Assembly: GCA_021324885.1 (NCBI GenBank)
Contig: JAJPIF010000026.1
Location: forward strand, 1-64,000
Source: Pseudomonadota bacterium
Lineage (GTDB): Bacteria > Desulfobacterota > Binatia > Binatales > Binataceae
Direction of reading: 5' to 3'
Length of the DNA stretch: 64,000 bases
A program made the position numbers and the translations under genes. Shown here in pieces: positions 1 to 64,000 of this stretch. Within the stretch, counting starts at the first letter, position 1, and every line of letters starts with the position of its first letter. The notes under the pieces are model-generated. The model made no database searches. It was not told the origin of the DNA and saw nothing but the letters and a program-made list of their open reading frames with translations.

Positions 1-68
1 GAGGAGCGACGGGCGAAAAACTAAGCCATTGAAAACCACGGAGGCTTCGCAACTCTCAACTCAATCAC

Positions 69-110
69 GCGGACATCTTTAACTGCTTATGGGGCGGACA
101 TCTTTAACTG
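69..110. repeat. Two 17-bp direct repeats GCGGACATCTTTAACTG (69-85, 94-110), possible IS-end remnant
   Basis: Exact 17-mer repeated with 25-bp period, next to a point where RHS-like coding sequence breaks off. Confidence 0.55.
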
Positions 111-302
111 TCAGTGACACAGACAGGTCAGCGTGATGCGCCGGTCGGCACTGTCGTAGCCGATTGTCACCGTGCCGGTGCCGCTTCGGGTGAGCTGGGT
201 CAGCCGGGTGGCGTTGTTCCTTCGGCTGCGCTCAGGACAGGCTCCGTTGTAGCTCACCGCGTTCTGGCCCGAAACCGATGTTGCTGACCGGATAGTTGCC
301 AA
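111..302 (-). pseudogene. RHS/YD-repeat protein fragment
   Basis: Translation ...NNATRLTQLTRSGTGTVTIGYDSADRRITLT resembles YD repeats; ends abruptly at the repeat above; contains a CPERSRR insertion. Confidence 0.5.
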
Positions 303-510
303 GAAACTCTACAACAATTTCTACCATTTCCTGTTCGTGTTTCGCGACGGCAAGTGGTCCGCGGCATAAAATACACAGCACGCCATTGAGGCGCTGGGCG
401 ATATCGTCAGGCGCTGGGGAGGTGAGAGTGAGGGAAAGAGGGGGCCGCGAAAGAGGAGATGAAACCTTGGCCGCTTCCCTGAAGGGTCTGCCCTCGATCT
501 CCTCTTCCTT

Positions 511-2145
511 TTACGCTGCGGCCGGCGCCTGGCTGATTTCAAAGGCGCCGGGCTCCAAACCTTCCTTGGATTTGAGGATTACTTTTACCTCGAAGCGTTG
601 CTCCAGTTCTTCCAGCCCCTTGAAGCCGGGGCCGTAGAGGTAGCGCGCCATGTCGGGATTGAGCTTCACCAGCAGCATCCCGCCGTGATTGCGCCGGCTG
701 GCGTCGCGCTGGATTGCCCGCAGCACTTCGCCCGCCAAGGTCGGAAGCGACTTGACCACGGCGCGTCCGTTGCAGCGGGAGCAGGGCTCGGTGAGCATGG
801 CCTGAAGACTGTCGCGCGTGCGCTTGCGGGTCATCTGGACCAGCCCCAGTTCCGAGATTTTGAACATCGAGGTGCGCGCCTTGTCGCGTTTAAGCGCCTG
901 CGACAGCGATTCGCTGACGCGCTTGCGGTTGCTCTCCCTGGTCATGTCGATAAAGTCGACGATGATGATGCCGCCGATATTGCGCAGCCGCAGTTGATTG
1001 GCGACTTCCTCGACCGCCTCGAGGTTGGTCTTGAGGACGGTTTCCTCCTGGTTCTTTTTGCCTACGAAGCGGCCGGTGTTGACGTCGATCGCGGTCAGCG
1101 CTTCGGCCTGGTCGAAGACCAGGTAGCCGCCCGATTTGAGCCACACCTTGCGCTCCAACGCCCGCTCGATCTGCGGTTCGATTCCGAAGTGATCAAAGAT
1201 CGGCTCCTGGCCTTCGTAAAGCGACACGCGCGAACGCAGGCGCGGCAGATATTGCTGAACGAACTGCGTGATGCGCTCGTAGGTTTGCGGATGGTCGCAC
1301 CACAGGCGATCGACGTCGCTGGAAAACAGGTCGCGAATTGCGCGCAAAGCCAGGTCGAGATCGGCATAAAGCAGCGTGGCGGGCGGCTGGCTCTCCGCTT
1401 TTTTGACCACGTCGGCCCACAGCCGGGTCAGGTAGGTTACGTCCTGCTGGATTTCACGCTTGGAGACGCCTTCGCAGGCGGTGCGGATAATGAACCCTCC
1501 CTGCGGGGGGCGCACTTCATTGACGATGGTGCGCAGGCGATTGCGTTCCTCCCCGCTTTCGATCCGCCGCGACATCCCCAGATGATTGGTGGTTGGCATG
1601 TAGACCAGATGGCGTCCGGGGAGCGATATGAAGGAGGTCAAACGCGATCCTTTGGTGCCGATCGGCTCTTTGGCGATCTGCACAATGATCTCCTGGTTGC
1701 GGCGCAACTGTTGCTCGATCGGCAGCCGGCTGCGCCGCCCAACGCGACGGTGTGGGCGACGGTGCTGGACCGCTTCCAGCTCCTCACACGTGTCGTGCTG
1801 CGCCAGTTCTTCGGCCCCGTCGGATTCAGCTTCAGGATCGGCTTGCGCTCCTTCGACCGGCTCGGTCTCGACCTCACCCTCTTCCATCTCGCGGGCCAGG
1901 GCACCGAAGGCGCCGACTTCGTCGAGAAAATCCGAGACGTGCAGGAAACCAGCCTTTTCCAAACCAATATCCACGAAGGCAGCCTGCATCCCCGGCAGCA
2001 CGCGCATCACCCGGCCCTTGTAAATATTGCCGGCCAATCCGCGTTGCGTGTTGCGCTCGACCATGAATTCGGTCAGTGTGCGATCCTCCAACAGCGCGAC
2101 TCTTACTTCGAGCGCCGAGGCGTTAATAATCAATTCGCGTTTCAC
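511..2145 (-). CDS. rng: Ribonuclease G/E family protein
   Basis: MKRELIINASALEVRVALLEDRTLTEFMVER...GNIYKGRVMRVLPGMQAAFVDIGLEKAGFLHVSD; IGGIIIVDFIDM; CSRCNGRA zinc motif. Confidence 0.93.
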   Translation of the reverse strand: MKRELIINASALEVRVALLEDRTLTEFMVERNTQRGLAGNIYKGRVMRVLPGMQAAFVDIGLEKAGFLHVSDFLDEVGAFGALAREMEEGEVETEPVEGAQADPEAESDGAEELAQHDTCEELEAVQHRRPHRRVGRRSRLPIEQQLRRNQEIIVQIAKEPIGTKGSRLTSFISLPGRHLVYMPTTNHLGMSRRIESGEERNRLRTIVNEVRPPQGGFIIRTACEGVSKREIQQDVTYLTRLWADVVKKAESQPPATLLYADLDLALRAIRDLFSSDVDRLWCDHPQTYERITQFVQQYLPRLRSRVSLYEGQEPIFDHFGIEPQIERALERKVWLKSGGYLVFDQAEALTAIDVNTGRFVGKKNQEETVLKTNLEAVEEVANQLRLRNIGGIIIVDFIDMTRESNRKRVSESLSQALKRDKARTSMFKISELGLVQMTRKRTRDSLQAMLTEPCSRCNGRAVVKSLPTLAGEVLRAIQRDASRRNHGGMLLVKLNPDMARYLYGPGFKGLEELEQRFEVKVILKSKEGLEPGAFEISQAPAAA

Positions 2146-2388
2146 ACCAGGCTCGTTCCGGGGCGGATGGTCGGGCCGAGAGCCCGAATGGAGGGGGGAG
2201 TTGGTGACCGAAGCCGCGAGGACTCGATGCGAGCGTCACCCCCGAAACTGAACTCGCCTGCTGCCACCACCTTCCCTGCGTACTCCACCATCACAATCAT
2301 AGGAAATGACGGCGAGCGGACGCAAGGCGGGCCGGCAAAGCGCTACGTCGCTTGACTTGGATTGTTTGATGGATAAAGCTGTTTTAAA

Positions 2389-3033
2389 ATGGCTGCCGCA
2401 GCAGATTCTCTTGTCAGTGCAGCCGGGATAAACCTGCTCAACAGCAAGGTCCTGGTGCTGAACCGGTCTTATCTCCCGGTGCATATCACCTCCGTCAAGC
2501 GTGCGTTTGCGCTGCTTTACCAGGGCGTCGCTCATGCCGTCGACGAGCATTACCGAACCTTCGACTTTGACAGCTGGCGCGACCTTGCCGTCGAACTACA
2601 TCACGAACGTGTGGGGATCGTTGGCGGGTTCATCAGGGTTCCCAGGGTTCTGCTTCTGCTCGCCTATGAGCGGGTTCCGAGGCGTCATGTGCGGTTTTCG
2701 CGCTTCAACATCTATGCCCGTGACGGCAATACCTGCCAATACTGCGGAAGACGCTTCTCGCGCTCGGAACTGAACCTCGATCATGTGGTCCCTCGCTCTC
2801 GGGGTGGCGGTTCGTCATGGGAAAACGTTGTTTGTTCCTGCCATAACTGCAATCGCAAAAAGGGCGGGCGCACGCCGGAGGAGGCCGGGATGCGTCTGAT
2901 CAAGAAGCCCCGCCGGCCCGAATGGACTGCCTTTAATCTGGAGAATTTCAGCCTGCGCCATCATAAGGAATGGATGCCGTTCCTGAGTACTCTGGATAGC
3001 GCCTACTGGAACAGCGAACTGATTCAGGATTAG
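2389..3033 (+). CDS. HNH endonuclease family protein
   Basis: CQYCGRRFSRSELNLDHVVPRSRGGGSSWENVVCSCHNCNRKKGGRTPEEAGM is a HNH motif with zinc-binding Cys pairs. Confidence 0.9.
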   Translation: MAAAADSLVSAAGINLLNSKVLVLNRSYLPVHITSVKRAFALLYQGVAHAVDEHYRTFDFDSWRDLAVELHHERVGIVGGFIRVPRVLLLLAYERVPRRHVRFSRFNIYARDGNTCQYCGRRFSRSELNLDHVVPRSRGGGSSWENVVCSCHNCNRKKGGRTPEEAGMRLIKKPRRPEWTAFNLENFSLRHHKEWMPFLSTLDSAYWNSELIQD

Positions 3034-3236
3034 CTGCGCGCCGCCACCTTTCTGGTAAACCCTCGCTGCTGCCGGGACGGTCAGAGCGGTTGTCCACATT
3101 ATCCACAATAGGTGAGATTCGGCCTAATTGTGGTTGTTTCAAATTACCCGGCCCAACCACTTGTGGATTTATTCAAATACTGTAATGTTGGTCTGTAACA
3201 TCTCGGGGGTAGAGGTGGCGGAGGCGGGGTAGGTGT

Positions 3237-6200
3237 ATGCATCTGAAGGCCCTGGAAGTAGTAGGGTTCAAATCGTTTCTCGAACATACCCAGATCAGTT
3301 TCGCACCGGGGAGCACCGCGGTCGTCGGTCCTAACGGATGCGGCAAGTCCAATATCGTTGACGCGATCCGGTGGGTTTTGGGCGAGCAGGCGCCGACCCG
3401 CTTGCGCGGCAAATCCACTGAGGATCTGATCTATGCCGGCAACGACAGAAACCCCGCCGCCGGGATGGCGGAGGTGTCGCTGATCCTGGAAGCCGACGAC
3501 CATGGCGGCCTGCCCGATCCGTTCTCGTCGCTGAGCGAGGTCTGCGTCACCCGCCGCGTCTTCCGGTCCGGTGATTCGGAATATCTGCTCAACAAGATTC
3601 CCTGCCGGCTCAAGGATATCACCGAGCTTTTCCTGGCCGCACAGATCCACAGCCGTGGCTACGCAATCATTGAACAGGGCAAAATCGAGGAAATTATCCA
3701 CGCCAAGCCCGAGGAGCTGCGATCGTTGATCGAGGAAGCCGCCGGATTGGCCCTGTTCAAAGGACGGCGCGAGTTGAGCGAACGCAAGCTGGAGCGGGTC
3801 AAGGAAAACCTCGCTCGACTCAACGATATATTGAGTGAGATCGAGCGCCAGCTCAGCTATGCCCGCCGTCAGGCTAAAAAGGCCGAAACCTACAAGGTCT
3901 TGCGCGCCGAAGCCGATATGCTGGAGCGGCTGTCAGCGGCGCGACGGCTGTTGGCGGAGCGCGCCGAATTGGAGCGGCAGTCCGCGCGGGAGGCGGTTTT
4001 GCGCGAGCAGGCCGATATTGCCCGGCGCCGCCAGACTGAGTTGCAAGCCGAATATGAGCAGGCTCGCGCGGCAGAGCAGGCGGAGCGTGCGCAACTGGCC
4101 GCGGCTTTGGGCGAACTGGAAAATATCCGCGCGGCTGCCGCTCAACGCGCCCAGACCCGGACATTTATTGAGCGCCGCCTACCCGCGTTGGACAGCCTCG
4201 CACCTGAGCTCGAAAAGCGCATCGAACAGACGCGCCAGCGGGCAGTGGCGGCGCGCGCCGCACGCGCCGAATTGGGCGCGCGTCTGGCGCGCGAGACCAA
4301 CGCCAGCGCCGGATTCGAACGCGAACTTGCCGCGATTCGGCAAAGCCATGATGCGGCCGCCACCGCCTTGCGGCGTGAAGAAAAACGCAGCGAGGAGATC
4401 AAAGATTCGATCTCGGATCTGATGCGGGAGGCCGCCGTGTTACGGGGCCGCCTGGGTGACCTTGCCGGCGAGCGCGAAGAGATCACCAGACAGTTGCAAA
4501 GCGAAGTCGCGCACGACAGCGCCGCCGAAGAGCGCGGCGCTCAGGCGCGCGAGGCGCTGGTGCAGGCGCAATCGGCGCTGGATGCCTGCCGCGCAAAAGT
4601 TGCCGAACACGAAGCGGCGCAGGCGGCCAGCGCCGAAACCGAACTGGAAGCGCGCGCGTGTGTGGAGCGCGTCAATGCCCGGCTCAAGAGCGCGCGCGAC
4701 GAGCTGCAAGCCGCCATCAATCGCGTCGAGCGGCTGCGCCGCAGCGCCGCCGGTGAGCGCCTGCGGGTCGTTTTGGAATCGCTTAACGGCGACGGTCCCG
4801 GTCGTCCCCCGCGCTTTGTTCAGGAAGTGATCACTGCGCCGCGCGAGCTGGAGCCGGCGGTGCGTGCGGTGCTCGGCGATCAGCTCAGCACCGTGATCGT
4901 CGATTCGCCGGCGTTCGCGCTCAAGGCAATCGAAATCCTCAAAGAGACCCGCAGCGGGCGCCTCAGCTTTATTCCAGAGTCGGTCAGCGTTAACAGGTTC
5001 GACGGCGCTTGTGCGCCAGGAATTTCAGGGCGTCTGGTAGAAATGATCGGTGTGCGCGAGGGCTTCCGTCCCGTGGTCGAGGCGATGCTCGGTCATGTCT
5101 TGCTGGCCGACAATCTGGCTGCCGCGATGGCTGCCGCGAACAACAACGGCCATGGCACCGTGTACGTGACCCGCGAAGGCGACGTGGTCTGGCCCGGCAG
5201 CACGATCAGCGGCGGCAGCGTGGCTGATGGTCCCTCGGAGATCGATGACCATCCGATATCGGTCGAAGATGCGCAGGCCACGCTTGAACGGATTCAATCG
5301 GAGCATGAGGCGGCGGCCGCGCACCTGGAGCAATGCCGCCGCTTGCGCGATCAGGCCAATTCGGAACTGGCAGCGTTGCGCAAGGAAGCAGCCCGCGCCG
5401 AGCAGGTTCTCTCCGAGCATCGCGCAGAGTTGGCGCGGATCGAGCGTAACAACGTTGTGGCGCAGACGCGGCGCGAAAACGCGCGCCGGCGTCTGGCGGA
5501 GATCGAGGCGGCGCTTTTCGCGGGCAACGGGCGCCTGAGCGAATTGGCACAGGAAGAGCGCGACGCCCGTGAGAAGTTCGCCAACTTTAAAGCCGAACTC
5601 GATCAGAAAAAGGCCGAGGTCCAGGCGCTGGGCGAGCGGATGTTGCAAGCCGCCGCCGAAGTCGAATCGCGCAAGGCCAGCCTCAAGGGACTGGCCCAGG
5701 AACTGCGCCAGATAAGTTTGCGGGCCGACGAATTGGAGGCCCAGATCCAGCGCGATTGCGAGGCCTTGGCGCAGGCGCGCAAGGAACGCACCGAATTCGC
5801 CGCCGAACTGCTCAGACTCGCCGAGCAGGAGCAGGCCGCGCAATCGCGCGAAGCCGAATTAAACGCCGCCGGACAGCAGCGGCAGGTCCGATGCGATATT
5901 CTGGCGGGACAGGTTGCGGCGGGGCGCGAAGCGGTGAACAAGGCGCGCCTGGCGCTGGAAAACCTCGAGCAGGAACTGGTGGATTGCGGGCTTCGCCATG
6001 AACGCGCCGCGACCTTGTGCCAGGAGCTTTCCAAAAGCTTCGCCGAAAAATTCCACGTCGAGTTTGAACAGACCCATGCGCAACTGAGCGAAGCCCTGGA
6101 AGGACGCGACAGCGCCGCCGACGATGCGCGGTTGGCCGAGCTGCGCACCCGCCTGGAACGAATCGGCGAAGTCAATCTCGCCGCCGAGAGCGAGGTCAGG

Positions 6201-6764
6201 GAACTTGAGGAGCGCGCCAACGAACTCAACGGCCAGCGCGAGGATTTAGACAAGGCGATGCGCGACCTGAGCCAGACCGTGCAAAAGCTCAATCGCGAGG
6301 CGCGCAAACGCTTTGCCGAAACCTTCGAAGCCGCGGCGCGCAATTTCTCCGAAGTGTTTCCCAAGTTGCTGGCCGGCGGCAAGGGTCATCTGGAGCTGGT
6401 CAATTCCGAGGAGCTGCTGGAATCGGGGGTCAACATCCTGATCCAGCCCGCGGGCAAGAAGGTGAAGGACATTTCCCTGCTGTCGGGCGGCGAGAAGGCG
6501 TTGTCCGCGCTGGCGCTGGTGTTCTCGCTCTTCCTGCTCAATCCCAGTCCGTTCTGTCTGCTCGACGAAGTGGACGCGCCGCTCGACGAATTCAGCGTGG
6601 CCGCTTTCACCGCCCTGGTGCGCGAGCTCAAGGGCCGCTCTCAGTTCATCATGATCACCCACAATCAGCGCACGATGCAGACCGCGGATCAGATCCACGG
6701 CGTCACGATGGATCAGCCGGGAGTTTCGCGAATCATCTCGCTTAAGCTGCCGCAGGCGGCGTGA
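3237..6764 (+). CDS. smc: Chromosome segregation protein SMC
   Basis: N-terminal Walker A GPNGCGKSNIVDAIRWVLGEQ, long coiled coils, hinge, C-terminal LLSGGEKALSALALVFSLFLLNPSPFCLLDEVDAPLD. Confidence 0.97.
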   Translation: MHLKALEVVGFKSFLEHTQISFAPGSTAVVGPNGCGKSNIVDAIRWVLGEQAPTRLRGKSTEDLIYAGNDRNPAAGMAEVSLILEADDHGGLPDPFSSLSEVCVTRRVFRSGDSEYLLNKIPCRLKDITELFLAAQIHSRGYAIIEQGKIEEIIHAKPEELRSLIEEAAGLALFKGRRELSERKLERVKENLARLNDILSEIERQLSYARRQAKKAETYKVLRAEADMLERLSAARRLLAERAELERQSAREAVLREQADIARRRQTELQAEYEQARAAEQAERAQLAAALGELENIRAAAAQRAQTRTFIERRLPALDSLAPELEKRIEQTRQRAVAARAARAELGARLARETNASAGFERELAAIRQSHDAAATALRREEKRSEEIKDSISDLMREAAVLRGRLGDLAGEREEITRQLQSEVAHDSAAEERGAQAREALVQAQSALDACRAKVAEHEAAQAASAETELEARACVERVNARLKSARDELQAAINRVERLRRSAAGERLRVVLESLNGDGPGRPPRFVQEVITAPRELEPAVRAVLGDQLSTVIVDSPAFALKAIEILKETRSGRLSFIPESVSVNRFDGACAPGISGRLVEMIGVREGFRPVVEAMLGHVLLADNLAAAMAAANNNGHGTVYVTREGDVVWPGSTISGGSVADGPSEIDDHPISVEDAQATLERIQSEHEAAAAHLEQCRRLRDQANSELAALRKEAARAEQVLSEHRAELARIERNNVVAQTRRENARRRLAEIEAALFAGNGRLSELAQEERDAREKFANFKAELDQKKAEVQALGERMLQAAAEVESRKASLKGLAQELRQISLRADELEAQIQRDCEALAQARKERTEFAAELLRLAEQEQAAQSREAELNAAGQQRQVRCDILAGQVAAGREAVNKARLALENLEQELVDCGLRHERAATLCQELSKSFAEKFHVEFEQTHAQLSEALEGRDSAADDARLAELRTRLERIGEVNLAAESEVRELEERANELNGQREDLDKAMRDLSQTVQKLNREARKRFAETFEAAARNFSEVFPKLLAGGKGHLELVNSEELLESGVNILIQPAGKKVKDISLLSGGEKALSALALVFSLFLLNPSPFCLLDEVDAPLDEFSVAAFTALVRELKGRSQFIMITHNQRTMQTADQIHGVTMDQPGVSRIISLKLPQAA

Positions 6765-6877
6765 GAGGGAAAGGGAGTGATCAGGGAGTCGATTACAGGA
6801 AAAACGGTCGAAAGCTCTTACCACATGGGCGCAACGGCACTTGCCGGGCAATGTCGCAGCCAACGTCTCGGACGGCA

Positions 6878-9373
6878 TTAATCCGCGGCGAGTTGCCCCG
6901 CATCTGTTAAGGCACGCTCGATATTCGCCTCCGGCTGCCACTCGTAACGTGTGACGAACAAGGGTCTCCACCAGGAAATCAAGGCGGGGATAATACAGAG
7001 GACTGTCAGCACGTTAGCGACGAGGAGGATAATCAACAGCATACTCATTTGATAATGAAGCAGAAAGGGTGAAAACAACCAGGGCAGCAGCCCGATGAGC
7101 ATCACGCTAAAACTGCTGAATTCCATTTGCCCCGCACACTTGAGCGCCAGCCGTATAGCGTCATCCAGCCCATAGCCCGCATTCAACTGGCAGCGCACTC
7201 GCGATAGCATCGAAATGCCATAGTCGACGCCCAGCCCCATGGCCATCGAGATCGGCAGCATCGAAGCGATGGTGAGCCGAATCCCTGTCAAGTACATGTA
7301 GATGAAAGCGGTGAAGTTGGACAGCACGCAGCAGGACACGAAGATGATGCCGGCCAGCCATGATCGAAACAGCGCGAGACCGAAAGCGAAAACGCACAAC
7401 AGCACCAGGGCGAGGTCAACCATTGCCACCCGGTCCAGCACCTCGTTGGCCGCCGCGTAAAGACCGGCAAGGCCCGCCATGTAACGCACTCTCACTTTTG
7501 AGTATTCGGACCTGCCTTGCGCATAGGACTGGACAAAGCTCCGGATGTTACGCTGGGTGCGGCGCACCGCCCGCGCCGATTCATCGGCAAGCATCACCCC
7601 AATCCAGGTTTCCTTCCCCTCAGGGCCGGGAAAACAGTGCCTTATGGCGCCCTGTGCCGCGCCACCCAAGATATGGTAGTAGCTCCAGAGGTCGCCCGCC
7701 TCTGACGGATCCCTGGGCATACCGAAAAACTTTGGATGGCCATAATGGAATATCTGATTAAGCGGACTGATGACGCTGGAGGCGAACGACACTACCTGTC
7801 TTACCTGCGGGTCATTGAGCAAATAGCGGCGCAGGTCGTCGGCCAGGCGCAGCACATCGGGTCCGAACACCGACTGTGCGTCCGGATAGGGTGGGGTGGT
7901 GAGCAGCACCCAGCCCTCATTCATCGGGAATTTGCGCCCAATCGCTTCGGCGTCCGTATTAGCCCTGGCATCACGCCGGTAAAGAGTCACTGCCCCCTGG
8001 TTGTAGCCAACTGGTATGCAGAGAGCAGAAATCACACCTGAAATCAGCAGCGCAATGGACAGGGAAAGTAGCAGCTTCCGCCGCCATCCCGGCGTGACCG
8101 GCACTTCGACTGCGCAGTCGACCAGCGGCTCGATGCGCCGCGACAGTTCGCGCTTGAGTTCCAGCTTCCAGTTGGCCCTGGGTCTGGGCAGATAACTCAT
8201 CAGGATCGGCTGCAGCATGTACACCATTAATAGACTGGCACCCAGCCAGAAAACCCCCATCAGTGCGGTATGGTCAAGTGCAGGGATGCCGGAGAAGGAA
8301 AGGAAAATGATTCCGGTGATGTCAGCGGCGACAGCTATGAGGCCTGGCATCAGCATTAGATTGGTGGCTTTCACGCAGGCGGCGTGGCAATCCTCAACCT
8401 CGTCGAGCACCGTGTAGTAGCATCGCTGCCAGCCGATCGCGTGGCCCATGCAGCGACCGGTAAGGATGAGGGGGACTACCAGCATCAGGGGATCAAAGTT
8501 ATAGCTTGTCAGATCGGCCAAACCCATGCCCCACAGGACCGTGCACGAGCCGGTCACTACCGGCACCCACCAGGAGCTGTACGCGCCGAGGCTGGCATAC
8601 GATACCAACACCATCATAAAGTATGCCAGCACCAGAAGTCCGATAGTCGCCGGTAGGTAATAGGATTCATAGGCGTGCACAACGGGTTGACCGGCGATAT
8701 AGATATCGTGGTGGACGTCCTGGTTCACCCTGACGATGTGGCGAAGGCGCTTGAAAAGATCAGGATACGCGAAGCGATGGTCATCCAGCAAAGCTGTGAT
8801 CAAAGCGCTCTTGTCGTCGTCGCTGATCAGAGGGCGCACCAAGTCGCGATGGGCCGAGACGCGCAGCTTTAATGCCTCGATATCCGCTTTGTCGTCAGGC
8901 ACCGAAGGAAACATAAAAGGACGTATCTTTATTGCTCCGGGGACCTCTCGAGGGTAAGCAATCCGGCGTGAAGACAGCGAAAAGATCTGTTTGTGGTTGA
9001 CACCGGGCAGGCGATCGACCTCGGAAGTGATTTTCCGGATCTTGCGCAAGGTTTCCACATTGAAGATGTTGCCGTGCTTGACCTGGACCATTACGAACAG
9101 GGTTTCGTCGCCGCTGAACTCACCGAACCGTTTCGATAGTGCAACGTTGTCGTGATTAGCGGGAAAGAAATCGATGAATCGGGAACAGATGTTGACCCTC
9201 GTAGCGAAGGCCGCCATCAGCAGTGTTGCGCCGGCGAGAGCAACGCCGACTGGCCGACGAAACCGCAGTAGCGTCTTCCCAGGGTCGGCCTTCACGGTGA
9301 TCCCTACCGGTTCATCAAGGTCTCTTTCGATAACCCCGCCATATCGGTGCAATGCGCTCGACCATGGGTTCAA
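6878..9373 (-). CDS. RND/MMPL family transporter
   Basis: 831 aa with two blocks of TM segments; GLGVDYGISMLSRVR typical of MMPL/RND exporters. Confidence 0.85.
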   Translation of the reverse strand: MNPWSSALHRYGGVIERDLDEPVGITVKADPGKTLLRFRRPVGVALAGATLLMAAFATRVNICSRFIDFFPANHDNVALSKRFGEFSGDETLFVMVQVKHGNIFNVETLRKIRKITSEVDRLPGVNHKQIFSLSSRRIAYPREVPGAIKIRPFMFPSVPDDKADIEALKLRVSAHRDLVRPLISDDDKSALITALLDDHRFAYPDLFKRLRHIVRVNQDVHHDIYIAGQPVVHAYESYYLPATIGLLVLAYFMMVLVSYASLGAYSSWWVPVVTGSCTVLWGMGLADLTSYNFDPLMLVVPLILTGRCMGHAIGWQRCYYTVLDEVEDCHAACVKATNLMLMPGLIAVAADITGIIFLSFSGIPALDHTALMGVFWLGASLLMVYMLQPILMSYLPRPRANWKLELKRELSRRIEPLVDCAVEVPVTPGWRRKLLLSLSIALLISGVISALCIPVGYNQGAVTLYRRDARANTDAEAIGRKFPMNEGWVLLTTPPYPDAQSVFGPDVLRLADDLRRYLLNDPQVRQVVSFASSVISPLNQIFHYGHPKFFGMPRDPSEAGDLWSYYHILGGAAQGAIRHCFPGPEGKETWIGVMLADESARAVRRTQRNIRSFVQSYAQGRSEYSKVRVRYMAGLAGLYAAANEVLDRVAMVDLALVLLCVFAFGLALFRSWLAGIIFVSCCVLSNFTAFIYMYLTGIRLTIASMLPISMAMGLGVDYGISMLSRVRCQLNAGYGLDDAIRLALKCAGQMEFSSFSVMLIGLLPWLFSPFLLHYQMSMLLIILLVANVLTVLCIIPALISWWRPLFVTRYEWQPEANIERALTDAGQLAAD

Positions 9374-9538
9374 CCAGGCATGACGAGCGATCGCTCCTTG
9401 AACAGGACCAAATGAGGCGCGGGTGAGGCGTCGGCGTTTTCGATCATCAGTGGCACGTACACACCTCGCAGCCCCAGTCGCGGCGCAATAAACCGGGCAA
9501 ATATTGCGCCGCGATGATGGGCGAAAACGAATCCCCTG

Positions 9539-10915
9539 CTACCGCAGAATGCGATCCAACCCGCCGGGCGAGGTCACCACCGCCGCGTCGGCGTAGTCGC
9601 CCGGGACCTGGTCGTTAGTTAAAGTTGGGCTCTCGATCGTCGCGGTGATATGCGTGTTCTGAAAATCGATCGCCATGACGGCGGAGATGGATGCGATCGC
9701 GATCAAGGTCGTCTGACCTTCATATGGGATCGGGGTCAGAATATCCCATACCAGCTTCCACAGCTTGCCGCTTTTATCGTAGCTCTCGAAGTACTCGGAT
9801 ACCCACGTCTGCGCGTCGATGTAAAAGATTCGATCGGAATAACAATAGGAGCCGAGGCTGGTCAGCCACGTGGCATCGACGACATACTGATCGCGCAGTT
9901 CCCATTTGGTAATGCTGCTTTTGGGCCAGCCAGGAAACGATCCCGGAGGCTGTACGTAGGAATCCCGGTTGAAGGCCTTGGCATAATCCGTCACCGGCAT
10001 AAGCAGTTTCTTCTCGCCAAGATAGGTGAATTTGAAGTTCGGCGGCATCCAGGAATTGTCATCCTCGACGAAGTCCGTGCCTAAAATGGGCGCGCAGCGC
10101 GCGGCGCTGGACAGCCGCAGCGAGCGTCGCAGCGAAGGCAAAAAGACATAGACCTCCTGCAGCCGCGTCGGGTCGTTGGGCTGCAGGGTGAGTTCGGTCG
10201 TATACTTCGACTGCTCGGGAATCAGTACCATGAAGCGGGTCGAGTAAAAGATGCCCTTGGCAAAAGGCAAATCGACCGGGAAACCGGGCTCGCTAAGATG
10301 CATCAACCGGTAGAAGGCATCCGCGCTCTCCAGATTGGTAACATTGCCGAAACGGTCGACCAGCCAGTTGTACGCGTAGAACAGAGAGATCCGGGGCCGA
10401 TAGTCCGCCCACAGATTGTACATCAGTTTCGCGCCTTCGTCGGGACCTGAAAGGTTCGGGAAGGGCAATCCAGCGACATAGCCACTCCAGGTCATCCCGC
10501 CGGTGGGCGTAGGTATGAGTTTGGCTTGTCCGCCGTATTTTTCCGTGTTTTCGACGAATTTTTTCGGCATCGGATAGGACACCGGCGCCGCTACTTCGAC
10601 GGTATAATCGGGCTGCGGTCCCACCTTCCACCCATACGCGCCCGAATAGGCGGCCTGCATCCAGATCGGCATGAATTGCCTGTATTGCCGCCAGTTCGCC
10701 AGTGTGATCTTAGTCCCCGGAGGGATAGTCGCCGCGGAGCTGGAATCCGCCAGGGCTTTGTAAATCGCTGTGTTGAAGTTTACCTGAGCCGCCGCTGTTC
10801 CCCCTGCCCACAGCAAGCCCCCCAGCGCCAAAGCAATTCCAAGCAATGCCCCGTGTGCTTTGCATGCTAGCTTGTCCTTGCGCGCGCTACCGAACCGAAC
10901 ATTCCAATTTCTCAT
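9539..10915 (-). CDS. DUF1329 domain-containing protein (outer-membrane/periplasmic)
   Basis: Start reset to ATG at 10915: GGGGAGGAG RBS and signal peptide MRNWNVRF...GIALALGGLLWAGGTAAAQ; paralogous to the next gene (RSLRLSSAARCAPILGTDFVEDD). Confidence 0.85.
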   Translation of the reverse strand: MRNWNVRFGSARKDKLACKAHGALLGIALALGGLLWAGGTAAAQVNFNTAIYKALADSSSAATIPPGTKITLANWRQYRQFMPIWMQAAYSGAYGWKVGPQPDYTVEVAAPVSYPMPKKFVENTEKYGGQAKLIPTPTGGMTWSGYVAGLPFPNLSGPDEGAKLMYNLWADYRPRISLFYAYNWLVDRFGNVTNLESADAFYRLMHLSEPGFPVDLPFAKGIFYSTRFMVLIPEQSKYTTELTLQPNDPTRLQEVYVFLPSLRRSLRLSSAARCAPILGTDFVEDDNSWMPPNFKFTYLGEKKLLMPVTDYAKAFNRDSYVQPPGSFPGWPKSSITKWELRDQYVVDATWLTSLGSYCYSDRIFYIDAQTWVSEYFESYDKSGKLWKLVWDILTPIPYEGQTTLIAIASISAVMAIDFQNTHITATIESPTLTNDQVPGDYADAAVVTSPGGLDRILR

Positions 10916-11007
10916 CGCACTCCTCCCCGAATTAAGTGGATATCGTTGACATGAGGTCTTAACCGATCCTCTGTTGCTTGAACCATGGCCAGCGCTGGCA
11001 CGTTGCA

Positions 11008-11124
11008 GGAAAAAGATCTTTTGCAACCTGCTCCCCGCACTCCAGTCTCTCCCGGAAGGAGAGAAGTAAAGGAAAGCAGCCATCTTTTATCCAGGATGCG
11101 TAACGCAGCATCTTGATAAAGGCG
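11008..11124. repeat. Dispersed intergenic repeat, copy A
   Basis: Aligns with copy B at 36608-36722 (shared gcaacctgc, cccgga-ggag, taaaggaaa-gcagccatctttta, gcg-aacgcagc). Confidence 0.7.
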
Positions 11125-11295
11125 CAGCTCCTCCTTTTCTTTTGGCCCCCTGCGAGGTGTAGGGATCGCGACGAATCCGGGTATTCTGTCGCGACTCCTC
11201 CACCATCACAGCCAGAGCGAATTCCATCACCGCCGCCTGCACGGCAAAAGCAGGCAACCCTGTCGCCGTCATTATGAACGGTGCGCTTTACATGC

Positions 11296-12657
11296 TCACT
11301 GCATCACTTGCTCCATACCCGCCGGCGCGCCCCAACGGTTGAAGTCGTCATACTGCCCCGGGGCGTCCTGGTTGATTTGGCCGCCAGACTGGATATCGAA
11401 CGTGATGTGAGAGTTCTGCAGATCCCAATACGTGTATTCGCCATCGCCTGGGCCGCCCGCGCCGGTGGCGACGTCGCCGTTGGTTCCGGGCAAGGGCATC
11501 GGACGATAAATCGACGGGCCGGTCTTCCACAATTTGAGATTGGCGTCGTATAGATCCATCCAAATCGGCTGCCAGTTTTCCCGGTCTATAAAGGCCATGC
11601 GGGAGCCGTAGCAATAACCTTGCGCATGGGAGGGAATGCGGCGGATATCCAAAACCGCAACTTTGCGCAGCTCCCAGGCGCCGGCTACCGGCTTGGGGAA
11701 AAGCACGGGCCAATAATAGGAGGTTGGATGCCCATACCTGGCATTTTCATCGACGTAACCTGGTGTGGGGTGTGCCAGGATAAGCAGCTTTTTGTAGCCA
11801 ATCAGCTTCGCCTGAAAAATCGGCGGTTGCAGGTTCATCGACCGTTCATCGTCCTCCGTGTAATCGCTTCCTAACAGCGGAGAGCAGCGCGCTGCCGTGG
11901 AGGTTCGCAGCGAACGCCGCAAGGCCGGAACAAAGATGAAAGTTTCCGGCAGCTTGCCGGGGTTGTCGTAAAAGATCTGCAGGGCGTTGACGTACTTGGA
12001 CTGTTCAGGAGTCCAGATGATATTGTTTTGCGTGAGGAAGATGTCGCCGACGTTCGGAATGTCGACCGGCTTGCCCACATCGCTGAGGTGCTTCACCTTG
12101 AAATTAACTTCGCGGACCTCGTTGTTGGTGATGCTCAGGAAACGGTCCATCGTGAAGCCCAGCTTCGCGTAGGTAGTGATTAGGTAGGGTATGTAGGCGT
12201 AGTACTCGTTGTAGAGAATCTGCACGCCGGCCAGGTCACCACTGGGATTCGGGAAGGGTATGCCGGCTACATAGCCCCGGATCTTGTAGCCCCCATCTCC
12301 GGTCGGCACCAGTTTCACCTGCGAAGCGTACTTCTCAGTGTCTTCCTGAACCTTCTTGGGCAAGGGAATTGGAGCCCCGGCGCCGACGTCGATTTCAGCA
12401 TCAGCCGGCAGCTTCCAGAAAAACCGCCCCATCCACAACTGTTGGAGCCCAACCGGCATGAATCGCTTGTAGTTCTGCCAGTTCTGCATTGTTATTTTAG
12501 TGCCGGGAGGAATGGTATCGGGAGAATCCGCAGAAACCATATTTTCGTAAGCAGCGCCATCCCACGACACTACCGTTTGAGCGATTGCCGGCTCCCACAT
12601 AGCCAGAAGCACCCCCACAAGTATTCCGATTATCCAAAACTTTCCCCGAATAAGCAT
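11296..12657 (-). CDS. DUF1329 domain-containing protein
   Basis: Start reset to ATG at 12657: AAGGAG RBS, signal peptide MLIRGKFWIIGILVGVLLAMWEPAIAQ; RSLRTSTAARCSPLLGSDYTEDDER shared with the paralog. Confidence 0.85.
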   Translation of the reverse strand: MLIRGKFWIIGILVGVLLAMWEPAIAQTVVSWDGAAYENMVSADSPDTIPPGTKITMQNWQNYKRFMPVGLQQLWMGRFFWKLPADAEIDVGAGAPIPLPKKVQEDTEKYASQVKLVPTGDGGYKIRGYVAGIPFPNPSGDLAGVQILYNEYYAYIPYLITTYAKLGFTMDRFLSITNNEVREVNFKVKHLSDVGKPVDIPNVGDIFLTQNNIIWTPEQSKYVNALQIFYDNPGKLPETFIFVPALRRSLRTSTAARCSPLLGSDYTEDDERSMNLQPPIFQAKLIGYKKLLILAHPTPGYVDENARYGHPTSYYWPVLFPKPVAGAWELRKVAVLDIRRIPSHAQGYCYGSRMAFIDRENWQPIWMDLYDANLKLWKTGPSIYRPMPLPGTNGDVATGAGGPGDGEYTYWDLQNSHITFDIQSGGQINQDAPGQYDDFNRWGAPAGMEQVMQ

Positions 12658-13642
12658 AGCGTACTCCTTTTTGCCATTGCTGAATCTGCAGTGATGCAGC
12701 ATCCCCAGTTCGATTAAAAAATGGGCTTCCATTGACGTAAGCTGTGGCACTCTGACTGCCCGGTCGCGGGTGAGGGATATCCGACTCGCGAGTGTCGAGC
12801 GGCCGGGCGCCGGGACAGATTACTGCTATCCATCGCTCCTGCATCCCGGCCGCCTTCGGAGTTCCCGATGGTTTTAAGCGTTGACCCAGGCGAAGTGTTT
12901 TTGGCTGGGTCAGGAAAAGTAAGTTGTCATTAGATCTGTTCACACGAGCTTGGCTTGAGCCGCGTCCGCGCGGGCAGGCGAACCAAACCGCAGGGGCCGA
13001 AAAAGCGCTCTGATAAATGATGGTTCTCCTGAGGACCTCTCCAATGACCCGTCACAATCACTATACGTCGGCACTGTCTGCTCGACGTGCAGAAAAGCCC
13101 GGACCCAGGGCGGGCAGCTAGTGTCCGTCAGGTTCGGAGGAAACAAGCCTGCGCAGGATTCGCCCCGTCCAGAACGGGCCCAGCGGAACATAGGAACATT
13201 GCCGAATCGACGCAGCAGTTCGTGCACAGACGAAATCAATCGTAGGATCGGCGGCGCCGAGGCGGTCGGGGGGCTGAATATCGGTGGCGCGGGGCGGCGT
13301 TTCCAGCGCGATCCGCCGGGTCAGCCGGCTGTGGACAAGACCGAACCGTGACGCCGCATCAAAGCGGACCCCGCGCAAGGGGCGGGCTACCTGTGCCAAT
13401 GTCAGCAGTAGGAAGCACGTCAGAAAAGCCGACGTAACCAACCGATTAACGCGCCTGATCACGCTGAAAGCCCCTGTCGCGGGGCGTCCCTCAGCAGGAC
13501 GCTCGGCGCCAATGGGCATACCACAAAACCTGTACAGGAGCAACCCGCCTAAGAGGCAGCCGGCCTGGTTCGACCGAAGATCGTGCCAGCGTCTGATAAC
13601 TCTCCTACAAAATTGTCAAGCCTGTAACTCAGCATCGGCGAT

Positions 13643-15031
13643 TCATGAGAGTGGGTGTGAGTCTTCGGAGGTCACGGTGAAATGCCAGTTGTATGAATGG
13701 CCGTTGACGGTCATCTCAACCGCGTAATTGCCCGGTTTCAGCGGTTTTCGCGGGACCACCACTACCGCACCTAAATCGCTTAGGATGTCGCGTCCGCGGG
13801 TCTGATCGGCGCCGACGGGATTTACGTAACTCTCGGCGTCAAAACCGCATGCTTCAAGGATCTGACTGGCCGAATCGCGGCGCAAGGAATAGGCCGACAG
13901 CCGAGCCGGTATCATTGCGCCGAGTTGGAAGGTGATGGGCAGGCCGGCGGGCACCGTGTAGCCGTCGCACGACGCCAGTGGATTAGGCCACTCGTCACCC
14001 AGCGCATTGATGTGGACAATCGCTCCCTCGGACGGAAAGCTTATCGGCCTGGGCGTGCGGGCCGGAACTAAAGCGGCTCGGCCCAGGCTGCTTAAGACGT
14101 CAAGTACGGCGGCGCATGCGCCCTTTTCGCAAAAGTCGCCGTAGCCGACCTGGCGCAGCTGTGGATTGAGGATTGCCATGCGATGCCACGTGCTGGCGAC
14201 CCATTCGTCAATCGCCCATCCCGGCGGCGGGTGTGAGCCGGGCAGCGGTCCCCACCATTGTTCGACATCTCCCGACCGTGCCGCACGCAGACCGGCAGGA
14301 CTGAACCACGGTTTACGGGGATCTTCGGTGTGTAACTCGGCGCCCAACATCTGCGCCTTGATCGGGGGGCCTTCGTTTTTGACCAGATAACGGGCGTGGG
14401 CGAGGGCGCCCGCGCTCAGGGCAGGATCCTCGCGCACCGGCGCTAATCCCGCCATCTGGCGGTAGTCGTTGAGCGTTTTCAGCCAGTTCGGTTCGTTCGC
14501 GGATCGCGTTGGCGGCTGTGCATTGGCGGCGTCTTCCGCAACAGCTTCAGGAATTCCTTTTTCGGGCGCGACCCTCCCCGGACCCAAGCTATTCCCGAGC
14601 CTGGGGTTGGATGCCTTGGCGGGTAGTGCCGGGAAAGAGCGGACGTAGGTGAGGTAGCGCGCCACACCGAAGCCTGTCAGCGTCAGGACAGCCAGGATTG
14701 CGGTAGTGCCCGCGATTCCCAGGCCGTGGCGGCGCGGTGAGTTCATCACGGCAAAGCGAACGTTGCCGAATGCAAGTTCATCGCCGGGACGCACCCGCGA
14801 CGTGCCCGAATTGCGCCGTCCGTTAACCCGTGTTCCGTTCTTCGAATCCAGGTCCCGTACCGTAAAGCGGCCCAACTTGCGTACGATCACCGCGTGGCGG
14901 CGTGAGACTGATTGATGTTCGATCACGACGTCATTGTCGGGAGCGCTGCCAATAGTGGTTTGCGATTTGACCAACGGGTAGGCGCGCAAGGTTTCAGAAG
15001 CCAGTGCGACCAGACGGATTCGAGCGGCCAT
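13643..15031 (-). CDS. FHA domain - TM - CAP/SCP-like domain protein
   Basis: N-term FHA (TIGSAPDNDVVIEHQSVSRRHAVIV..DLDSKNGTRVNG), one TM, then CAP-like NDYRQMAGLAPVREDPALSAGALAHARYLVKN...WHRMAILNPQLRQVGYG. Confidence 0.8.
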   Translation of the reverse strand: MAARIRLVALASETLRAYPLVKSQTTIGSAPDNDVVIEHQSVSRRHAVIVRKLGRFTVRDLDSKNGTRVNGRRNSGTSRVRPGDELAFGNVRFAVMNSPRRHGLGIAGTTAILAVLTLTGFGVARYLTYVRSFPALPAKASNPRLGNSLGPGRVAPEKGIPEAVAEDAANAQPPTRSANEPNWLKTLNDYRQMAGLAPVREDPALSAGALAHARYLVKNEGPPIKAQMLGAELHTEDPRKPWFSPAGLRAARSGDVEQWWGPLPGSHPPPGWAIDEWVASTWHRMAILNPQLRQVGYGDFCEKGACAAVLDVLSSLGRAALVPARTPRPISFPSEGAIVHINALGDEWPNPLASCDGYTVPAGLPITFQLGAMIPARLSAYSLRRDSASQILEACGFDAESYVNPVGADQTRGRDILSDLGAVVVVPRKPLKPGNYAVEMTVNGHSYNWHFTVTSEDSHPLS

Positions 15032-15144
15032 GAGGGCACCAAGTTAGCACAAGTACGGCTGGAATTCGCGAGGGCCGGTGAAGAATTGAAAATTCTCGCA
15101 GCGCTTGCCGCAGGCGCACGCATGGTGGATGCTGGCTGCCAGCT

Positions 15145-16680
15145 ATGAATGAGGTCGGAGCTGGGCGTGTTGCCGATGGCGAGAAGCCCGTCGTGGTGGC
15201 GCCAAAGCCGGTTTCAGAGCCTGAGTTCATAGCCTCGCCGCCGGCTTTAGTTCCAATCGTCCTGCTCCTGCTAGCGGTCGTTACGGTGGCGGGTGGCGGA
15301 GCGCTGGTCAGACATTTCGGGGGAACCACCTACCCAATCGCATATACCGCGGCGGTGTTGGCAATAGTGACGCTGCCGTTGCTGCTAATCGGCCGGTGGC
15401 GAGAGCGGAAGCAGGGAAGATCGCGCCTTTTACTGGTCTGTCCGCGACGGCGATGGACATTCTTCGCGGTTTTCGTCTTCTTTCTTGCACTTTATGGCGT
15501 AACCCGTTTCGGACCAACCCCGTTTTATGAGCCGTCGGTACAGGCCGTCGCCTTCCTCCATGGCCATTCATGGGTCGACGCGCCCGGGTATATGGAGCAG
15601 GTCGGACCAATCTGCAACAGCCGCCTGCCGATCGCCAAAGAAGCGCTGCCAGAATGCGACTTCACCCGCTTTGATGGTCACACCTTCCTGGTCCATCCGC
15701 CGCTCGCCGCGATCATGATGATGCCGTTTGTGGCGGCGCACGGACGCGTCGTGGACGGCGCGGATCGCTATCAGCCGTCGGTGTCTGTGCTGATGGGAGC
15801 CGTCGAGGTCGCGCTGGCCTGGCGGCTGCTGGCGCTTTTGGGATTATCAACGTCAGCCAGTCTGTGGCTAACCGCCTTTTTCGGGGTTGGCACTACCTTG
15901 TGGTACGAGGCCACGCTGGGCGCGAGCTGGGACTTCGTGCTGGTGACGTCGTTGCTGCCCACGTTGCTGGCTCTCAACGAGGTATTCGGCAAGGCGCGTC
16001 CGTGGGTGGTCGGGGTGTTTGCAGCGCTGGCGGCGCTGGCGCGAAATGACCTGGTGCTGGCGTGGCCCGCATACTGTTTGCTGCTGCTGGTGCGCGGCCG
16101 GCGCCTGCGCGAGCTGTTCGGCCTGCTGCCGGGTTTGGCGATGGCCGGGGTTGTTTATGGGGTCTTCAATTATACGCGCTACGGGACCTTTTTCGATCGG
16201 TCGCTGTGGCTGTGGTACCGCTGCTGCGACGGCAGCGGTTACTTCAATCCGGCTTTCCATCGCGCAATTCCCGGCCCGTTTTCAGTTCATTTTCTGCCCA
16301 CCAACATTTACACCCTGTTTTTTCTGGGATGGGGATTGAATTCCAGCTTTCCCTGGATTCGTCCCCTGGGCGCCGGACAGGCGCTGCTCCTGACCTCGCC
16401 GGCTTTCATTCTCACCTTGCGGCCCAGTCTCAAATCTTCGGTTACGCTGTTAATGTGGATGGCGTCGATACTCACGATGGCGGCGAGTCTGACCGTTTAT
16501 GCCAGCGGGTTTACACAATTCGGACCGCGTTATTACGTCCAGATCTTTCCCTTTTTGCTGATCCTGATCGCGCTTGGTGCGGGACGGCATCTTGACCAGA
16601 TGGCACGGATTCTGATCCTGCTCTCGGTTATCATCGTGGCCTTTGGCGTGTGGCAGATTCACACGATCGGATTCGGTTGA
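15145..16680 (+). CDS. Polytopic membrane protein, GT-C glycosyltransferase-like
   Basis: 511 aa with many TM segments; organisation resembles dolichyl-phosphate-mannose-dependent mannosyltransferases. Confidence 0.6.
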   Translation: MNEVGAGRVADGEKPVVVAPKPVSEPEFIASPPALVPIVLLLLAVVTVAGGGALVRHFGGTTYPIAYTAAVLAIVTLPLLLIGRWRERKQGRSRLLLVCPRRRWTFFAVFVFFLALYGVTRFGPTPFYEPSVQAVAFLHGHSWVDAPGYMEQVGPICNSRLPIAKEALPECDFTRFDGHTFLVHPPLAAIMMMPFVAAHGRVVDGADRYQPSVSVLMGAVEVALAWRLLALLGLSTSASLWLTAFFGVGTTLWYEATLGASWDFVLVTSLLPTLLALNEVFGKARPWVVGVFAALAALARNDLVLAWPAYCLLLLVRGRRLRELFGLLPGLAMAGVVYGVFNYTRYGTFFDRSLWLWYRCCDGSGYFNPAFHRAIPGPFSVHFLPTNIYTLFFLGWGLNSSFPWIRPLGAGQALLLTSPAFILTLRPSLKSSVTLLMWMASILTMAASLTVYASGFTQFGPRYYVQIFPFLLILIALGAGRHLDQMARILILLSVIIVAFGVWQIHTIGFG

Positions 16681-16683
16681 TTA

Positions 16684-18447
16684 TTGTCGATGACCGGGCG
16701 TATCCGATCCAATTGGCTGGGCGAAGCGGCTTTGGCGGTCATCGCGATGGCCGCCTTCGCGATCGCCTTCAGCTTTCCGGTGCTGACCCATCTTGGCCGG
16801 ATTGGAGTGGTTTGGGACTGGCCGGAGTTCCTGATTCGCAATTGGGTGGCATTTCACTCGCTGCATGATTTGCATCAGATCCCGTTGTGGAACCCTTACG
16901 AATGCGGCGGGATGCCGTTGCTGGCGCATCCGTCCTCACAAATCGTCACGCCTTTGTTCGCGCTGCCGATGATCTTCGGTCCCTTTGTGGGACTGAATCT
17001 TCAAATTCCGATTCATCTCGCGATCGCGTGGAGCGGCGGCTATGTCCTGGGGCGTGTGCTTGGGATGGGTCTGATGGGACGGCTGACTTGCGCGTCGATT
17101 TTTCCTGCCAGCTCCTGGTTTTACCTTCATATCGGAGTGGGCCACCTGAATTTCCTGCCCACAGTCTATCTGCCCTGGGTGGCGGCATTGGTTCTGGCCG
17201 GCGCCCAAAGCTTCAGCCTCTTACCGTGGATCACGGCGGGACTGCTGCTGGCGATCATGTTCGGCGAGGGCGGCGTCTATCAGGTGACCCAGGCCGTCAT
17301 GTTGGCGTTGCTGATTGTCTGCTGGATGGCGATTGCGGGCCGGAGTTGGCGGCCGCTGTTGGGGATTGCAGTGATGTTCGTCTTCGCGGCGGGTTTCGGC
17401 GCAATCAAACTCCTGCCAAGCTGGCGTATGATGAGGCTGCATCCGCGGCCGGTCCAGGATATCGAGTCCAGCTCGATCACGATTCTTCTCCAGGGTCTGT
17501 TTACGCGACATCAGTTCTACGATCGCCAGCGCATCGAAGCCTGGGGGTTCTGGGAGCTCGGTGCGTATCTGGGCCCCGCTGGGGCGGCGCTGGCCTTGTT
17601 GGGATTGGCGGGTGCGCCGCGACGATGGTTTGCATGGTTTTTGGCGGCTTTAGTGTTCTTCGTTCTCGCTCTCGGTGGGGTGCGTCCCTGGTTTCCCTGG
17701 CCGCTGTTGCATCATCTGCCGATTTTTTCCTGGGAGCGGATGCCCGAAAGGTTTTTGATCCTGTTCATCCTGGCTGCCAGTGTGATGGCGGGGTTGGGCA
17801 GCGACTTCCTAGCACGGCTGTATAAACCATGGGGAGCGGCCGCGGCGCTCTTGCTTCTGCTTGCCGCAGTCGCCGACGCATGGATGGTCAGCCGTCCGAA
17901 CATGGACGCGCCCGTCGCCGGTCAGGTCGCGACGGTCGCCACGAGCCCTCAATTCGTGCAGGATTACGAAGACCCCTGGAGCATGATGAATCTGGCGCTG
18001 GCCAACCGCGGCGCCCTGCATTGCAACGAAGAACTGGATTTTCATGAAGCAGCCAATACGCGCGTGATCGCGGCTAATCAGCCCGGCTATCGTGGCGAAT
18101 ATTACTTGTCGGGTCCCGGCAGCCTGGATCAGGTTCGGTGGACGCCTGATGAGCTACGATATGACGTGGCCACGCGGGCCGCCAACGTGCTGGTCATCAA
18201 CCAGAACTATGACGCCAATTGGCGGCTGGTGCGCGGCCGCGGCGAGGTGATCTCCTATGGCGGACTTCTCGCCGTGCGCGTGCCATCCGGCACCCAGCGG
18301 GTTTGGCTGGACTATAAAAGCAACTGGTTTCGCCTCGGTGCCGCCATCAGCCTGTTGACCTGCATTGCAGCCGCGGCGGTTTGGCGGCGGGAACAGCGTA
18401 TAGTGCGTGGCTTGAAAAGCGCGGATTCCCTTGACAAGCTGCGTTAG
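16684..18447 (+). CDS. Polytopic membrane protein, YfhO/GT-C-like
   Basis: 587 aa; many TM segments, C-terminal periplasmic portion (VLVINQNYDANWRLVRG...YKSNWFRLGAAISLLT). Confidence 0.6.
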   Translation: MSMTGRIRSNWLGEAALAVIAMAAFAIAFSFPVLTHLGRIGVVWDWPEFLIRNWVAFHSLHDLHQIPLWNPYECGGMPLLAHPSSQIVTPLFALPMIFGPFVGLNLQIPIHLAIAWSGGYVLGRVLGMGLMGRLTCASIFPASSWFYLHIGVGHLNFLPTVYLPWVAALVLAGAQSFSLLPWITAGLLLAIMFGEGGVYQVTQAVMLALLIVCWMAIAGRSWRPLLGIAVMFVFAAGFGAIKLLPSWRMMRLHPRPVQDIESSSITILLQGLFTRHQFYDRQRIEAWGFWELGAYLGPAGAALALLGLAGAPRRWFAWFLAALVFFVLALGGVRPWFPWPLLHHLPIFSWERMPERFLILFILAASVMAGLGSDFLARLYKPWGAAAALLLLLAAVADAWMVSRPNMDAPVAGQVATVATSPQFVQDYEDPWSMMNLALANRGALHCNEELDFHEAANTRVIAANQPGYRGEYYLSGPGSLDQVRWTPDELRYDVATRAANVLVINQNYDANWRLVRGRGEVISYGGLLAVRVPSGTQRVWLDYKSNWFRLGAAISLLTCIAAAAVWRREQRIVRGLKSADSLDKLR

Positions 18448-18512
18448 CGCCAAGGCGGCTGGTTACCCACGATCTTCCATGCGCCGCGCGGCGGCATTAA
18501 AGGGATCTGAAT

Positions 18513-19739
18513 ATGAACCCCGATTCTCAGGACACGATGCTTGCGGGCCTCAAAGTTATCGACTGCGGCGAGAACGTCTCGGCGCCCTACGCAGCCAAGT
18601 TGATGGGCGATCTGGGCGCCGAGGTGATCAAGGTCGAACCGCCAGGAGTTGGTGACATTGCCCGCAGCCGCGGTCCGTTTGCTCGTGACCACGAAGGCGA
18701 CCGCGAATGCAGCGGGTTGTTTTTGGCCCTTAATACCTCCAAACGCGGCGTGACTATCGATCTGGACAACCCGGAAGGGCGCTCCGTGTTCGATCGTCTC
18801 ATAAAGCACGCCGATGTGTTGATTCACAATTACCCGCCCTTGCGCGCCAAAAGCCTGGGACTCGATTACGAACGGCTGTCCCAGGTCAACGATCAGCTAA
18901 TCGTAACTCAGATCACGGTCTACGGCGCCACTGGACCCAAAGCGGATTGGATGGCGCACAATCTCAACGGGGTTGCGGCCGGAGGATGGCTCTACATGTC
19001 GCCGGGATATTCCAAGGACATGGAGCTGCCTCCGCTCAAGACCTTCGGGCAACAAGGCGATTTCCAGGGCGGGATTCACGGCGCGTTGGCGACGATGGGC
19101 GCCCTGTTCGCACGGCGTGCGATCGGCCGGGGCCAGTTGGTGGATGTGTCAATCCAGGAGGCGATCGCCGCCGCGCTGGAGCTGGGATTCGTCAAATGGA
19201 CCTACAACGGCGAGATCTCCCATCGATGCGGCACTTTGGGGCCGAGCGCGCCTTACGGAATCCTGCGCTGCAAGGATGGTTTGCTCCATTTCCTGATCCT
19301 GGAGGATGCGCACTGGAAAGGCCTGGTCAAAATCATGGGCAGTCCGGAATGGACAAGCTGGGACCTGTTCAACACCGGCCGCGACCGAGCGCTCAATCAG
19401 GACGTGCTGGAGATGCAGATCGAGGAGTGGCTGAAGGATTACACGATGGATGAGGTCTATCAGATGGCGCGCCGCGAGCGCCTGCCGATTGCGCCGGTCG
19501 CCGATCTGAACCAACTACTCAAAATGGACCAGCTCAAAGAGCGCGGCTACTTCACCGAGCTTGACCATCCGGCGGCGGGCCGCCTGACCTATGCCGGCGC
19601 GCCCTACAAATTGAGCACCCGCGCGTGGGCGCTGCGCCGTCCGGCGCCGCTGCTGGGTCAGCACAATCGCGAGGTCCTGGCTGAACTCGGAATTGACAAC
19701 GACGAAATGGTGCGGCTGGAAAAAGCCGGCGCGATTTGA
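18513..19739 (+). CDS. Family III (CaiB/BaiF) CoA-transferase
   Basis: MLAGLKVIDCGENVSAPYAAKLMGDLGAEVIKVEPP; C-terminal RRPAPLLGQHNREVL. Confidence 0.93.
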   Translation: MNPDSQDTMLAGLKVIDCGENVSAPYAAKLMGDLGAEVIKVEPPGVGDIARSRGPFARDHEGDRECSGLFLALNTSKRGVTIDLDNPEGRSVFDRLIKHADVLIHNYPPLRAKSLGLDYERLSQVNDQLIVTQITVYGATGPKADWMAHNLNGVAAGGWLYMSPGYSKDMELPPLKTFGQQGDFQGGIHGALATMGALFARRAIGRGQLVDVSIQEAIAAALELGFVKWTYNGEISHRCGTLGPSAPYGILRCKDGLLHFLILEDAHWKGLVKIMGSPEWTSWDLFNTGRDRALNQDVLEMQIEEWLKDYTMDEVYQMARRERLPIAPVADLNQLLKMDQLKERGYFTELDHPAAGRLTYAGAPYKLSTRAWALRRPAPLLGQHNREVLAELGIDNDEMVRLEKAGAI

Positions 19740-19765
19740 ACTCGGCGCGGCGCAAGGAAATCGAT

Positions 19766-20980
19766 ATGGCTACATTGCCTTTGCAGGGAATTCGGGTGCT
19801 TGACCTGAGCTGGGTTTGGGCCGGCCCCTATACGGGTTTGCAACTGGCCCATCTGGGCGCCGAAGTGATCAAGGTGGAAAGCACGCTGCGTCCTGACATC
19901 AATCGGCGCATCCCGCCCTTCGCCGAGGGCCGTGCGGGGTTGGATCGCGGCGGCAGCTTCAATCAATGGAACCAGAACAAGCGCAGCCTCGCGCTCGATC
20001 TGGCTAATCCCAAGGCCCGCGAAATCGTCCATCAACTGGCAAAGAAGTGCGACGTCGCGATCGAGAATTTCTCCGCCGGCGTGCTCGACAAGATGGGCCT
20101 CAGCTATCAGTATCTGAGCCGCGACAATCCGCGCCTGATAATGGTCTCGCTGTCCGGCTATGGCCAGACGGGTCCGATCAGCCGCAACGTCGCTTACGGG
20201 GCCACGGTGATGGCGATGGGCGGTCTTACCGCGTTGACCGGGTACCGCGACCAGGAACCCCGATCGGCGGGCCTGTCATACCCCGATCCGAACTCCGCCC
20301 TGCACGCCGCTTTCGCAATTCTGGCAGCGCTATGGCGGCGCGACCGCACTGGGCAGGGCGAGTACATCGATTGTTCGCTGCTCGAGGCGATGGTCGCGGT
20401 GATGCCCGAAGGACTGATGGCGCAGGTGATGCGCGGAGAGCAGCCGCCGCGCGACGGCAATCGCGATCCGGTCCTGGCGCCGTATGGCGTGTACCGCTGC
20501 GCGGGCGAGGACAACTGGATCAGCATCTGCGTGCGCGATGACAACGAATGGCGCAATCTGTGCTGGGCAATGGATCAGGAAGCGCTCTCCACCGACCCGC
20601 GCTTCGTTACCGTCGCGGCGCGCAAACATAATGAGGACGAACTGGACCAGATAATCGACAATTGGACGCGCAATTTCGATTTTCTTGAGCTGGAAAAGTC
20701 GCTTCAGCAAAAAGGCGTACCAGCGGCGGCGGTCAGATCGGCCCGCGAAGTGGCCACCGACCAGCATCTCGAGGAACGCGGCTTCTTTGTCCGCTTGAAC
20801 CATCCCGAAACCGGTCCATACACCCACGCCGGCACGCCCTGGCATTTTTCCGCCACTCCGGTCTCCGTCCGCAGGCCGGCCCCGCAACTGGGCGAAGCCA
20901 CCGAGTATGTCATGAAAGAGATACTGGGGTACAGCGACGGGGAGTATAAGAAGCTGGCGGCCGAGGGCGTCTTTAAGTGA
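19766..20980 (+). CDS. Family III CoA-transferase
   Basis: MATLPLQGIRVLDLSWVWAGPYTGLQLAHLGAEVIKVE; tandem with the previous gene; ORF also has an upstream in-frame ATG at 19736. Confidence 0.93.
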   Translation: MATLPLQGIRVLDLSWVWAGPYTGLQLAHLGAEVIKVESTLRPDINRRIPPFAEGRAGLDRGGSFNQWNQNKRSLALDLANPKAREIVHQLAKKCDVAIENFSAGVLDKMGLSYQYLSRDNPRLIMVSLSGYGQTGPISRNVAYGATVMAMGGLTALTGYRDQEPRSAGLSYPDPNSALHAAFAILAALWRRDRTGQGEYIDCSLLEAMVAVMPEGLMAQVMRGEQPPRDGNRDPVLAPYGVYRCAGEDNWISICVRDDNEWRNLCWAMDQEALSTDPRFVTVAARKHNEDELDQIIDNWTRNFDFLELEKSLQQKGVPAAAVRSAREVATDQHLEERGFFVRLNHPETGPYTHAGTPWHFSATPVSVRRPAPQLGEATEYVMKEILGYSDGEYKKLAAEGVFK

Positions 20981-20998
20981 GAAGAGGGTATTGACGGG

Positions 20999-21117
20999 AA
21001 AGAAGTGAGTAATGAGAGCAGAAGAGAAAAAAGCAAAGGAGGAAACCTAACCCTTTTAGGTAAGGGGCCGCAGTCAGGTTTCTTTCTTCCTCTCACTCAC
21101 TGCTTACTCTTTCTCTG
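20999..21117. repeat. GA/CT-rich imperfect inverted repeat (copy 1)
   Basis: Left arm agaagtgagtaatgagag...; right arm ...tctttcttcctctcactcactgctt; inner acctaa/ttaggt. Confidence 0.6.
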
Positions 21118-21132
21118 ATTTCGGAGGTCTAG

Positions 21133-21894
21133 ATGGAGAGGATACTGGAGAACAAGGTCGCGCTTGTTACCGGCGCTGGTTCCGGAATGGGTCGTGCGTC
21201 AGCTCTGGAGTTTGCCGCACAAGGGGCGAAGGTGCTGGTGGTTGACTACGTGCCACAAGGCGGCGAGCGCACCGCGGCCGTCATTAAGGACAAAGGCGGA
21301 GAGGCGATTTTCCTTCAGGTCGATGTCACCAACCCCGCCCAGGTTGAGGCGATGGTCAAAAAGGCGGTCGATACCTGGGGCCGCCTGGATTTTGCCCATA
21401 ACAATGCGGGTATCGAGGGCACCTTCGGACCGACGGCGGAGGGCACGCTGGATAATTGGAATCGGGTGCTGGGGACCAATCTGACCGGCGTGTGGTTGTG
21501 CATGAAGTACGAGATTCCGCAGATGCTCAAACAGGGCGGCGGCGCGATCGTCAATACCGCGTCGGCAGCCGGTCTGCGCGCCGTCGATGGGTTGTCAGCA
21601 TACTGTGCCAGCAAGCATGGACTGATTGGTCTGACCAAAGTCGCGTCGCGAGAGTATGCGAAAGCTAAGATCCGGATCAACGCGGTCTGCCCGGGACCGA
21701 TCGAAACTCCGATGCTTCAGCGTATCATCGACGTGTCGCGAACGCTCGCACCCGCCAGCACCGCGGGCGCCACGCCGATCGGGCGCAGCGGCAAAGCCGA
21801 AGAAGTGGCCCGCGCCGTCGTCTGGCTATGTACTGATGCGGCGTCGTACGTAACGGGCGTCGCGATGCCGGTTGATGGCGGCTACGTGACGTGA
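21133..21894 (+). CDS. SDR family oxidoreductase
   Basis: ALVTGAGSGMGRASA (Gly-rich NAD motif), NNAGIEG, YCASKHG. Confidence 0.93.
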   Translation: MERILENKVALVTGAGSGMGRASALEFAAQGAKVLVVDYVPQGGERTAAVIKDKGGEAIFLQVDVTNPAQVEAMVKKAVDTWGRLDFAHNNAGIEGTFGPTAEGTLDNWNRVLGTNLTGVWLCMKYEIPQMLKQGGGAIVNTASAAGLRAVDGLSAYCASKHGLIGLTKVASREYAKAKIRINAVCPGPIETPMLQRIIDVSRTLAPASTAGATPIGRSGKAEEVARAVVWLCTDAASYVTGVAMPVDGGYVT

Positions 21895-22106
21895 AGAGAG
21901 AGGAGTGAGGGGAGAGAAGTGAGGAGTGAGAGGGCAGAGAAAGAAGTCAGCAAAGAGAGTTTTGGAAAGACCGCACGCCCCGCGACCTTCAAAACGCGAA
22001 ATTGTTCCGCTTGCACCGGGGAAGCGGAAAGGGATTGAGTTTCCGTTTATCTCTCCTCTTTTCCACTTTCACTACTCACTTCTCTCACTCACTACTGTTC
22101 TTTCTA
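21892..22106. repeat. GA/CT-rich imperfect inverted repeat (copy 2)
   Basis: Left arm gagaggagtgaggggagagaagtgaggagtgag; right arm cactttcactactcacttctctcactcact; the right arm encodes the C-terminus of the DUF692 gene. Confidence 0.6.
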
Positions 22107-22908
22107 TGGCGCGGGCGCGCTCCATGTGTGCGGTCAGTTGTTCGAATTCGGGAATCCGCGCGTCCCATTCGATCAAGGTCGAAACCCGGCCGCATCGCTC
22201 AAGCGCGAGCCTCAACAGTTGCCAAACCGGTTCGCTTACCGGATGGTCGTGAGTATCGACGAGATGGGTGCCGGCGTCACTATGGCCCGCCAGATGGATT
22301 TGGGCGACGCGTTGCGCACAGATCCGCTCGATATATTCGGCGGCTGAAAATCCATGGTTTTGCGCGTTGACGTGGATGTTGTTGACGTCGAGCAGAATCC
22401 CGCAGTCGGCTCGCTGCGCCACCGCGTTGAGGAACTCCCATTCCGGCATCGTCGAATGCCGATACGTCAGATAACTCGATACATTCTCGATTAGAATTCG
22501 CCGTCCAAGCCGATGCTGGACCTGGTCGATTCGTGCGGCGACGTGCTTCAGCGATTCCTCGGTGTAGGGCAGCGGCAGCAGGTCGTGAGTGAAATGCCCG
22601 CCGAAAGCGCCCCAGCAAAGATGGTCCGAGATCCATGCCGGCTCGAACCGCTTGATCAGGATGCCGAGTTCCTCCAGATAGTCCGATCGCAAGGGATCGG
22701 TGCCGCCCAGGTTCAGCGAGACTCCGTGGAAAACGATCGGGGACTGTTCTCGCGCTTTTTCCAGAACGATCAGCGGCCATCCCGCGCGGATCATGAAGTT
22801 TTCGCTGATTACCTCGTACCAATCGGCGCGCGCGCCGCCGCCAGGAATCAGTCGGTAATGCGGCGGCCTTAACCCCACCCCGTGACCGATATAGGGGAAA
22901 CCTTCCAC
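22072..22908 (-). CDS. DUF692 / MNIO (multinuclear non-heme iron oxidase) protein, BufB-like
   Basis: GHGVGLRPPHY, EVISENFM, VFHGVSLNLGG, ISDHLCWG, ILIENVSSYL, DCGILLDVNNIHVNAQNHGF, QIHLAGHSD, DTHDHPVSEPVW. Confidence 0.92.
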   Translation of the reverse strand: MEGFPYIGHGVGLRPPHYRLIPGGGARADWYEVISENFMIRAGWPLIVLEKAREQSPIVFHGVSLNLGGTDPLRSDYLEELGILIKRFEPAWISDHLCWGAFGGHFTHDLLPLPYTEESLKHVAARIDQVQHRLGRRILIENVSSYLTYRHSTMPEWEFLNAVAQRADCGILLDVNNIHVNAQNHGFSAAEYIERICAQRVAQIHLAGHSDAGTHLVDTHDHPVSEPVWQLLRLALERCGRVSTLIEWDARIPEFEQLTAHMERARAIERTVVSERSE

Positions 22909-22977
22909 GTCAATGATTAACGGGAGCTATCTGTTTGGATCCCGGTCTGCAGCGGGGCAGGGCGGACAATGCCAGCG

Positions 22978-23247
22978 TTACATCGCCTTGGGCTCGGCCA
23001 TCACGGTTCCGCCCTTCGTAGTGCATTCCTTGGCGCTGCTCACCGTTACCCATCCCTGACCCTTGCAGGAGTTGTGGCCCTTGCAATCGTTTTTGGCCGA
23101 TGCGCACGCGCCTTGCCCTTTGCAACTGTTGATTCCCATGCATCGCACGGTGGTTGAGCCTGCGCTCTGGTCGGCGCGCGCGCTGACCGCGCCGCTGACG
23201 ATCAGGAGCGCAGCGGCGCCCGCGATAGCAATTGATTTTGGATTCAT
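22978..23247 (-). CDS. BufA2-like (bufferin-type) Cys-rich RiPP precursor with signal peptide
   Basis: 89 aa: Sec-like signal MNPKSIAIAGAAALLIVSGAVSARA, then RCMGINSCKGQGACASAKNDCKGHNSCKGQGW...ECTTKGG (6 Cys); GGGAGGA RBS; 69 bp upstream of the MNIO gene. Confidence 0.82.
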   Translation of the reverse strand: MNPKSIAIAGAAALLIVSGAVSARADQSAGSTTVRCMGINSCKGQGACASAKNDCKGHNSCKGQGWVTVSSAKECTTKGGTVMAEPKAM

Positions 23248-23385
23248 CCCGATTGTCCTCCCATAACGATTGCAACTGCGCCTGTAATCGCCGAACTTAG
23301 CCGCTTCAGCGTTTTCCGCACCATCATGTCAACAGCGGGCCGCGTGGGCAACGCCGAAAAAACCCCTCGATTTTCGCATATTCGT

Positions 23386-24144
23386 TCATTGCGCCGTCCA
23401 GCCGCCGTCCACCGGCATGGTCACGCCGGTCACGAAGGCGGCAGCGTCCGAACACAGCCATACGGCCGCGGCCGCGATTTCTTCGGGCTTGCCCAGACGT
23501 TTTATAGCCTGCGGTGCAGCGAGAAATTTTTCGCTGGTTCCCGCGGCCATCACTCGCTCGACCATCGGCGTTCGGATCGATCCCGGACAGACCGCGTTTA
23601 CCCTGATTTTGGATTTGGCGAATTCCAACGCTGCCTCTTTGGTCAGGCCTGCGACGCCATGCTTGGCCGCAATGTATGGAGCGATACCGGGGACCGCGAT
23701 CAGACCCATCACGGAGCAGGTGTTGACGATGGCGCCGCCGCCTCGCTTGAGCATCGCCGGGATTTCGTACTTCATACACAGCCACACGCCGGTCAAATCT
23801 ACTGCGATCACGCGCTGCCATTCCTCTTCGGTCGAGTCGAGAATGCCTTTGGCGGGACCCTCGATGCCGGCGTTGTTGAACGCAAAGTCGAGGCCCCCGT
23901 ACATATCGGCCGCCGCCTGCACCATCCGCTGAACCTGCGCGCTGACGCTTACGTCGGTGTGGACAAAGCAGGCTTCGCCGCCGATGTCCTTGATCAATTC
24001 GACGGTGCGGTTGCCTCCTTCCGCAGCGACGTCCGCGACCACCACTTTGGCGCCGACGCGCGCGAAACGGATCGAGGCGGCGCGTCCGATTCCCGATCCA
24101 CCCCCGGTCACCAATGCGATCCGCCCCTGCATGTTAGCATCCAT
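23386..24144 (-). CDS. SDR family oxidoreductase
   Basis: ALVTGGGSGIGRAAS, NNAGIEGPAKG, YIAAKHGVAGLTKEAA. Confidence 0.93.
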   Translation of the reverse strand: MDANMQGRIALVTGGGSGIGRAASIRFARVGAKVVVADVAAEGGNRTVELIKDIGGEACFVHTDVSVSAQVQRMVQAAADMYGGLDFAFNNAGIEGPAKGILDSTEEEWQRVIAVDLTGVWLCMKYEIPAMLKRGGGAIVNTCSVMGLIAVPGIAPYIAAKHGVAGLTKEAALEFAKSKIRVNAVCPGSIRTPMVERVMAAGTSEKFLAAPQAIKRLGKPEEIAAAAVWLCSDAAAFVTGVTMPVDGGWTAQ

Positions 24145-24364
24145 GAAAATACGCCTCCCGATTCGTTGACCTGGCCCGACAACCTTACGGCTTCGCCGCC
24201 GTCCATAGGGCTGCCAGTTTTGCTATCACAGATGAAACCGCGCTGCACATGCGCTGTGCCATAGAATGGGGCGTCCTTGTCTCAGTGAGGCGTAATTTGC
24301 GCGCGCAAACATCTAACCGCTAAAATAATCGACACGAAGCAATTGAGCCGGCGATACGGCGGCC

Positions 24365-24652
24365 GTGGGGGGACTTCAAAATCAGATGGAAAAGATATTA
24401 ACCGGCCTGTTGGAAAGGGCGTTGCGCTCAGTCAGTCCGGTGATGGGCGATGGATCACGGGCGGAGACGGCAGGGTACTGCGAATTGTGCCGGGGGTCGG
24501 GGCTCCACGATGACGCTGCGATGCGGTGCGAATGCTGGTGTCATGAGGCGCGCGCGGCGGTGAGGGCGGCAGAGGCGCAGGGCGCTACGCGCCGGCGCAC
24601 GCCGGCGCGTAGCGCCCTGCGCGGACGTGGCGAGAAGAGCCGCCGCGGCTAG
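24365..24652 (+). CDS. Small Cys-rich hypothetical protein (3' end inside hairpin cluster)
   Basis: CELCRGSGLHDDAAMRCECWCHE zinc-binding-like motif; downstream coding is made of palindromes. Confidence 0.4.
   Translation: MGGLQNQMEKILTGLLERALRSVSPVMGDGSRAETAGYCELCRGSGLHDDAAMRCECWCHEARAAVRAAEAQGATRRRTPARSALRGRGEKSRRG
24575..24622. repeat. Perfect 22-bp-stem hairpin 1
   Basis: gcgcagggcgctacgcgccggc (24575-24596), gcac loop, exact reverse complement 24601-24622. Confidence 0.95.
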
Positions 24653-25166
24653 CTCCGCGCCTGCGCGGAGCCAGCCGCGGCGGCGGGTTGGCGGGCGGTC
24701 GGGGATAGGCGGCGCTTTGGCGCCGCCTATCCCCGACCGCCCCTGCCCGGTTTGCGCCAGCCCCCTTCGCAGGCGCATCGAGTTGCGCCTGTTGCAGGGA
24801 GCCGCAGAGGCCCAATCCCTCGCAGGCCTGGGCCCCCACTCTCTCGGCCCTGCCGACGTCGCCGCTCACATCGAATCCGCTCATCTCAACGCGGATCCGT
24901 CCATGCTCGTCGGCTGCCTGCTGCAACTGCTGCGTGAGTCCACCCAGGGCAACCGGATTGCCCCCAAGCCAACTCTCGCCGCTATTAACCAGAACCACAA
25001 ACTGCGTCTGGAGGTGATCAAGTTGCTCGCCGCCGTCGGGCATTCGGCGGGCGCTCGGACTCCCGCTGGTTTCAGCGGCGAGACGCTGAATCTGCTCTTG
25101 AGCGACCAGCAGGCGCGGGAGATGCGCAAGATTGCCGCCCGCCGCGAGGCTAAGCGGCGCAGCTGA
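24627..25166 (+). CDS. Zinc-ribbon/HTH-like hypothetical protein (N-terminus uncertain)
   Basis: CPVCASPLRRRIELRLLQGAAEAQSLAGLGPHSLGPADVAAHIESAHL resembles CPxC-HTH proteins common on mobile DNA; first ~40 residues lie in the hairpins. Confidence 0.5.
   Translation: MARRAAAASSAPARSQPRRRVGGRSGIGGALAPPIPDRPCPVCASPLRRRIELRLLQGAAEAQSLAGLGPHSLGPADVAAHIESAHLNADPSMLVGCLLQLLRESTQGNRIAPKPTLAAINQNHKLRLEVIKLLAAVGHSAGARTPAGFSGETLNLLLSDQQAREMRKIAARREAKRRS
24639..24684. repeat. 22-bp-stem hairpin 2 (one mismatch)
   Basis: gccgccgcggctagctccgcgc (24639-24660) / gcgcggagccagccgcggcggc (24663-24684). Confidence 0.93.
24693..24742. repeat. Perfect 23-bp-stem hairpin 3
   Basis: gggcggtcggggataggcggcgc (24693-24715) / gcgccgcctatccccgaccgccc (24720-24742), tttg loop. 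Confidence 0.95.
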
Positions 25167-25309
25167 TGGTACGGTCGTCTGCCTGACGGTTCACCGTGAA
25201 GCCTGGGACCGCAAGGCTGGGCGAGCCGGTTTATGTTTATTTTACTTGCGCAGTGAAGCTGTTGTGCTAAACACAAAGGCAGATAGAATGCAACAGCGGA
25301 GACAGTGAA

Positions 25310-26434
25310 ATGGCATCTCTACGAGTGATATCAGCGGACTCCCATATGATGGAGCCACCCGATTTATGGACCGACGCCCTGGGTAAGAAATACGGGGACC
25401 GTACTCCCCAGGTTAAGTTGACTTCCAAGGGCCATCTGTTTGTTGCGCCCGGTGTCAGGCCGTTCGCGGTAGCCGGCGGTTTTGGCGCAGGCCGCAGCGG
25501 GAAGGAACTCAAGGAGCACCTGACCCATGGCTACGAGGCGGCGCGTCCGGGGGGATGGGATCCGGTCGAGCGCATTAAGGATCAGGACATTGACGGGGTC
25601 GAAGCGGAAGTACTGTACACGACGCTTGGAATGCCGCTGTTCGGGCTGGACGACGCGCAACTGCAGCGTGACTGCTTTGCGGTTTACAACGACTGGGTAG
25701 CGGAATTTTGCCAGCACAATCCGCGCCGCCTGCACGCGATCGCCTTGATCTCGCTCGAGGATATCGGTGAAGGAGTGAAGGAGTTGACGCGCTGCGCGAA
25801 AAAGGGCCTCAAGGGCGCGATGATTTGGGGCTCGGCGCCTGCTGACCGGCCTTACTACAGCACCGTTTACGATCCGTTCTGGGCGGCCGCCCAGGATTTG
25901 GAAATGCCGCTGTCCCTGCATGTGATAACCGCCAAGGACCAGGCGCCAGGGCCCAAGCCGGCGCAGCGGGTGCCGGGGCACATCAACACCATGCGCGGTT
26001 ACATGGGACTGATTCACGAAGTGCAGCGTTCGCTGACCGATATCATCGCCAGCGGTGTGCTCGAACGGTTTCCGCGGCTTCAAATCGTTTCCGCAGAAAA
26101 TGATACCGGTTGGCTGCCCCATTTCATGTACCGCATGGACCACGCCTTTGAAAAATTCGCCGATCTCAACGAGGAGAAACCGCTCAAGATGAAGCCGAGC
26201 GAATACGTGCGTCGGCAGATGTGGGCGACTTTCCAGGACGATCCGACCGGCCCGGCAGGCTACCGATCCTTCGGCGAGAACAACTACATGTGGGCCTCGG
26301 ATTTCCCGCACACCGATTCGACATGGCCGCATTCGCGCGAGGTAATCGCCAGGGACTTCAGCGGCGTACCGGAAAGCGTGACCAGCAAAATCGTCTTCGA
26401 CAACGCCAACAAGCTCTATCGCATGGGTCTTTAA
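25310..26434 (+). CDS. Amidohydrolase family protein
   Basis: RVISADSHMMEPPDLW...; MWASDFPHTDSTWPHS metal-dependent hydrolase motifs. Confidence 0.9.
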   Translation: MASLRVISADSHMMEPPDLWTDALGKKYGDRTPQVKLTSKGHLFVAPGVRPFAVAGGFGAGRSGKELKEHLTHGYEAARPGGWDPVERIKDQDIDGVEAEVLYTTLGMPLFGLDDAQLQRDCFAVYNDWVAEFCQHNPRRLHAIALISLEDIGEGVKELTRCAKKGLKGAMIWGSAPADRPYYSTVYDPFWAAAQDLEMPLSLHVITAKDQAPGPKPAQRVPGHINTMRGYMGLIHEVQRSLTDIIASGVLERFPRLQIVSAENDTGWLPHFMYRMDHAFEKFADLNEEKPLKMKPSEYVRRQMWATFQDDPTGPAGYRSFGENNYMWASDFPHTDSTWPHSREVIARDFSGVPESVTSKIVFDNANKLYRMGL

Positions 26435-26447
26435 GCTTGATCGGCTT

Positions 26448-26478
26448 CGTGGGACGGGCTTGTTCAGCCTGTCCCACG
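26448..26478. terminator. Hairpin downstream of amidohydrolase
   Basis: cgtgggacgggct-tgttc-agcctgtcccacg, 13-bp stem with one non-Watson-Crick pair; no strong U tract. Confidence 0.45.
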
Positions 26479-26690
26479 TTAGCTCCAATCACCCCCGCGT
26501 CAGACCCACCCGAAATGGGTTGCTTTTCATTGCGCTGAACATTCGGGCGTGACACTCTGCTATCAGGCCCGACGCCTGATGGAACAATCTTCCAGCATCC
26601 GCTATGCCTGAATCTCGACCATCCGGCCGCAGCCCGCTTTTCCGCTGAACGTCCAAACGACGCCTGTAGCAGCGCATTGGGAGGTTCGAC

Positions 26691-27077
26691 TTGGCCTCGC
26701 AGGAATATTGCGCGGAAGACAGTCGCAAACGCGTGCTGATCGTCGAGGACGACCGTGACTCCGCCCAGATGCTCGCGGAGGTGCTTGAAGCGGGCGGACT
26801 TTTGACCCGGATCGCCTTCAATGGTCCCAGCGCGCTCGACGCAGCGCGGCCTTTCGAACCTGACATTGCGATAATCGACATCAACCTGCCGCTGATGGAT
26901 GGGTATGAACTGGCTCGCGCAATCCGCGAGCTTCCGGGCCGGCGTTCGATCAAGCTGGTCGCGCTGACCGGACACAGCGAGCCGGCCCATCGGCGGATGG
27001 CGCAGCAGGCCGGCTTCGACGCGCTCCTGGTCAAACCCGTTGACCTGAAAAAGTTGCGGTCGTTGATCGCCGGCTAG
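26691..27077 (+). CDS. Stand-alone response regulator receiver protein
   Basis: VLIVEDDRDSAQMLAEVLE...DIAIIDINLPLMDGYELARAIR...VALTGHSE...LVKPVDLKKL; TTG start. Confidence 0.88.
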   Translation: MASQEYCAEDSRKRVLIVEDDRDSAQMLAEVLEAGGLLTRIAFNGPSALDAARPFEPDIAIIDINLPLMDGYELARAIRELPGRRSIKLVALTGHSEPAHRRMAQQAGFDALLVKPVDLKKLRSLIAG

Positions 27078-27165
27078 TCCTGGCACTAACGCGGATAACC
27101 CTTGCCCGCGCTGACAATCCGGCAAGCGCAGCGGCTATTAAGCTTAATCGGCCTCATGGTCCGAA

Positions 27166-27339
27166 TCAGTGTCGGCGCTCGCGCTGGATCTGGGCCTCGC
27201 GGAAAAAGAAAAAGATACACATCGCCCCCTCAATCAGGACGCTGGTCCAGCGCTTCTGCGAGGCCGCGATACCCGCCATCACAGCCGCCGCGCCCCCGAC
27301 ATAACCGTGCCACGTGATGGGAAGTGGTTTGAACGCCAT
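27166..27339 (-). CDS. Small (57 aa) putative membrane protein
   Basis: MAFKPLPITWHGYVGGAAAVMAGIAASQKRWTSVLIEGAMCIFFFFREAQIQRERRH; read directly, below the ORF-track cutoff; 18 bp downstream of the VOC gene. Confidence 0.45.
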   Translation of the reverse strand: MAFKPLPITWHGYVGGAAAVMAGIAASQKRWTSVLIEGAMCIFFFFREAQIQRERRH

Positions 27340-27357
27340 CAAGTCCCCACGGCGCGC

Positions 27358-27729
27358 TCAGTGGCTTTCACGCAGCTCGATTGCGTTTCCGTCCGGATCG
27401 TTGAGTAACATCACGCTACCCGCGACCGAGCCGAGCATGACGCGATGTTTAATCCCGTGCCGTTCGAGTTCAGCGCTGGCGGCGGCGAAATCGTCGATCA
27501 CGATCGCGATATGGGGCCGGGTCGCCATTGCGGGCTCCGAATCGTACTGCGCAACCGGACCGTGAATCAGATGGACTTGCGCGTTGCCCAGCGACAGCCA
27601 GGCGCCCGGGCGGTCAACCGCGGGGCGCTGAATTTCGTTGAAGCCCAGCACGTTGACGTAAAAATTGCGCGCTCGCTCCACGTCGGTGACCCGAATGGCG
27701 GCGTGATGGAAAGCTTTGGGTTTCAACAT
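27358..27729 (-). CDS. VOC family (glyoxalase/dioxygenase superfamily) protein
   Basis: FHHAAIRVTDVERARNFYVNVLGFNEIQRP...LLNDPDGNAIELRE. Confidence 0.9.
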   Translation of the reverse strand: MLKPKAFHHAAIRVTDVERARNFYVNVLGFNEIQRPAVDRPGAWLSLGNAQVHLIHGPVAQYDSEPAMATRPHIAIVIDDFAAASAELERHGIKHRVMLGSVAGSVMLLNDPDGNAIELRESH

Positions 27730-27874
27730 CGTTCAACTCCGCGGTGTTTGATTCTGGCGGATCTTAGCGCCTCTTACTTCATCCGCCAAAGCTCTCGCTG
27801 ATTGTTTCGCGGTTTCATTTGCGCGAGCTATAAGGAGTTTGTTAAGCGGACCAAGCGCAGGAGAAGTGAACAAG

Positions 27875-28639
27875 ATGGCATCTGGAACAACTCGATTGAG
27901 TGGAAAAGTCGCGGTCATAACCGGCGGGGCGCAGGGAATCGGACGCGGGATCGTTGACCGCCTTGCGCGGGAAGGAGCAAAGGTCGCGGTGGCTGACATC
28001 AACGAAAGCGGCGCTGCCAAGGCGGCGGACGAAATAAGAGCCGCCGGAGGGAGTGCATGCGCAGTGAAACTTGATGTCACCAGCCTGAAAAGCGCGACAG
28101 CCGCCGCAGATTCAGTTGAGAAGGAGTTGGGCCCGGTCGATATCCTGGTCAACAACGCCGGATGGGACAAGGTGCAGCATTTTCTGGAGACCGACGAAGA
28201 GCTCTGGAACCGCCTGATCGATATCAACTTCAGGGGCGTGCTCAATTGCGTAAAAGCGTTCGCGCCGCGGATGCTCGATCGGCCCGGCGGCAGGATTATT
28301 TCGGTGGCTTCGGACGCGGGCCGCTCCGGCGGCGTCAATGACGCGGTCTATTCCGGATGTAAAGGCGCGGTCATGTCATTTACCAAGGCCCTGGCGCGGG
28401 AGCTGGCCCGCTACCAGATCACGGTCAACGCGGTTTCACCCGGAATCATCGACACGCCTTTGTCGCGAGCGATTTCCGGCGGCATCCCGGGATACATGGA
28501 GCGGCTGATGAAAGTGGTTCCACTGCGCCGAAAGGGCGCGCCCGAAGACATAGCGGCAGCCGTTGCCTACCTGGCGTCGAGCGACGCGGATTATGTCACG
28601 GGTCAGATAATCAGCGTCAATGGTGGGATGACGATGTAG
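27875..28639 (+). CDS. SDR family oxidoreductase
   Basis: VAVITGGAQGIGRGIVDRL, NNAGWDK, YSGCKGAV; in-frame ATG also at 27839. Confidence 0.92.
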   Translation: MASGTTRLSGKVAVITGGAQGIGRGIVDRLAREGAKVAVADINESGAAKAADEIRAAGGSACAVKLDVTSLKSATAAADSVEKELGPVDILVNNAGWDKVQHFLETDEELWNRLIDINFRGVLNCVKAFAPRMLDRPGGRIISVASDAGRSGGVNDAVYSGCKGAVMSFTKALARELARYQITVNAVSPGIIDTPLSRAISGGIPGYMERLMKVVPLRRKGAPEDIAAAVAYLASSDADYVTGQIISVNGGMTM

Positions 28640-28738
28640 CGGGAGGGCTCCTGCAACTTGAAATTTTCCTGGCATTCAGCTCTCCCATTACCGAATTTCA
28701 TCGACGGAGAACCCAAACAATATGGTGTAAGCCTTGCC

Positions 28739-30001
28739 TTAAGTGACCGCGGATTTCCAATAGTCGATGGGATCTGCGTGCAGGTCGATGCCGGCTTGTT
28801 CTCTGCCTAATGCTATCACCACCGCACCGAGCGTCAGTACAGTGAAGGCGACGACCGCCAAAGCGTTGGCGTAGCCTATCCGAACCGCCATCAGCGACTC
28901 GGCGTAGGCTGCATTGGCGGCAAGCAGCACCCCAATCTGGTAGGCAAGGCCCGGGAAAAGACCTCGCACTGCGGGCGGCGATAGTTCCACCAGATGGGCC
29001 GGGATAACGCCCCACGCTCCCTGCACCATCGCCTGCATCAGGAACGCGCCCAAAGCCAACGCCCACAAGGAATGAGCGTAGATCCATAACGGCAGGACCA
29101 GCACCGCCAGCAGTACGGCCGTAACCATCGCGCGGCGACGGCCGATCCGATCCGAGAATTCGCCGAAGAACAGGCCGCCGGCAATGGCGCCGATGTTGTA
29201 GATGATCGCCATCGAGGCGACCAGATGCGGATCGAAGTTGCGCTGGCGCTCCAGAAACGTCGGATACATGTCCTGGGTGCCATGGGAAATCAGGTTCATC
29301 ATTGTCATCAGCGCCACCATGTACATGAAGCCGCCCAGGTTGCCGCGAATCGAATCGACAATTTCGGACGCACTTGGACGCCGCCGCTCCCAGGCTTTGG
29401 ATTCCGGTACCCTGGCGCGGATGAACAGTGTGAGCAGGGCGGGGAGACCGCCGGCATAAAACAGCGCGCGCCACCCGAAGCGCGGAAAGATGAAGAAGAA
29501 CGCCGCCGCGGCCAACAGGTAGCCGAACGCGTAACCTTCCTGGAGCAGCCCCGACATCAGCCCGCGACGCTTGGACGATACCGCCTCCATCGCCAGCGAC
29601 GCACCTACCCCCCATTCGCCGCCCATCCCGATTCCATACAGTGCGCGCAGCAACAGGAACCATCCGTAAGTCGGAGCCAGCCCGCTCAGCACTTCGACCG
29701 CTGAATAGAACACCACGTCGATGAGCAGCGGCAGACGGCGTCCATAAATGTCCGCCATCCAGCCGAAAAGCAGCGCCCCCACCGGGCGCATGATTAGCGT
29801 CAAGGTGATAGTGAAAGCGATATCGCTGATCGGGCGACGGAACTCTCTGGCGACCGCCGGAATTACGAAGACCAGCACGAAGAAATCGAATGCGTCCAGC
29901 GTCCAGCCGAGGAAGCTGGCAACGAACGCGGTTGCCGAATGGGCCGGCTGCGGCGCGCTCTTATGCGGTCCAGCGCCCGCCTCTGGCTGGTGCTGCTGCA
30001 T
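28739..30001 (-). CDS. MFS transporter
   Basis: 420 aa, 12 TM-like; GWMADIYGRRLPLL, GIGMGGEWGVGASLAMEAV, GEFSDRIGRRRAM. Confidence 0.9.
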   Translation of the reverse strand: MQQHQPEAGAGPHKSAPQPAHSATAFVASFLGWTLDAFDFFVLVFVIPAVAREFRRPISDIAFTITLTLIMRPVGALLFGWMADIYGRRLPLLIDVVFYSAVEVLSGLAPTYGWFLLLRALYGIGMGGEWGVGASLAMEAVSSKRRGLMSGLLQEGYAFGYLLAAAAFFFIFPRFGWRALFYAGGLPALLTLFIRARVPESKAWERRRPSASEIVDSIRGNLGGFMYMVALMTMMNLISHGTQDMYPTFLERQRNFDPHLVASMAIIYNIGAIAGGLFFGEFSDRIGRRRAMVTAVLLAVLVLPLWIYAHSLWALALGAFLMQAMVQGAWGVIPAHLVELSPPAVRGLFPGLAYQIGVLLAANAAYAESLMAVRIGYANALAVVAFTVLTLGAVVIALGREQAGIDLHADPIDYWKSAVT

Positions 30002-30210
30002 CGCGGGTTTAATTATTGGAAGCGACGATTCGATTAAAGAGTGGCGCCAATCTCACTGGTTAGCGGGCCGCGTTTGGCCCCGGTTGACGCCCGCGGGACA
30101 GCAGCTTGACTGTCATTCTTGGCCCCGCCTATAGTGACCTTCGAGACTCCGGAACTGCAATGTAAGGCGCGCAGGGCAGCAGTTTTGACGCGCGCCGGAC
30201 CGGGATAACA

Positions 30211-30927
30211 ATGAAGCGACGCAGCGAAATGACACTGGCGGAGCGCGTGTATCTGCCGGAAATCCTTAAGGGTCTGGTGGTCACGAATTATCATTTCGTG
30301 CGCAACCTGGTCCTGCATACCGCCCATCTTTTTGGTCTGGCCAAAACCCGCCGCGCGGCGCTTACCGTTCAATACCCCGATGAGCGCAAACGCTACTCGG
30401 AGGGCTACCGCGGCAGCCACCGGCTGACCTTGCGGCCCGACGGCGCGGTGCGCTGCACGGCCTGTTTTTTGTGCGCAACCGCTTGTCCCGCCCAATGCAT
30501 CTATATCGAGGCTGGCGAGCATCCTGATCCGCACATCGAGAAGTACCCGACGCGCTACGAGATCGACACGCTGCGATGCATCTATTGCGGCTTGTGCGTC
30601 GAAGCCTGCCCATGCGACGCGATCCGTATGGACACCTATGTCCATCCTCGAATCTGGGGCTTCGATCGCAAGGACTTTGTGGAAACCAAGGAAGTGCTGA
30701 TGCATCGTTCCGAAGTCCTCGCCGCCAAGGGCCGCGAAGGCAACATGGAAGAGATGCTGGCCTGGTACCGGGAGCAGGAGCGGCAGATCTACGATCCCCA
30801 GCGTCCGGAGTTGAAAACCTATACCAGCCGTGTTCTGCCGCAGCCATGGGCGGACAAGGACGAGCAACAGGGTGAAATACCGGCTCTCCCGCGCCATCCC
30901 GGGGCCAACGGCAGTTCGCCTAAATGA
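30211..30927 (+). CDS. nuoI: NuoI-like NADH-quinone oxidoreductase subunit I (2x[4Fe-4S])
   Basis: [20 protein letters not shown] and [18 protein letters not shown]; ...[16 protein letters not shown]. Confidence 0.9.
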
Positions 30928-30992
30928 CGAGTTCACATTCACAATCGTACGGAGCAATAATCGCTGCCGGCACGGATAATTGAGGAAGGACC

Positions 30993-32303
30993 ATGACTCA
31001 ACTCGAAGCCGCACGTAAGGGTCTTGTCACTCAAGAAATGATTGAAGTCGCGGAGGACGAGGGACTTGAGCCCACGCAAGTGCGCGACCTTGTCGCCACC
31101 GGCGAAGTTGTGATCCCACACAATATCCATCATCGTTTCCGCGCGATCGGCATCGGCAAAAACCTGCGCACCAAGGTCAACGCAAACCTGGGCGCCTCCA
31201 ATTTCCATCAGTTGCTCGAAGAGGAAATCGAGAAACTCTACACCGCGATCCGTTTCGGCGCCGACTCGGTGATGGATCTGTCAACCGGCACCGACCTGGA
31301 CAAAATCCGCACCGAGATGATCTCGCGCGCTCCCGTGATGCTGGGGACGGTGCCGATCTATCAGGTCGCCTCCGAAGCCTCGATCATGGAACTCAGCGCC
31401 GACTTCTTCCTCGAAGTGATCGAGCGCCAGGCCCGCCAGGGAGTGGATTACATGACGCTGCATTGCGGCGTCACTCGCGACAGCGTGCGGCGTCTGCGCG
31501 GCCATGAGCGTATCGAAGGAATCGTATCGCGTGGCGGCGCTCTACTGGCGGCATGGATCGAGCGCACCGGCAACGAAAATCCGCTGTACGAGCATTTCGA
31601 TCGCGTGTGCGAGATCCTGCGCGAGCACGACGTCACGATTTCGCTGGGCGACGGTTTGCGTCCCGGCGCAACCGGCGACGCCACCGACCGCGGTCAGCTC
31701 GCCGAATTGCTGGTGCTGGGTGAACTGACCCAGCGTGCCCGCCAGCTCGGCGTGCAGGTAATGATCGAAGGACCAGGGCACGTTCCGCTCGATCAGATCG
31801 AAGCCAATGTGAAGCTGGAAAAGCGGATTTGCGGGGGAGCGCCGTTCTACGTGCTGGGTCCGCTGACCTGCGACGTGGCTCCCGGCTACGATCATATCAC
31901 GGGGGCGATCGGCGGTGCGATTGCGTCCGCGGCGGGTACCGACTTCCTGTGCTACGTCACGCCGGCGGAGCATCTGCGCCTGCCGACGATCGACGACGTA
32001 CGCGAGGGTGTGATCGCAACTCGCATCGCGGCTCATTCCGGCGACCTGGTCAAGGGCGTGCGGGCGGCCAAGGTCTGGAACGACCAGATGTCGCGTTTCC
32101 GTAAAGCGCTGAATTGGGAAGGGATGTACGCGATGGCGATGGATCCGGACAAGGCGCGCCGCTACAAGGAAGAGAGCGAGGCCGCCGGCTCCAACGTCTG
32201 CACGATGTGCGGATCGCTGTGCTCGATCAACGTCGATAACGCCTCGATAAAGTTTGTCCGCAAGCAGGCGGAAGCTGCCGAGCAGGTTCATGCCGCCTCG
32301 TAA
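30993..32303 (+). CDS. thiC: Phosphomethylpyrimidine synthase ThiC
   Basis: ADSVMDLSTGTDLDKIRTEMISRAPVMLGTVPIYQ; MIEGPGHVPLDQIEANV; C-terminal CTMCGSLCSIN; short 436-aa form. Confidence 0.93.
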   Translation: MTQLEAARKGLVTQEMIEVAEDEGLEPTQVRDLVATGEVVIPHNIHHRFRAIGIGKNLRTKVNANLGASNFHQLLEEEIEKLYTAIRFGADSVMDLSTGTDLDKIRTEMISRAPVMLGTVPIYQVASEASIMELSADFFLEVIERQARQGVDYMTLHCGVTRDSVRRLRGHERIEGIVSRGGALLAAWIERTGNENPLYEHFDRVCEILREHDVTISLGDGLRPGATGDATDRGQLAELLVLGELTQRARQLGVQVMIEGPGHVPLDQIEANVKLEKRICGGAPFYVLGPLTCDVAPGYDHITGAIGGAIASAAGTDFLCYVTPAEHLRLPTIDDVREGVIATRIAAHSGDLVKGVRAAKVWNDQMSRFRKALNWEGMYAMAMDPDKARRYKEESEAAGSNVCTMCGSLCSINVDNASIKFVRKQAEAAEQVHAAS

Positions 32304-32772
32304 CGGGCTGGATATCGGCGACGCTGCTCCCGCCGACCTCACGCTTTCCGACCAGGGGGGTGCGCCTGTGCGTCTGGCGGATTTTCGCGGCTGCGTCGTC
32401 GTGCTGTACTTCTATCCGGCTGACGACACGCCCGGATGCACGGTCGAGGGCAGGGAGTTCCGCGACCTTCACGATCAGTTCGCGGCGCTGGATTGCGTCG
32501 TGATCGGCGTCAGCGTCGATTCCGTCGATTCGCACCGGAAGTTTGCGCAAAAGCATGCTTTGCCGTTCCTGCTGCTGTCCGACGGCGATGGCCGGATGGC
32601 GCAGGCGTTCGGTGTATTGCGCGAAGGTATCGCCGATCGGACGACCTTCGTCATTGACCGCGACCTGCGCGTGCGCGGGCGTTTCGACCAGGTGAAGCCG
32701 CGCGGGCACGCCCAGCAGGTGCTCGAATTCGTCCGCGCTCTGCTCGAATCGCACCGGATGCTCGGCGGCTGA
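32290..32772 (+). CDS. Peroxiredoxin (Bcp/AhpC-TSA family)
   Basis: GDAAPADLTLSDQGG...YFYPADDTPGCTVEGREFRD; start overlaps thiC by 14 nt. Confidence 0.9.
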   Translation: MPPRNGLDIGDAAPADLTLSDQGGAPVRLADFRGCVVVLYFYPADDTPGCTVEGREFRDLHDQFAALDCVVIGVSVDSVDSHRKFAQKHALPFLLLSDGDGRMAQAFGVLREGIADRTTFVIDRDLRVRGRFDQVKPRGHAQQVLEFVRALLESHRMLGG

Positions 32773-32875
32773 CCCGCGTCTGGCCGCGCATAAGTCAGCG
32801 GGCGAGCCCTGTGCATCGCGTCGAGTCGGCTTAACCGCTAAAATAGGCGTGTGCCGCGGAGGTCATTGAGAATTT

Positions 32876-34111
32876 ATGGCCAGGACATCAAAGAGCCTCC
32901 TGGATGAGGCTCGCTCGTCGATCAAGCAAATCAGCGCGGAAGAAGCGCGCGAATTGATGAAGAAGGGCGCCGTCGTAGTGGATGTGCGTGAAAGCGACGA
33001 ATGGCGCCAGGGGCACATCCCCGAAGCGCTATTTATCCCGCGCGGTTTCCTCGAGCTGCGGGTGGAGGAAAAAGTCCCGGACCACAAAGCTCCCGTTATT
33101 CTCCAATGCGCTTCGGGAACGCGCTCGCTTCTGGCCGCGCGCACGCTGCGCGAGATGGGTTACGAAAATCTCTTCAACCTCAACGGCGGGTTCAACGCCT
33201 GGAAGGACAAGGGTTTCCCCTGGGTCGCGGATCGGCAGTTTAAACCCGATGAGCTGACCCGCTACTCGCGCCATTTCCTGATTCCCGAGGTGGGCGAGAA
33301 GGGACAAGCCAAACTGCTCGACGCCAAGGTTCTGCTGCTGGGCGCCGGCGCTTTGGGCTCGCCTTCGGGAATGTACCTGGCGGCGGCCGGTGTCGGCACC
33401 ATCGGGTTTGTGGATTTCGATGTTGTAGATCTCTCCAATCTGCAGCGCCAGATCATCCATACCACCGACCGGGTGGGCGAGCTCAAGACGGAGTCGGCGC
33501 GCAAGACGCTCAACGCGATCAATCCGGGCGTCAAGGTGGTTGCGCACAATGTCCATCTCAATTCCGAAAACGTGATGGACATAATCCGCGACTACGACGT
33601 GATTGTGAACTGCTCGGACAACTTCCCGACCCGCTATCTAATCAACGATGCCTGTGTGTTTGCGAAAAAGCCGCTGGTCGACGGCGCGATCTTCCAGTTC
33701 GAAGGCAACGCGACGGTCTTCTATCCGGATAAAGGCGGCCCATGCTACCGATGCCTTTACCCGGAGCCGCCGCCGCCCGGGATGGCGCCGTCGTGCGCCG
33801 AGGCCGGGGTGCTCGGAGTGCTGCCGGGGCTGATCGGATCGATCGAGGCGCTCGAAGCTATCAAGCTGATACTGGGGGCGGGCAAGCCGCTGATCGGCAC
33901 GATGGTTTACTTCGACACGCTGTCGGATCGGGATTATGTCCGTCTGATGCGCATCAAGCGCGACCCGCAGTGCCCGGTCTGCAGCGATCACCCGACTCAA
34001 ACCAGGCTTATCGATTACGAGGCTTTCTGCGGGCTTGCGGCCAACGGTGTCTCGGTTAACGGCGATACGGCCATGACCAATGAGCCGATCCAGGCGTCCA
34101 CTCAGTCCTGA
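32876..34111 (+). CDS. N-terminal rhodanese + MoeB/ThiF-type adenylyltransferase
   Basis: VVDVRESDEWRQGHIPEA...LQCASGTRS (rhodanese); RYSRHFLIPEVGEKGQAKLLDAKVLLLGAGALGSPSGMYLAAAGVGTIGFVDFDVVDLSNLQRQI (ThiF/MoeB). Confidence 0.92.
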   Translation: MARTSKSLLDEARSSIKQISAEEARELMKKGAVVVDVRESDEWRQGHIPEALFIPRGFLELRVEEKVPDHKAPVILQCASGTRSLLAARTLREMGYENLFNLNGGFNAWKDKGFPWVADRQFKPDELTRYSRHFLIPEVGEKGQAKLLDAKVLLLGAGALGSPSGMYLAAAGVGTIGFVDFDVVDLSNLQRQIIHTTDRVGELKTESARKTLNAINPGVKVVAHNVHLNSENVMDIIRDYDVIVNCSDNFPTRYLINDACVFAKKPLVDGAIFQFEGNATVFYPDKGGPCYRCLYPEPPPPGMAPSCAEAGVLGVLPGLIGSIEALEAIKLILGAGKPLIGTMVYFDTLSDRDYVRLMRIKRDPQCPVCSDHPTQTRLIDYEAFCGLAANGVSVNGDTAMTNEPIQASTQS

Positions 34112-34180
34112 AACTGGGCTGGCGCAGCAGAAGACCGACGATATTGCCAATGGCGGGCGGCCGGTAGGCAGAGGACCAGG

Positions 34181-34864
34181 ATGGCGCTGGGGCCTTTTCA
34201 GGTGGCTGAGAGATTGCTTGACGGGACCCGCAAACGTGGCATCGCGCTGCTGATGCGCCATGGCGAGACCGCCTGGAATCGCGAGGGCCGCGTGATGGGC
34301 CGTCAGCCGGTAGAGCTTGACGCCGAGGGCCGGTCGCAGGTCGAATTGGCAATTCCGCTGGCGCGCCAGTTGCAACCTGAACTGATCATCTCAAGCCCGC
34401 TGTTGCGCGCGTTTCAGTCGGCGGAGATAATCGCGCGCGGCGTGGGCCGAATTGAAATCCTGATCGACGAGCGCCTTGAAGAAGTGCGCTACGGCGCGTG
34501 GGAAGGCAAGACCTATCATCAGCTGGTCAAGGACGAGAGTTACATCAATTACCGCAAGGCGCCGCTGGAGAGTTCAACCCCCGGCGGCGAAACTATCCGC
34601 GACGTGCAGGAGCGGGGGGTGGCCGCCGTCGACGCCGCGATTATGGCGCATCGCGGTAAGCGCCTGCTGTTCGTCTCGCACGGCGACATTATTCGCACGG
34701 TCCTGTGCCACTACATGCGGCTGGACCTCAAGCATTTTCATCGCCTGCGCGTGGACAACGCGACCTTTTCCGCGATCGAAGTCAGCGACGATTTCGCCGA
34801 AGTCAAATTTCTCAACCTGCTCCCCGACTCGCAACGCGCCTTCCGCTCGCCCTTTCCGAAGTAG
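34181..34864 (+). CDS. Histidine phosphatase (phosphoglycerate mutase-like) family
   Basis: ALLMRHGETAWNREGR; EEVRYGAWEGKTY; FVSHGDIIRTVL. Confidence 0.92.
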   Translation: MALGPFQVAERLLDGTRKRGIALLMRHGETAWNREGRVMGRQPVELDAEGRSQVELAIPLARQLQPELIISSPLLRAFQSAEIIARGVGRIEILIDERLEEVRYGAWEGKTYHQLVKDESYINYRKAPLESSTPGGETIRDVQERGVAAVDAAIMAHRGKRLLFVSHGDIIRTVLCHYMRLDLKHFHRLRVDNATFSAIEVSDDFAEVKFLNLLPDSQRAFRSPFPK

Positions 34865-34991
34865 AGAGTTATACCGTCTATAAGTCCTCGGGTCTCAGGC
34901 TGGTCGCGCGGGCCAGTCGTGGCCGGCGCCGCAGGACCGGTTTCCTCGTCGGGGAGGGCGAATGATGGCTCAGGGCGTCCTGGGCGGCATG

Positions 34992-35023
34992 TAAAGGAAA
35001 GCATCCATCTTCTAACCAGGGCG
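34992..35023. repeat. Dispersed intergenic repeat, partial copy C
   Basis: taaaggaaagcatccatcttctaaccagggcg matches the core of copies A and B. Confidence 0.5.
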
Positions 35024-35186
35024 CCATGTGCCGCTGCTCCGGGAAGCGCCGGCATCACAGAACTTGCCCATCAGACTCGCGCTCGATCTCGATTTCGCGT
35101 ATCACGGAAATCCTGGCACTTGCCAAACCGGAACCGCGGAAGTTGCCTAACCTGGCTTCGGAACTCCGGCGACGTTCTTTCTGACG

Positions 35187-35735
35187 ATGGAGGATCACCA
35201 TGGTGCGTACGCGACCACAACATGTGCTGAGCCACTTCAAGGTGCTGGACTGACGGAGTATCTGTCGGGGCCGATGTTGACGCGGATCATGGCCGAGATG
35301 GGCGCCGAGGTGATCAAAATCGAGCCGCCCGGCGGCGACAGGACGCGCCAGACGCCGTGGGTGAAGAATGGCCGCAGCGCCTATAACGTGCAGCAAAACC
35401 GCAGCAAAAAAAGCGTCTGCGTCGATCTGAAGAATCCGGCGGGGGTCGCGCTGGTCAAGCAACAGCTGCCCAAAGTTGATGTATTGGTTGAGAATTTTGC
35501 GCCTGGCGTAATCCAGCGCCTGGGACTCGGCTACAAAACCGTCAAGTCGATTAACCCCTCGATCGTAATGTGCTCGATCTCCAGTTTCGGTCAGAGCGGG
35601 CCGCTGGCTTCCAAGGTCGGCTTCGACTTTGTCGCGGCGTCTTACGCCGGGGTGATCAACATGATGGGATTTCCCGACGGGCCGCCGATCATGCCTGGCC
35701 TTTCCCTGGGCGATTCGCTGGCGGCGATCACCGGC
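35187..35735 (+). pseudogene. Frameshifted, 3'-truncated family III CoA-transferase
   Basis: LSHFKVLD in one frame, then LTEYLSGPMLTRIMAEMGAEVIKIEPPGGD in another (likely 1-nt deletion near 35251); homology ends near 35735. Confidence 0.75.
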
Positions 35736-35962
35736 GTCGGCGCCGATTGCATGATGGGCGTGCCGGCTTGGGGACTGCCGAAAATCAGCAGCTTGGCCGG
35801 GAGCATCTTCATCCCGACTTTGGCGGCTTCGCCGCTGTGGTCAACCAACGCGAAGAGCGTAACTCCTTTTTGCGCGAGAATCCGCTTGAGCCGCTCCACG
35901 GTCTGGTCCACGGTGTGTTTGCTGCGTGTGCTAACGATGCCCTCAGCCTGGTTGGGCGCCAT
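35735..35962 (-). pseudogene. 3'-truncated DUF302 domain protein
   Basis: MAPNQAEGIVSTRSKHTVDQTVERLKRILAQKGVTLFALVDHSGEAAKVGMKMLPAKLLIFGSPQAGTPIMQSAPT, then runs antisense into the CoA-transferase remnant; AAGGAG RBS. Confidence 0.72.
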
Positions 35963-36056
35963 GACCTTCTCCTTGACCCGCTTGAAGGCGGACGATTTGA
36001 ACGCGAAGTTCTCGCTGGTGAAATCTTAGCGCCGGTGCGTTAAGGAAGAGAGTGGC

Positions 36057-36434
36057 ATGATGGAAAATCGCGGGGCACTTCCCAGTGACTATATGGCCGC
36101 GGAACGCACATTTCTTGCGTGGATTCGCACAGGTCTGGCCCTGATGGGCTTCGGTTTCGTGGTTGCGCGCTTCGGCTTGTTCTTGCGCGAACTCGCGCAA
36201 ACTACAAACATGCGCAAGTTCGAAACCAACGGCGTCTCGCTGTTGATTGGAACCGCTCTTTTGCTGACCGGCGCAACGGTCAATATCGCCGCCACGTTCA
36301 GCCATGTCAGGCTGATTGCCAGGCTCAACCGCGGCGAAGCGGTTTTGGGGCCGTCCGGCACCGCAATCGCGGTCGCTTTAGGCCTGTCCGCGCTCGGGCT
36401 GGCGCTCGCCGCTTACCTCGTTTGGGTAGGCTAG
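36057..36434 (+). CDS. YidH/DUF202 family membrane protein
   Basis: DYMAAERTFLAWIRTGLALMGFGFVVARFGLFLREL. Confidence 0.88.
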   Translation: MMENRGALPSDYMAAERTFLAWIRTGLALMGFGFVVARFGLFLRELAQTTNMRKFETNGVSLLIGTALLLTGATVNIAATFSHVRLIARLNRGEAVLGPSGTAIAVALGLSALGLALAAYLVWVG

Positions 36435-36607
36435 TTCATGGAGGTGGCGCTCAACCTTATTCGCCGAATGGATCTCGTTGGTCCGTTCTTTGCCCTGTGG
36501 GAACGCGGCCAACTCGCCCGTCCACCTGTCGATGTGGTCGGTGTTGAATCGCCCAGGCGCGAGTCCAAAGATGAGGGCGGGCGGAGGGCCTGCGCCGGAC
36601 CGGCAGG

Positions 36608-36722
36608 TTGAGAAAAAAGGATTTTCCGCAACCTGCCCCCACTCTAATCTCCCCCGGAGGGAGTAAAGGAAAAGCAGCCATCTTTTAACCAGAGTGCGGA
36701 ACGCAGCTTTTAGATGAAGGCG
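36608..36722. repeat. Dispersed intergenic repeat, copy B
   Basis: gcaggttg..caacctgc, ctcccccggagggag, taaaggaaaagcagccatcttttaacc, gtgcggaacgcag; aligns with copy A. Confidence 0.7.
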
Positions 36723-36912
36723 CCGCCCGTCTTTTGTCCGCACCCTGTAAGGGCTCTGATGCCGGCCGTATGCATGACGCCGCAGAAGTTCGAATATACT
36801 AAATTGGCAATGCGAGATTCGCTATGGCGTCCAACCATTTCCCACCACTGCTCCGCGGCCATCTGATGGGCGGCTGCTCCAATTCGAACAGGAGAAAGCG
36901 GAGTTTTGTGCA

Positions 36913-37557
36913 ATGAGCCTGCGCGGGCTATTCGGATCCTTCCGGCGGCCGGCCTCCAAAGCGGAGCCTGTGGCCGCTAGCACGCAGCTTGAGTGGGTCG
37001 TCGTCGGGTTGGGCAATCCCGACGATAGATATCGCCGTTCCCGACACAACCTCGGCTTCATGGCGCTGGACCGGTTGGCCGCACGCCATGGCGTCACGTT
37101 GGATCAGCGCCGCTTCAAGGCTCATCTGGGGCGCTGCGAGATCGGGGGTCATAAAGTGATTTTAGGCCAGCCGCAAACCTACATGAACCTGAGCGGCGAG
37201 GCAGTGGCGCCGCTGCTTGGCTATTTCAAAATCGAACCGGCCCGCCTGATCGTAATCCATGATGAACTCGATCTGCCGGCGGGCGCCGTACGCGTAAAGC
37301 GCGGCGGCGGCCATGCCGGTAACAACGGCATCCGGTCGATCATCGATGCGCTCGGGCACGGCGGCTTCGTGCGGGTCAGAATCGGAATCGGCCGCCCGCC
37401 CGCGGGACACGATGCTATCGGATACGTGCTTCAGCCGCTTAAGCCGGAGGAACTGGAGGTTTTCGATTCGGCAATCGAGCGGGCAGCCGATGCGGCCGAA
37501 GAAATTATCCAGTCGGGCGTCGAGCGCGCGATGAACAAATTCAATCAGCGCGGTTGA
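36913..37557 (+). CDS. pth: Peptidyl-tRNA hydrolase
   Basis: VVGLGNPDDRYRRSRHNLGFMALDRLA; QPQTYMNLSGEAV; VIHDELDLPAGAVRVKRGGGHAGNNGIRSI. Confidence 0.96.
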   Translation: MSLRGLFGSFRRPASKAEPVAASTQLEWVVVGLGNPDDRYRRSRHNLGFMALDRLAARHGVTLDQRRFKAHLGRCEIGGHKVILGQPQTYMNLSGEAVAPLLGYFKIEPARLIVIHDELDLPAGAVRVKRGGGHAGNNGIRSIIDALGHGGFVRVRIGIGRPPAGHDAIGYVLQPLKPEELEVFDSAIERAADAAEEIIQSGVERAMNKFNQRG

Positions 37558-37620
37558 GTCGCAGGATTCAAGCGGTCGCAACTTTCCCCATCGCTCTCAC
37601 CCGGCTATGTTCAAAAGCAC

Positions 37621-38805
37621 GTGGAAAAGGAACAGGCACAGGAATTGATGCGGCGGCTGGGCCGGCGCGCGGTCGAGATCATTTCCCCGGCGGAGTTGAG
37701 CGCCAAGCTCGCCGACAACCGCCCTTTACGAATCAAGCTGGGGATGGACCCGACCGCGCCGGACCTCCATCTGGGACATACGATCACGCTCAAGGCGATG
37801 CGCGATTTTCAGGCCGCCGGCCATACCGTGGTCTTTCTGGTCGGAGACTTTACCGCCGCCATCGGCGACCCCTCAGGACGTTCGGAAACCCGCAAGCCCC
37901 TGGACCGCCAACAAATCGAGAGCAACGCCGAGACCTACAAGCGCCAAGTGTTCAAGATCCTCGATCCGCAGCGCACCGAAATCCGCTTTAACAGCGAATG
38001 GATGGACCAAATCGGTCTGCGCGAGTTGATCAGGATCGCCGCCCATGTCAGCGTTGCCCGGCTGCTGGAGCGAGACGATTTCGAAAAACGGCTCGCAACC
38101 GAGCAACCTCTGTTTCTGCACGAACTGCTCTATCCGCTTATCCAGGGCTACGATTCGGTGGCTATCCGGGCCGACGTCGAACTGGGCGGCACCGATCAGA
38201 AGTTCAATATGCTGCTGGGACGCGAGTTGCAGCGCGCCTGGGGCCAGCCGCCGCAAGTGGTGATAACGTTCCCGCTGCTTGAAGGGCTGGACGGCGTCCG
38301 CAAGATGTCGAAATCACTGGGCAACTACGTGGGCGTCACTGAAGCGCCCCAGGAGATGTTCGGCAAGCTGATGTCGCTCGACGACAAGCTGATGCTGCGG
38401 TATTACGAGCTGCTGACCGATGTCGATTCCGAACAGCTCGAATCGATCAAAACCGGCCGGATTCATCCGATGGAGGCCAAAAAGCGGCTGGCCGAATTGA
38501 TCGTCGATGAATACCACGGCGCGGATGCGGCGCGTACGGCCCGCGAGTACTTCGAAACTCGTTTCCAGCGCCGGGAGGTTCCCGCCGACGTTCCGGTATT
38601 CCGGTTGGCCGACGAGCTGTGGATTTGTGAGTTAATGAAACAGTTGAAGTTTGTCCCTTCCACCAACGAGGCGCGCCGTCTGGTCGGTCAGGGTGCTGTG
38701 CGCGTGGATGGGCAACCGGTCAGGGATGTCAATTTCCATTTCGTGCCCGGCCGCCATCGCCTGCTCGAAGTGGGCCGCCGCCGTATCGCTCGCATCGAGC
38801 GCTGA
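37621..38805 (+). CDS. tyrS: Tyrosyl-tRNA synthetase
   Basis: LRIKLGMDPTAPDLHLGHTITL; KMSKSLGNYV; C-terminal S4-like domain; GTG start. Confidence 0.95.
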   Translation: MEKEQAQELMRRLGRRAVEIISPAELSAKLADNRPLRIKLGMDPTAPDLHLGHTITLKAMRDFQAAGHTVVFLVGDFTAAIGDPSGRSETRKPLDRQQIESNAETYKRQVFKILDPQRTEIRFNSEWMDQIGLRELIRIAAHVSVARLLERDDFEKRLATEQPLFLHELLYPLIQGYDSVAIRADVELGGTDQKFNMLLGRELQRAWGQPPQVVITFPLLEGLDGVRKMSKSLGNYVGVTEAPQEMFGKLMSLDDKLMLRYYELLTDVDSEQLESIKTGRIHPMEAKKRLAELIVDEYHGADAARTAREYFETRFQRREVPADVPVFRLADELWICELMKQLKFVPSTNEARRLVGQGAVRVDGQPVRDVNFHFVPGRHRLLEVGRRRIARIER

Positions 38806-39013
38806 AGATTCATCGTTGCGATGCCGACTTTTGGACACATCGCTGTATCCGCCTTTCCCACAGGAACGACGAAACCGTGCAATTCTGACACAGAAGGAAG
38901 AACCTGCATGTTTTTCTTACACGGAAACGCCCACAAATTGTGGTGATTGTCGGGCACGAGAATTGCGTTACCTGTCCGCGCGCTTTTTCGCAACAAGAAA
39001 GAGCAGGGGACAG

Positions 39014-39439
39014 ATGAAAACCTATCAACCTCGTGTACCCGCCCCAACCGGTGGAGCTCTCCGGTTCGCCGCCGGTGTGATCGTGGGGGCGACATTGAGC
39101 TGTGCGCTTGCTTGGGGTGCGACCGTGGTCCGGCACGATGGAAACTTTTGGAAAGGCCTGAATAAACCGGATAAGATCGCGTATATAGACGGCTACGCCG
39201 ACGCGGCTCAGGTCAGTCTCGGCAAACTCGATCAGCTCAAAATCGCTGCCGGCATCTTTCATTGGAGGGGAGCCGATAAAATCCTCTCTCAAGTCGCGCG
39301 CGGCTTGGACGTTTCCGGCATCTCGGACAGCGATTTGGAGGCCTACCTGGACAAGATCTATCAGAACCCCCGCTACGGCGACTTTGACATATCCAACGCG
39401 ATCGACCTTGCCGTGATGCGCGGCGGCCAGGCCAAATAG
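39014..39439 (+). CDS. Hypothetical membrane-anchored/secreted protein
   Basis: 141 aa; MKTYQPRVPAPTGGALRFAAGVIVGATLSCALAWGATVV N-terminal TM/signal. Confidence 0.6.
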   Translation: MKTYQPRVPAPTGGALRFAAGVIVGATLSCALAWGATVVRHDGNFWKGLNKPDKIAYIDGYADAAQVSLGKLDQLKIAAGIFHWRGADKILSQVARGLDVSGISDSDLEAYLDKIYQNPRYGDFDISNAIDLAVMRGGQAK

Positions 39440-39454
39440 ACATCGCCCTTGATC

Positions 39455-39793
39455 TCAGAGTTGGTGGTTTACACTGGAGCCGCTGGATTTAACGTTCCAC
39501 AACGCAATCGAGCTGACCCACTCGGTATGTCCGGGGGCAGCCTCGCCGCCCTCGTGCCCGTGGACGTCCAGTATCTCATGCATTGTGGCCATTGCTTGCG
39601 CGTCGTCCACTACGGCTTCAAGCCTGATCCAAGGGATGTCCGTTGGACCACCGGAAGGATTTGGGTGGGCCAGTTCTGACCCTTTTGCGCCCTCGATCCT
39701 GAACAACGAGATCTCCCCGCATCCGTGATGCATCAACAAGTCGGTCACACTTTCCAGATAGTCGCGGGAGAGAATTGCCTCCAGCCTCTTCAT
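39455..39793 (-). CDS. PII-like (GlnB/ferredoxin-like fold) protein 1
   Basis: MKRLEAILSRDYLESVTDLLMHHGCGEISLFRIEGAKGSEL...WIRLEAVVDDAQAMATMHEILD; start reset from the ORF track. Confidence 0.65.
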   Translation of the reverse strand: MKRLEAILSRDYLESVTDLLMHHGCGEISLFRIEGAKGSELAHPNPSGGPTDIPWIRLEAVVDDAQAMATMHEILDVHGHEGGEAAPGHTEWVSSIALWNVKSSGSSVNHQL

Positions 39794-39827
39794 ATTTGTG
39801 GCTCCAATTCCACTGGCTTGGCCTGAA

Positions 39828-39843
39828 GGCATAAGACGTGCCG
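39828..39843 (-). promoter_or_regulatory. Sigma54-like promoter P1 (reads CGGCACGTCTTATGCC on - strand)
   Basis: GG-N10-GC; -12 GC lies about 36 nt upstream of the PII-like 1 ATG. Confidence 0.6.
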
Positions 39844-40069
39844 CACAGCAAGGCGCGCAAAATCGGAAGTTTTCGCGCTTGATGGCACCAGCGCTTTTCA
39901 GACTGCAACAAGAAGAAAGCAATTTAAAAACCTGCCGCGGACCTTATTTCCCTCCCGTAAAAGCCCGTTTAAGCCAGTGGATCGTGCGGTCTGACCGGCT
40001 GTTGTTGCAAAGCGAAATGCACCTGCGCGCCGTTGACGGAAAAAAGTCCAGTTTATAAGGCTTTTCCCC

Positions 40070-40085
40070 TGGCATGGCCGATGCT
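40070..40085 (+). promoter_or_regulatory. Sigma54-like element P2 TGGCATGGCCGATGCT
   Basis: GG-N10-GC, upstream of the truncated dapA. Confidence 0.45.
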
Positions 40086-40244
40086 TTACAGGTTTGGCGC
40101 GTCTTCAATTTTGAGGCGCATAGTTGCCATGGATTTTAGGAGTAAGTAGCTGTGGAAGAGGGCGACCCTACTTGTAGGCGTATTTCTCAATCAGTCAAAA
40201 CAGTTCTGAGCTTCAGGCATCCCAAAGACGCGCCCGGCCGTCCA

Positions 40245-40500
40245 ATGTTCACCGGATGTTTCACCGCGCTCATCACTCCGCTGCGCGACGGCAAGGTCGA
40301 TGAAGACGCCTTTCAGGCGCTGGTCGACCGGCAGATCAAAGAAGGAATCAGCGGTCTGGTTCCATGTGGGACCACCGGCGAATCGCCCACCCTAACCCCC
40401 AAAGAGCATACAACGCTAATTGAGCTCTGTGTCGAGGCTGCGGCCGAACGTGTTCCAGTGATTGCCGGCACCGGGTCCAACTCGACGTTGGAAACGATCG
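40245..40500 (+). pseudogene. dapA: dapA (4-hydroxy-tetrahydrodipicolinate synthase) N-terminal fragment
   Basis: [81 protein letters not shown], then homology stops. Confidence 0.82.
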
Positions 40501-40743
40501 GATTGTCTTCCGGCGAGGTCCGTCTGCCTCTATGCCTGATCAATAGAGTGACCCGCACCAAAGTTCGCAATGCGATGGCGCACGCCGGCCTGATTTCTGC
40601 CGAGCATGAGGCCGGGGCCATGGTCAACTGAAGATTGGGCATTTAGGTGTAATGTCTGTTCAATGCGCAATATTGTTAATGCAAAATGCACATCCATGCC
40701 CCTGTGAGTTACAGGTATAGTAGGTAATATCAATTATTCATTC

Positions 40744-40759
40744 TGGTACATTTAGTGCG
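40744..40759 (+). promoter_or_regulatory. Sigma54-like element P3 TGGTACATTTAGTGCG
   Basis: GG-N10-GC about 85 bp upstream of the PII-like 2 ATG; weaker match. Confidence 0.4.
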
Positions 40760-40841
40760 TTATCGGCGGAGGGGGCGGCGGCACGCAACGGTGGGTGGTG
40801 GAGGGTTCAGACCGCGCCCCCCTTTTTACAAGGAACAGTCT

Positions 40842-41357
40842 ATGAAAAAAGTCGAAGCGCTGATAAGCCCGGAATCGGTCGAAGATGTTCGAGAATTGCT
40901 GGAGGGGTTTTATATTTCAAATTTCACTCTTTCCAACGTGCTTACGAACCCGAGCCGCAAAGGCCGGCAGCAACTTTATCGCGGTCACGCCTACACTCCC
41001 GAGTTCGACCAGGAGGTAAAAATCGAAGCGGTCGTGCGCGATGATGAAGCAAACAAAATCGTCCATGAGCTGCTGAAGGTGATCGGCAGATCGGGATCCG
41101 GCAAGCGCCGCATCGTCCTTATGCCGGTGAGCGGAGTTGTATTTGAGGCGGACGAATTTGGTTTTGCACCGCCGCCGTCTCCATCACGCCAACCGCCCCG
41201 GGAAGCGGTCGAGGTCAAGGCGGCGCCGAGCACCACGGTCGCGGCTGCGCATCCGCGGCTGTGGAACCCGGTGCCCGCCATGCTTGTGAAAATATCCGGA
41301 TGGTTAGTAACGCCCGTGGAAAATCGTGCCAATGAATCCGTACCTTTGGTTGGGTGA
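40842..41357 (+). CDS. PII-like protein 2 with C-terminal extension
   Basis: MKKVEALISPESVEDVRELLEGFYISNFTLSNVLTNPSRKGRQQLYRGHAYTPEFDQEVKIEAVVRDDEANKIVHELLKVIG. Confidence 0.72.
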   Translation: MKKVEALISPESVEDVRELLEGFYISNFTLSNVLTNPSRKGRQQLYRGHAYTPEFDQEVKIEAVVRDDEANKIVHELLKVIGRSGSGKRRIVLMPVSGVVFEADEFGFAPPPSPSRQPPREAVEVKAAPSTTVAAAHPRLWNPVPAMLVKISGWLVTPVENRANESVPLVG

Positions 41358-41412
41358 CCTGCTGCTGATAGCGATCGGCGCCGGCCTGGGTTATTTACTG
41401 GTTGTGTACTGA
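41332..41412 (+). CDS. Tiny (26 aa) single-TM protein, KdpF-like
   Basis: ATG...TGA encodes MNPYLWLGDLLLIAIGAGLGYLLVVY, overlapping the PII-like 2 3' end in another frame; not in ORF track. Confidence 0.45.
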   Translation: MNPYLWLGDLLLIAIGAGLGYLLVVY

Positions 41413-41447
41413 GTCAGCCGACCAACCTCGGCTTCCATGGTTCGGCA

Positions 41448-43511
41448 TTACCCTTCGCGCAAATACCATTGCGCACTGACGACGAAGACGCGCTCGTCCC
41501 GTTTTTGATGCAGCCGGTAACGCAGTCTTCTGCTCCGTAGCGCGTGCAGCGCATATTGGTACCAATGCGGTTCCACCAATTCCGGAATCACTATCGCGAT
41601 CAAACGATCCGGCTTGTCGCGTTCGACATTGTCTATGTAATCCAGAATCGGCTGATACAGATTACGATAGGGTGAGTTCAAAAAGTGAAGACGCGGGCGG
41701 ACTGCAATTTCGCGTGGATCCTCGAAGAGCCGCTCCCATCTTCGTTTCAGTCCCTCACGGTGGTCCGTGTCCGTGCTCACGTGCAGAGCGGTAATGTCAT
41801 CGGACAGAAGCATACCTAACCTGACGGCGTTGTCGGCGGCGCGGTTCCAGTTGCTGATTGGAATCAGTACGATCGGTGGCGGCGGCTTGGAGGGCGCGAA
41901 GTTGACCGGCTCCTTCAGCTCGCGGTCGATGCTCTCATAGTGATGCTTGGTTCGGGTAAGCAGCAGGACCAGTGCGGGGATGACAATGATTGTCATCCAG
42001 GCGCCTGCGGCAAATTTTGCGGCCACGATTATAACCAGCGCGACCGCCGTGGTCGCAGCGCCCAGCGTATTATAGGCCAGTTTGATTCGACTACCGCGTC
42101 CGCTTTTGCGCAGCCAGTGCGCGACCATGCCAACTTGCGACAGAACGAACGCGCCGAATGCTCCGACCGCGAACAAAGGTATCAGGTTGTCCGTTACGCC
42201 CCCGAACATGATCAGCAGCAGGCCGGAGAGGACCGCCAGGATGATGATACCCGCGGAATAAACCAGCCGCCGGCCGCGCTCGGCGAAAAAGGGCGGCAAA
42301 AAGCCATCCTCGGCCAGCAGCCGGCACACCCGCGGAAAATCCGCAAAGCTGGTCTGGGCCGAGTAGGTAAGGACAATGAAGATGCTGGCGCTGCTTACAT
42401 AGTAAAAGGCGCCGCGGCCGGCCACCGCGCCAATCAATTGCGACAGAATCGACTGGTATCCCGGCTTATGCTCATCCATCGCCATTATGTGGTAAGCCGG
42501 GCAAAGGTATCCCAGGCTCAGGAGAAACGCCCCTAGGATTACGAAGATGACCGTCAGCGTGCGTTGCGCGTTGGGGACTTTCGGTTCTTTGAACAGGGGA
42601 ACGCCATTGCTCACCGCCTCGATCCCTGTCATTGCCGTACAGCCGTTGGCGAACGCGGCCAGGATGATCCAGGCGCCTAATGTGCCGGAGCCCTTTGGTA
42701 AGGAGGGCGGCGCGATCACCGGATGTGGGCTGCCGCCCGAATGGATTGCGGCAAACAGTCCCAGCGCAATCGCGATGCTTATGCAGACCCCAAACACAAA
42801 GACTGGAATAACGAAAACGATGCCCGTTTCACGCACGCCGCGCAGATTAAGCACCGTCAGCATCGTCAAAACCACAAGGCACCCCAACAAGGTATGTGAA
42901 TGGAGCGCGGGCACCGCGGAAATCACCGCACCTACCCCCGCGGCGATCCCCACCGCGACGTTGAGCAGGTAATCCACCATCAAAACGATTGCCGCCCAGA
43001 TGCCGACGCGTATCCCCAGATTATCCTTCGCCACCACGTAAGCGCCGCCGCCGTCGGGATAGGTGGCGGCGGTCTGCCGGTATGACAGATATAAAGTGAA
43101 GAGATTCAGAACGATTGCCGCTTCAATGAAAACGTAGTAACGGAGCCCGATAATTCCCAAAGGCAACAAAGCGGTCAGCGCCGCCTCCGGGCCGTAGCCG
43201 GTCGAAGCGAGAGCATCCACACCCAGTACGGGAACTCCCGTCCATAGGCTGAGTTGTTCTTTTTTTGCCTCCCATGAGGCAAGCGGTCTACCTAAGATCG
43301 CATTGCTTAAGGATAGAATGCGGCTGAGCATGAGCTGAACAATAAAGCGGCTACTTTGGTGTTTTAAATTGTCCCAAGCCATCCAATAAGCGTCAAGCAA
43401 AGTATTGCCACGCAACGTGTTGAAACCCGCTTGGCTCCGCGGCTGCATCGGAGCAACAAGGAGCAGCGGATGGCGCCCGTGAAACAGGCGGAAATAGAAC
43501 CGCGACGACAC
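41448..43511 (-). CDS. KimA-like APC-superfamily K+ transporter (start uncertain)
   Basis: LGVDALASTGYGPEAALTALLPLG...LSYRQTAATYPDGGGAYVVAKDNLG; soluble C-terminal IPISNWNRAADNAVRLGMLLSDDITALHVSTD...PILDYIDNVERDKPDRLIAIVIPEL. Confidence 0.78.
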   Translation of the reverse strand: MSSRFYFRLFHGRHPLLLVAPMQPRSQAGFNTLRGNTLLDAYWMAWDNLKHQSSRFIVQLMLSRILSLSNAILGRPLASWEAKKEQLSLWTGVPVLGVDALASTGYGPEAALTALLPLGIIGLRYYVFIEAAIVLNLFTLYLSYRQTAATYPDGGGAYVVAKDNLGIRVGIWAAIVLMVDYLLNVAVGIAAGVGAVISAVPALHSHTLLGCLVVLTMLTVLNLRGVRETGIVFVIPVFVFGVCISIAIALGLFAAIHSGGSPHPVIAPPSLPKGSGTLGAWIILAAFANGCTAMTGIEAVSNGVPLFKEPKVPNAQRTLTVIFVILGAFLLSLGYLCPAYHIMAMDEHKPGYQSILSQLIGAVAGRGAFYYVSSASIFIVLTYSAQTSFADFPRVCRLLAEDGFLPPFFAERGRRLVYSAGIIILAVLSGLLLIMFGGVTDNLIPLFAVGAFGAFVLSQVGMVAHWLRKSGRGSRIKLAYNTLGAATTAVALVIIVAAKFAAGAWMTIIVIPALVLLLTRTKHHYESIDRELKEPVNFAPSKPPPPIVLIPISNWNRAADNAVRLGMLLSDDITALHVSTDTDHREGLKRRWERLFEDPREIAVRPRLHFLNSPYRNLYQPILDYIDNVERDKPDRLIAIVIPELVEPHWYQYALHALRSRRLRYRLHQKRDERVFVVSAQWYLREG

Positions 43512-43722
43512 CCGTGGTCTGCAACTTCTGATTCGGCTAATAACGGCTCCGCCTTCGACCCTTTTGTGTAAAGCTCAAGTCCTCGTTCGCAACCCAGCTT
43601 CTGTTCTTTTCGCCGGTCGCCGCAAGGCGCGGCCAGTATCGAAACGCAACGTAATATTTCATTCTGAAAAGGCGCCGGTAGCGCATCGCGCCAAATCCCA
43701 TACGGATTCACTACATCCGAGC

Positions 43723-43738
43723 TGGCATGTTTCGTGCG
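43723..43738 (+). promoter_or_regulatory. Sigma54-like promoter P4 TGGCATGTTTCGTGCG
   Basis: GG-N10-GC about 70 bp upstream of the CBS/kdp cluster. Confidence 0.55.
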
Positions 43739-43806
43739 CTTACGCTCGACACGGCAGGCCCGTTTGGGTTTTGCCGGTAACGTTAGATTACGAGCAACCA
43801 CCAACT

Positions 43807-44265
43807 ATGCGCTCTCCAGATCTGAAAGAAAAAGATCGTCAACTGGACATGTTAGTAGAGCGGACGATGACGTTAACGCCCAGAACCGTTGCTCCTTCAG
43901 ACTCGGTCGCGCACGCACGTGCGCTATTGGATGAGTTCGGAGTCGGCCAGCTTCCGGTGGTGGCGGCGGGGCAACTGATCGGAATGGTGACGGCTGGAGA
44001 CCTGAAGGCCCGGCGCAGCGCGTGGCGTCCCGCGAGTGTGGCGCGTGCCGTCGCTTCTCACCCTGAACGCGTCCCAGTGCGGCGGGTGATGAGGACGAGC
44101 ACATATACAGTGCAGCCCTCGGACACATTAAGAAAAGCGGCCAAATTGATGGCCCAGGCACGAGTCGGCGCGCTGCCTGTGATGGAGCACGGAAAACTCA
44201 GAGGAATCATATCGGCCATCGACATTGCTGTTAAAAATCCCACCGGTGCTGCGGTTGTTCCTTAA
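43807..44265 (+). CDS. CBS-domain pair protein
   Basis: MTLTPRTVAPSDSVAHARALLDEFGVGQLPVVAAGQLIGMVTAGDL; ...VQPSDTLRKAAKLMAQARVGALPVMEHGKLRGIISAIDI. Confidence 0.88.
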   Translation: MRSPDLKEKDRQLDMLVERTMTLTPRTVAPSDSVAHARALLDEFGVGQLPVVAAGQLIGMVTAGDLKARRSAWRPASVARAVASHPERVPVRRVMRTSTYTVQPSDTLRKAAKLMAQARVGALPVMEHGKLRGIISAIDIAVKNPTGAAVVP

Positions 44266-44378
44266 CTTCAAGCTGATTACTCAGGTGTTTTCCGAGAGTG
44301 CAAAATGAAACACCCAAGACAAAGGAGTTGTTTCATCAAAAGAAGCGGAACGAGTCCGCACATCGGGAGGACTGAATA

Positions 44379-44474
44379 ATGGATCTTACAACATGGCTGC
44401 CCGGAATGTTCTTTCTGGGTTTGGCGGCGATGGGCCTATGTTACGCATTTTTGATCGCCTGCGAAAAAATATGA
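44379..44474 (+). CDS. Tiny (31 aa) single-TM protein upstream of kdpF
   Basis: MDLTTWLPGMFFLGLAAMGLCYAFLIACEKI; GGGAGGA about 10 nt upstream; not in ORF track. Confidence 0.7.
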   Translation: MDLTTWLPGMFFLGLAAMGLCYAFLIACEKI

Positions 44475-44484
44475 GGTGACACAA

Positions 44485-44565
44485 ATGATCTATCTTACAG
44501 CCGCGGTGGCGGCCTTCCTGTTCGTGTATCTGTTTACCGCGCTCATACGGCCGGAATGGTTTTGA
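44485..44565 (+). CDS. kdpF: KdpF-like K+-transporting ATPase small subunit
   Basis: MIYLTAAVAAFLFVYLFTALIRPEWF directly upstream of kdpA. Confidence 0.85.
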   Translation: MIYLTAAVAAFLFVYLFTALIRPEWF

Positions 44566-44601
44566 GCGGGCGGCGATTCGATCTGAACGAGGACTAATTA
44601 T

Positions 44602-46419
44602 ATGTGGCTTCTTCCGATTTCGTTACTGGTGTTCACTACGCTGCTGGCGATTCCAATGAGCCGTTACATGGCCTGGATCATGGACGGCAAATACAATGCG
44701 CCGGGATTTCTGCGCTGGTTTGAAAGACGCCTGGACAGTGGTGGGCAGAACTGGAAGCAGTACGCGGCGGCGTTGCTGATCTTCAACATCATCATGTTCA
44801 TCTATGGGTATCTCGTCCTGATCCTTCAGCCGATCGCTCCGCTGAATCCGCGGGGCTTGGGGCTGCTGTCGCCGACGACCATTTTCAACAGCGTCGCGTC
44901 GTTCATGACCAACACGAATTTGCAGCATTATTCCGGCGATCAGCATATGTCGAACTGGGGTCAGATTTTCTTTGTAATCTGGAACCAGTTTGTATCTGCC
45001 GCGGTGGGACTGTGCGCGCTTACCGCGATTATCCGCTGTTTCAGAGCGGAGCAGCATCTGGGCAATTTCTTCGTCGATATGTGGCGCGTGGTTGTTTACA
45101 TGTTCGTACCGGTTGCCCTGGTGATTGGGATCCTGTTCCTGCAGCAGGGGATGCCGATGACCTACCAGAGCACGCACGAAGTCTCAACTTTGGAAGCGGC
45201 TGCGATGGGCACTACCGACAATGGCCAGGCCAAGCAACAAACACTGGTGGTGGGTCCCGTCGCCGCGGTCATTCCGATCAAGATGCTCGGTACGAACGGC
45301 GGTGGTGTTTATGGCATGAATTCGGCCGTACCGTTTGAAAATCCCAGTGCCTGGACAAATTTTCTCACGTGTTTTGGCATGATGTTGTTCCCGTTTTGTC
45401 TGGTCTTGATGTATGGTCGGATGCTGAAGAAGATGCGTCATGCCTGGGTGATTTTTTCGGTCATGTTTATCCTGATGGCCGGGACAATCGTTTGGGCGGT
45501 TTACTATGACACGTTAAAACCAAACCCGGGCCTTACGGCGCATCCAAATACTCAGACATTTCAGATACCAAGTGCCAGTGCGCCTGGCGGCCAGCGCGCA
45601 GTTGTACTTCCCGCGGTTGCGGGTCTTCCGGTCGATCAGCACCTGGGCAACCTGGAAGGCAAGGAGCTGCGGTTCGGTACCTCCGCCGGAGCTACGTTCG
45701 CAGCAATTACCGTTGACGTGACCTGCGGTGCAGCTAACTGCGAGCATGACAGCCTCAACCCGATTGCAGCGCTGTCGCCGATGGTTGGTATGTGGATCAA
45801 TTGCATCTATGGCGGCAAGGGCGTGGGGATGATCAACCTGCTGCTGTTCCTGATCATCGGAATTTTCCTGGCCGGCATGATGGTGGGACGCACGCCGGAA
45901 TATTTGGGCCGGAAGATCGGTGCGCGCGAGGTTAAACTCGCAGTCATCGCGTTGCTCGTGCATCCGCTGATGATCCTTGGACCGAGTGGACTATTTGCCG
46001 CGACTGACTGGGGAGTCAAGGCTGAGAGCAATCCGGCCGCGCATGGCCTATCGCAAATCGTGTATCAGTTTTCCTCGGCTTCGGCGAACAATGGGTCCGC
46101 TTTCGATGGCCTCGGGGTAACTTACGGTTTCTACAACAATCCCAATCCGGCTCCCGAAGCTAAGGCCTGGGATATAGCCACCGGGCTGGTAATGATTTTC
46201 TCGCGCTATTTGCCAATCGTTGCTCCGATAGCGATGGCGGCGGCGCTCGGCTACAAGAAGCAGACGCCCTTTGGTTTGGGCACCTTGCGCGACGACACCT
46301 TCACCTTCGGATGTCTGCTGTTCGGGACAATCATCATCGTGGCCGGATTGCTGTTCCTGCCCGTGGCCGCATTGGGCCCGGTAGCGGAGCATCTCGGTCC
46401 AATCCCCTTTGGTGGTTAA
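44602..46419 (+). CDS. kdpA: K+-transporting ATPase subunit A
   Basis: NTNLQHYSGDQHMSNWGQ; LGTNGGGVYGMNSAVPFENPSAWTNF; NNGSAFDGL. Confidence 0.95.
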   Translation: MWLLPISLLVFTTLLAIPMSRYMAWIMDGKYNAPGFLRWFERRLDSGGQNWKQYAAALLIFNIIMFIYGYLVLILQPIAPLNPRGLGLLSPTTIFNSVASFMTNTNLQHYSGDQHMSNWGQIFFVIWNQFVSAAVGLCALTAIIRCFRAEQHLGNFFVDMWRVVVYMFVPVALVIGILFLQQGMPMTYQSTHEVSTLEAAAMGTTDNGQAKQQTLVVGPVAAVIPIKMLGTNGGGVYGMNSAVPFENPSAWTNFLTCFGMMLFPFCLVLMYGRMLKKMRHAWVIFSVMFILMAGTIVWAVYYDTLKPNPGLTAHPNTQTFQIPSASAPGGQRAVVLPAVAGLPVDQHLGNLEGKELRFGTSAGATFAAITVDVTCGAANCEHDSLNPIAALSPMVGMWINCIYGGKGVGMINLLLFLIIGIFLAGMMVGRTPEYLGRKIGAREVKLAVIALLVHPLMILGPSGLFAATDWGVKAESNPAAHGLSQIVYQFSSASANNGSAFDGLGVTYGFYNNPNPAPEAKAWDIATGLVMIFSRYLPIVAPIAMAAALGYKKQTPFGLGTLRDDTFTFGCLLFGTIIIVAGLLFLPVAALGPVAEHLGPIPFGG

Positions 46420-46461
46420 TGAGGAAGCTCAGGCCAGGAACTTTTGGTCGAGGATAATCGA

Positions 46462-48624
46462 ATGAAAACAGCCGATGTAGCATTTCTGCGAGAAACGTCT
46501 CGAGGAGCGCCTATTGCCCCTCCGCCGCGTCGTGTACGGCGCCTGGCCATGTTCGCTCCCGAGGTAGTACGGCCGGCGCTGAAGCAGGCGTTCGTGATGT
46601 TGCGGCCGGATATCCAATGGCAAAACCCGGTCATGTTCGTGGTCGAGGTAGGCGCCATCCTGACGCTGCTGTTCGTGTTTCAGTCCGCGTTGGGCTACTC
46701 CTCCAGCCAGGTGGGGACTGGCTATTTCATAGCATTGGATATCTGGCTGTTCCTGACCGTACTGTTCGCCAACTTTGCCACCGCACTGGCGGAAGCGCGC
46801 GGCAAGGCGCAAGCCGAGTCGCTGCGCAAAACGCGCGTGGAAACGCCGGCGTTTCGCCTGCGCGGCAAAGATGAGGTCGACGAAGTGGCTTCGAACGAGC
46901 TCAAGCCGGGTGATCGCGTGGTCGTCGCCGCGGGCCAGGTGATTCCCAGTGACGGCGAAATTATCGAAGGTATCGCTTCAGTCGATGAAGCCGCGATCAC
47001 TGGCGAATCGGCGCCGGTGATCCGCGAAGCGGGCGGCGACCGTTCCGGGGTGACCGGCGGCACGCGCGTGCTCTCCGACCGCATCGTGGTCCGGGTCACC
47101 GCGGCGCCCGGTCAAACCTTTCTGGATCGGATGATCGCCCTGGTGGAAGGCGCGGTGCGCCAGCGCACGCCCAATGAAATCGCGCTGACCCTGGTGCTTT
47201 CCGCATTCACCGTGATTTTCCTGATCGTGGTGGTGCCGCTGTGGCCGCTGGCTTACAACGCCGAACAATACATGATGGGTTACCTGGGTATCAGCGAACC
47301 ACTGCACAGTTTGGGCACTGATGTGCCGACGCTGGTCGCGTTGCTGGTCTGCCTGATTCCCACCACCATCGGCGCCTTGCTGGCGGCAATTGGTATTGCC
47401 GGAATGGATCGGGCGCTCCAGGCCAACATCATCGCCAAGAGCGGGCGCGCGGTGGAAACCGCCGGCGACATCGACGAAGTATTGCTGGACAAAACCGGCA
47501 CCATCACGGTGGGCAATCGCCGCGCCACCGAGTTCTTCCCGGTGGGCAAATATACAGTCGAAAGTTTGGGACGGCTGGCGGCATTGTCGTCAGCGTCCGA
47601 TGAAACCCCCGAAGGCAAAAGCATCGTCAGGCTGTTCGAGGAACGAGTTAAGAATCCAGGCCTGGTTAGTATTCCCAACGACGCGCAGTTTGTGCCGTTC
47701 AGTGCGCAGTCCCGGATGAGCGGAATCGATCTGCCCGGCGGACTGGCTATTCGCAAAGGCGCCCCTGACGCAATCACGAGGTTCGTTGAACGTCAGAAGG
47801 GAACCATACCAGTTGGGCTCAAAGCAATGGTCGACTCCATTTCCTCCAAGGGCGCCACGCCGCTGTTGGTTGCCGAGGGACCGCAAATCGCCGGCGTGGT
47901 CATGCTCGAGGACATTTTGAAAACCGGAACCAAGGAGCGGCTCGAGCGGCTGCGCAAGGCCGGCGTCCGCACCGTGATGATTACCGGCGACAACCCCTTG
48001 ACCGCCGCCGCCATAGCCACACAGGCGGGAGTCGATGATTTCGTGGCCGAATGCACTCCGGAGTCCAAGCTCGCTTATATCCGCAAGGAGCAGGAGGAAG
48101 GCAAGCTGGTCGCGATGGTAGGGGACGGCACCAATGATGCGCCGGCGCTGGCGCAGGCCGACGTCGGTCTGGCGATGAACTCGGGGACGCAGGCGGCCAA
48201 GGAAGCCGGCAACATGGTGGACCTCGACAGCAACCCCACCAAGCTGATCGAGGTGGTCGAGATCGGCAAACAGTTGCTGATGACGCGCGGTTCCTTGACC
48301 ACCTTCTCGGTCGCCAATGACGTGGCGAAATACTTCGCGATCGTGCCGGCGCTGTTTGCGGGCACGCTGCCGTGGCTCAAAGCGATGGACGTAATGCATC
48401 TGCATTCGCCGACCTCAGCAATCTTGTCCGCGGTCATTTTCAACGCCCTGATTATTCCGGCATTGATTCCGGTCGCGCTCAAGGGAGTCGAGTATCGGCC
48501 CATCGGAGCGGACGCGCTGCTACGTAAAAACCTCACCGTGTGGGGCTTGGGTGGAGTGATATTACCGTTCATCGGAATCAAGCTGATTGATCTGATCATG
48601 GTAGGTCTGCACCTGGCAGCCTGA
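46462..48624 (+). CDS. kdpB: K+-transporting ATPase subunit B (P-type ATPase)
   Basis: DKTGTIT phosphorylation motif; [25 protein letters not shown]. Confidence 0.97.
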
Positions 48625-48643
48625 GCAGGATGGAGCATCAGTC

Positions 48644-49657
48644 GTGAAACAGTACATTACCAAAAGTCTGTGGTTTTTGTTCTTCTCAGTGGTCATCTGC
48701 TGCCTGATCTATCCGGCGATCCTGTGGGCGATCGGGCAGACCTTCTTCCCGTTCCAGGCCAATGGCAGCATGGTCAATGGGCCCGACGGCAAGGCGGTGG
48801 GTTCGCTGCTGGTGGCGCAGCCGTTCACCAAGGACGAATACTTCCAGCCGCGCCCCTCGGCTGCTTCCTATGACGCGTCGGCCTCGTCTTCATCGGCTTT
48901 GGCAGCATCGAATTACACGCTGCGCAACCGGGTGGCAACGGCGCTGGGGCCGATCGTCAAGTACAAGAGCGGCCCCAAAGCGGGGCAGCTTGTGGGGCCG
49001 GATATCGAAGTGTGGTTCCAAAAGGACAGCTTCGGCGGCCAGCCGCATATCGTGGCGCAATGGGCAGACGCTCATAACTCCATAGCGCAAGGGTGGGTAA
49101 CGGGCGATCCGGCGCACTCGGCGTACGTCGATGCGTGGGCGAAGAGCCATGCGGATATAGTCAGCAAATGGGTCAAAGACAACCCCGGGACGCCGCAGCC
49201 CAAAGCCGCGGACCTGGCGGTGCTGTTTTTCGAGAATTTCTCCAGGGACTATCCGGGGCGATTCCCGTCGGCGGTGACCGAGACCAAAAACGGCAAGAGC
49301 GTGACTTCGATCCAGCCGGTCAAGGAAGGCAGCGATATCCAGTCCAACTTCTTTGACATGTGGCGCCAGGATCATGCTGAGGCGGACTTGCAGGACGTGC
49401 CGGGCGATATGGTGACAACTTCGGGTTCGGGGCTCGATCCGGACATTACGATGGAGAACGCGGAATACCAGCTGGATCGGGTGGCGTCGAAATGGGCGCA
49501 GGATACCAAGCAGGATCCGGCCAAGGTGCGCCAGCAAATCGAGACAATCCTTCAGCAGAATGCGTTTGCACCGTTCGGCGGTCTGTTCGGCGAAAAAATA
49601 GTCAATGTGCTCGAAGTCAATCTCGAATTGCGCAAGCATTTCGGCGCGCCGGCGTAA
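48644..49657 (+). CDS. kdpC: K+-transporting ATPase subunit C, extended form
   Basis: N-term ...YPAILWAIGQTFFPFQANGSMV, GSLLVAQPFTKDEYFQPRPSAASYDASASSSSALAASNYTL; C-term VNVLEVNLELRKH; 337 aa. Confidence 0.9.
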   Translation: MKQYITKSLWFLFFSVVICCLIYPAILWAIGQTFFPFQANGSMVNGPDGKAVGSLLVAQPFTKDEYFQPRPSAASYDASASSSSALAASNYTLRNRVATALGPIVKYKSGPKAGQLVGPDIEVWFQKDSFGGQPHIVAQWADAHNSIAQGWVTGDPAHSAYVDAWAKSHADIVSKWVKDNPGTPQPKAADLAVLFFENFSRDYPGRFPSAVTETKNGKSVTSIQPVKEGSDIQSNFFDMWRQDHAEADLQDVPGDMVTTSGSGLDPDITMENAEYQLDRVASKWAQDTKQDPAKVRQQIETILQQNAFAPFGGLFGEKIVNVLEVNLELRKHFGAPA

Positions 49658-49702
49658 GTTCGATTGGAGATTTCAGCAGCAGAGGAATGGGTGGGAGCGG
49701 TT

Positions 49703-51235
49703 ATGGAAAGCGTAATCACGAGAGCAAAATGGCTGACGAGGGTTGGGGCGGGGTTGCTGATTTTGGCGGTATGTCTGCCGTGGCTGAGCAACGCCGTGGC
49801 GGAAACGGACGGTTCGACTATGCTTGCGCGGCGTACTCACCGCCGGCATCGGGTGGTGACCACGACCACAACGGCTGCGCCGCCGGCGGGACGTTCGGTC
49901 GAGGATCTGTCGGGCGAGGTTGGCAACCTGCGCGCGCAAAGCGCCGAGACCTCCACCGAGGTCAAGCAGATCCAAAAAGCGATCGTGGTGGCGCCGCCGC
50001 CCGCCAACGCCGCGCCCAAGACAATTGGCGAGCACGTCGCCGCCGTGGAACAGCAATTGGGCCGCGTGCGAAAGAATCTGTCTGATAATCTCGGCGTTCA
50101 TATCCATGGCCTGGTTGATACCACTTACGACTTTAACTTCAATCAGCCCAACACCACGCCGATTCTGAGCAGTTCCGGCAGCGTCAATCAGCTCCGCGAG
50201 TTTGACGTTGATGCCAACAGTTTCAATCTGCAACAGTTCAATCTGCATATCGACCGCACGGTTGAGGGCGGAGTCGGTTTCGTGACCGATCTGAACTTCG
50301 GCAAGACTGCGGAAGTGTTGTGGGCGTCCACTCACTACTCCAATTCCACAACTCCGACCTCGACCCAGGAATTCGATCCGACGCAGGCCTATCTGACCTA
50401 CACGGTTCCGGTTGGAAAAGGCATCAATTTGCAAGCCGGCAAGTTTGTAACCTTGCTGGGCGAAGAAGTCATCCCGGTTTACAACAACGTCAACTTCAAC
50501 GAGTCGCGCGGGTTGCTTTTCACCTGGGGTGAGCCGCTTACTCATACCGGTATTCGGGCGCAATATTCATTTACGGACAAATTCGGCGTAACCGCAGGGA
50601 TCAATAACGGATGGGACGATCCGTCGGACAATAACTCCGGTAAGTCCGGCGAATGGCAGTTGTCATACACGCCCACCGACTCGTTGTCCCTGCTGCTCAA
50701 TGGCATTTACGGGCCCGAGCAAGCCAACCATGGCAACTCCAAGCGTCTGGCGGTCGATCCGATCGCAACCTGGAAGACGCCGGTTAAGGGACTTCAATTT
50801 ATCGCCGAATATCTCTACGCCAATGAATCCGGCGGACCGATCGCGGTCACCCCGTTTATCAACTCCTATGGCAACATGCTGACCGGCCAGAGCACCTGGA
50901 ACCGGGCGACCAGCTGGCAAGGGGTTGCCACTTATGGCGTTTACGACCTCAATGACAACCTTGAGTTCGCCAGCCGCTTCGAATGGTTCCGCGACGGCGA
51001 AGGCACGCGGACCGGTTTGCGTCAGACCCTGTTCGAATTCACCCAAACGATCAACTACAAGATCCCGCTGGTCAACGGATTGCTGGCGCGGCTGGAATAC
51101 CGCCACGACGCTTCCAACCAGCATCCGTTCTACAGCGACGATGACCTGATTCAGGTGTCGCCCGGCGTGTTTCTGCCGTCGCACACCTATAGCGGTCAGG
51201 ACACGTTACTGGCAGCGGCGATCTATTCATTCTGA
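49703..51235 (+). CDS. Outer-membrane beta-barrel (porin-like) protein
   Basis: Signal MESVITRAKWLTRVGAGLLILAVCLPWLSNAVA, coiled-coil-like segment, beta-barrel-like repeats ending ...TLLAAAIYSF (C-terminal Phe). Confidence 0.8.
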   Translation: MESVITRAKWLTRVGAGLLILAVCLPWLSNAVAETDGSTMLARRTHRRHRVVTTTTTAAPPAGRSVEDLSGEVGNLRAQSAETSTEVKQIQKAIVVAPPPANAAPKTIGEHVAAVEQQLGRVRKNLSDNLGVHIHGLVDTTYDFNFNQPNTTPILSSSGSVNQLREFDVDANSFNLQQFNLHIDRTVEGGVGFVTDLNFGKTAEVLWASTHYSNSTTPTSTQEFDPTQAYLTYTVPVGKGINLQAGKFVTLLGEEVIPVYNNVNFNESRGLLFTWGEPLTHTGIRAQYSFTDKFGVTAGINNGWDDPSDNNSGKSGEWQLSYTPTDSLSLLLNGIYGPEQANHGNSKRLAVDPIATWKTPVKGLQFIAEYLYANESGGPIAVTPFINSYGNMLTGQSTWNRATSWQGVATYGVYDLNDNLEFASRFEWFRDGEGTRTGLRQTLFEFTQTINYKIPLVNGLLARLEYRHDASNQHPFYSDDDLIQVSPGVFLPSHTYSGQDTLLAAAIYSF

Positions 51236-51607
51236 GGTTTTGATCTGATGCTTCTCCGGCCCGCGTCGGGGCCGGAAGGAGCCATGAAAAAAGCGCCTCT
51301 CATCTGGCCTGTCCGTCACAAACAGCTTGACCTGCTCGCCGCTGAGTACGAGTGCGTGCAGGTCAAGCAGGGTTCCTGCCGGGTGCTGGGCGTACGATCG
51401 GTGCGCGGTGACACCGAGGAACCGTGTGTTTCGTCCATCCCGAGCACGTCGACGAATTGGTCTCGATGGTCAGATCGGGGATTTATCCGCCCTGTCATAA
51501 TTGAGGGCCGGAAGGCCTAATCGTTCAAATCGAAGAGCGCATATCAGTTTGAAAAGCGCGGTTGCTGTGAGCAATGGATATTCTCATTAGAGCTCGGGCA
51601 ATTAGGC

Positions 51608-51623
51608 GGGCATGCTTAATGCT
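51608..51623 (+). promoter_or_regulatory. Sigma54-like promoter P5 GGGCATGCTTAATGCT
   Basis: GG-N10-GC upstream of small TM ORF and kinase-regulator fusion. Confidence 0.5.
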
Positions 51624-51676
51624 TTATCGACAATTGGACCTTGATTGCTAAGGAATCAGCGGTCCGAGATTTCGCG

Positions 51677-52060
51677 ATGACGACCTGGACGTTACGCATT
51701 CCGGTTCTATCCATTTCAGGCTTACAGCACTTGGGGGGGCAAGCCACGGCGCAGCCGGTCGTTTCGCACGATTTGGCTATGAGCGTGCTGGCAATTGCGG
51801 TTTTATGGATAGTTATCAGTTTAACCGCGCTTTGGTATCGCGGGCGCCAGCGAGCAGCGGCGCGCGCTCATATCCGCTCGATACAAGTTGTCCGCCGGCG
51901 GCGCGATGGCGTGCTTGAGTTTCGTCGAATGGCCGTCCAGAGCAATAGTGCCAGCCGTCCGCTAAACGCGTGCGCGGCAATCGGCAATAGCTGTTCGGCA
52001 AGAGTCCGATGGCATCGAAACCTGGCAGGTGCCGAACTGAGCGCCCGGGTCGACAGTTGA
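51677..52060 (+). CDS. Small membrane protein (hypothetical)
   Basis: MTTWTLRIPVLSISGLQHLGG...LAMSVLAIAVLWIVISLTALWYRGRQR; overlaps the next ORF. Confidence 0.4.
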   Translation: MTTWTLRIPVLSISGLQHLGGQATAQPVVSHDLAMSVLAIAVLWIVISLTALWYRGRQRAAARAHIRSIQVVRRRRDGVLEFRRMAVQSNSASRPLNACAAIGNSCSARVRWHRNLAGAELSARVDS

Positions 52061-55000
52061 TGCATCCGCCTTCCTTGCGCAGCCGTATTCGAAACGGAAG
52101 TCTGATAATGCTCAGTGTCGCCGTGGCACTGGGCGCTCTGGCACTCCCCGGCATCCACCGGCTGGGCGGCGCGATTCGTGAAACTCTACACCGCAACTAT
52201 GTCAGCATCGAGGCCGCGCAGCACATGCACAAGGCGCTGTGGTCGTTACAGCTCGCGCAACATCAGGGCAATATCGATCAGGTGCTGAAGCCGAGCTGGG
52301 ACAGTTTCAAATACTGGATAGACGTCGAGCAAGGCGACATCACGGAGGTGGGAGAGGCGGCGCTTGCCCATGATATCGAGCAGCGGGGCAACAAGCTGTT
52401 TGGCGCATTCGCCGCTCGGGTCACGGACAGTTCCATCGACCAGGACTTCGCGGCGCTCCATACGCGGCTGGACGATCTGATCGCTCTGAACAGCCACGCG
52501 ATGTTCCGCGCCGATGGGCGCGCGTCGCGGATGGGCAACCGCCTGACGTGGGAATTCGCCTGCGGCCTGGCGGCCCTGCTGCTGATCGGAATTGCGCTCT
52601 CGTGGACGCTGGCGGCGACCATCACGCAACCGCTCAATGAGCTGGCCGATCGGTTGCGCAGCTTCAGTTTGCGCGGAAACCTGCTCAAGCTGCGGGAGCA
52701 GCCGCTGGCCGAACTCCAGACCGTGGCCTCAGAGTTCAACAAAATGGCGGAGCGGCTGGAGCAGTTCGAAAAGCTCAACGTCGATCGGCTCGTTTATGAA
52801 AAAAGCAAAACCGAAGCGATAATCGAGAGTATCGAGGACGGTATCGTGCTGATCGGTCCCAAAGGCATCGTCACGCACATCAACGAAATCGCCGCGATTA
52901 TCCTGGGGGTGGAGCGGGAGGACGCGCTGGGCAGCCCGTTTGACGACCTTAACAGCCATCACCCGCACTACCTGCGCATCCGCAATGCTTTACAAAGGGC
53001 CTTCAGCGGCGACGACACGCATCGAATCGAGGTCGAGCTTCACGTGCGCGGGCGCGATCACAGCTACCTGCTGAAGCCGGTTCCATTGCGGCAAGCCGGT
53101 CAGCGTTTTGGAACCATACTGACTTTGCAGGATATCACCTACCTGCGCGACCTCGATCGGGCGCGGACCAACCTGGTGGCGACGCTGTCGCACGAACTCA
53201 AGACGCCGCTCACTTCGATTTCGCTGTCGGCGGGTCTGCTTGAGCGGCGCTGGGCCGAGATGGGAGAACAAGAAGGCAGGCTGGTCGCGGGAATCGGCGA
53301 GGATGTCGCGCGCATCCGCCACCTGGCCGACGACCTGCTCAACCTGGCGCGGGGGACCAACGCCAATATCGCCGTGCGCAGCGTCGAACTGAACCTGGTC
53401 GAATTGATCCGCGCGGTCTCACGCGCCTTCACCGTGCAGGCGGAGCACAAGCAGGTGATCCTGAGACTGGAATTGCCCGACAACCTGCCGGCCCTGCGCG
53501 GTGATCCGATCAAATTGTCGTGGGTTGTCTCAAAGCTGATTTCCAATGCGCTGCGCTATACGCCGGAGGGCGGCACGATTGCGGTGGTCCTTACGCAATC
53601 ATCTGGGGCGTTTTCGCTGAAGGTCCGAGATACCGGTTCGGGGATACCCGCGGAAATCAAGGATCGCCTCTTCGAACGCTTCGCCCAGGGGAAGGTCAAT
53701 GGCGCCGAGCCGGGTTCCGCCGGCCTCGGGCTGGCGATCGTCAAGGATATCGTCGAGGCGCATGGCGGGAGGATTTTTGTCGCGACCACCGAAGGCTACG
53801 GCACCTGCTTTACGGTGGGAGATACCCATCCGGCAGGAGGGTTTATGGCTAGACTCTTAATCGTCGATGACGAAAAGAATATTCGCAACCATCTGGGGAC
53901 CTTCTTCGAGACCTGCGGCCATAGGGTTCGTACGGCGGAAAGCGCCGCGGAGGCGCTCTCCTTGCTTGGGGAAAATGGCGGTTTTGACCTGGTACTGAGC
54001 GATTACCGGATGGCCGAAATAAACGGGCTTGCGCTGCTGCAACGGATCAAACGGGACCATCCGTCACTACCGGTCATCTTGATGACGGCATATGGGACGG
54101 TGGAGAGCGCGGTGGAGGCGATGAAGAGCGGGGCCTACGATTACGTGACCAAGCCTTTCACCCTCGACCAGATCCAACACGTCGTCGCCCGCGCCCTTGA
54201 GGTTCAGAGCCTGCGGGCCGAAGTCAGCTCTCTGCGCGACGCGATCGACGATCAGCCGCTGCTGGAGTCGCGCAGTCCGGCGATGCGCCATCTGCTGGAG
54301 GTCGCCTATCAGGCGGCGTCGAGCGAGGCGACGATCCTTTTGATGGGGGAAAGCGGGACCGGCAAAAACGTGTTGGCGCGCCAGATTCATAAATGGAGCC
54401 GTCGCTTCAAGGGCCCTTTTGTGGTCGTGAACTGTACTACACTTTCGGAGAATCTGCTCGAGAGCGAGCTCTTTGGGCACATGCGCGGCTCTTTCACGGG
54501 TGCATTCAAGGACAAGCCCGGACGGCTGGAAGCGGCCAATCACGGCACCGTTTTCCTCGACGAAGTGGCCGATCTGAGCGCCCCGTTACAGACCAAGTTT
54601 TTGCGCTTCGTGCAGGAGCAGTGCTTCGAGCGGGTCGGCGGCGACGAGACCATCCACGTTGATACGAGAATTATCGCGGCGTCAAATCGCGACTTGCTGG
54701 GGGAAGTTCGCGCCCACCATTTTCGTGAGGACCTGTTTTACCGCCTCAACGTGATTGCGCTTCAAGTGCCGTCGTTGCGCAAGCGGCGCGAGGATGTGCT
54801 TGCCCTCGCCGAGCATTTCCTGGCCACCGCCGCAACTCGCAACCATCGTCCGGGCCTGCGTTTTTCCCCCGAGGCGGAAGGGGCGATCAAGCATTACTGG
54901 TGGCCCGGCAATATCCGCGAACTGCGTAACGCCGTCGAGCGCGCCGCGATCCTGGCTTTGGGCGAAGTGATCAAACCCGATTGCCTGCCCGACGCGATGT

Positions 55001-55179
55001 TTCGTGAGCAGCCGGAGCCGTTGCCGTCGAGCTTCTCTCCCACCAGCCTCGAGGAAGTGGAGCGCCAGCACATCGAGCGAGTTCTGGCGGAGACGGCAAC
55101 CTTGGAGGAAGCCGCCGCGATACTTGGAATCAACACTTCCACGCTCTGGCGCAAGCGCAAGCGCTACAAATTCGAGTAA
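52009..55179 (+). CDS. Histidine kinase (HAMP-PAS-HisKA-HATPase) fused to NtrC-type sigma54 response regulator
   Basis: HATLSHELKTPLTSISLSAGL-type H box, GLGLAIVKDIVEAHGG; REC LLIVDDEKNIRNHL; AAA+ GESGTGKNVLARQIH, GSFTGAFKDKPG; Fis-like HTH LEEAAAILGINTSTLWRKRKRY; possible internal start ATG 53845. Confidence 0.92.
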   Translation: MASKPGRCRTERPGRQLMHPPSLRSRIRNGSLIMLSVAVALGALALPGIHRLGGAIRETLHRNYVSIEAAQHMHKALWSLQLAQHQGNIDQVLKPSWDSFKYWIDVEQGDITEVGEAALAHDIEQRGNKLFGAFAARVTDSSIDQDFAALHTRLDDLIALNSHAMFRADGRASRMGNRLTWEFACGLAALLLIGIALSWTLAATITQPLNELADRLRSFSLRGNLLKLREQPLAELQTVASEFNKMAERLEQFEKLNVDRLVYEKSKTEAIIESIEDGIVLIGPKGIVTHINEIAAIILGVEREDALGSPFDDLNSHHPHYLRIRNALQRAFSGDDTHRIEVELHVRGRDHSYLLKPVPLRQAGQRFGTILTLQDITYLRDLDRARTNLVATLSHELKTPLTSISLSAGLLERRWAEMGEQEGRLVAGIGEDVARIRHLADDLLNLARGTNANIAVRSVELNLVELIRAVSRAFTVQAEHKQVILRLELPDNLPALRGDPIKLSWVVSKLISNALRYTPEGGTIAVVLTQSSGAFSLKVRDTGSGIPAEIKDRLFERFAQGKVNGAEPGSAGLGLAIVKDIVEAHGGRIFVATTEGYGTCFTVGDTHPAGGFMARLLIVDDEKNIRNHLGTFFETCGHRVRTAESAAEALSLLGENGGFDLVLSDYRMAEINGLALLQRIKRDHPSLPVILMTAYGTVESAVEAMKSGAYDYVTKPFTLDQIQHVVARALEVQSLRAEVSSLRDAIDDQPLLESRSPAMRHLLEVAYQAASSEATILLMGESGTGKNVLARQIHKWSRRFKGPFVVVNCTTLSENLLESELFGHMRGSFTGAFKDKPGRLEAANHGTVFLDEVADLSAPLQTKFLRFVQEQCFERVGGDETIHVDTRIIAASNRDLLGEVRAHHFREDLFYRLNVIALQVPSLRKRREDVLALAEHFLATAATRNHRPGLRFSPEAEGAIKHYWWPGNIRELRNAVERAAILALGEVIKPDCLPDAMFREQPEPLPSSFSPTSLEEVERQHIERVLAETATLEEAAAILGINTSTLWRKRKRYKFE

Positions 55180-55538
55180 ACTCCAGCAGTTATCGCCTTC
55201 CTTGAAAAAGCCTTTTAGTTTCTTCAGGCATGTTCCCGGTCCTTCCCAACTCTCTCCTGATGAGGGGAACGGGGACAGAAGATTTGCAGCCTGAAATTAC
55301 GATGCCGCTTTGTTGGGCAGTGCCCGTTCGTTTGGCAGATTCCCCCGGATCCTTGGAGTAAAGCCTTGTGAGCTGGCGGTTCCATCGTCACTGGGACCAG
55401 CCGAAGCGTATTTCATATTGCATCATGAAACGGAAATATCAGGATGGCCATTGTATTCTGAAATGTAGAATTATTGCATATCAAAATCTTACTTTAGTTG
55501 TAGTTTCTGTCATCGCGAAGCCGGCGGCTCATTGCAGA

Positions 55539-55554
55539 CGGCACGCGTCATGCT
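55539..55554 (+). promoter_or_regulatory. Sigma54-like promoter P6 CGGCACGCGTCATGCT
   Basis: GG-N10-GC about 60 bp upstream of the APC permease ATG. Confidence 0.6.
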
Positions 55555-55613
55555 GAAAGGGCGCGGCATTTTGCAGGGCCAACTATGACGGGCCGTTCGA
55601 CAAAGGAGAAAAG

Positions 55614-57272
55614 ATGGCAGAAGCAACCGAAGCCAAAATGGTGCCGACTCTGGGGTTGACCGGAGTCACGGTAAACGCGATGGCGCTGATAGCGCCGGGC
55701 GCATTTCTATGGATCACCTTCGTGGTCCAGGCTGGGTACTCCTATCCTTCGGGAATCTCGATGTGGTTTGGGATTTTAGCAGCTCTGGCTCTCGCCTTCG
55801 CCACGGCAATCTCCTATGCGGAGTTGAACAAGCTCTATCCTGGCGCGGGCAGTTCCTACCTGTTTGCGGAACAGGCCTTCCTCAACCATTCCAGGCACTA
55901 TCGGTTCGCACGCATTGCCAAATTCGTGCTTGGTTGGGGTTCGCATCTCTACTACTGGGTGTACCCCGGCGCGATGGCCGCTACGATTGGCATTATGATC
56001 GGGTACATCGTCGGTATCTTTTTCCCTAACGTTATCAATTCCGGAACGCCCGGTCCGGTCTTCATGGCTATGGTGGCGGTGATTGCCGCCTTTGGAATTT
56101 CATACATAGCGTACAGGGGAGTTCAAGCCTCAACGTGGACGAACTTCACCATCAACGTCATCCAGATCACGGCCCTGATGATTTTTGCCTTGATGGCGAT
56201 CATATATCGCATCGGACATCCAGAGGGCTCCACCGGGCTGGCGCTCGACGGCACCAGCAAGGTGCTCCATTACTCGCTCGGCGGGAATGCTCCGGCTCAT
56301 CCCAGCGGCTGGTCGGTCATCGCCCCGCACAGCTTTAATGGCGTGATGCTACAGGCCACGATAGCCATCTTTCTACTGTGCGGGTTTGAATCCATCACCT
56401 CATTGGGAGAGGAAGCCAAGAACCCGAAGAAGGACATTTCCCGCGGTGTTCTGCTTTCACTCTTCATCCAGGGTCTAATCTGTTACATGATTGAATATTT
56501 TGCCGCGAACTATTTTCTTAGTAGTGCCTACAGCATGGCCGACGCCAAGGGTTCGGCCGCACCTATAGGCGATATGATGACGATCGTCGGCAATGCGCTG
56601 CTGGGTGGCCACGGTCAAGCGTTCATGGTGGTGGAAGCCATCACGGTCTTTCTGGCCCTGATCGGTACGACCCTGGCCTGCATGAATACCGGGGCGCGGG
56701 TGACCTACGCGATGGGCCGCGACGAAGAAGTCCCCGAGCACTTCGGGATTCTGCATGGGGAGAACCTCACGCCGCATCGGACAATCTGGACCTTGGCGGT
56801 GATCTCCGCAATATTCGGCGTGATCGGTTCGCTCTATTATTTCGCGGGCGGCTCGGCTCCCGACGACAAAACGATCGCCACCCTTCCGCACAACATATGG
56901 TACATGGCGGGGATGAGCTCAAACGCATATCTGGCGGCTCTGCCCAACGGACTGGCGCTGGTGACGTTAATTTCCAACTTTGGAATCTTCATTACCTATG
57001 GTCTGACCAACTTGCTCTGCATACTCGCCTATCAGGAGCGGCGCGAATTCCACGGTTTGAAGCACATGGTAATTCCGGTATTCGGTGCAGTGGCGAACTT
57101 CGCCTGCATGGCGTTTTACATCATCGGACCAATCGAGGGCTTGGGAAGCGTCAAGGAACCGCTCATGGCCGTGGGTCTTGCCGTGATATGGGGCATATAC
57201 GGAGCGTTCTATTTCATGCGCAATTCCAGGAAGCGGGGCAAGGAGACAATTCTGGTCGGTAAGCCCGCATAG
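55614..57272 (+). CDS. APC family permease
   Basis: 552 aa, about 12-14 TM; GLTGVTVNAMALIAPGAFLWITF; CGFESITSLGEEAKNPKKDISRG; AAAGGAG RBS. Confidence 0.9.
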   Translation: MAEATEAKMVPTLGLTGVTVNAMALIAPGAFLWITFVVQAGYSYPSGISMWFGILAALALAFATAISYAELNKLYPGAGSSYLFAEQAFLNHSRHYRFARIAKFVLGWGSHLYYWVYPGAMAATIGIMIGYIVGIFFPNVINSGTPGPVFMAMVAVIAAFGISYIAYRGVQASTWTNFTINVIQITALMIFALMAIIYRIGHPEGSTGLALDGTSKVLHYSLGGNAPAHPSGWSVIAPHSFNGVMLQATIAIFLLCGFESITSLGEEAKNPKKDISRGVLLSLFIQGLICYMIEYFAANYFLSSAYSMADAKGSAAPIGDMMTIVGNALLGGHGQAFMVVEAITVFLALIGTTLACMNTGARVTYAMGRDEEVPEHFGILHGENLTPHRTIWTLAVISAIFGVIGSLYYFAGGSAPDDKTIATLPHNIWYMAGMSSNAYLAALPNGLALVTLISNFGIFITYGLTNLLCILAYQERREFHGLKHMVIPVFGAVANFACMAFYIIGPIEGLGSVKEPLMAVGLAVIWGIYGAFYFMRNSRKRGKETILVGKPA

Positions 57273-57290
57273 CCAGACAGATTGAAGTGA

Positions 57291-57330
57291 AAAAGGCGGC
57301 GCTGCCGTGGAGCATCGCCGCCTTTTGTTT
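57291..57330 (+). terminator. Intrinsic terminator
   Basis: aaaaggcggcg (57291-57301) / cgccgcctttt (57316-57326), followed by gttt. Confidence 0.85.
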
Positions 57331-57488
57331 CCTTGAGTTTTCCTCTTCTCGATTTACATCGAAAGCAAGTGAGGCGACCGTGTCGGCGCTCTGTTGCCGG
57401 CCGCGATGCGGAAGGCGGGCAGGGCCGCTGCCCTACCAAGTGTAGAGGCCGGTACGTACTCGGACGCGCATCCTTGAACGGGCGGGAT

Positions 57489-58139
57489 TTACCAGAACCA
57501 ATGATGGTGCCCGTGATGACCGTCGCCATGTCCGTGCGCTCCCGGAAATGGACCGGGAGGGTTGCCCATTCCCGGCGGGCCATGGTGCCAGTGAGGTCCT
57601 CCCCAGGCAAAGGGATGCGCCTGGCGCCATCTCTGCCTGAGCTCCCCCCGCTCCATCGGCGACATCTGCTGCCATCGCTGGTAATTCATCAGCATGTGTT
57701 GGCGTTGCTGGGGCGGCAATTGCTGGAAGCGCCGGTAACGGTCGAGCAACTCCTGGCGTTGGGCGGGCGGTAGCGCCCTGAAACGGCTGTAGGCCTGCTG
57801 GAGCTGTGCCCGCCGCTCGGGCGGGAGTTGGCGGTACTCGCGCATCGCCTGGAGCACCTGACGGCGCTCTTCAGGCGGAAGGCGGCGGAACTCTTCGAAA
57901 TTGCGCTGCGCCGCATAACGCTGTTCGGGACTCATCTGCTGCCATCGGCGGAGGTTCTCCAGTACCGTCTGGCGCTGCATGGGATTCAGCTTCATCCACG
58001 TGTCATGATAGCGCTGTATGTACGCCTGTTCGGCTGGATTCGCCGGTACTCCGGGCAACATCTGGGCACCAGCCCCTGGCACTGAACCCACCGCGACGAG
58101 AGTGGCCATCGAGATGGCTATGAGGACGCGGCGGATCAT
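57489..58139 (-). CDS. DUF3106 family protein with His-rich tail
   Basis: Signal MIRRVLIAISMATLVAVGSVPGAGA; repeated LPPEqRqqlLqrYRrfqq units; C-term HGHGDGHHGHHHWFW. Confidence 0.85.
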   Translation of the reverse strand: MIRRVLIAISMATLVAVGSVPGAGAQMLPGVPANPAEQAYIQRYHDTWMKLNPMQRQTVLENLRRWQQMSPEQRYAAQRNFEEFRRLPPEERRQVLQAMREYRQLPPERRAQLQQAYSRFRALPPAQRQELLDRYRRFQQLPPQQRQHMLMNYQRWQQMSPMERGELRQRWRQAHPFAWGGPHWHHGPPGMGNPPGPFPGAHGHGDGHHGHHHWFW

Positions 58140-58474
58140 TCGGTTACCTGGTCCTCGCTGTCTGGAGTTGACGGTTCGTTGTTCAGCGGCGGGGGCGAAT
58201 TGGTAAGTCCTGACGATGGAGGCGGAATGGTTAGCACCGGCTGCGGTGGCGCACTCGGACCATCGTTGAGGTACCCCATCGCGCGCAGGGTTTGAATCTG
58301 ATCCAGCATCGAGTTCTGATTGGCGTCGGGCTGACCGTTGGAGTTCGACGCGAACAGGTCCAGGTCCAGCAGCATCCTGGGGTCCGGACCGATCTGCGCC
58401 CACGACACGCGCGCTCCCAGGGCAATCGCGGCGGCCAGCAGCATCGCACTCGACCATTTAGGACCGGAGCGCAT
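58136..58474 (-). CDS. Hypothetical secreted protein
   Basis: Signal-like N-terminus, 4-nt overlap with the next gene, Pro-rich tail. Confidence 0.6.
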   Translation of the reverse strand: MRSGPKWSSAMLLAAAIALGARVSWAQIGPDPRMLLDLDLFASNSNGQPDANQNSMLDQIQTLRAMGYLNDGPSAPPQPVLTIPPPSSGLTNSPPPLNNEPSTPDSEDQVTE

Positions 58475-58985
58475 CGCTGGACTTTGGCATCGGCCGCAAC
58501 TCGTCCAGATGCTCGATCAGGTCGTAATTTTCCAATAGATCGAGCTGCTGTACGACGTCATAATTGCGCAGGAATCCGACGTCGGTCACGCCCATCTGCT
58601 GCTCCAGGGCGAGCTGGTCGCCGGGCGGCTCGTTGGACGGATTGTTGAGGCCGGGCACCGCCAGCCAAAGGGCGAGAGCGGCGGCAGCCGCCGCAGTCAA
58701 TCCCGCTCCCCATCCATACACGGGCCGCCACCATTTCAGCCGCCGCTGCTTGTGGGCCTCAAGCTTGCGGCGCAGCTCGGAGCGGTAGGCGCCCCAATGC
58801 GGAACCGGCAGCTCGTCGATGCGCGAGGACAATTCGGACAGCAGCGCGCCAAATGACTGCGCCGATTCGCGGCACTGTTCGCATCCCGCCAGATGGGCCG
58901 CGACCAATTCGCGCTCAGCGCCGGACAGTTCGCCTCGGATATACGGGACCAGCGCCGTTTCAGGATGACTAACCGCCATTTTCAA
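58458..58985 (-). CDS. Anti-sigma factor (zinc-finger type)
   Basis: HLAGCEQCRESAQ (HX3CX2C) followed by one TM segment; overlaps the sigma factor gene. Confidence 0.88.
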   Translation of the reverse strand: MKMAVSHPETALVPYIRGELSGAERELVAAHLAGCEQCRESAQSFGALLSELSSRIDELPVPHWGAYRSELRRKLEAHKQRRLKWWRPVYGWGAGLTAAAAAALALWLAVPGLNNPSNEPPGDQLALEQQMGVTDVGFLRNYDVVQQLDLLENYDLIEHLDELRPMPKSSDALRS

Positions 58986-59587
58986 TCGTTCCCAAGCATT
59001 TTCTTTAGCGCGGCCAATCCACGATAGATATGGACCCGCGCGGTGTTCTCCGAACAGTTCAGCACCTGTGCAATCTCCCGGCTTGAAAAACCCTCCTGCA
59101 CCTGCAGCAGGACCGCTGTTCTCTGATTGGCCGACAAGCGTTGCAGAGCCTCCGCGAGACGGCCGGAAAACTGATGTTTGATAGCCGCCTGGTCGGGTCC
59201 TTCCTCACCGGAGGGAGGATCGATGCCGGGTTCGTCAGGATCGTCGCCCGGACCGGCCAGCGGCAGCAGCCTGTTCCACCATTTGCCCCGCCGCTTGTGG
59301 TCGATGCACAGGTTAACCAAGACACGGTAAAACCAGGTGGAAAAGCGCGACCGACCGTCGAAACGGTTGGCTGACTCGTACAGCCGGATGAAGGCGTCCT
59401 GCGAGATGTCACGCGCGTCGGCCTCATTGCCGAGCACCGAGTAAGCGATACGGAAAGCCCGCGTCTGATGGCGCTGGACCAACAGCTCGAACGCCTGCTC
59501 GTCACGCTGCGCGACCATTGCGCACAGTTCTTCATCCGTAAGCTCCTTCAAGCAGATTCGCCCCGGCGGCCGACGCGCTACCTCCAA
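58982..59587 (-). CDS. ECF-type RNA polymerase sigma factor
   Basis: EADARDISQDAFIRLYESANRFDGRSRFSTWFYRVLVNLCIDHKRR; LQVQEGFSSREIAQVLNCSENTARVHIYRGL. Confidence 0.93.
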   Translation of the reverse strand: MEVARRPPGRICLKELTDEELCAMVAQRDEQAFELLVQRHQTRAFRIAYSVLGNEADARDISQDAFIRLYESANRFDGRSRFSTWFYRVLVNLCIDHKRRGKWWNRLLPLAGPGDDPDEPGIDPPSGEEGPDQAAIKHQFSGRLAEALQRLSANQRTAVLLQVQEGFSSREIAQVLNCSENTARVHIYRGLAALKKMLGND

Positions 59588-59776
59588 AAGGAGGCCAAGC
59601 TCAACCTTCGGCCAGTCCAGCCCAGATGCTACCTGCTTTCACCCATTGGACGGAACTGGGATGCCGGGCGTTTACTGCCTTTTCGCCTTGCGTTTCATCG
59701 CGTCGCGCCTGCCATTGACAAGGCTGGACCGGTCGGGGTAGGGGGTTGCCAGATTTGACGGCGCGGGTCGAACCGC

Positions 59777-60925
59777 ATGCTCAAGGATCGTACAGCAATT
59801 GCCGGGATTGGCGAGACCACTTTTGGCAAGCTTTTGCCCTCCTCAGAAGAACGGCTGGCCTGCGAAGCGATTCTGGCTGCGCTCGATGACGCCGGTATCG
59901 CGCCACGCGAGGTCGACGGACTGTGCTCCTACACGATGGAGACGACTGACGCGACCGAAATTGCGCGCAATATCGGTGCGGGGGATGTCACGTTCTTCTC
60001 ACAGATCGGCTATGGCGGCGGCGCTGGTGCTGCCACCGTCGGACATGCCGCGATGGCCGTGGCTGGTGGGCAGGCCAAGGTCGTGGTGGCATGGCGGGCG
60101 CGTAAACGCAGCGCTCGCAGCGCGCGCATCTGGGCCAGCGCCGCGGAAAGCGTTGCGGTCACCGGGCGATGGAGCCGGCCATGGGGACTGCTGCGTCCCG
60201 TCGACGAAATTGCCATGCTGGCGCGCCGCTATATGCACGAGTACGCAATCACGCGCGACGCACTGGCCGAAGTCGTGCTGGCGGTGCGCGCGCACGCCAA
60301 TCGCAATCCGCGCGCCGCGATGTACCACCGTGCGCTTACGCGCGAGGAATATATGAGCGCGCGCTGGGTGTCCGAACCGTTGTGCCTGTTCGATTGTTGC
60401 CTGGAAACCGACGGCGCGCTCGCCGCGGTCGTGGTTTCAAGCGACCGCGCTCGCGATTGCCGCCGTTCGCCGGTCTATATCCACGCTTTCGAGCAGGCGA
60501 TGCCGCGTCAGATTTTCGCGATGACCAATTACTTCTGCGAGGATCCGCTGCGCACGCCGTCATCCGTAGCCGGCAAGCTTTTGTGGCGCGACTCCGATTT
60601 CACCCCCGCCGACGTCAAGGTCGCCCAGATTTACGACGCCTTCAGTCCGCTGATCCTGTTCGCGCTTGAAGGCTTCGGGTTGTGCGGCCGCGGCGAGGCC
60701 GGGGACTTTGTGCGCGGCGGCAAGCTCAGATGGGACGGCGGTGGCGTCGCCGTCAACACCTCGGGCGGCAGTCTGTCGGAAGCCTATGTCCACGGCTTCA
60801 ATATGATCACCGAAGCGGTACGGCAGATGCGCGGCACCTCGACCTCCCAGGTGGACGGCGCGCAATGCTGCCTGGTGGCCAGCGCCGATTGCGTCCCGTC
60901 GGGCGCGCTGCTGCTGCGGAGATAG
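59777..60925 (+). CDS. Thiolase-like / SCP-x-type acetyl-CoA acetyltransferase
   Basis: TAIAGIGETTFGKLLPSSEERLACEAILAALDDAGIAPREVDG; NTSGGSLSEAYVHGFNMITEAVRQMRG. Confidence 0.88.
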   Translation: MLKDRTAIAGIGETTFGKLLPSSEERLACEAILAALDDAGIAPREVDGLCSYTMETTDATEIARNIGAGDVTFFSQIGYGGGAGAATVGHAAMAVAGGQAKVVVAWRARKRSARSARIWASAAESVAVTGRWSRPWGLLRPVDEIAMLARRYMHEYAITRDALAEVVLAVRAHANRNPRAAMYHRALTREEYMSARWVSEPLCLFDCCLETDGALAAVVVSSDRARDCRRSPVYIHAFEQAMPRQIFAMTNYFCEDPLRTPSSVAGKLLWRDSDFTPADVKVAQIYDAFSPLILFALEGFGLCGRGEAGDFVRGGKLRWDGGGVAVNTSGGSLSEAYVHGFNMITEAVRQMRGTSTSQVDGAQCCLVASADCVPSGALLLRR

Positions 60926-60928
60926 ACG

Positions 60929-61372
60929 ATGACCGTTCCCAACTGGGCCGGCGAAGACGAAGTTGGATTCTGGGAGGGCGTCGAGCGCGGTGAACTGCGG
61001 ATTCAAAGCTGCGCGCGGTGCAAGCGGCTGCGCTTTCCGCCCCGTCCGTTCTGCCCGTGGTGCCAGTCGCCGGATTGCGCTTGGCAGCCGATGTCGGGAC
61101 GGGGTACTTTGTGGTCGTACGCGATTGTGCATCCGCCGCTGGTGGCGCCCTTTGCCGAGCTCGCGCCCTACAATGTGATCGTGGTCGCGTTGCAGGAGGA
61201 TCCGCACATCCGGATAGTCGGCAATCTCGTGACGGATGCGCAGGGGGCCATCAATGAGGTGAAGGCGCAGCAGATTCGGATTGGTGCACAGGTGGAAGTG
61301 GTCTTCGGCGAAGGTCCAGGCGGACTGCGCCTGCCACGCTGGAGGTACGCTGCGCATCGAAGCGGGGACTGA
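60929..61372 (+). CDS. DUF35/OB-fold zinc-ribbon protein (thiolase partner)
   Basis: CARCKRLRFPPRPFCPWC then GRGTLWSYAIVHPP. Confidence 0.9.
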   Translation: MTVPNWAGEDEVGFWEGVERGELRIQSCARCKRLRFPPRPFCPWCQSPDCAWQPMSGRGTLWSYAIVHPPLVAPFAELAPYNVIVVALQEDPHIRIVGNLVTDAQGAINEVKAQQIRIGAQVEVVFGEGPGGLRLPRWRYAAHRSGD

Positions 61373-61375
61373 GCA

Positions 61376-62599
61376 TTGGAAGGAAGCGCGATGGCAGAAG
61401 ACACCCTAACCCCCGCCCGTTTACTCGATCGCAGCGGACCGCTCAAGGGACTCACCGTCGTCGACCTGACCTGGGGTGTGGCGGGGCCGCTGGCGACCAT
61501 GTTCATGGCCGATTATGGCGCCGATGTGATCAAGGTCGAGCCGCCCGGTGGCGATCCGTTCCGCGCCCTGCTGCCCGCCTATACCGTGTGGCAGCGCGGC
61601 AAGAAAAGCATCGTCCTGAATTTGAAGAATGAGCCGGGAAAAAGTCTGTTACACCGGATGCTGGCGCGTGCCGATGTTTTGATCGAAAGCTTTACGCCCG
61701 AGGCCGCCAGCCATCTGCAAATCAATTACGAATCGCTGCAAGCGGACTTCCCCCGCTTGATCGCCTGTTCGATCCGGGGCTACGGCGATGAGCGCGACAA
61801 CCAGCACAGCGGTTTTGACGCGCTGGTCCAGGCGCGCGCGGGCCTGTTCGGCGAGCAGGGCGGAATTCGCGAAGGCCCGGTGTTTTCCTACTATCCGCTG
61901 GCCAGTTACGCGGCCGCGTATTTAGCGCTGATCGGCGTGATGGCGGCGCTGCACGCGCGCAAGCAGAGCGGCAAATGCCAGCGGGTCGAGACCTCGCTCT
62001 ACGACGGAGTCCTGGCCCACTTCGCGCTCCAGCTTTCGCAGGCGGAAAAGCCCACCGCGAGTTTTCGCGCCTATCGCGGCAGCAAACGCCACGTGCCGCC
62101 CTCGGTCGATTCCTATCAATGCTCGGACGGTCGCTATCTGCATATTCACACCGGCGCCAAGGGCGCGTTCGAGCGGCTGTGTGAACTGGTGGGAATCGAC
62201 CCCAGGGAATTTCCCGGCTACTACAAGGGACGCCATTTTGTCGGCGACCGCGAACAGGGCGAGCGCTTTCGCCGCGAACTGGCGCAGCGCTTCCGGACAC
62301 GTCCGATGATGCAATGGGTCGCGGCCCTGCGCGACTCCGATGTCGCTGTCGGTCCCTGCCTGGAGGCCGGAGCCGGATTCGAGGACGAGCAGGCGCTGGC
62401 GATGGATTTGATCGCGCAGGTCTTCGACCCGCGGCTGGGAAACCTGCGCGAATGCGGATTGCCAATCAAATTTGGCGCCACGCCCGGCGCGATCACCAAG
62501 TCCGCGCCCGAGCCCGGCGCCGACGCCGAGGAAGTCCTGCGCTGGCTGGGGATTCCGCATTCAGAAGCGGCGGTTTTGCGCGCCCAGGGAGCGGTTTGA
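61376..62599 (+). CDS. Family III CoA-transferase
   Basis: GPLKGLTVVDLTWGVAGPLATMFMADYGADVIKVEPPGGD. Confidence 0.92.
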   Translation: MEGSAMAEDTLTPARLLDRSGPLKGLTVVDLTWGVAGPLATMFMADYGADVIKVEPPGGDPFRALLPAYTVWQRGKKSIVLNLKNEPGKSLLHRMLARADVLIESFTPEAASHLQINYESLQADFPRLIACSIRGYGDERDNQHSGFDALVQARAGLFGEQGGIREGPVFSYYPLASYAAAYLALIGVMAALHARKQSGKCQRVETSLYDGVLAHFALQLSQAEKPTASFRAYRGSKRHVPPSVDSYQCSDGRYLHIHTGAKGAFERLCELVGIDPREFPGYYKGRHFVGDREQGERFRRELAQRFRTRPMMQWVAALRDSDVAVGPCLEAGAGFEDEQALAMDLIAQVFDPRLGNLRECGLPIKFGATPGAITKSAPEPGADAEEVLRWLGIPHSEAAVLRAQGAV

Positions 62600-62608
62600 G
62601 GAAATCCG

Positions 62609-63805
62609 ATGGAGCGAGGCGAAGATCACAATCAAACTTCGGTGGCTGCGCACCGCGGACCGCTGGCCGGAATCCGCTCGGTGGACTGCGGGATGTTCGC
62701 GGCGGGTCCGTATGCCGCGATGCTGCTGTCCGACCTCGGCGCGGATGTAATCAAAGTCGAGCCGCCCGAAGGCGACACCATGCGCCCGACGGAAAAGGCG
62801 TTCGCCGGCGTCCAGCGCGGCAAGCGCTCGATCGCCGTGGACCTCAAGACGCCTGAGGGCTTGCGCATTTTTTACCAACTGGCCGCGCGCGCTGATATCG
62901 TGCAGCACAATCTCCGCCTGGAGGTCGCGCAGCGTCTGGGCATCGGCTACGACAAGGTGCGCGAAATCAATCCCCGCATCATCTATTGCCATGGCACCGG
63001 TTTCGGCTCCAGGGGACCACTGCGCAACATCGGCGGCTTCGAGATGAACTACCAGGCGCATGGCGGCTTGGAATCCGCCCAGGCTGGGGAAGGCAATTCG
63101 CCGGTGTTGATTTGCGGTGCGCCGATGGACTTGTTCACCGCGATGGAGGCGGCGGCGGCGATCCTGATGGCGCTGCGATGGCGCGACGAAACCGGCGAGG
63201 GCCAGTACCTCGAAATCCCCCAGTTCGCGACCGCATTCGTCTTCGAAAGCCAGCAATACATAACGTCCACCGGCCCCGGCCCGCGCTTCACGCTCGATTC
63301 GCAGCAGACCGGGCTCGGCCCGTTTTACCGGATCTACGAAGCCGCGGACGGCCGCTGGATTTGCATTGCCTGTCCCGACCGCCAGACCCAGGAGCGGCTG
63401 CTGTCCGCGCTCGGTCTGGATCCGGCGCTCCATACGCACGAGCGGCAGACCTTGGAGCGCGAGTTGCAGACAAAGTTCCGCGCGCGCGACGCGGCGGCCT
63501 GGCTGCAATCGCTCCAATCCTCCGGCATTCCTTGCGAAATTGCCGCGGAGACCGGCACGGTGGAAAAAATTCTGAGCGACCCGCAGGCACTTGAGCGCGG
63601 ACGGGTGGTCGAATACGACCATCCGATCTACGGCCGCCTGCGCCAGACCGGTCACCTGATGCGCTTCTCCAGAACACCGGCGCATATCGATCGTCCGCCA
63701 CCGCTATGCGGACAACATACGCGCGAAGTGATGCGCGAACTGGGCTACGACAATGAGCAGATTGCGCAATTGGCAGGTAAAGGAGTCGTGAGGATGGCGG
63801 AATGA
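62609..63805 (+). CDS. Family III CoA-transferase
   Basis: GPLAGIRSVDCGMFAAGPYAAMLLSDLGADVIKVEPPEGD. Confidence 0.92.
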   Translation: MERGEDHNQTSVAAHRGPLAGIRSVDCGMFAAGPYAAMLLSDLGADVIKVEPPEGDTMRPTEKAFAGVQRGKRSIAVDLKTPEGLRIFYQLAARADIVQHNLRLEVAQRLGIGYDKVREINPRIIYCHGTGFGSRGPLRNIGGFEMNYQAHGGLESAQAGEGNSPVLICGAPMDLFTAMEAAAAILMALRWRDETGEGQYLEIPQFATAFVFESQQYITSTGPGPRFTLDSQQTGLGPFYRIYEAADGRWICIACPDRQTQERLLSALGLDPALHTHERQTLERELQTKFRARDAAAWLQSLQSSGIPCEIAAETGTVEKILSDPQALERGRVVEYDHPIYGRLRQTGHLMRFSRTPAHIDRPPPLCGQHTREVMRELGYDNEQIAQLAGKGVVRMAE

Positions 63806-63884
63806 GGGAAGAGCAGTGAGTAAGGCCGGAAAAGAGTTTGCAAAGTAATTTCCTGCTCTTCTTCTCCCTGCTCAGTCCTCCCTG
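63804..63884. repeat. GA/CT-rich imperfect inverted repeat (copy 3)
   Basis: gagggaagagcagtgagtaagg ... cctgctcttcttctccctgctcagtcctccctg. Confidence 0.5.
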
Positions 63885-63897
63885 AAAGGAGTTCACC

Positions 63898-64000
63898 ATG
63901 GCGAGGCAATACAATCTCATTTCGGCGGATTCTCACGTAATTGAGCCGCCCGACCTTTGGGAGAAATGGCTGCCGCGCAAATACCAGGATCAGGCGCCGA
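63898..64000 (+). CDS. Amidohydrolase, 5' part (runs off window)
   Basis: MARQYNLISADSHVIEPPDLWEKWLPRKYQDQAP matches the N-terminus of the amidohydrolase at 25310; GAAAGGAG RBS. Confidence 0.85.
   Translation, partial: MARQYNLISADSHVIEPPDLWEKWLPRKYQDQAP

Follow-up and report, generated by a model that had tools for sequence, protein, structure and literature searches.

Clustered near-perfect hairpins within bacterial genes: a candidate case of fold-back template switching

Three consecutive hairpins with nearly perfect stems and no sequence in common raise the question of how such structures come about and what keeps them paired. We studied them in a 64-kb stretch of bacterial DNA (the window, meaning the whole stretch analyzed), which belongs to a 4.53-Mb assembly of 30 contigs (genome G000). 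The earlier note had reported three sequence-unrelated hairpins in a row, and they proved to be real. The stem coordinates that it gave hold for the first two, whereas the start of the third (24692) was one base off. The hairpins are as follows.

24575-24622, no strand: hairpin H1, perfect 23-bp stem, 2-nt loop
24639-24684, no strand: hairpin H2, 22-bp stem with one A.C mismatch, 2-nt loop
24693-24742, no strand: hairpin H3, perfect 23-bp stem, 4-nt loop (TTTG)

Of all short-loop palindromes in the window, H1 to H3 are the longest, and the next one measures 15 bp. As RNA, the region from 24555 to 24763 folded with a z-score of -11.1, and no shuffled sequence folded equally well; as DNA, the single hairpins had z-scores of -8.6 (H1), -7.6 (H2), and -11.8 (H3). 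When 1.64 Mb of the genome was shuffled in 60-nt blocks, the best palindrome score was 13, far below the 19 to 23 of H1 to H3, so chance does not explain them. Searching each hairpin singly, as had been proposed, returned only self matches in the assembly. Two further members of the genus (G001 and G002) have hairpins of their own at this locus.

The hairpins coincide with two small genes, neither of which could be assigned to a family.

24386-24652, + strand: gene A, 88 aa, Cys-rich (YCELCRGSG...CECWCH)
24627-25166, + strand: gene B, 179 aa, GTG start, CPVCASPLRRRIE... plus a helical C-terminus

Gene B starts inside gene A, with an overlap of 26 nt in the +1 frame. H1 encodes the C-terminal Arg/Ala/Pro tail of A, and the TAG stop codon of A lies within the 5' arm of H2, its A being the mismatched A of that stem. 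The start codon of B falls between H1 and H2, and H2 and H3 together encode the N-terminal linker of B, which precedes a CPVC...H-type motif and the predicted helical C-terminus. The earlier note had placed the hairpins between two open reading frame segments and suggested a comparison with the uninterrupted homologous gene. No such gene exists: in G002 as in the window, A and B overlap by about 25 nt with an unchanged relative frame, which led us to reject a single interrupted gene. They are distinct genes that overlap and are each conserved separately, and the hairpins are coding DNA.

Orthologues of A have 65% identity in G002 and 59% in G001. One clear further homologue occurs in G004, which has A only and no hairpins there. 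As for B, a survey of 41 family genomes returned it solely from the three members of the genus. The differences between orthologues are concentrated at third codon positions both in the Cys-rich domain of A (0.51, versus 0.17 and 0.19 for first and second positions) and in the motif of B (0.41 versus 0.16 and 0.06), which indicates that both genes are real. In the N-terminus of B, which lies under the hairpins, the three positions differ at 0.41, 0.42, and 0.54, and coding constraint is relaxed there. Residues 1 to 43 of B are predicted to be disordered; the structure model, with a mean pLDDT of 51.5, was too weak to use. Neither protein matched Pfam, and B had no match in PHROGs. A mobile A/B cassette was also rejected, as no relatives of B were found among phages or plasmids and none of either A or B among viral contigs.

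Both related genomes, which are labelled Centralia soil MAGs in public records, contain A, B, and hairpins of their own at corresponding places. The stems measure 23, 22, 20, 15, and 12 bp in G001 and 21, 19, 17, and 13 bp in G002, where a 26-bp stem with three mismatches is also found. The centres of H1 and H2 are identical across the three genomes; the bases differ, and the changes are matched on both arms. In H1, both members of 7 of the 23 pairs have changed, and no pair shows a one-sided change. The counterparts of H2 are a perfect 22-bp stem in G001 and the 26-bp stem in G002, and those of H3 are shorter (15 bp in G001 and 13 bp in G002). One further site in gene B is a perfect hairpin in the relatives and a partial palindrome in the window.

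24797-24836, no strand: hairpin site in gene B, perfect in G001 (20 bp) and G002 (19 bp)

To the pairing itself we applied a count over 26 hairpins from four genomes. Their 555 pairs comprised 543 Watson-Crick pairs, 2 G-U pairs, and 10 mismatches, and the unpaired positions were mostly A.C, C.C, and T.C rather than G-U. Terminator-like stems of the same genome had G-U in 10 of 147 pairs (P = 6e-6 [by Fisher's test]), a contrast that is somewhat biased in that the control scoring lightly rewards G-U and the hairpins were picked by Watson-Crick scoring. Between species, where orthologous hairpins were compared irrespective of mismatches, 55 changes were two-sided and kept Watson-Crick pairing, versus 11 that were one-sided (these are pairwise counts and not independent). 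Two-sided change combined with a near absence of G-U is the pattern that copying from one arm to the other would produce.

Hairpins of the same kind occur elsewhere in these genomes. We scanned 1.64 Mb (36%) of G000, 0.41 Mb of G002, and 0.36 Mb of G001 for palindromes. In the G000 sample, stems of at least 12 bp form two groups, one of 12 to 17 bp and one of 22 to 24 bp. The longer group consists of eight hairpins in exactly three clusters, all in genes: A/B, ftsY, and a FUSC-type transporter gene. The reading frames are open through all eight, the spacers inside clusters are often just 4 to 16 nt, and most hairpin lengths are not divisible by three. Translational bypass of the hairpins was rejected on these grounds, the ftsY and transporter frames being open throughout.

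In ftsY, the two hairpins of G000 lie in the Ala/Pro-rich linker that leads from the membrane segment to the GTPase domain. The same linker has three hairpins in G001, two in G002, and two in G003, a member of another genus, with stems of 21 to 24 bp in these three genomes; none were found in G004, in G018 (of the same genus as G003), or in the other family members examined. One ftsY hairpin has a centre common to G000, G001, and G002. It is decaying in G000, and 4 of its 17 pairs have changed on both sides, with none changed on one side only.

The third cluster consists of three hairpins in the linker joining the two halves of a 748-aa putative FUSC-like transporter, a name that we gave from reading its sequence. 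The orthologues in G001, G002, and G010 lack hairpins, and the cluster is a lineage-specific gain of G000. Between anchored positions, the linker measures 204 nt in G000 versus 123 to 153 nt in relatives. The excess of 51 to 81 nt is better fitted by about three inverted single-arm copies (69 to 75 nt) than by three whole hairpins (144 nt), although these relatives are too distant to resolve one event. Insertion of whole hairpins was rejected, as the transporter linker is too short for it and no target duplications were seen flanking the hairpins. Four other genes with Pro/Ala-rich linkers that we sampled had no hairpins.

Several further observations came from the scan. Two of the three G000 clusters lie about 61 kb apart on one contig, C9 (L149:11435-11590 and L106:9829-9965), which may be chance or a regional effect; no GC-skew switch was found near the clusters on that contig. 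Beside a winged-helix-like gene in G002 (L074:6097-6196), two hairpins (a 22-bp stem with two mismatches and a perfect 19-bp stem) lie in what seems to be intergenic DNA; they may be a noncoding instance of the same phenomenon. By eye, two G-rich/C-rich arms, each about 21 nt long and almost complementary to the other, lie about 50 nt apart in the transporter linker of G002 (L189), possibly the remnant or the precursor of hairpins. Ordinary repeats are also present. Unlike the unique cluster hairpins, a dispersed palindrome, GCAGGTTGCGGAAAA-N4/5-TTTTCCGCAACCTGC, is repeated in the genus at the following sites.

G000, L045:15773-15806, dispersed palindrome
G000, L098:14614-14647, dispersed palindrome
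G000, L113:18587-18618, dispersed palindrome
G002, L071:6260-6296, dispersed palindrome

Three related imperfect hairpins in G002 (L077:97-157, 248-308, and 875-935), with an arm of CCCCTTCCCGATACGGGAAGGGG, represent an ordinary repeat family.

Among the options listed in the earlier note, palindrome-generating replication errors fit best, once refined to a template switching that also maintains the palindromes. We consider it somewhat probable that fold-back template switching, acting on the DNA, both makes the palindromes and keeps them perfect, and that disordered linkers tolerate them. During replication or repair, the 3' end of the new strand would pair back on itself at a short, GC-rich inverted repeat that becomes the hairpin tip, copy some 15 to 20 further bases of the neighbouring arm, and then rejoin its own template. 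One arm would thereby become the reverse complement of the other, with either a net gain of about one arm length or overwriting at constant length. Later rounds of arm-to-arm copying would remove mismatches, so that the sequence drifts and the pairing stays perfect, and the palindromes would persist where they encode disordered linkers or tails rich in Ala, Arg, Pro, and Gly, in which every sequence is acceptable that keeps the frame. The copying mechanism, its direction, and the lack of a selected function are what we infer in this fold-back reading. Recurrence in unrelated genes (A/B, ftsY, and the transporter gene) counts in its favor, as do the transporter hairpins gained only in G000, the ftsY hairpins present in G003 but not in G018, the relaxed coding constraint in the N-terminus of B, and the lack of flanking target duplications. 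The split of stems into those of at most 17 bp and those of 22 to 24 bp argues against template switching alone, which predicts a broad length distribution. Further points weigh against it: the eight long hairpins of the G000 sample are without exception coding, when other unconstrained DNA should be affected too, the four other linker genes have none, and close strains have shown no intermediate event. Template switching by itself explains neither the 22- to 24-bp size nor the clustering.

All three genomes of the genus have kept hairpins at A/B and in ftsY, which makes selection conceivable as well, through ribosome pausing at domain boundaries or A-B coupling. No Rfam family and no tRNA was matched in the window, and what is left of the structured RNA proposed in the earlier note is a selected mRNA structure whose hairpins slow ribosomes at domain boundaries and couple the translation of B to that of A, which we regard as possible, if rather unlikely. 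It would suit the very strong folding, the location of hairpins at domain boundaries in three genes (for example, after the FtsY membrane segment and between the transporter halves), and the shared centres with pairing maintained in three genomes, and, relative to the hairpins, the start of B and the stop of A are placed alike in G002 and the window. RNA selection would leave G-U pairs free to arise, however, and they are far scarcer than in the terminator-like stems, the unpaired positions not being G-U either; moreover, the transporter orthologues and most ftsY genes of the family do without hairpins. A dedicated element or enzyme, lacking any sequence of its own, might instead write hairpins of a set length (about two helical turns), or insert them, at tolerant sites. 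The narrow size class in G000 and in the ftsY genes of the other three genomes, together with the tight clustering, speaks for such an element, but the hairpins share no motif, lack flanking duplications, are mostly not multiples of three in length, and, in the window, are unrepeated in the genome; no candidate enzyme was identified either, and we are very doubtful of this reading. Elements of these readings could be combined: a lineage-specific DNA-level activity (polymerase, repair, or element encoded) would write and re-perfect two-turn hairpins, without sequence specificity, at linker sites of a few genes, and the hairpins would function there, e.g., in timed ribosome pausing. We think this improbable.

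The other explanations that had been raised fared worse. Several hairpins in a row superficially resemble an intrinsic terminator cluster, an attC array, or a REP/REPIN array, but no T-tract follows H1, H2, or H3, no GTTRRRY or RYYYAAC boxes occur on either strand between 24550 and 24770, the sequences are not repeated, and the hairpins are inside open reading frames, which makes any known palindromic feature of this kind highly improbable. The worry about an assembly artefact or chimera had some ground in that all hairpin-bearing genomes are draft assemblies, two of them labelled MAGs. Orthologous hairpins with different bases are present in two other, independently assembled genomes, however, and in three genes with intact frames, so that an artefact is practically excluded.

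Fold-back template switching has precedents. The nearest is that of nematomorph mitochondrial genes, for whose perfect coding palindromes template switching has been proposed (PMC6649704). Shared features are perfect inverted repeats in translated genes, midpoints common to different species, near-binary perfection, gains and losses, and a proposed arm-to-arm copying. The nematomorph repeats occur in worm mitochondria, reach up to 284 bp, and have arms that encode conserved protein regions, whereas those described here are hairpins of about 47 nt and narrow size range on bacterial chromosomes, clustered and mostly in disordered linkers. For rRNA and microRNA genes, template switching is documented both as an origin of RNA hairpins and as a process that maintains them (PMC8794818). 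The one-step origin of perfect stems and the multibase compensatory change are common to those cases and ours, although our hairpins are protein coding, have a preferred length, and are clustered. In yeast, template switching has been reported in coding genes (PMC8604942), and quasi-palindrome correction homogenizes arms within genes, as here (PMC8604942, PMC3820800); the yeast repeats are short and nonidentical, in contrast to the long, near-perfect, grouped stems of the present genomes. Clusters within genes are unusual given that a large survey found perfect inverted repeats to be mostly intergenic in all domains (PMC13155455). We found no earlier report of such hairpin clusters in bacterial genes in the open-access literature. 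Palindromic DNA is nevertheless inserted in frame in bacterial genes, at tolerant protein regions, by the Rickettsia palindromic elements. Those elements form repeated families of related sequence, unlike H1 to H3, which are mutually unrelated and unique in the genome.

Compensatory changes in long, perfect stems are usually taken as evidence of selected RNA structure. Here, G-U pairs are nearly absent, unrelated genes are affected, and one cluster is a gain of a single lineage; these three points argue that the same signal can be imitated in bacterial protein-coding genes by a copying mechanism. If so, bacterial proteins would have a new way of acquiring linker sequence, and RNA discovery based on covariation would call for caution. 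Since a purely stochastic template switch should not prefer 22 to 24 bp, the narrow stem length opens the mechanism to direct testing.

One observation concerns another part of the window. On the - strand, at 22072-23247, a gene for a RiPP enzyme of the MbnB/TglH/ChrH family (278 aa) adjoins one for a Cys-rich peptide of 89 aa that looks secreted and has KGQG/KGHNSCKGQG repeats; we take this peptide to resemble a bufferin-type RiPP precursor.
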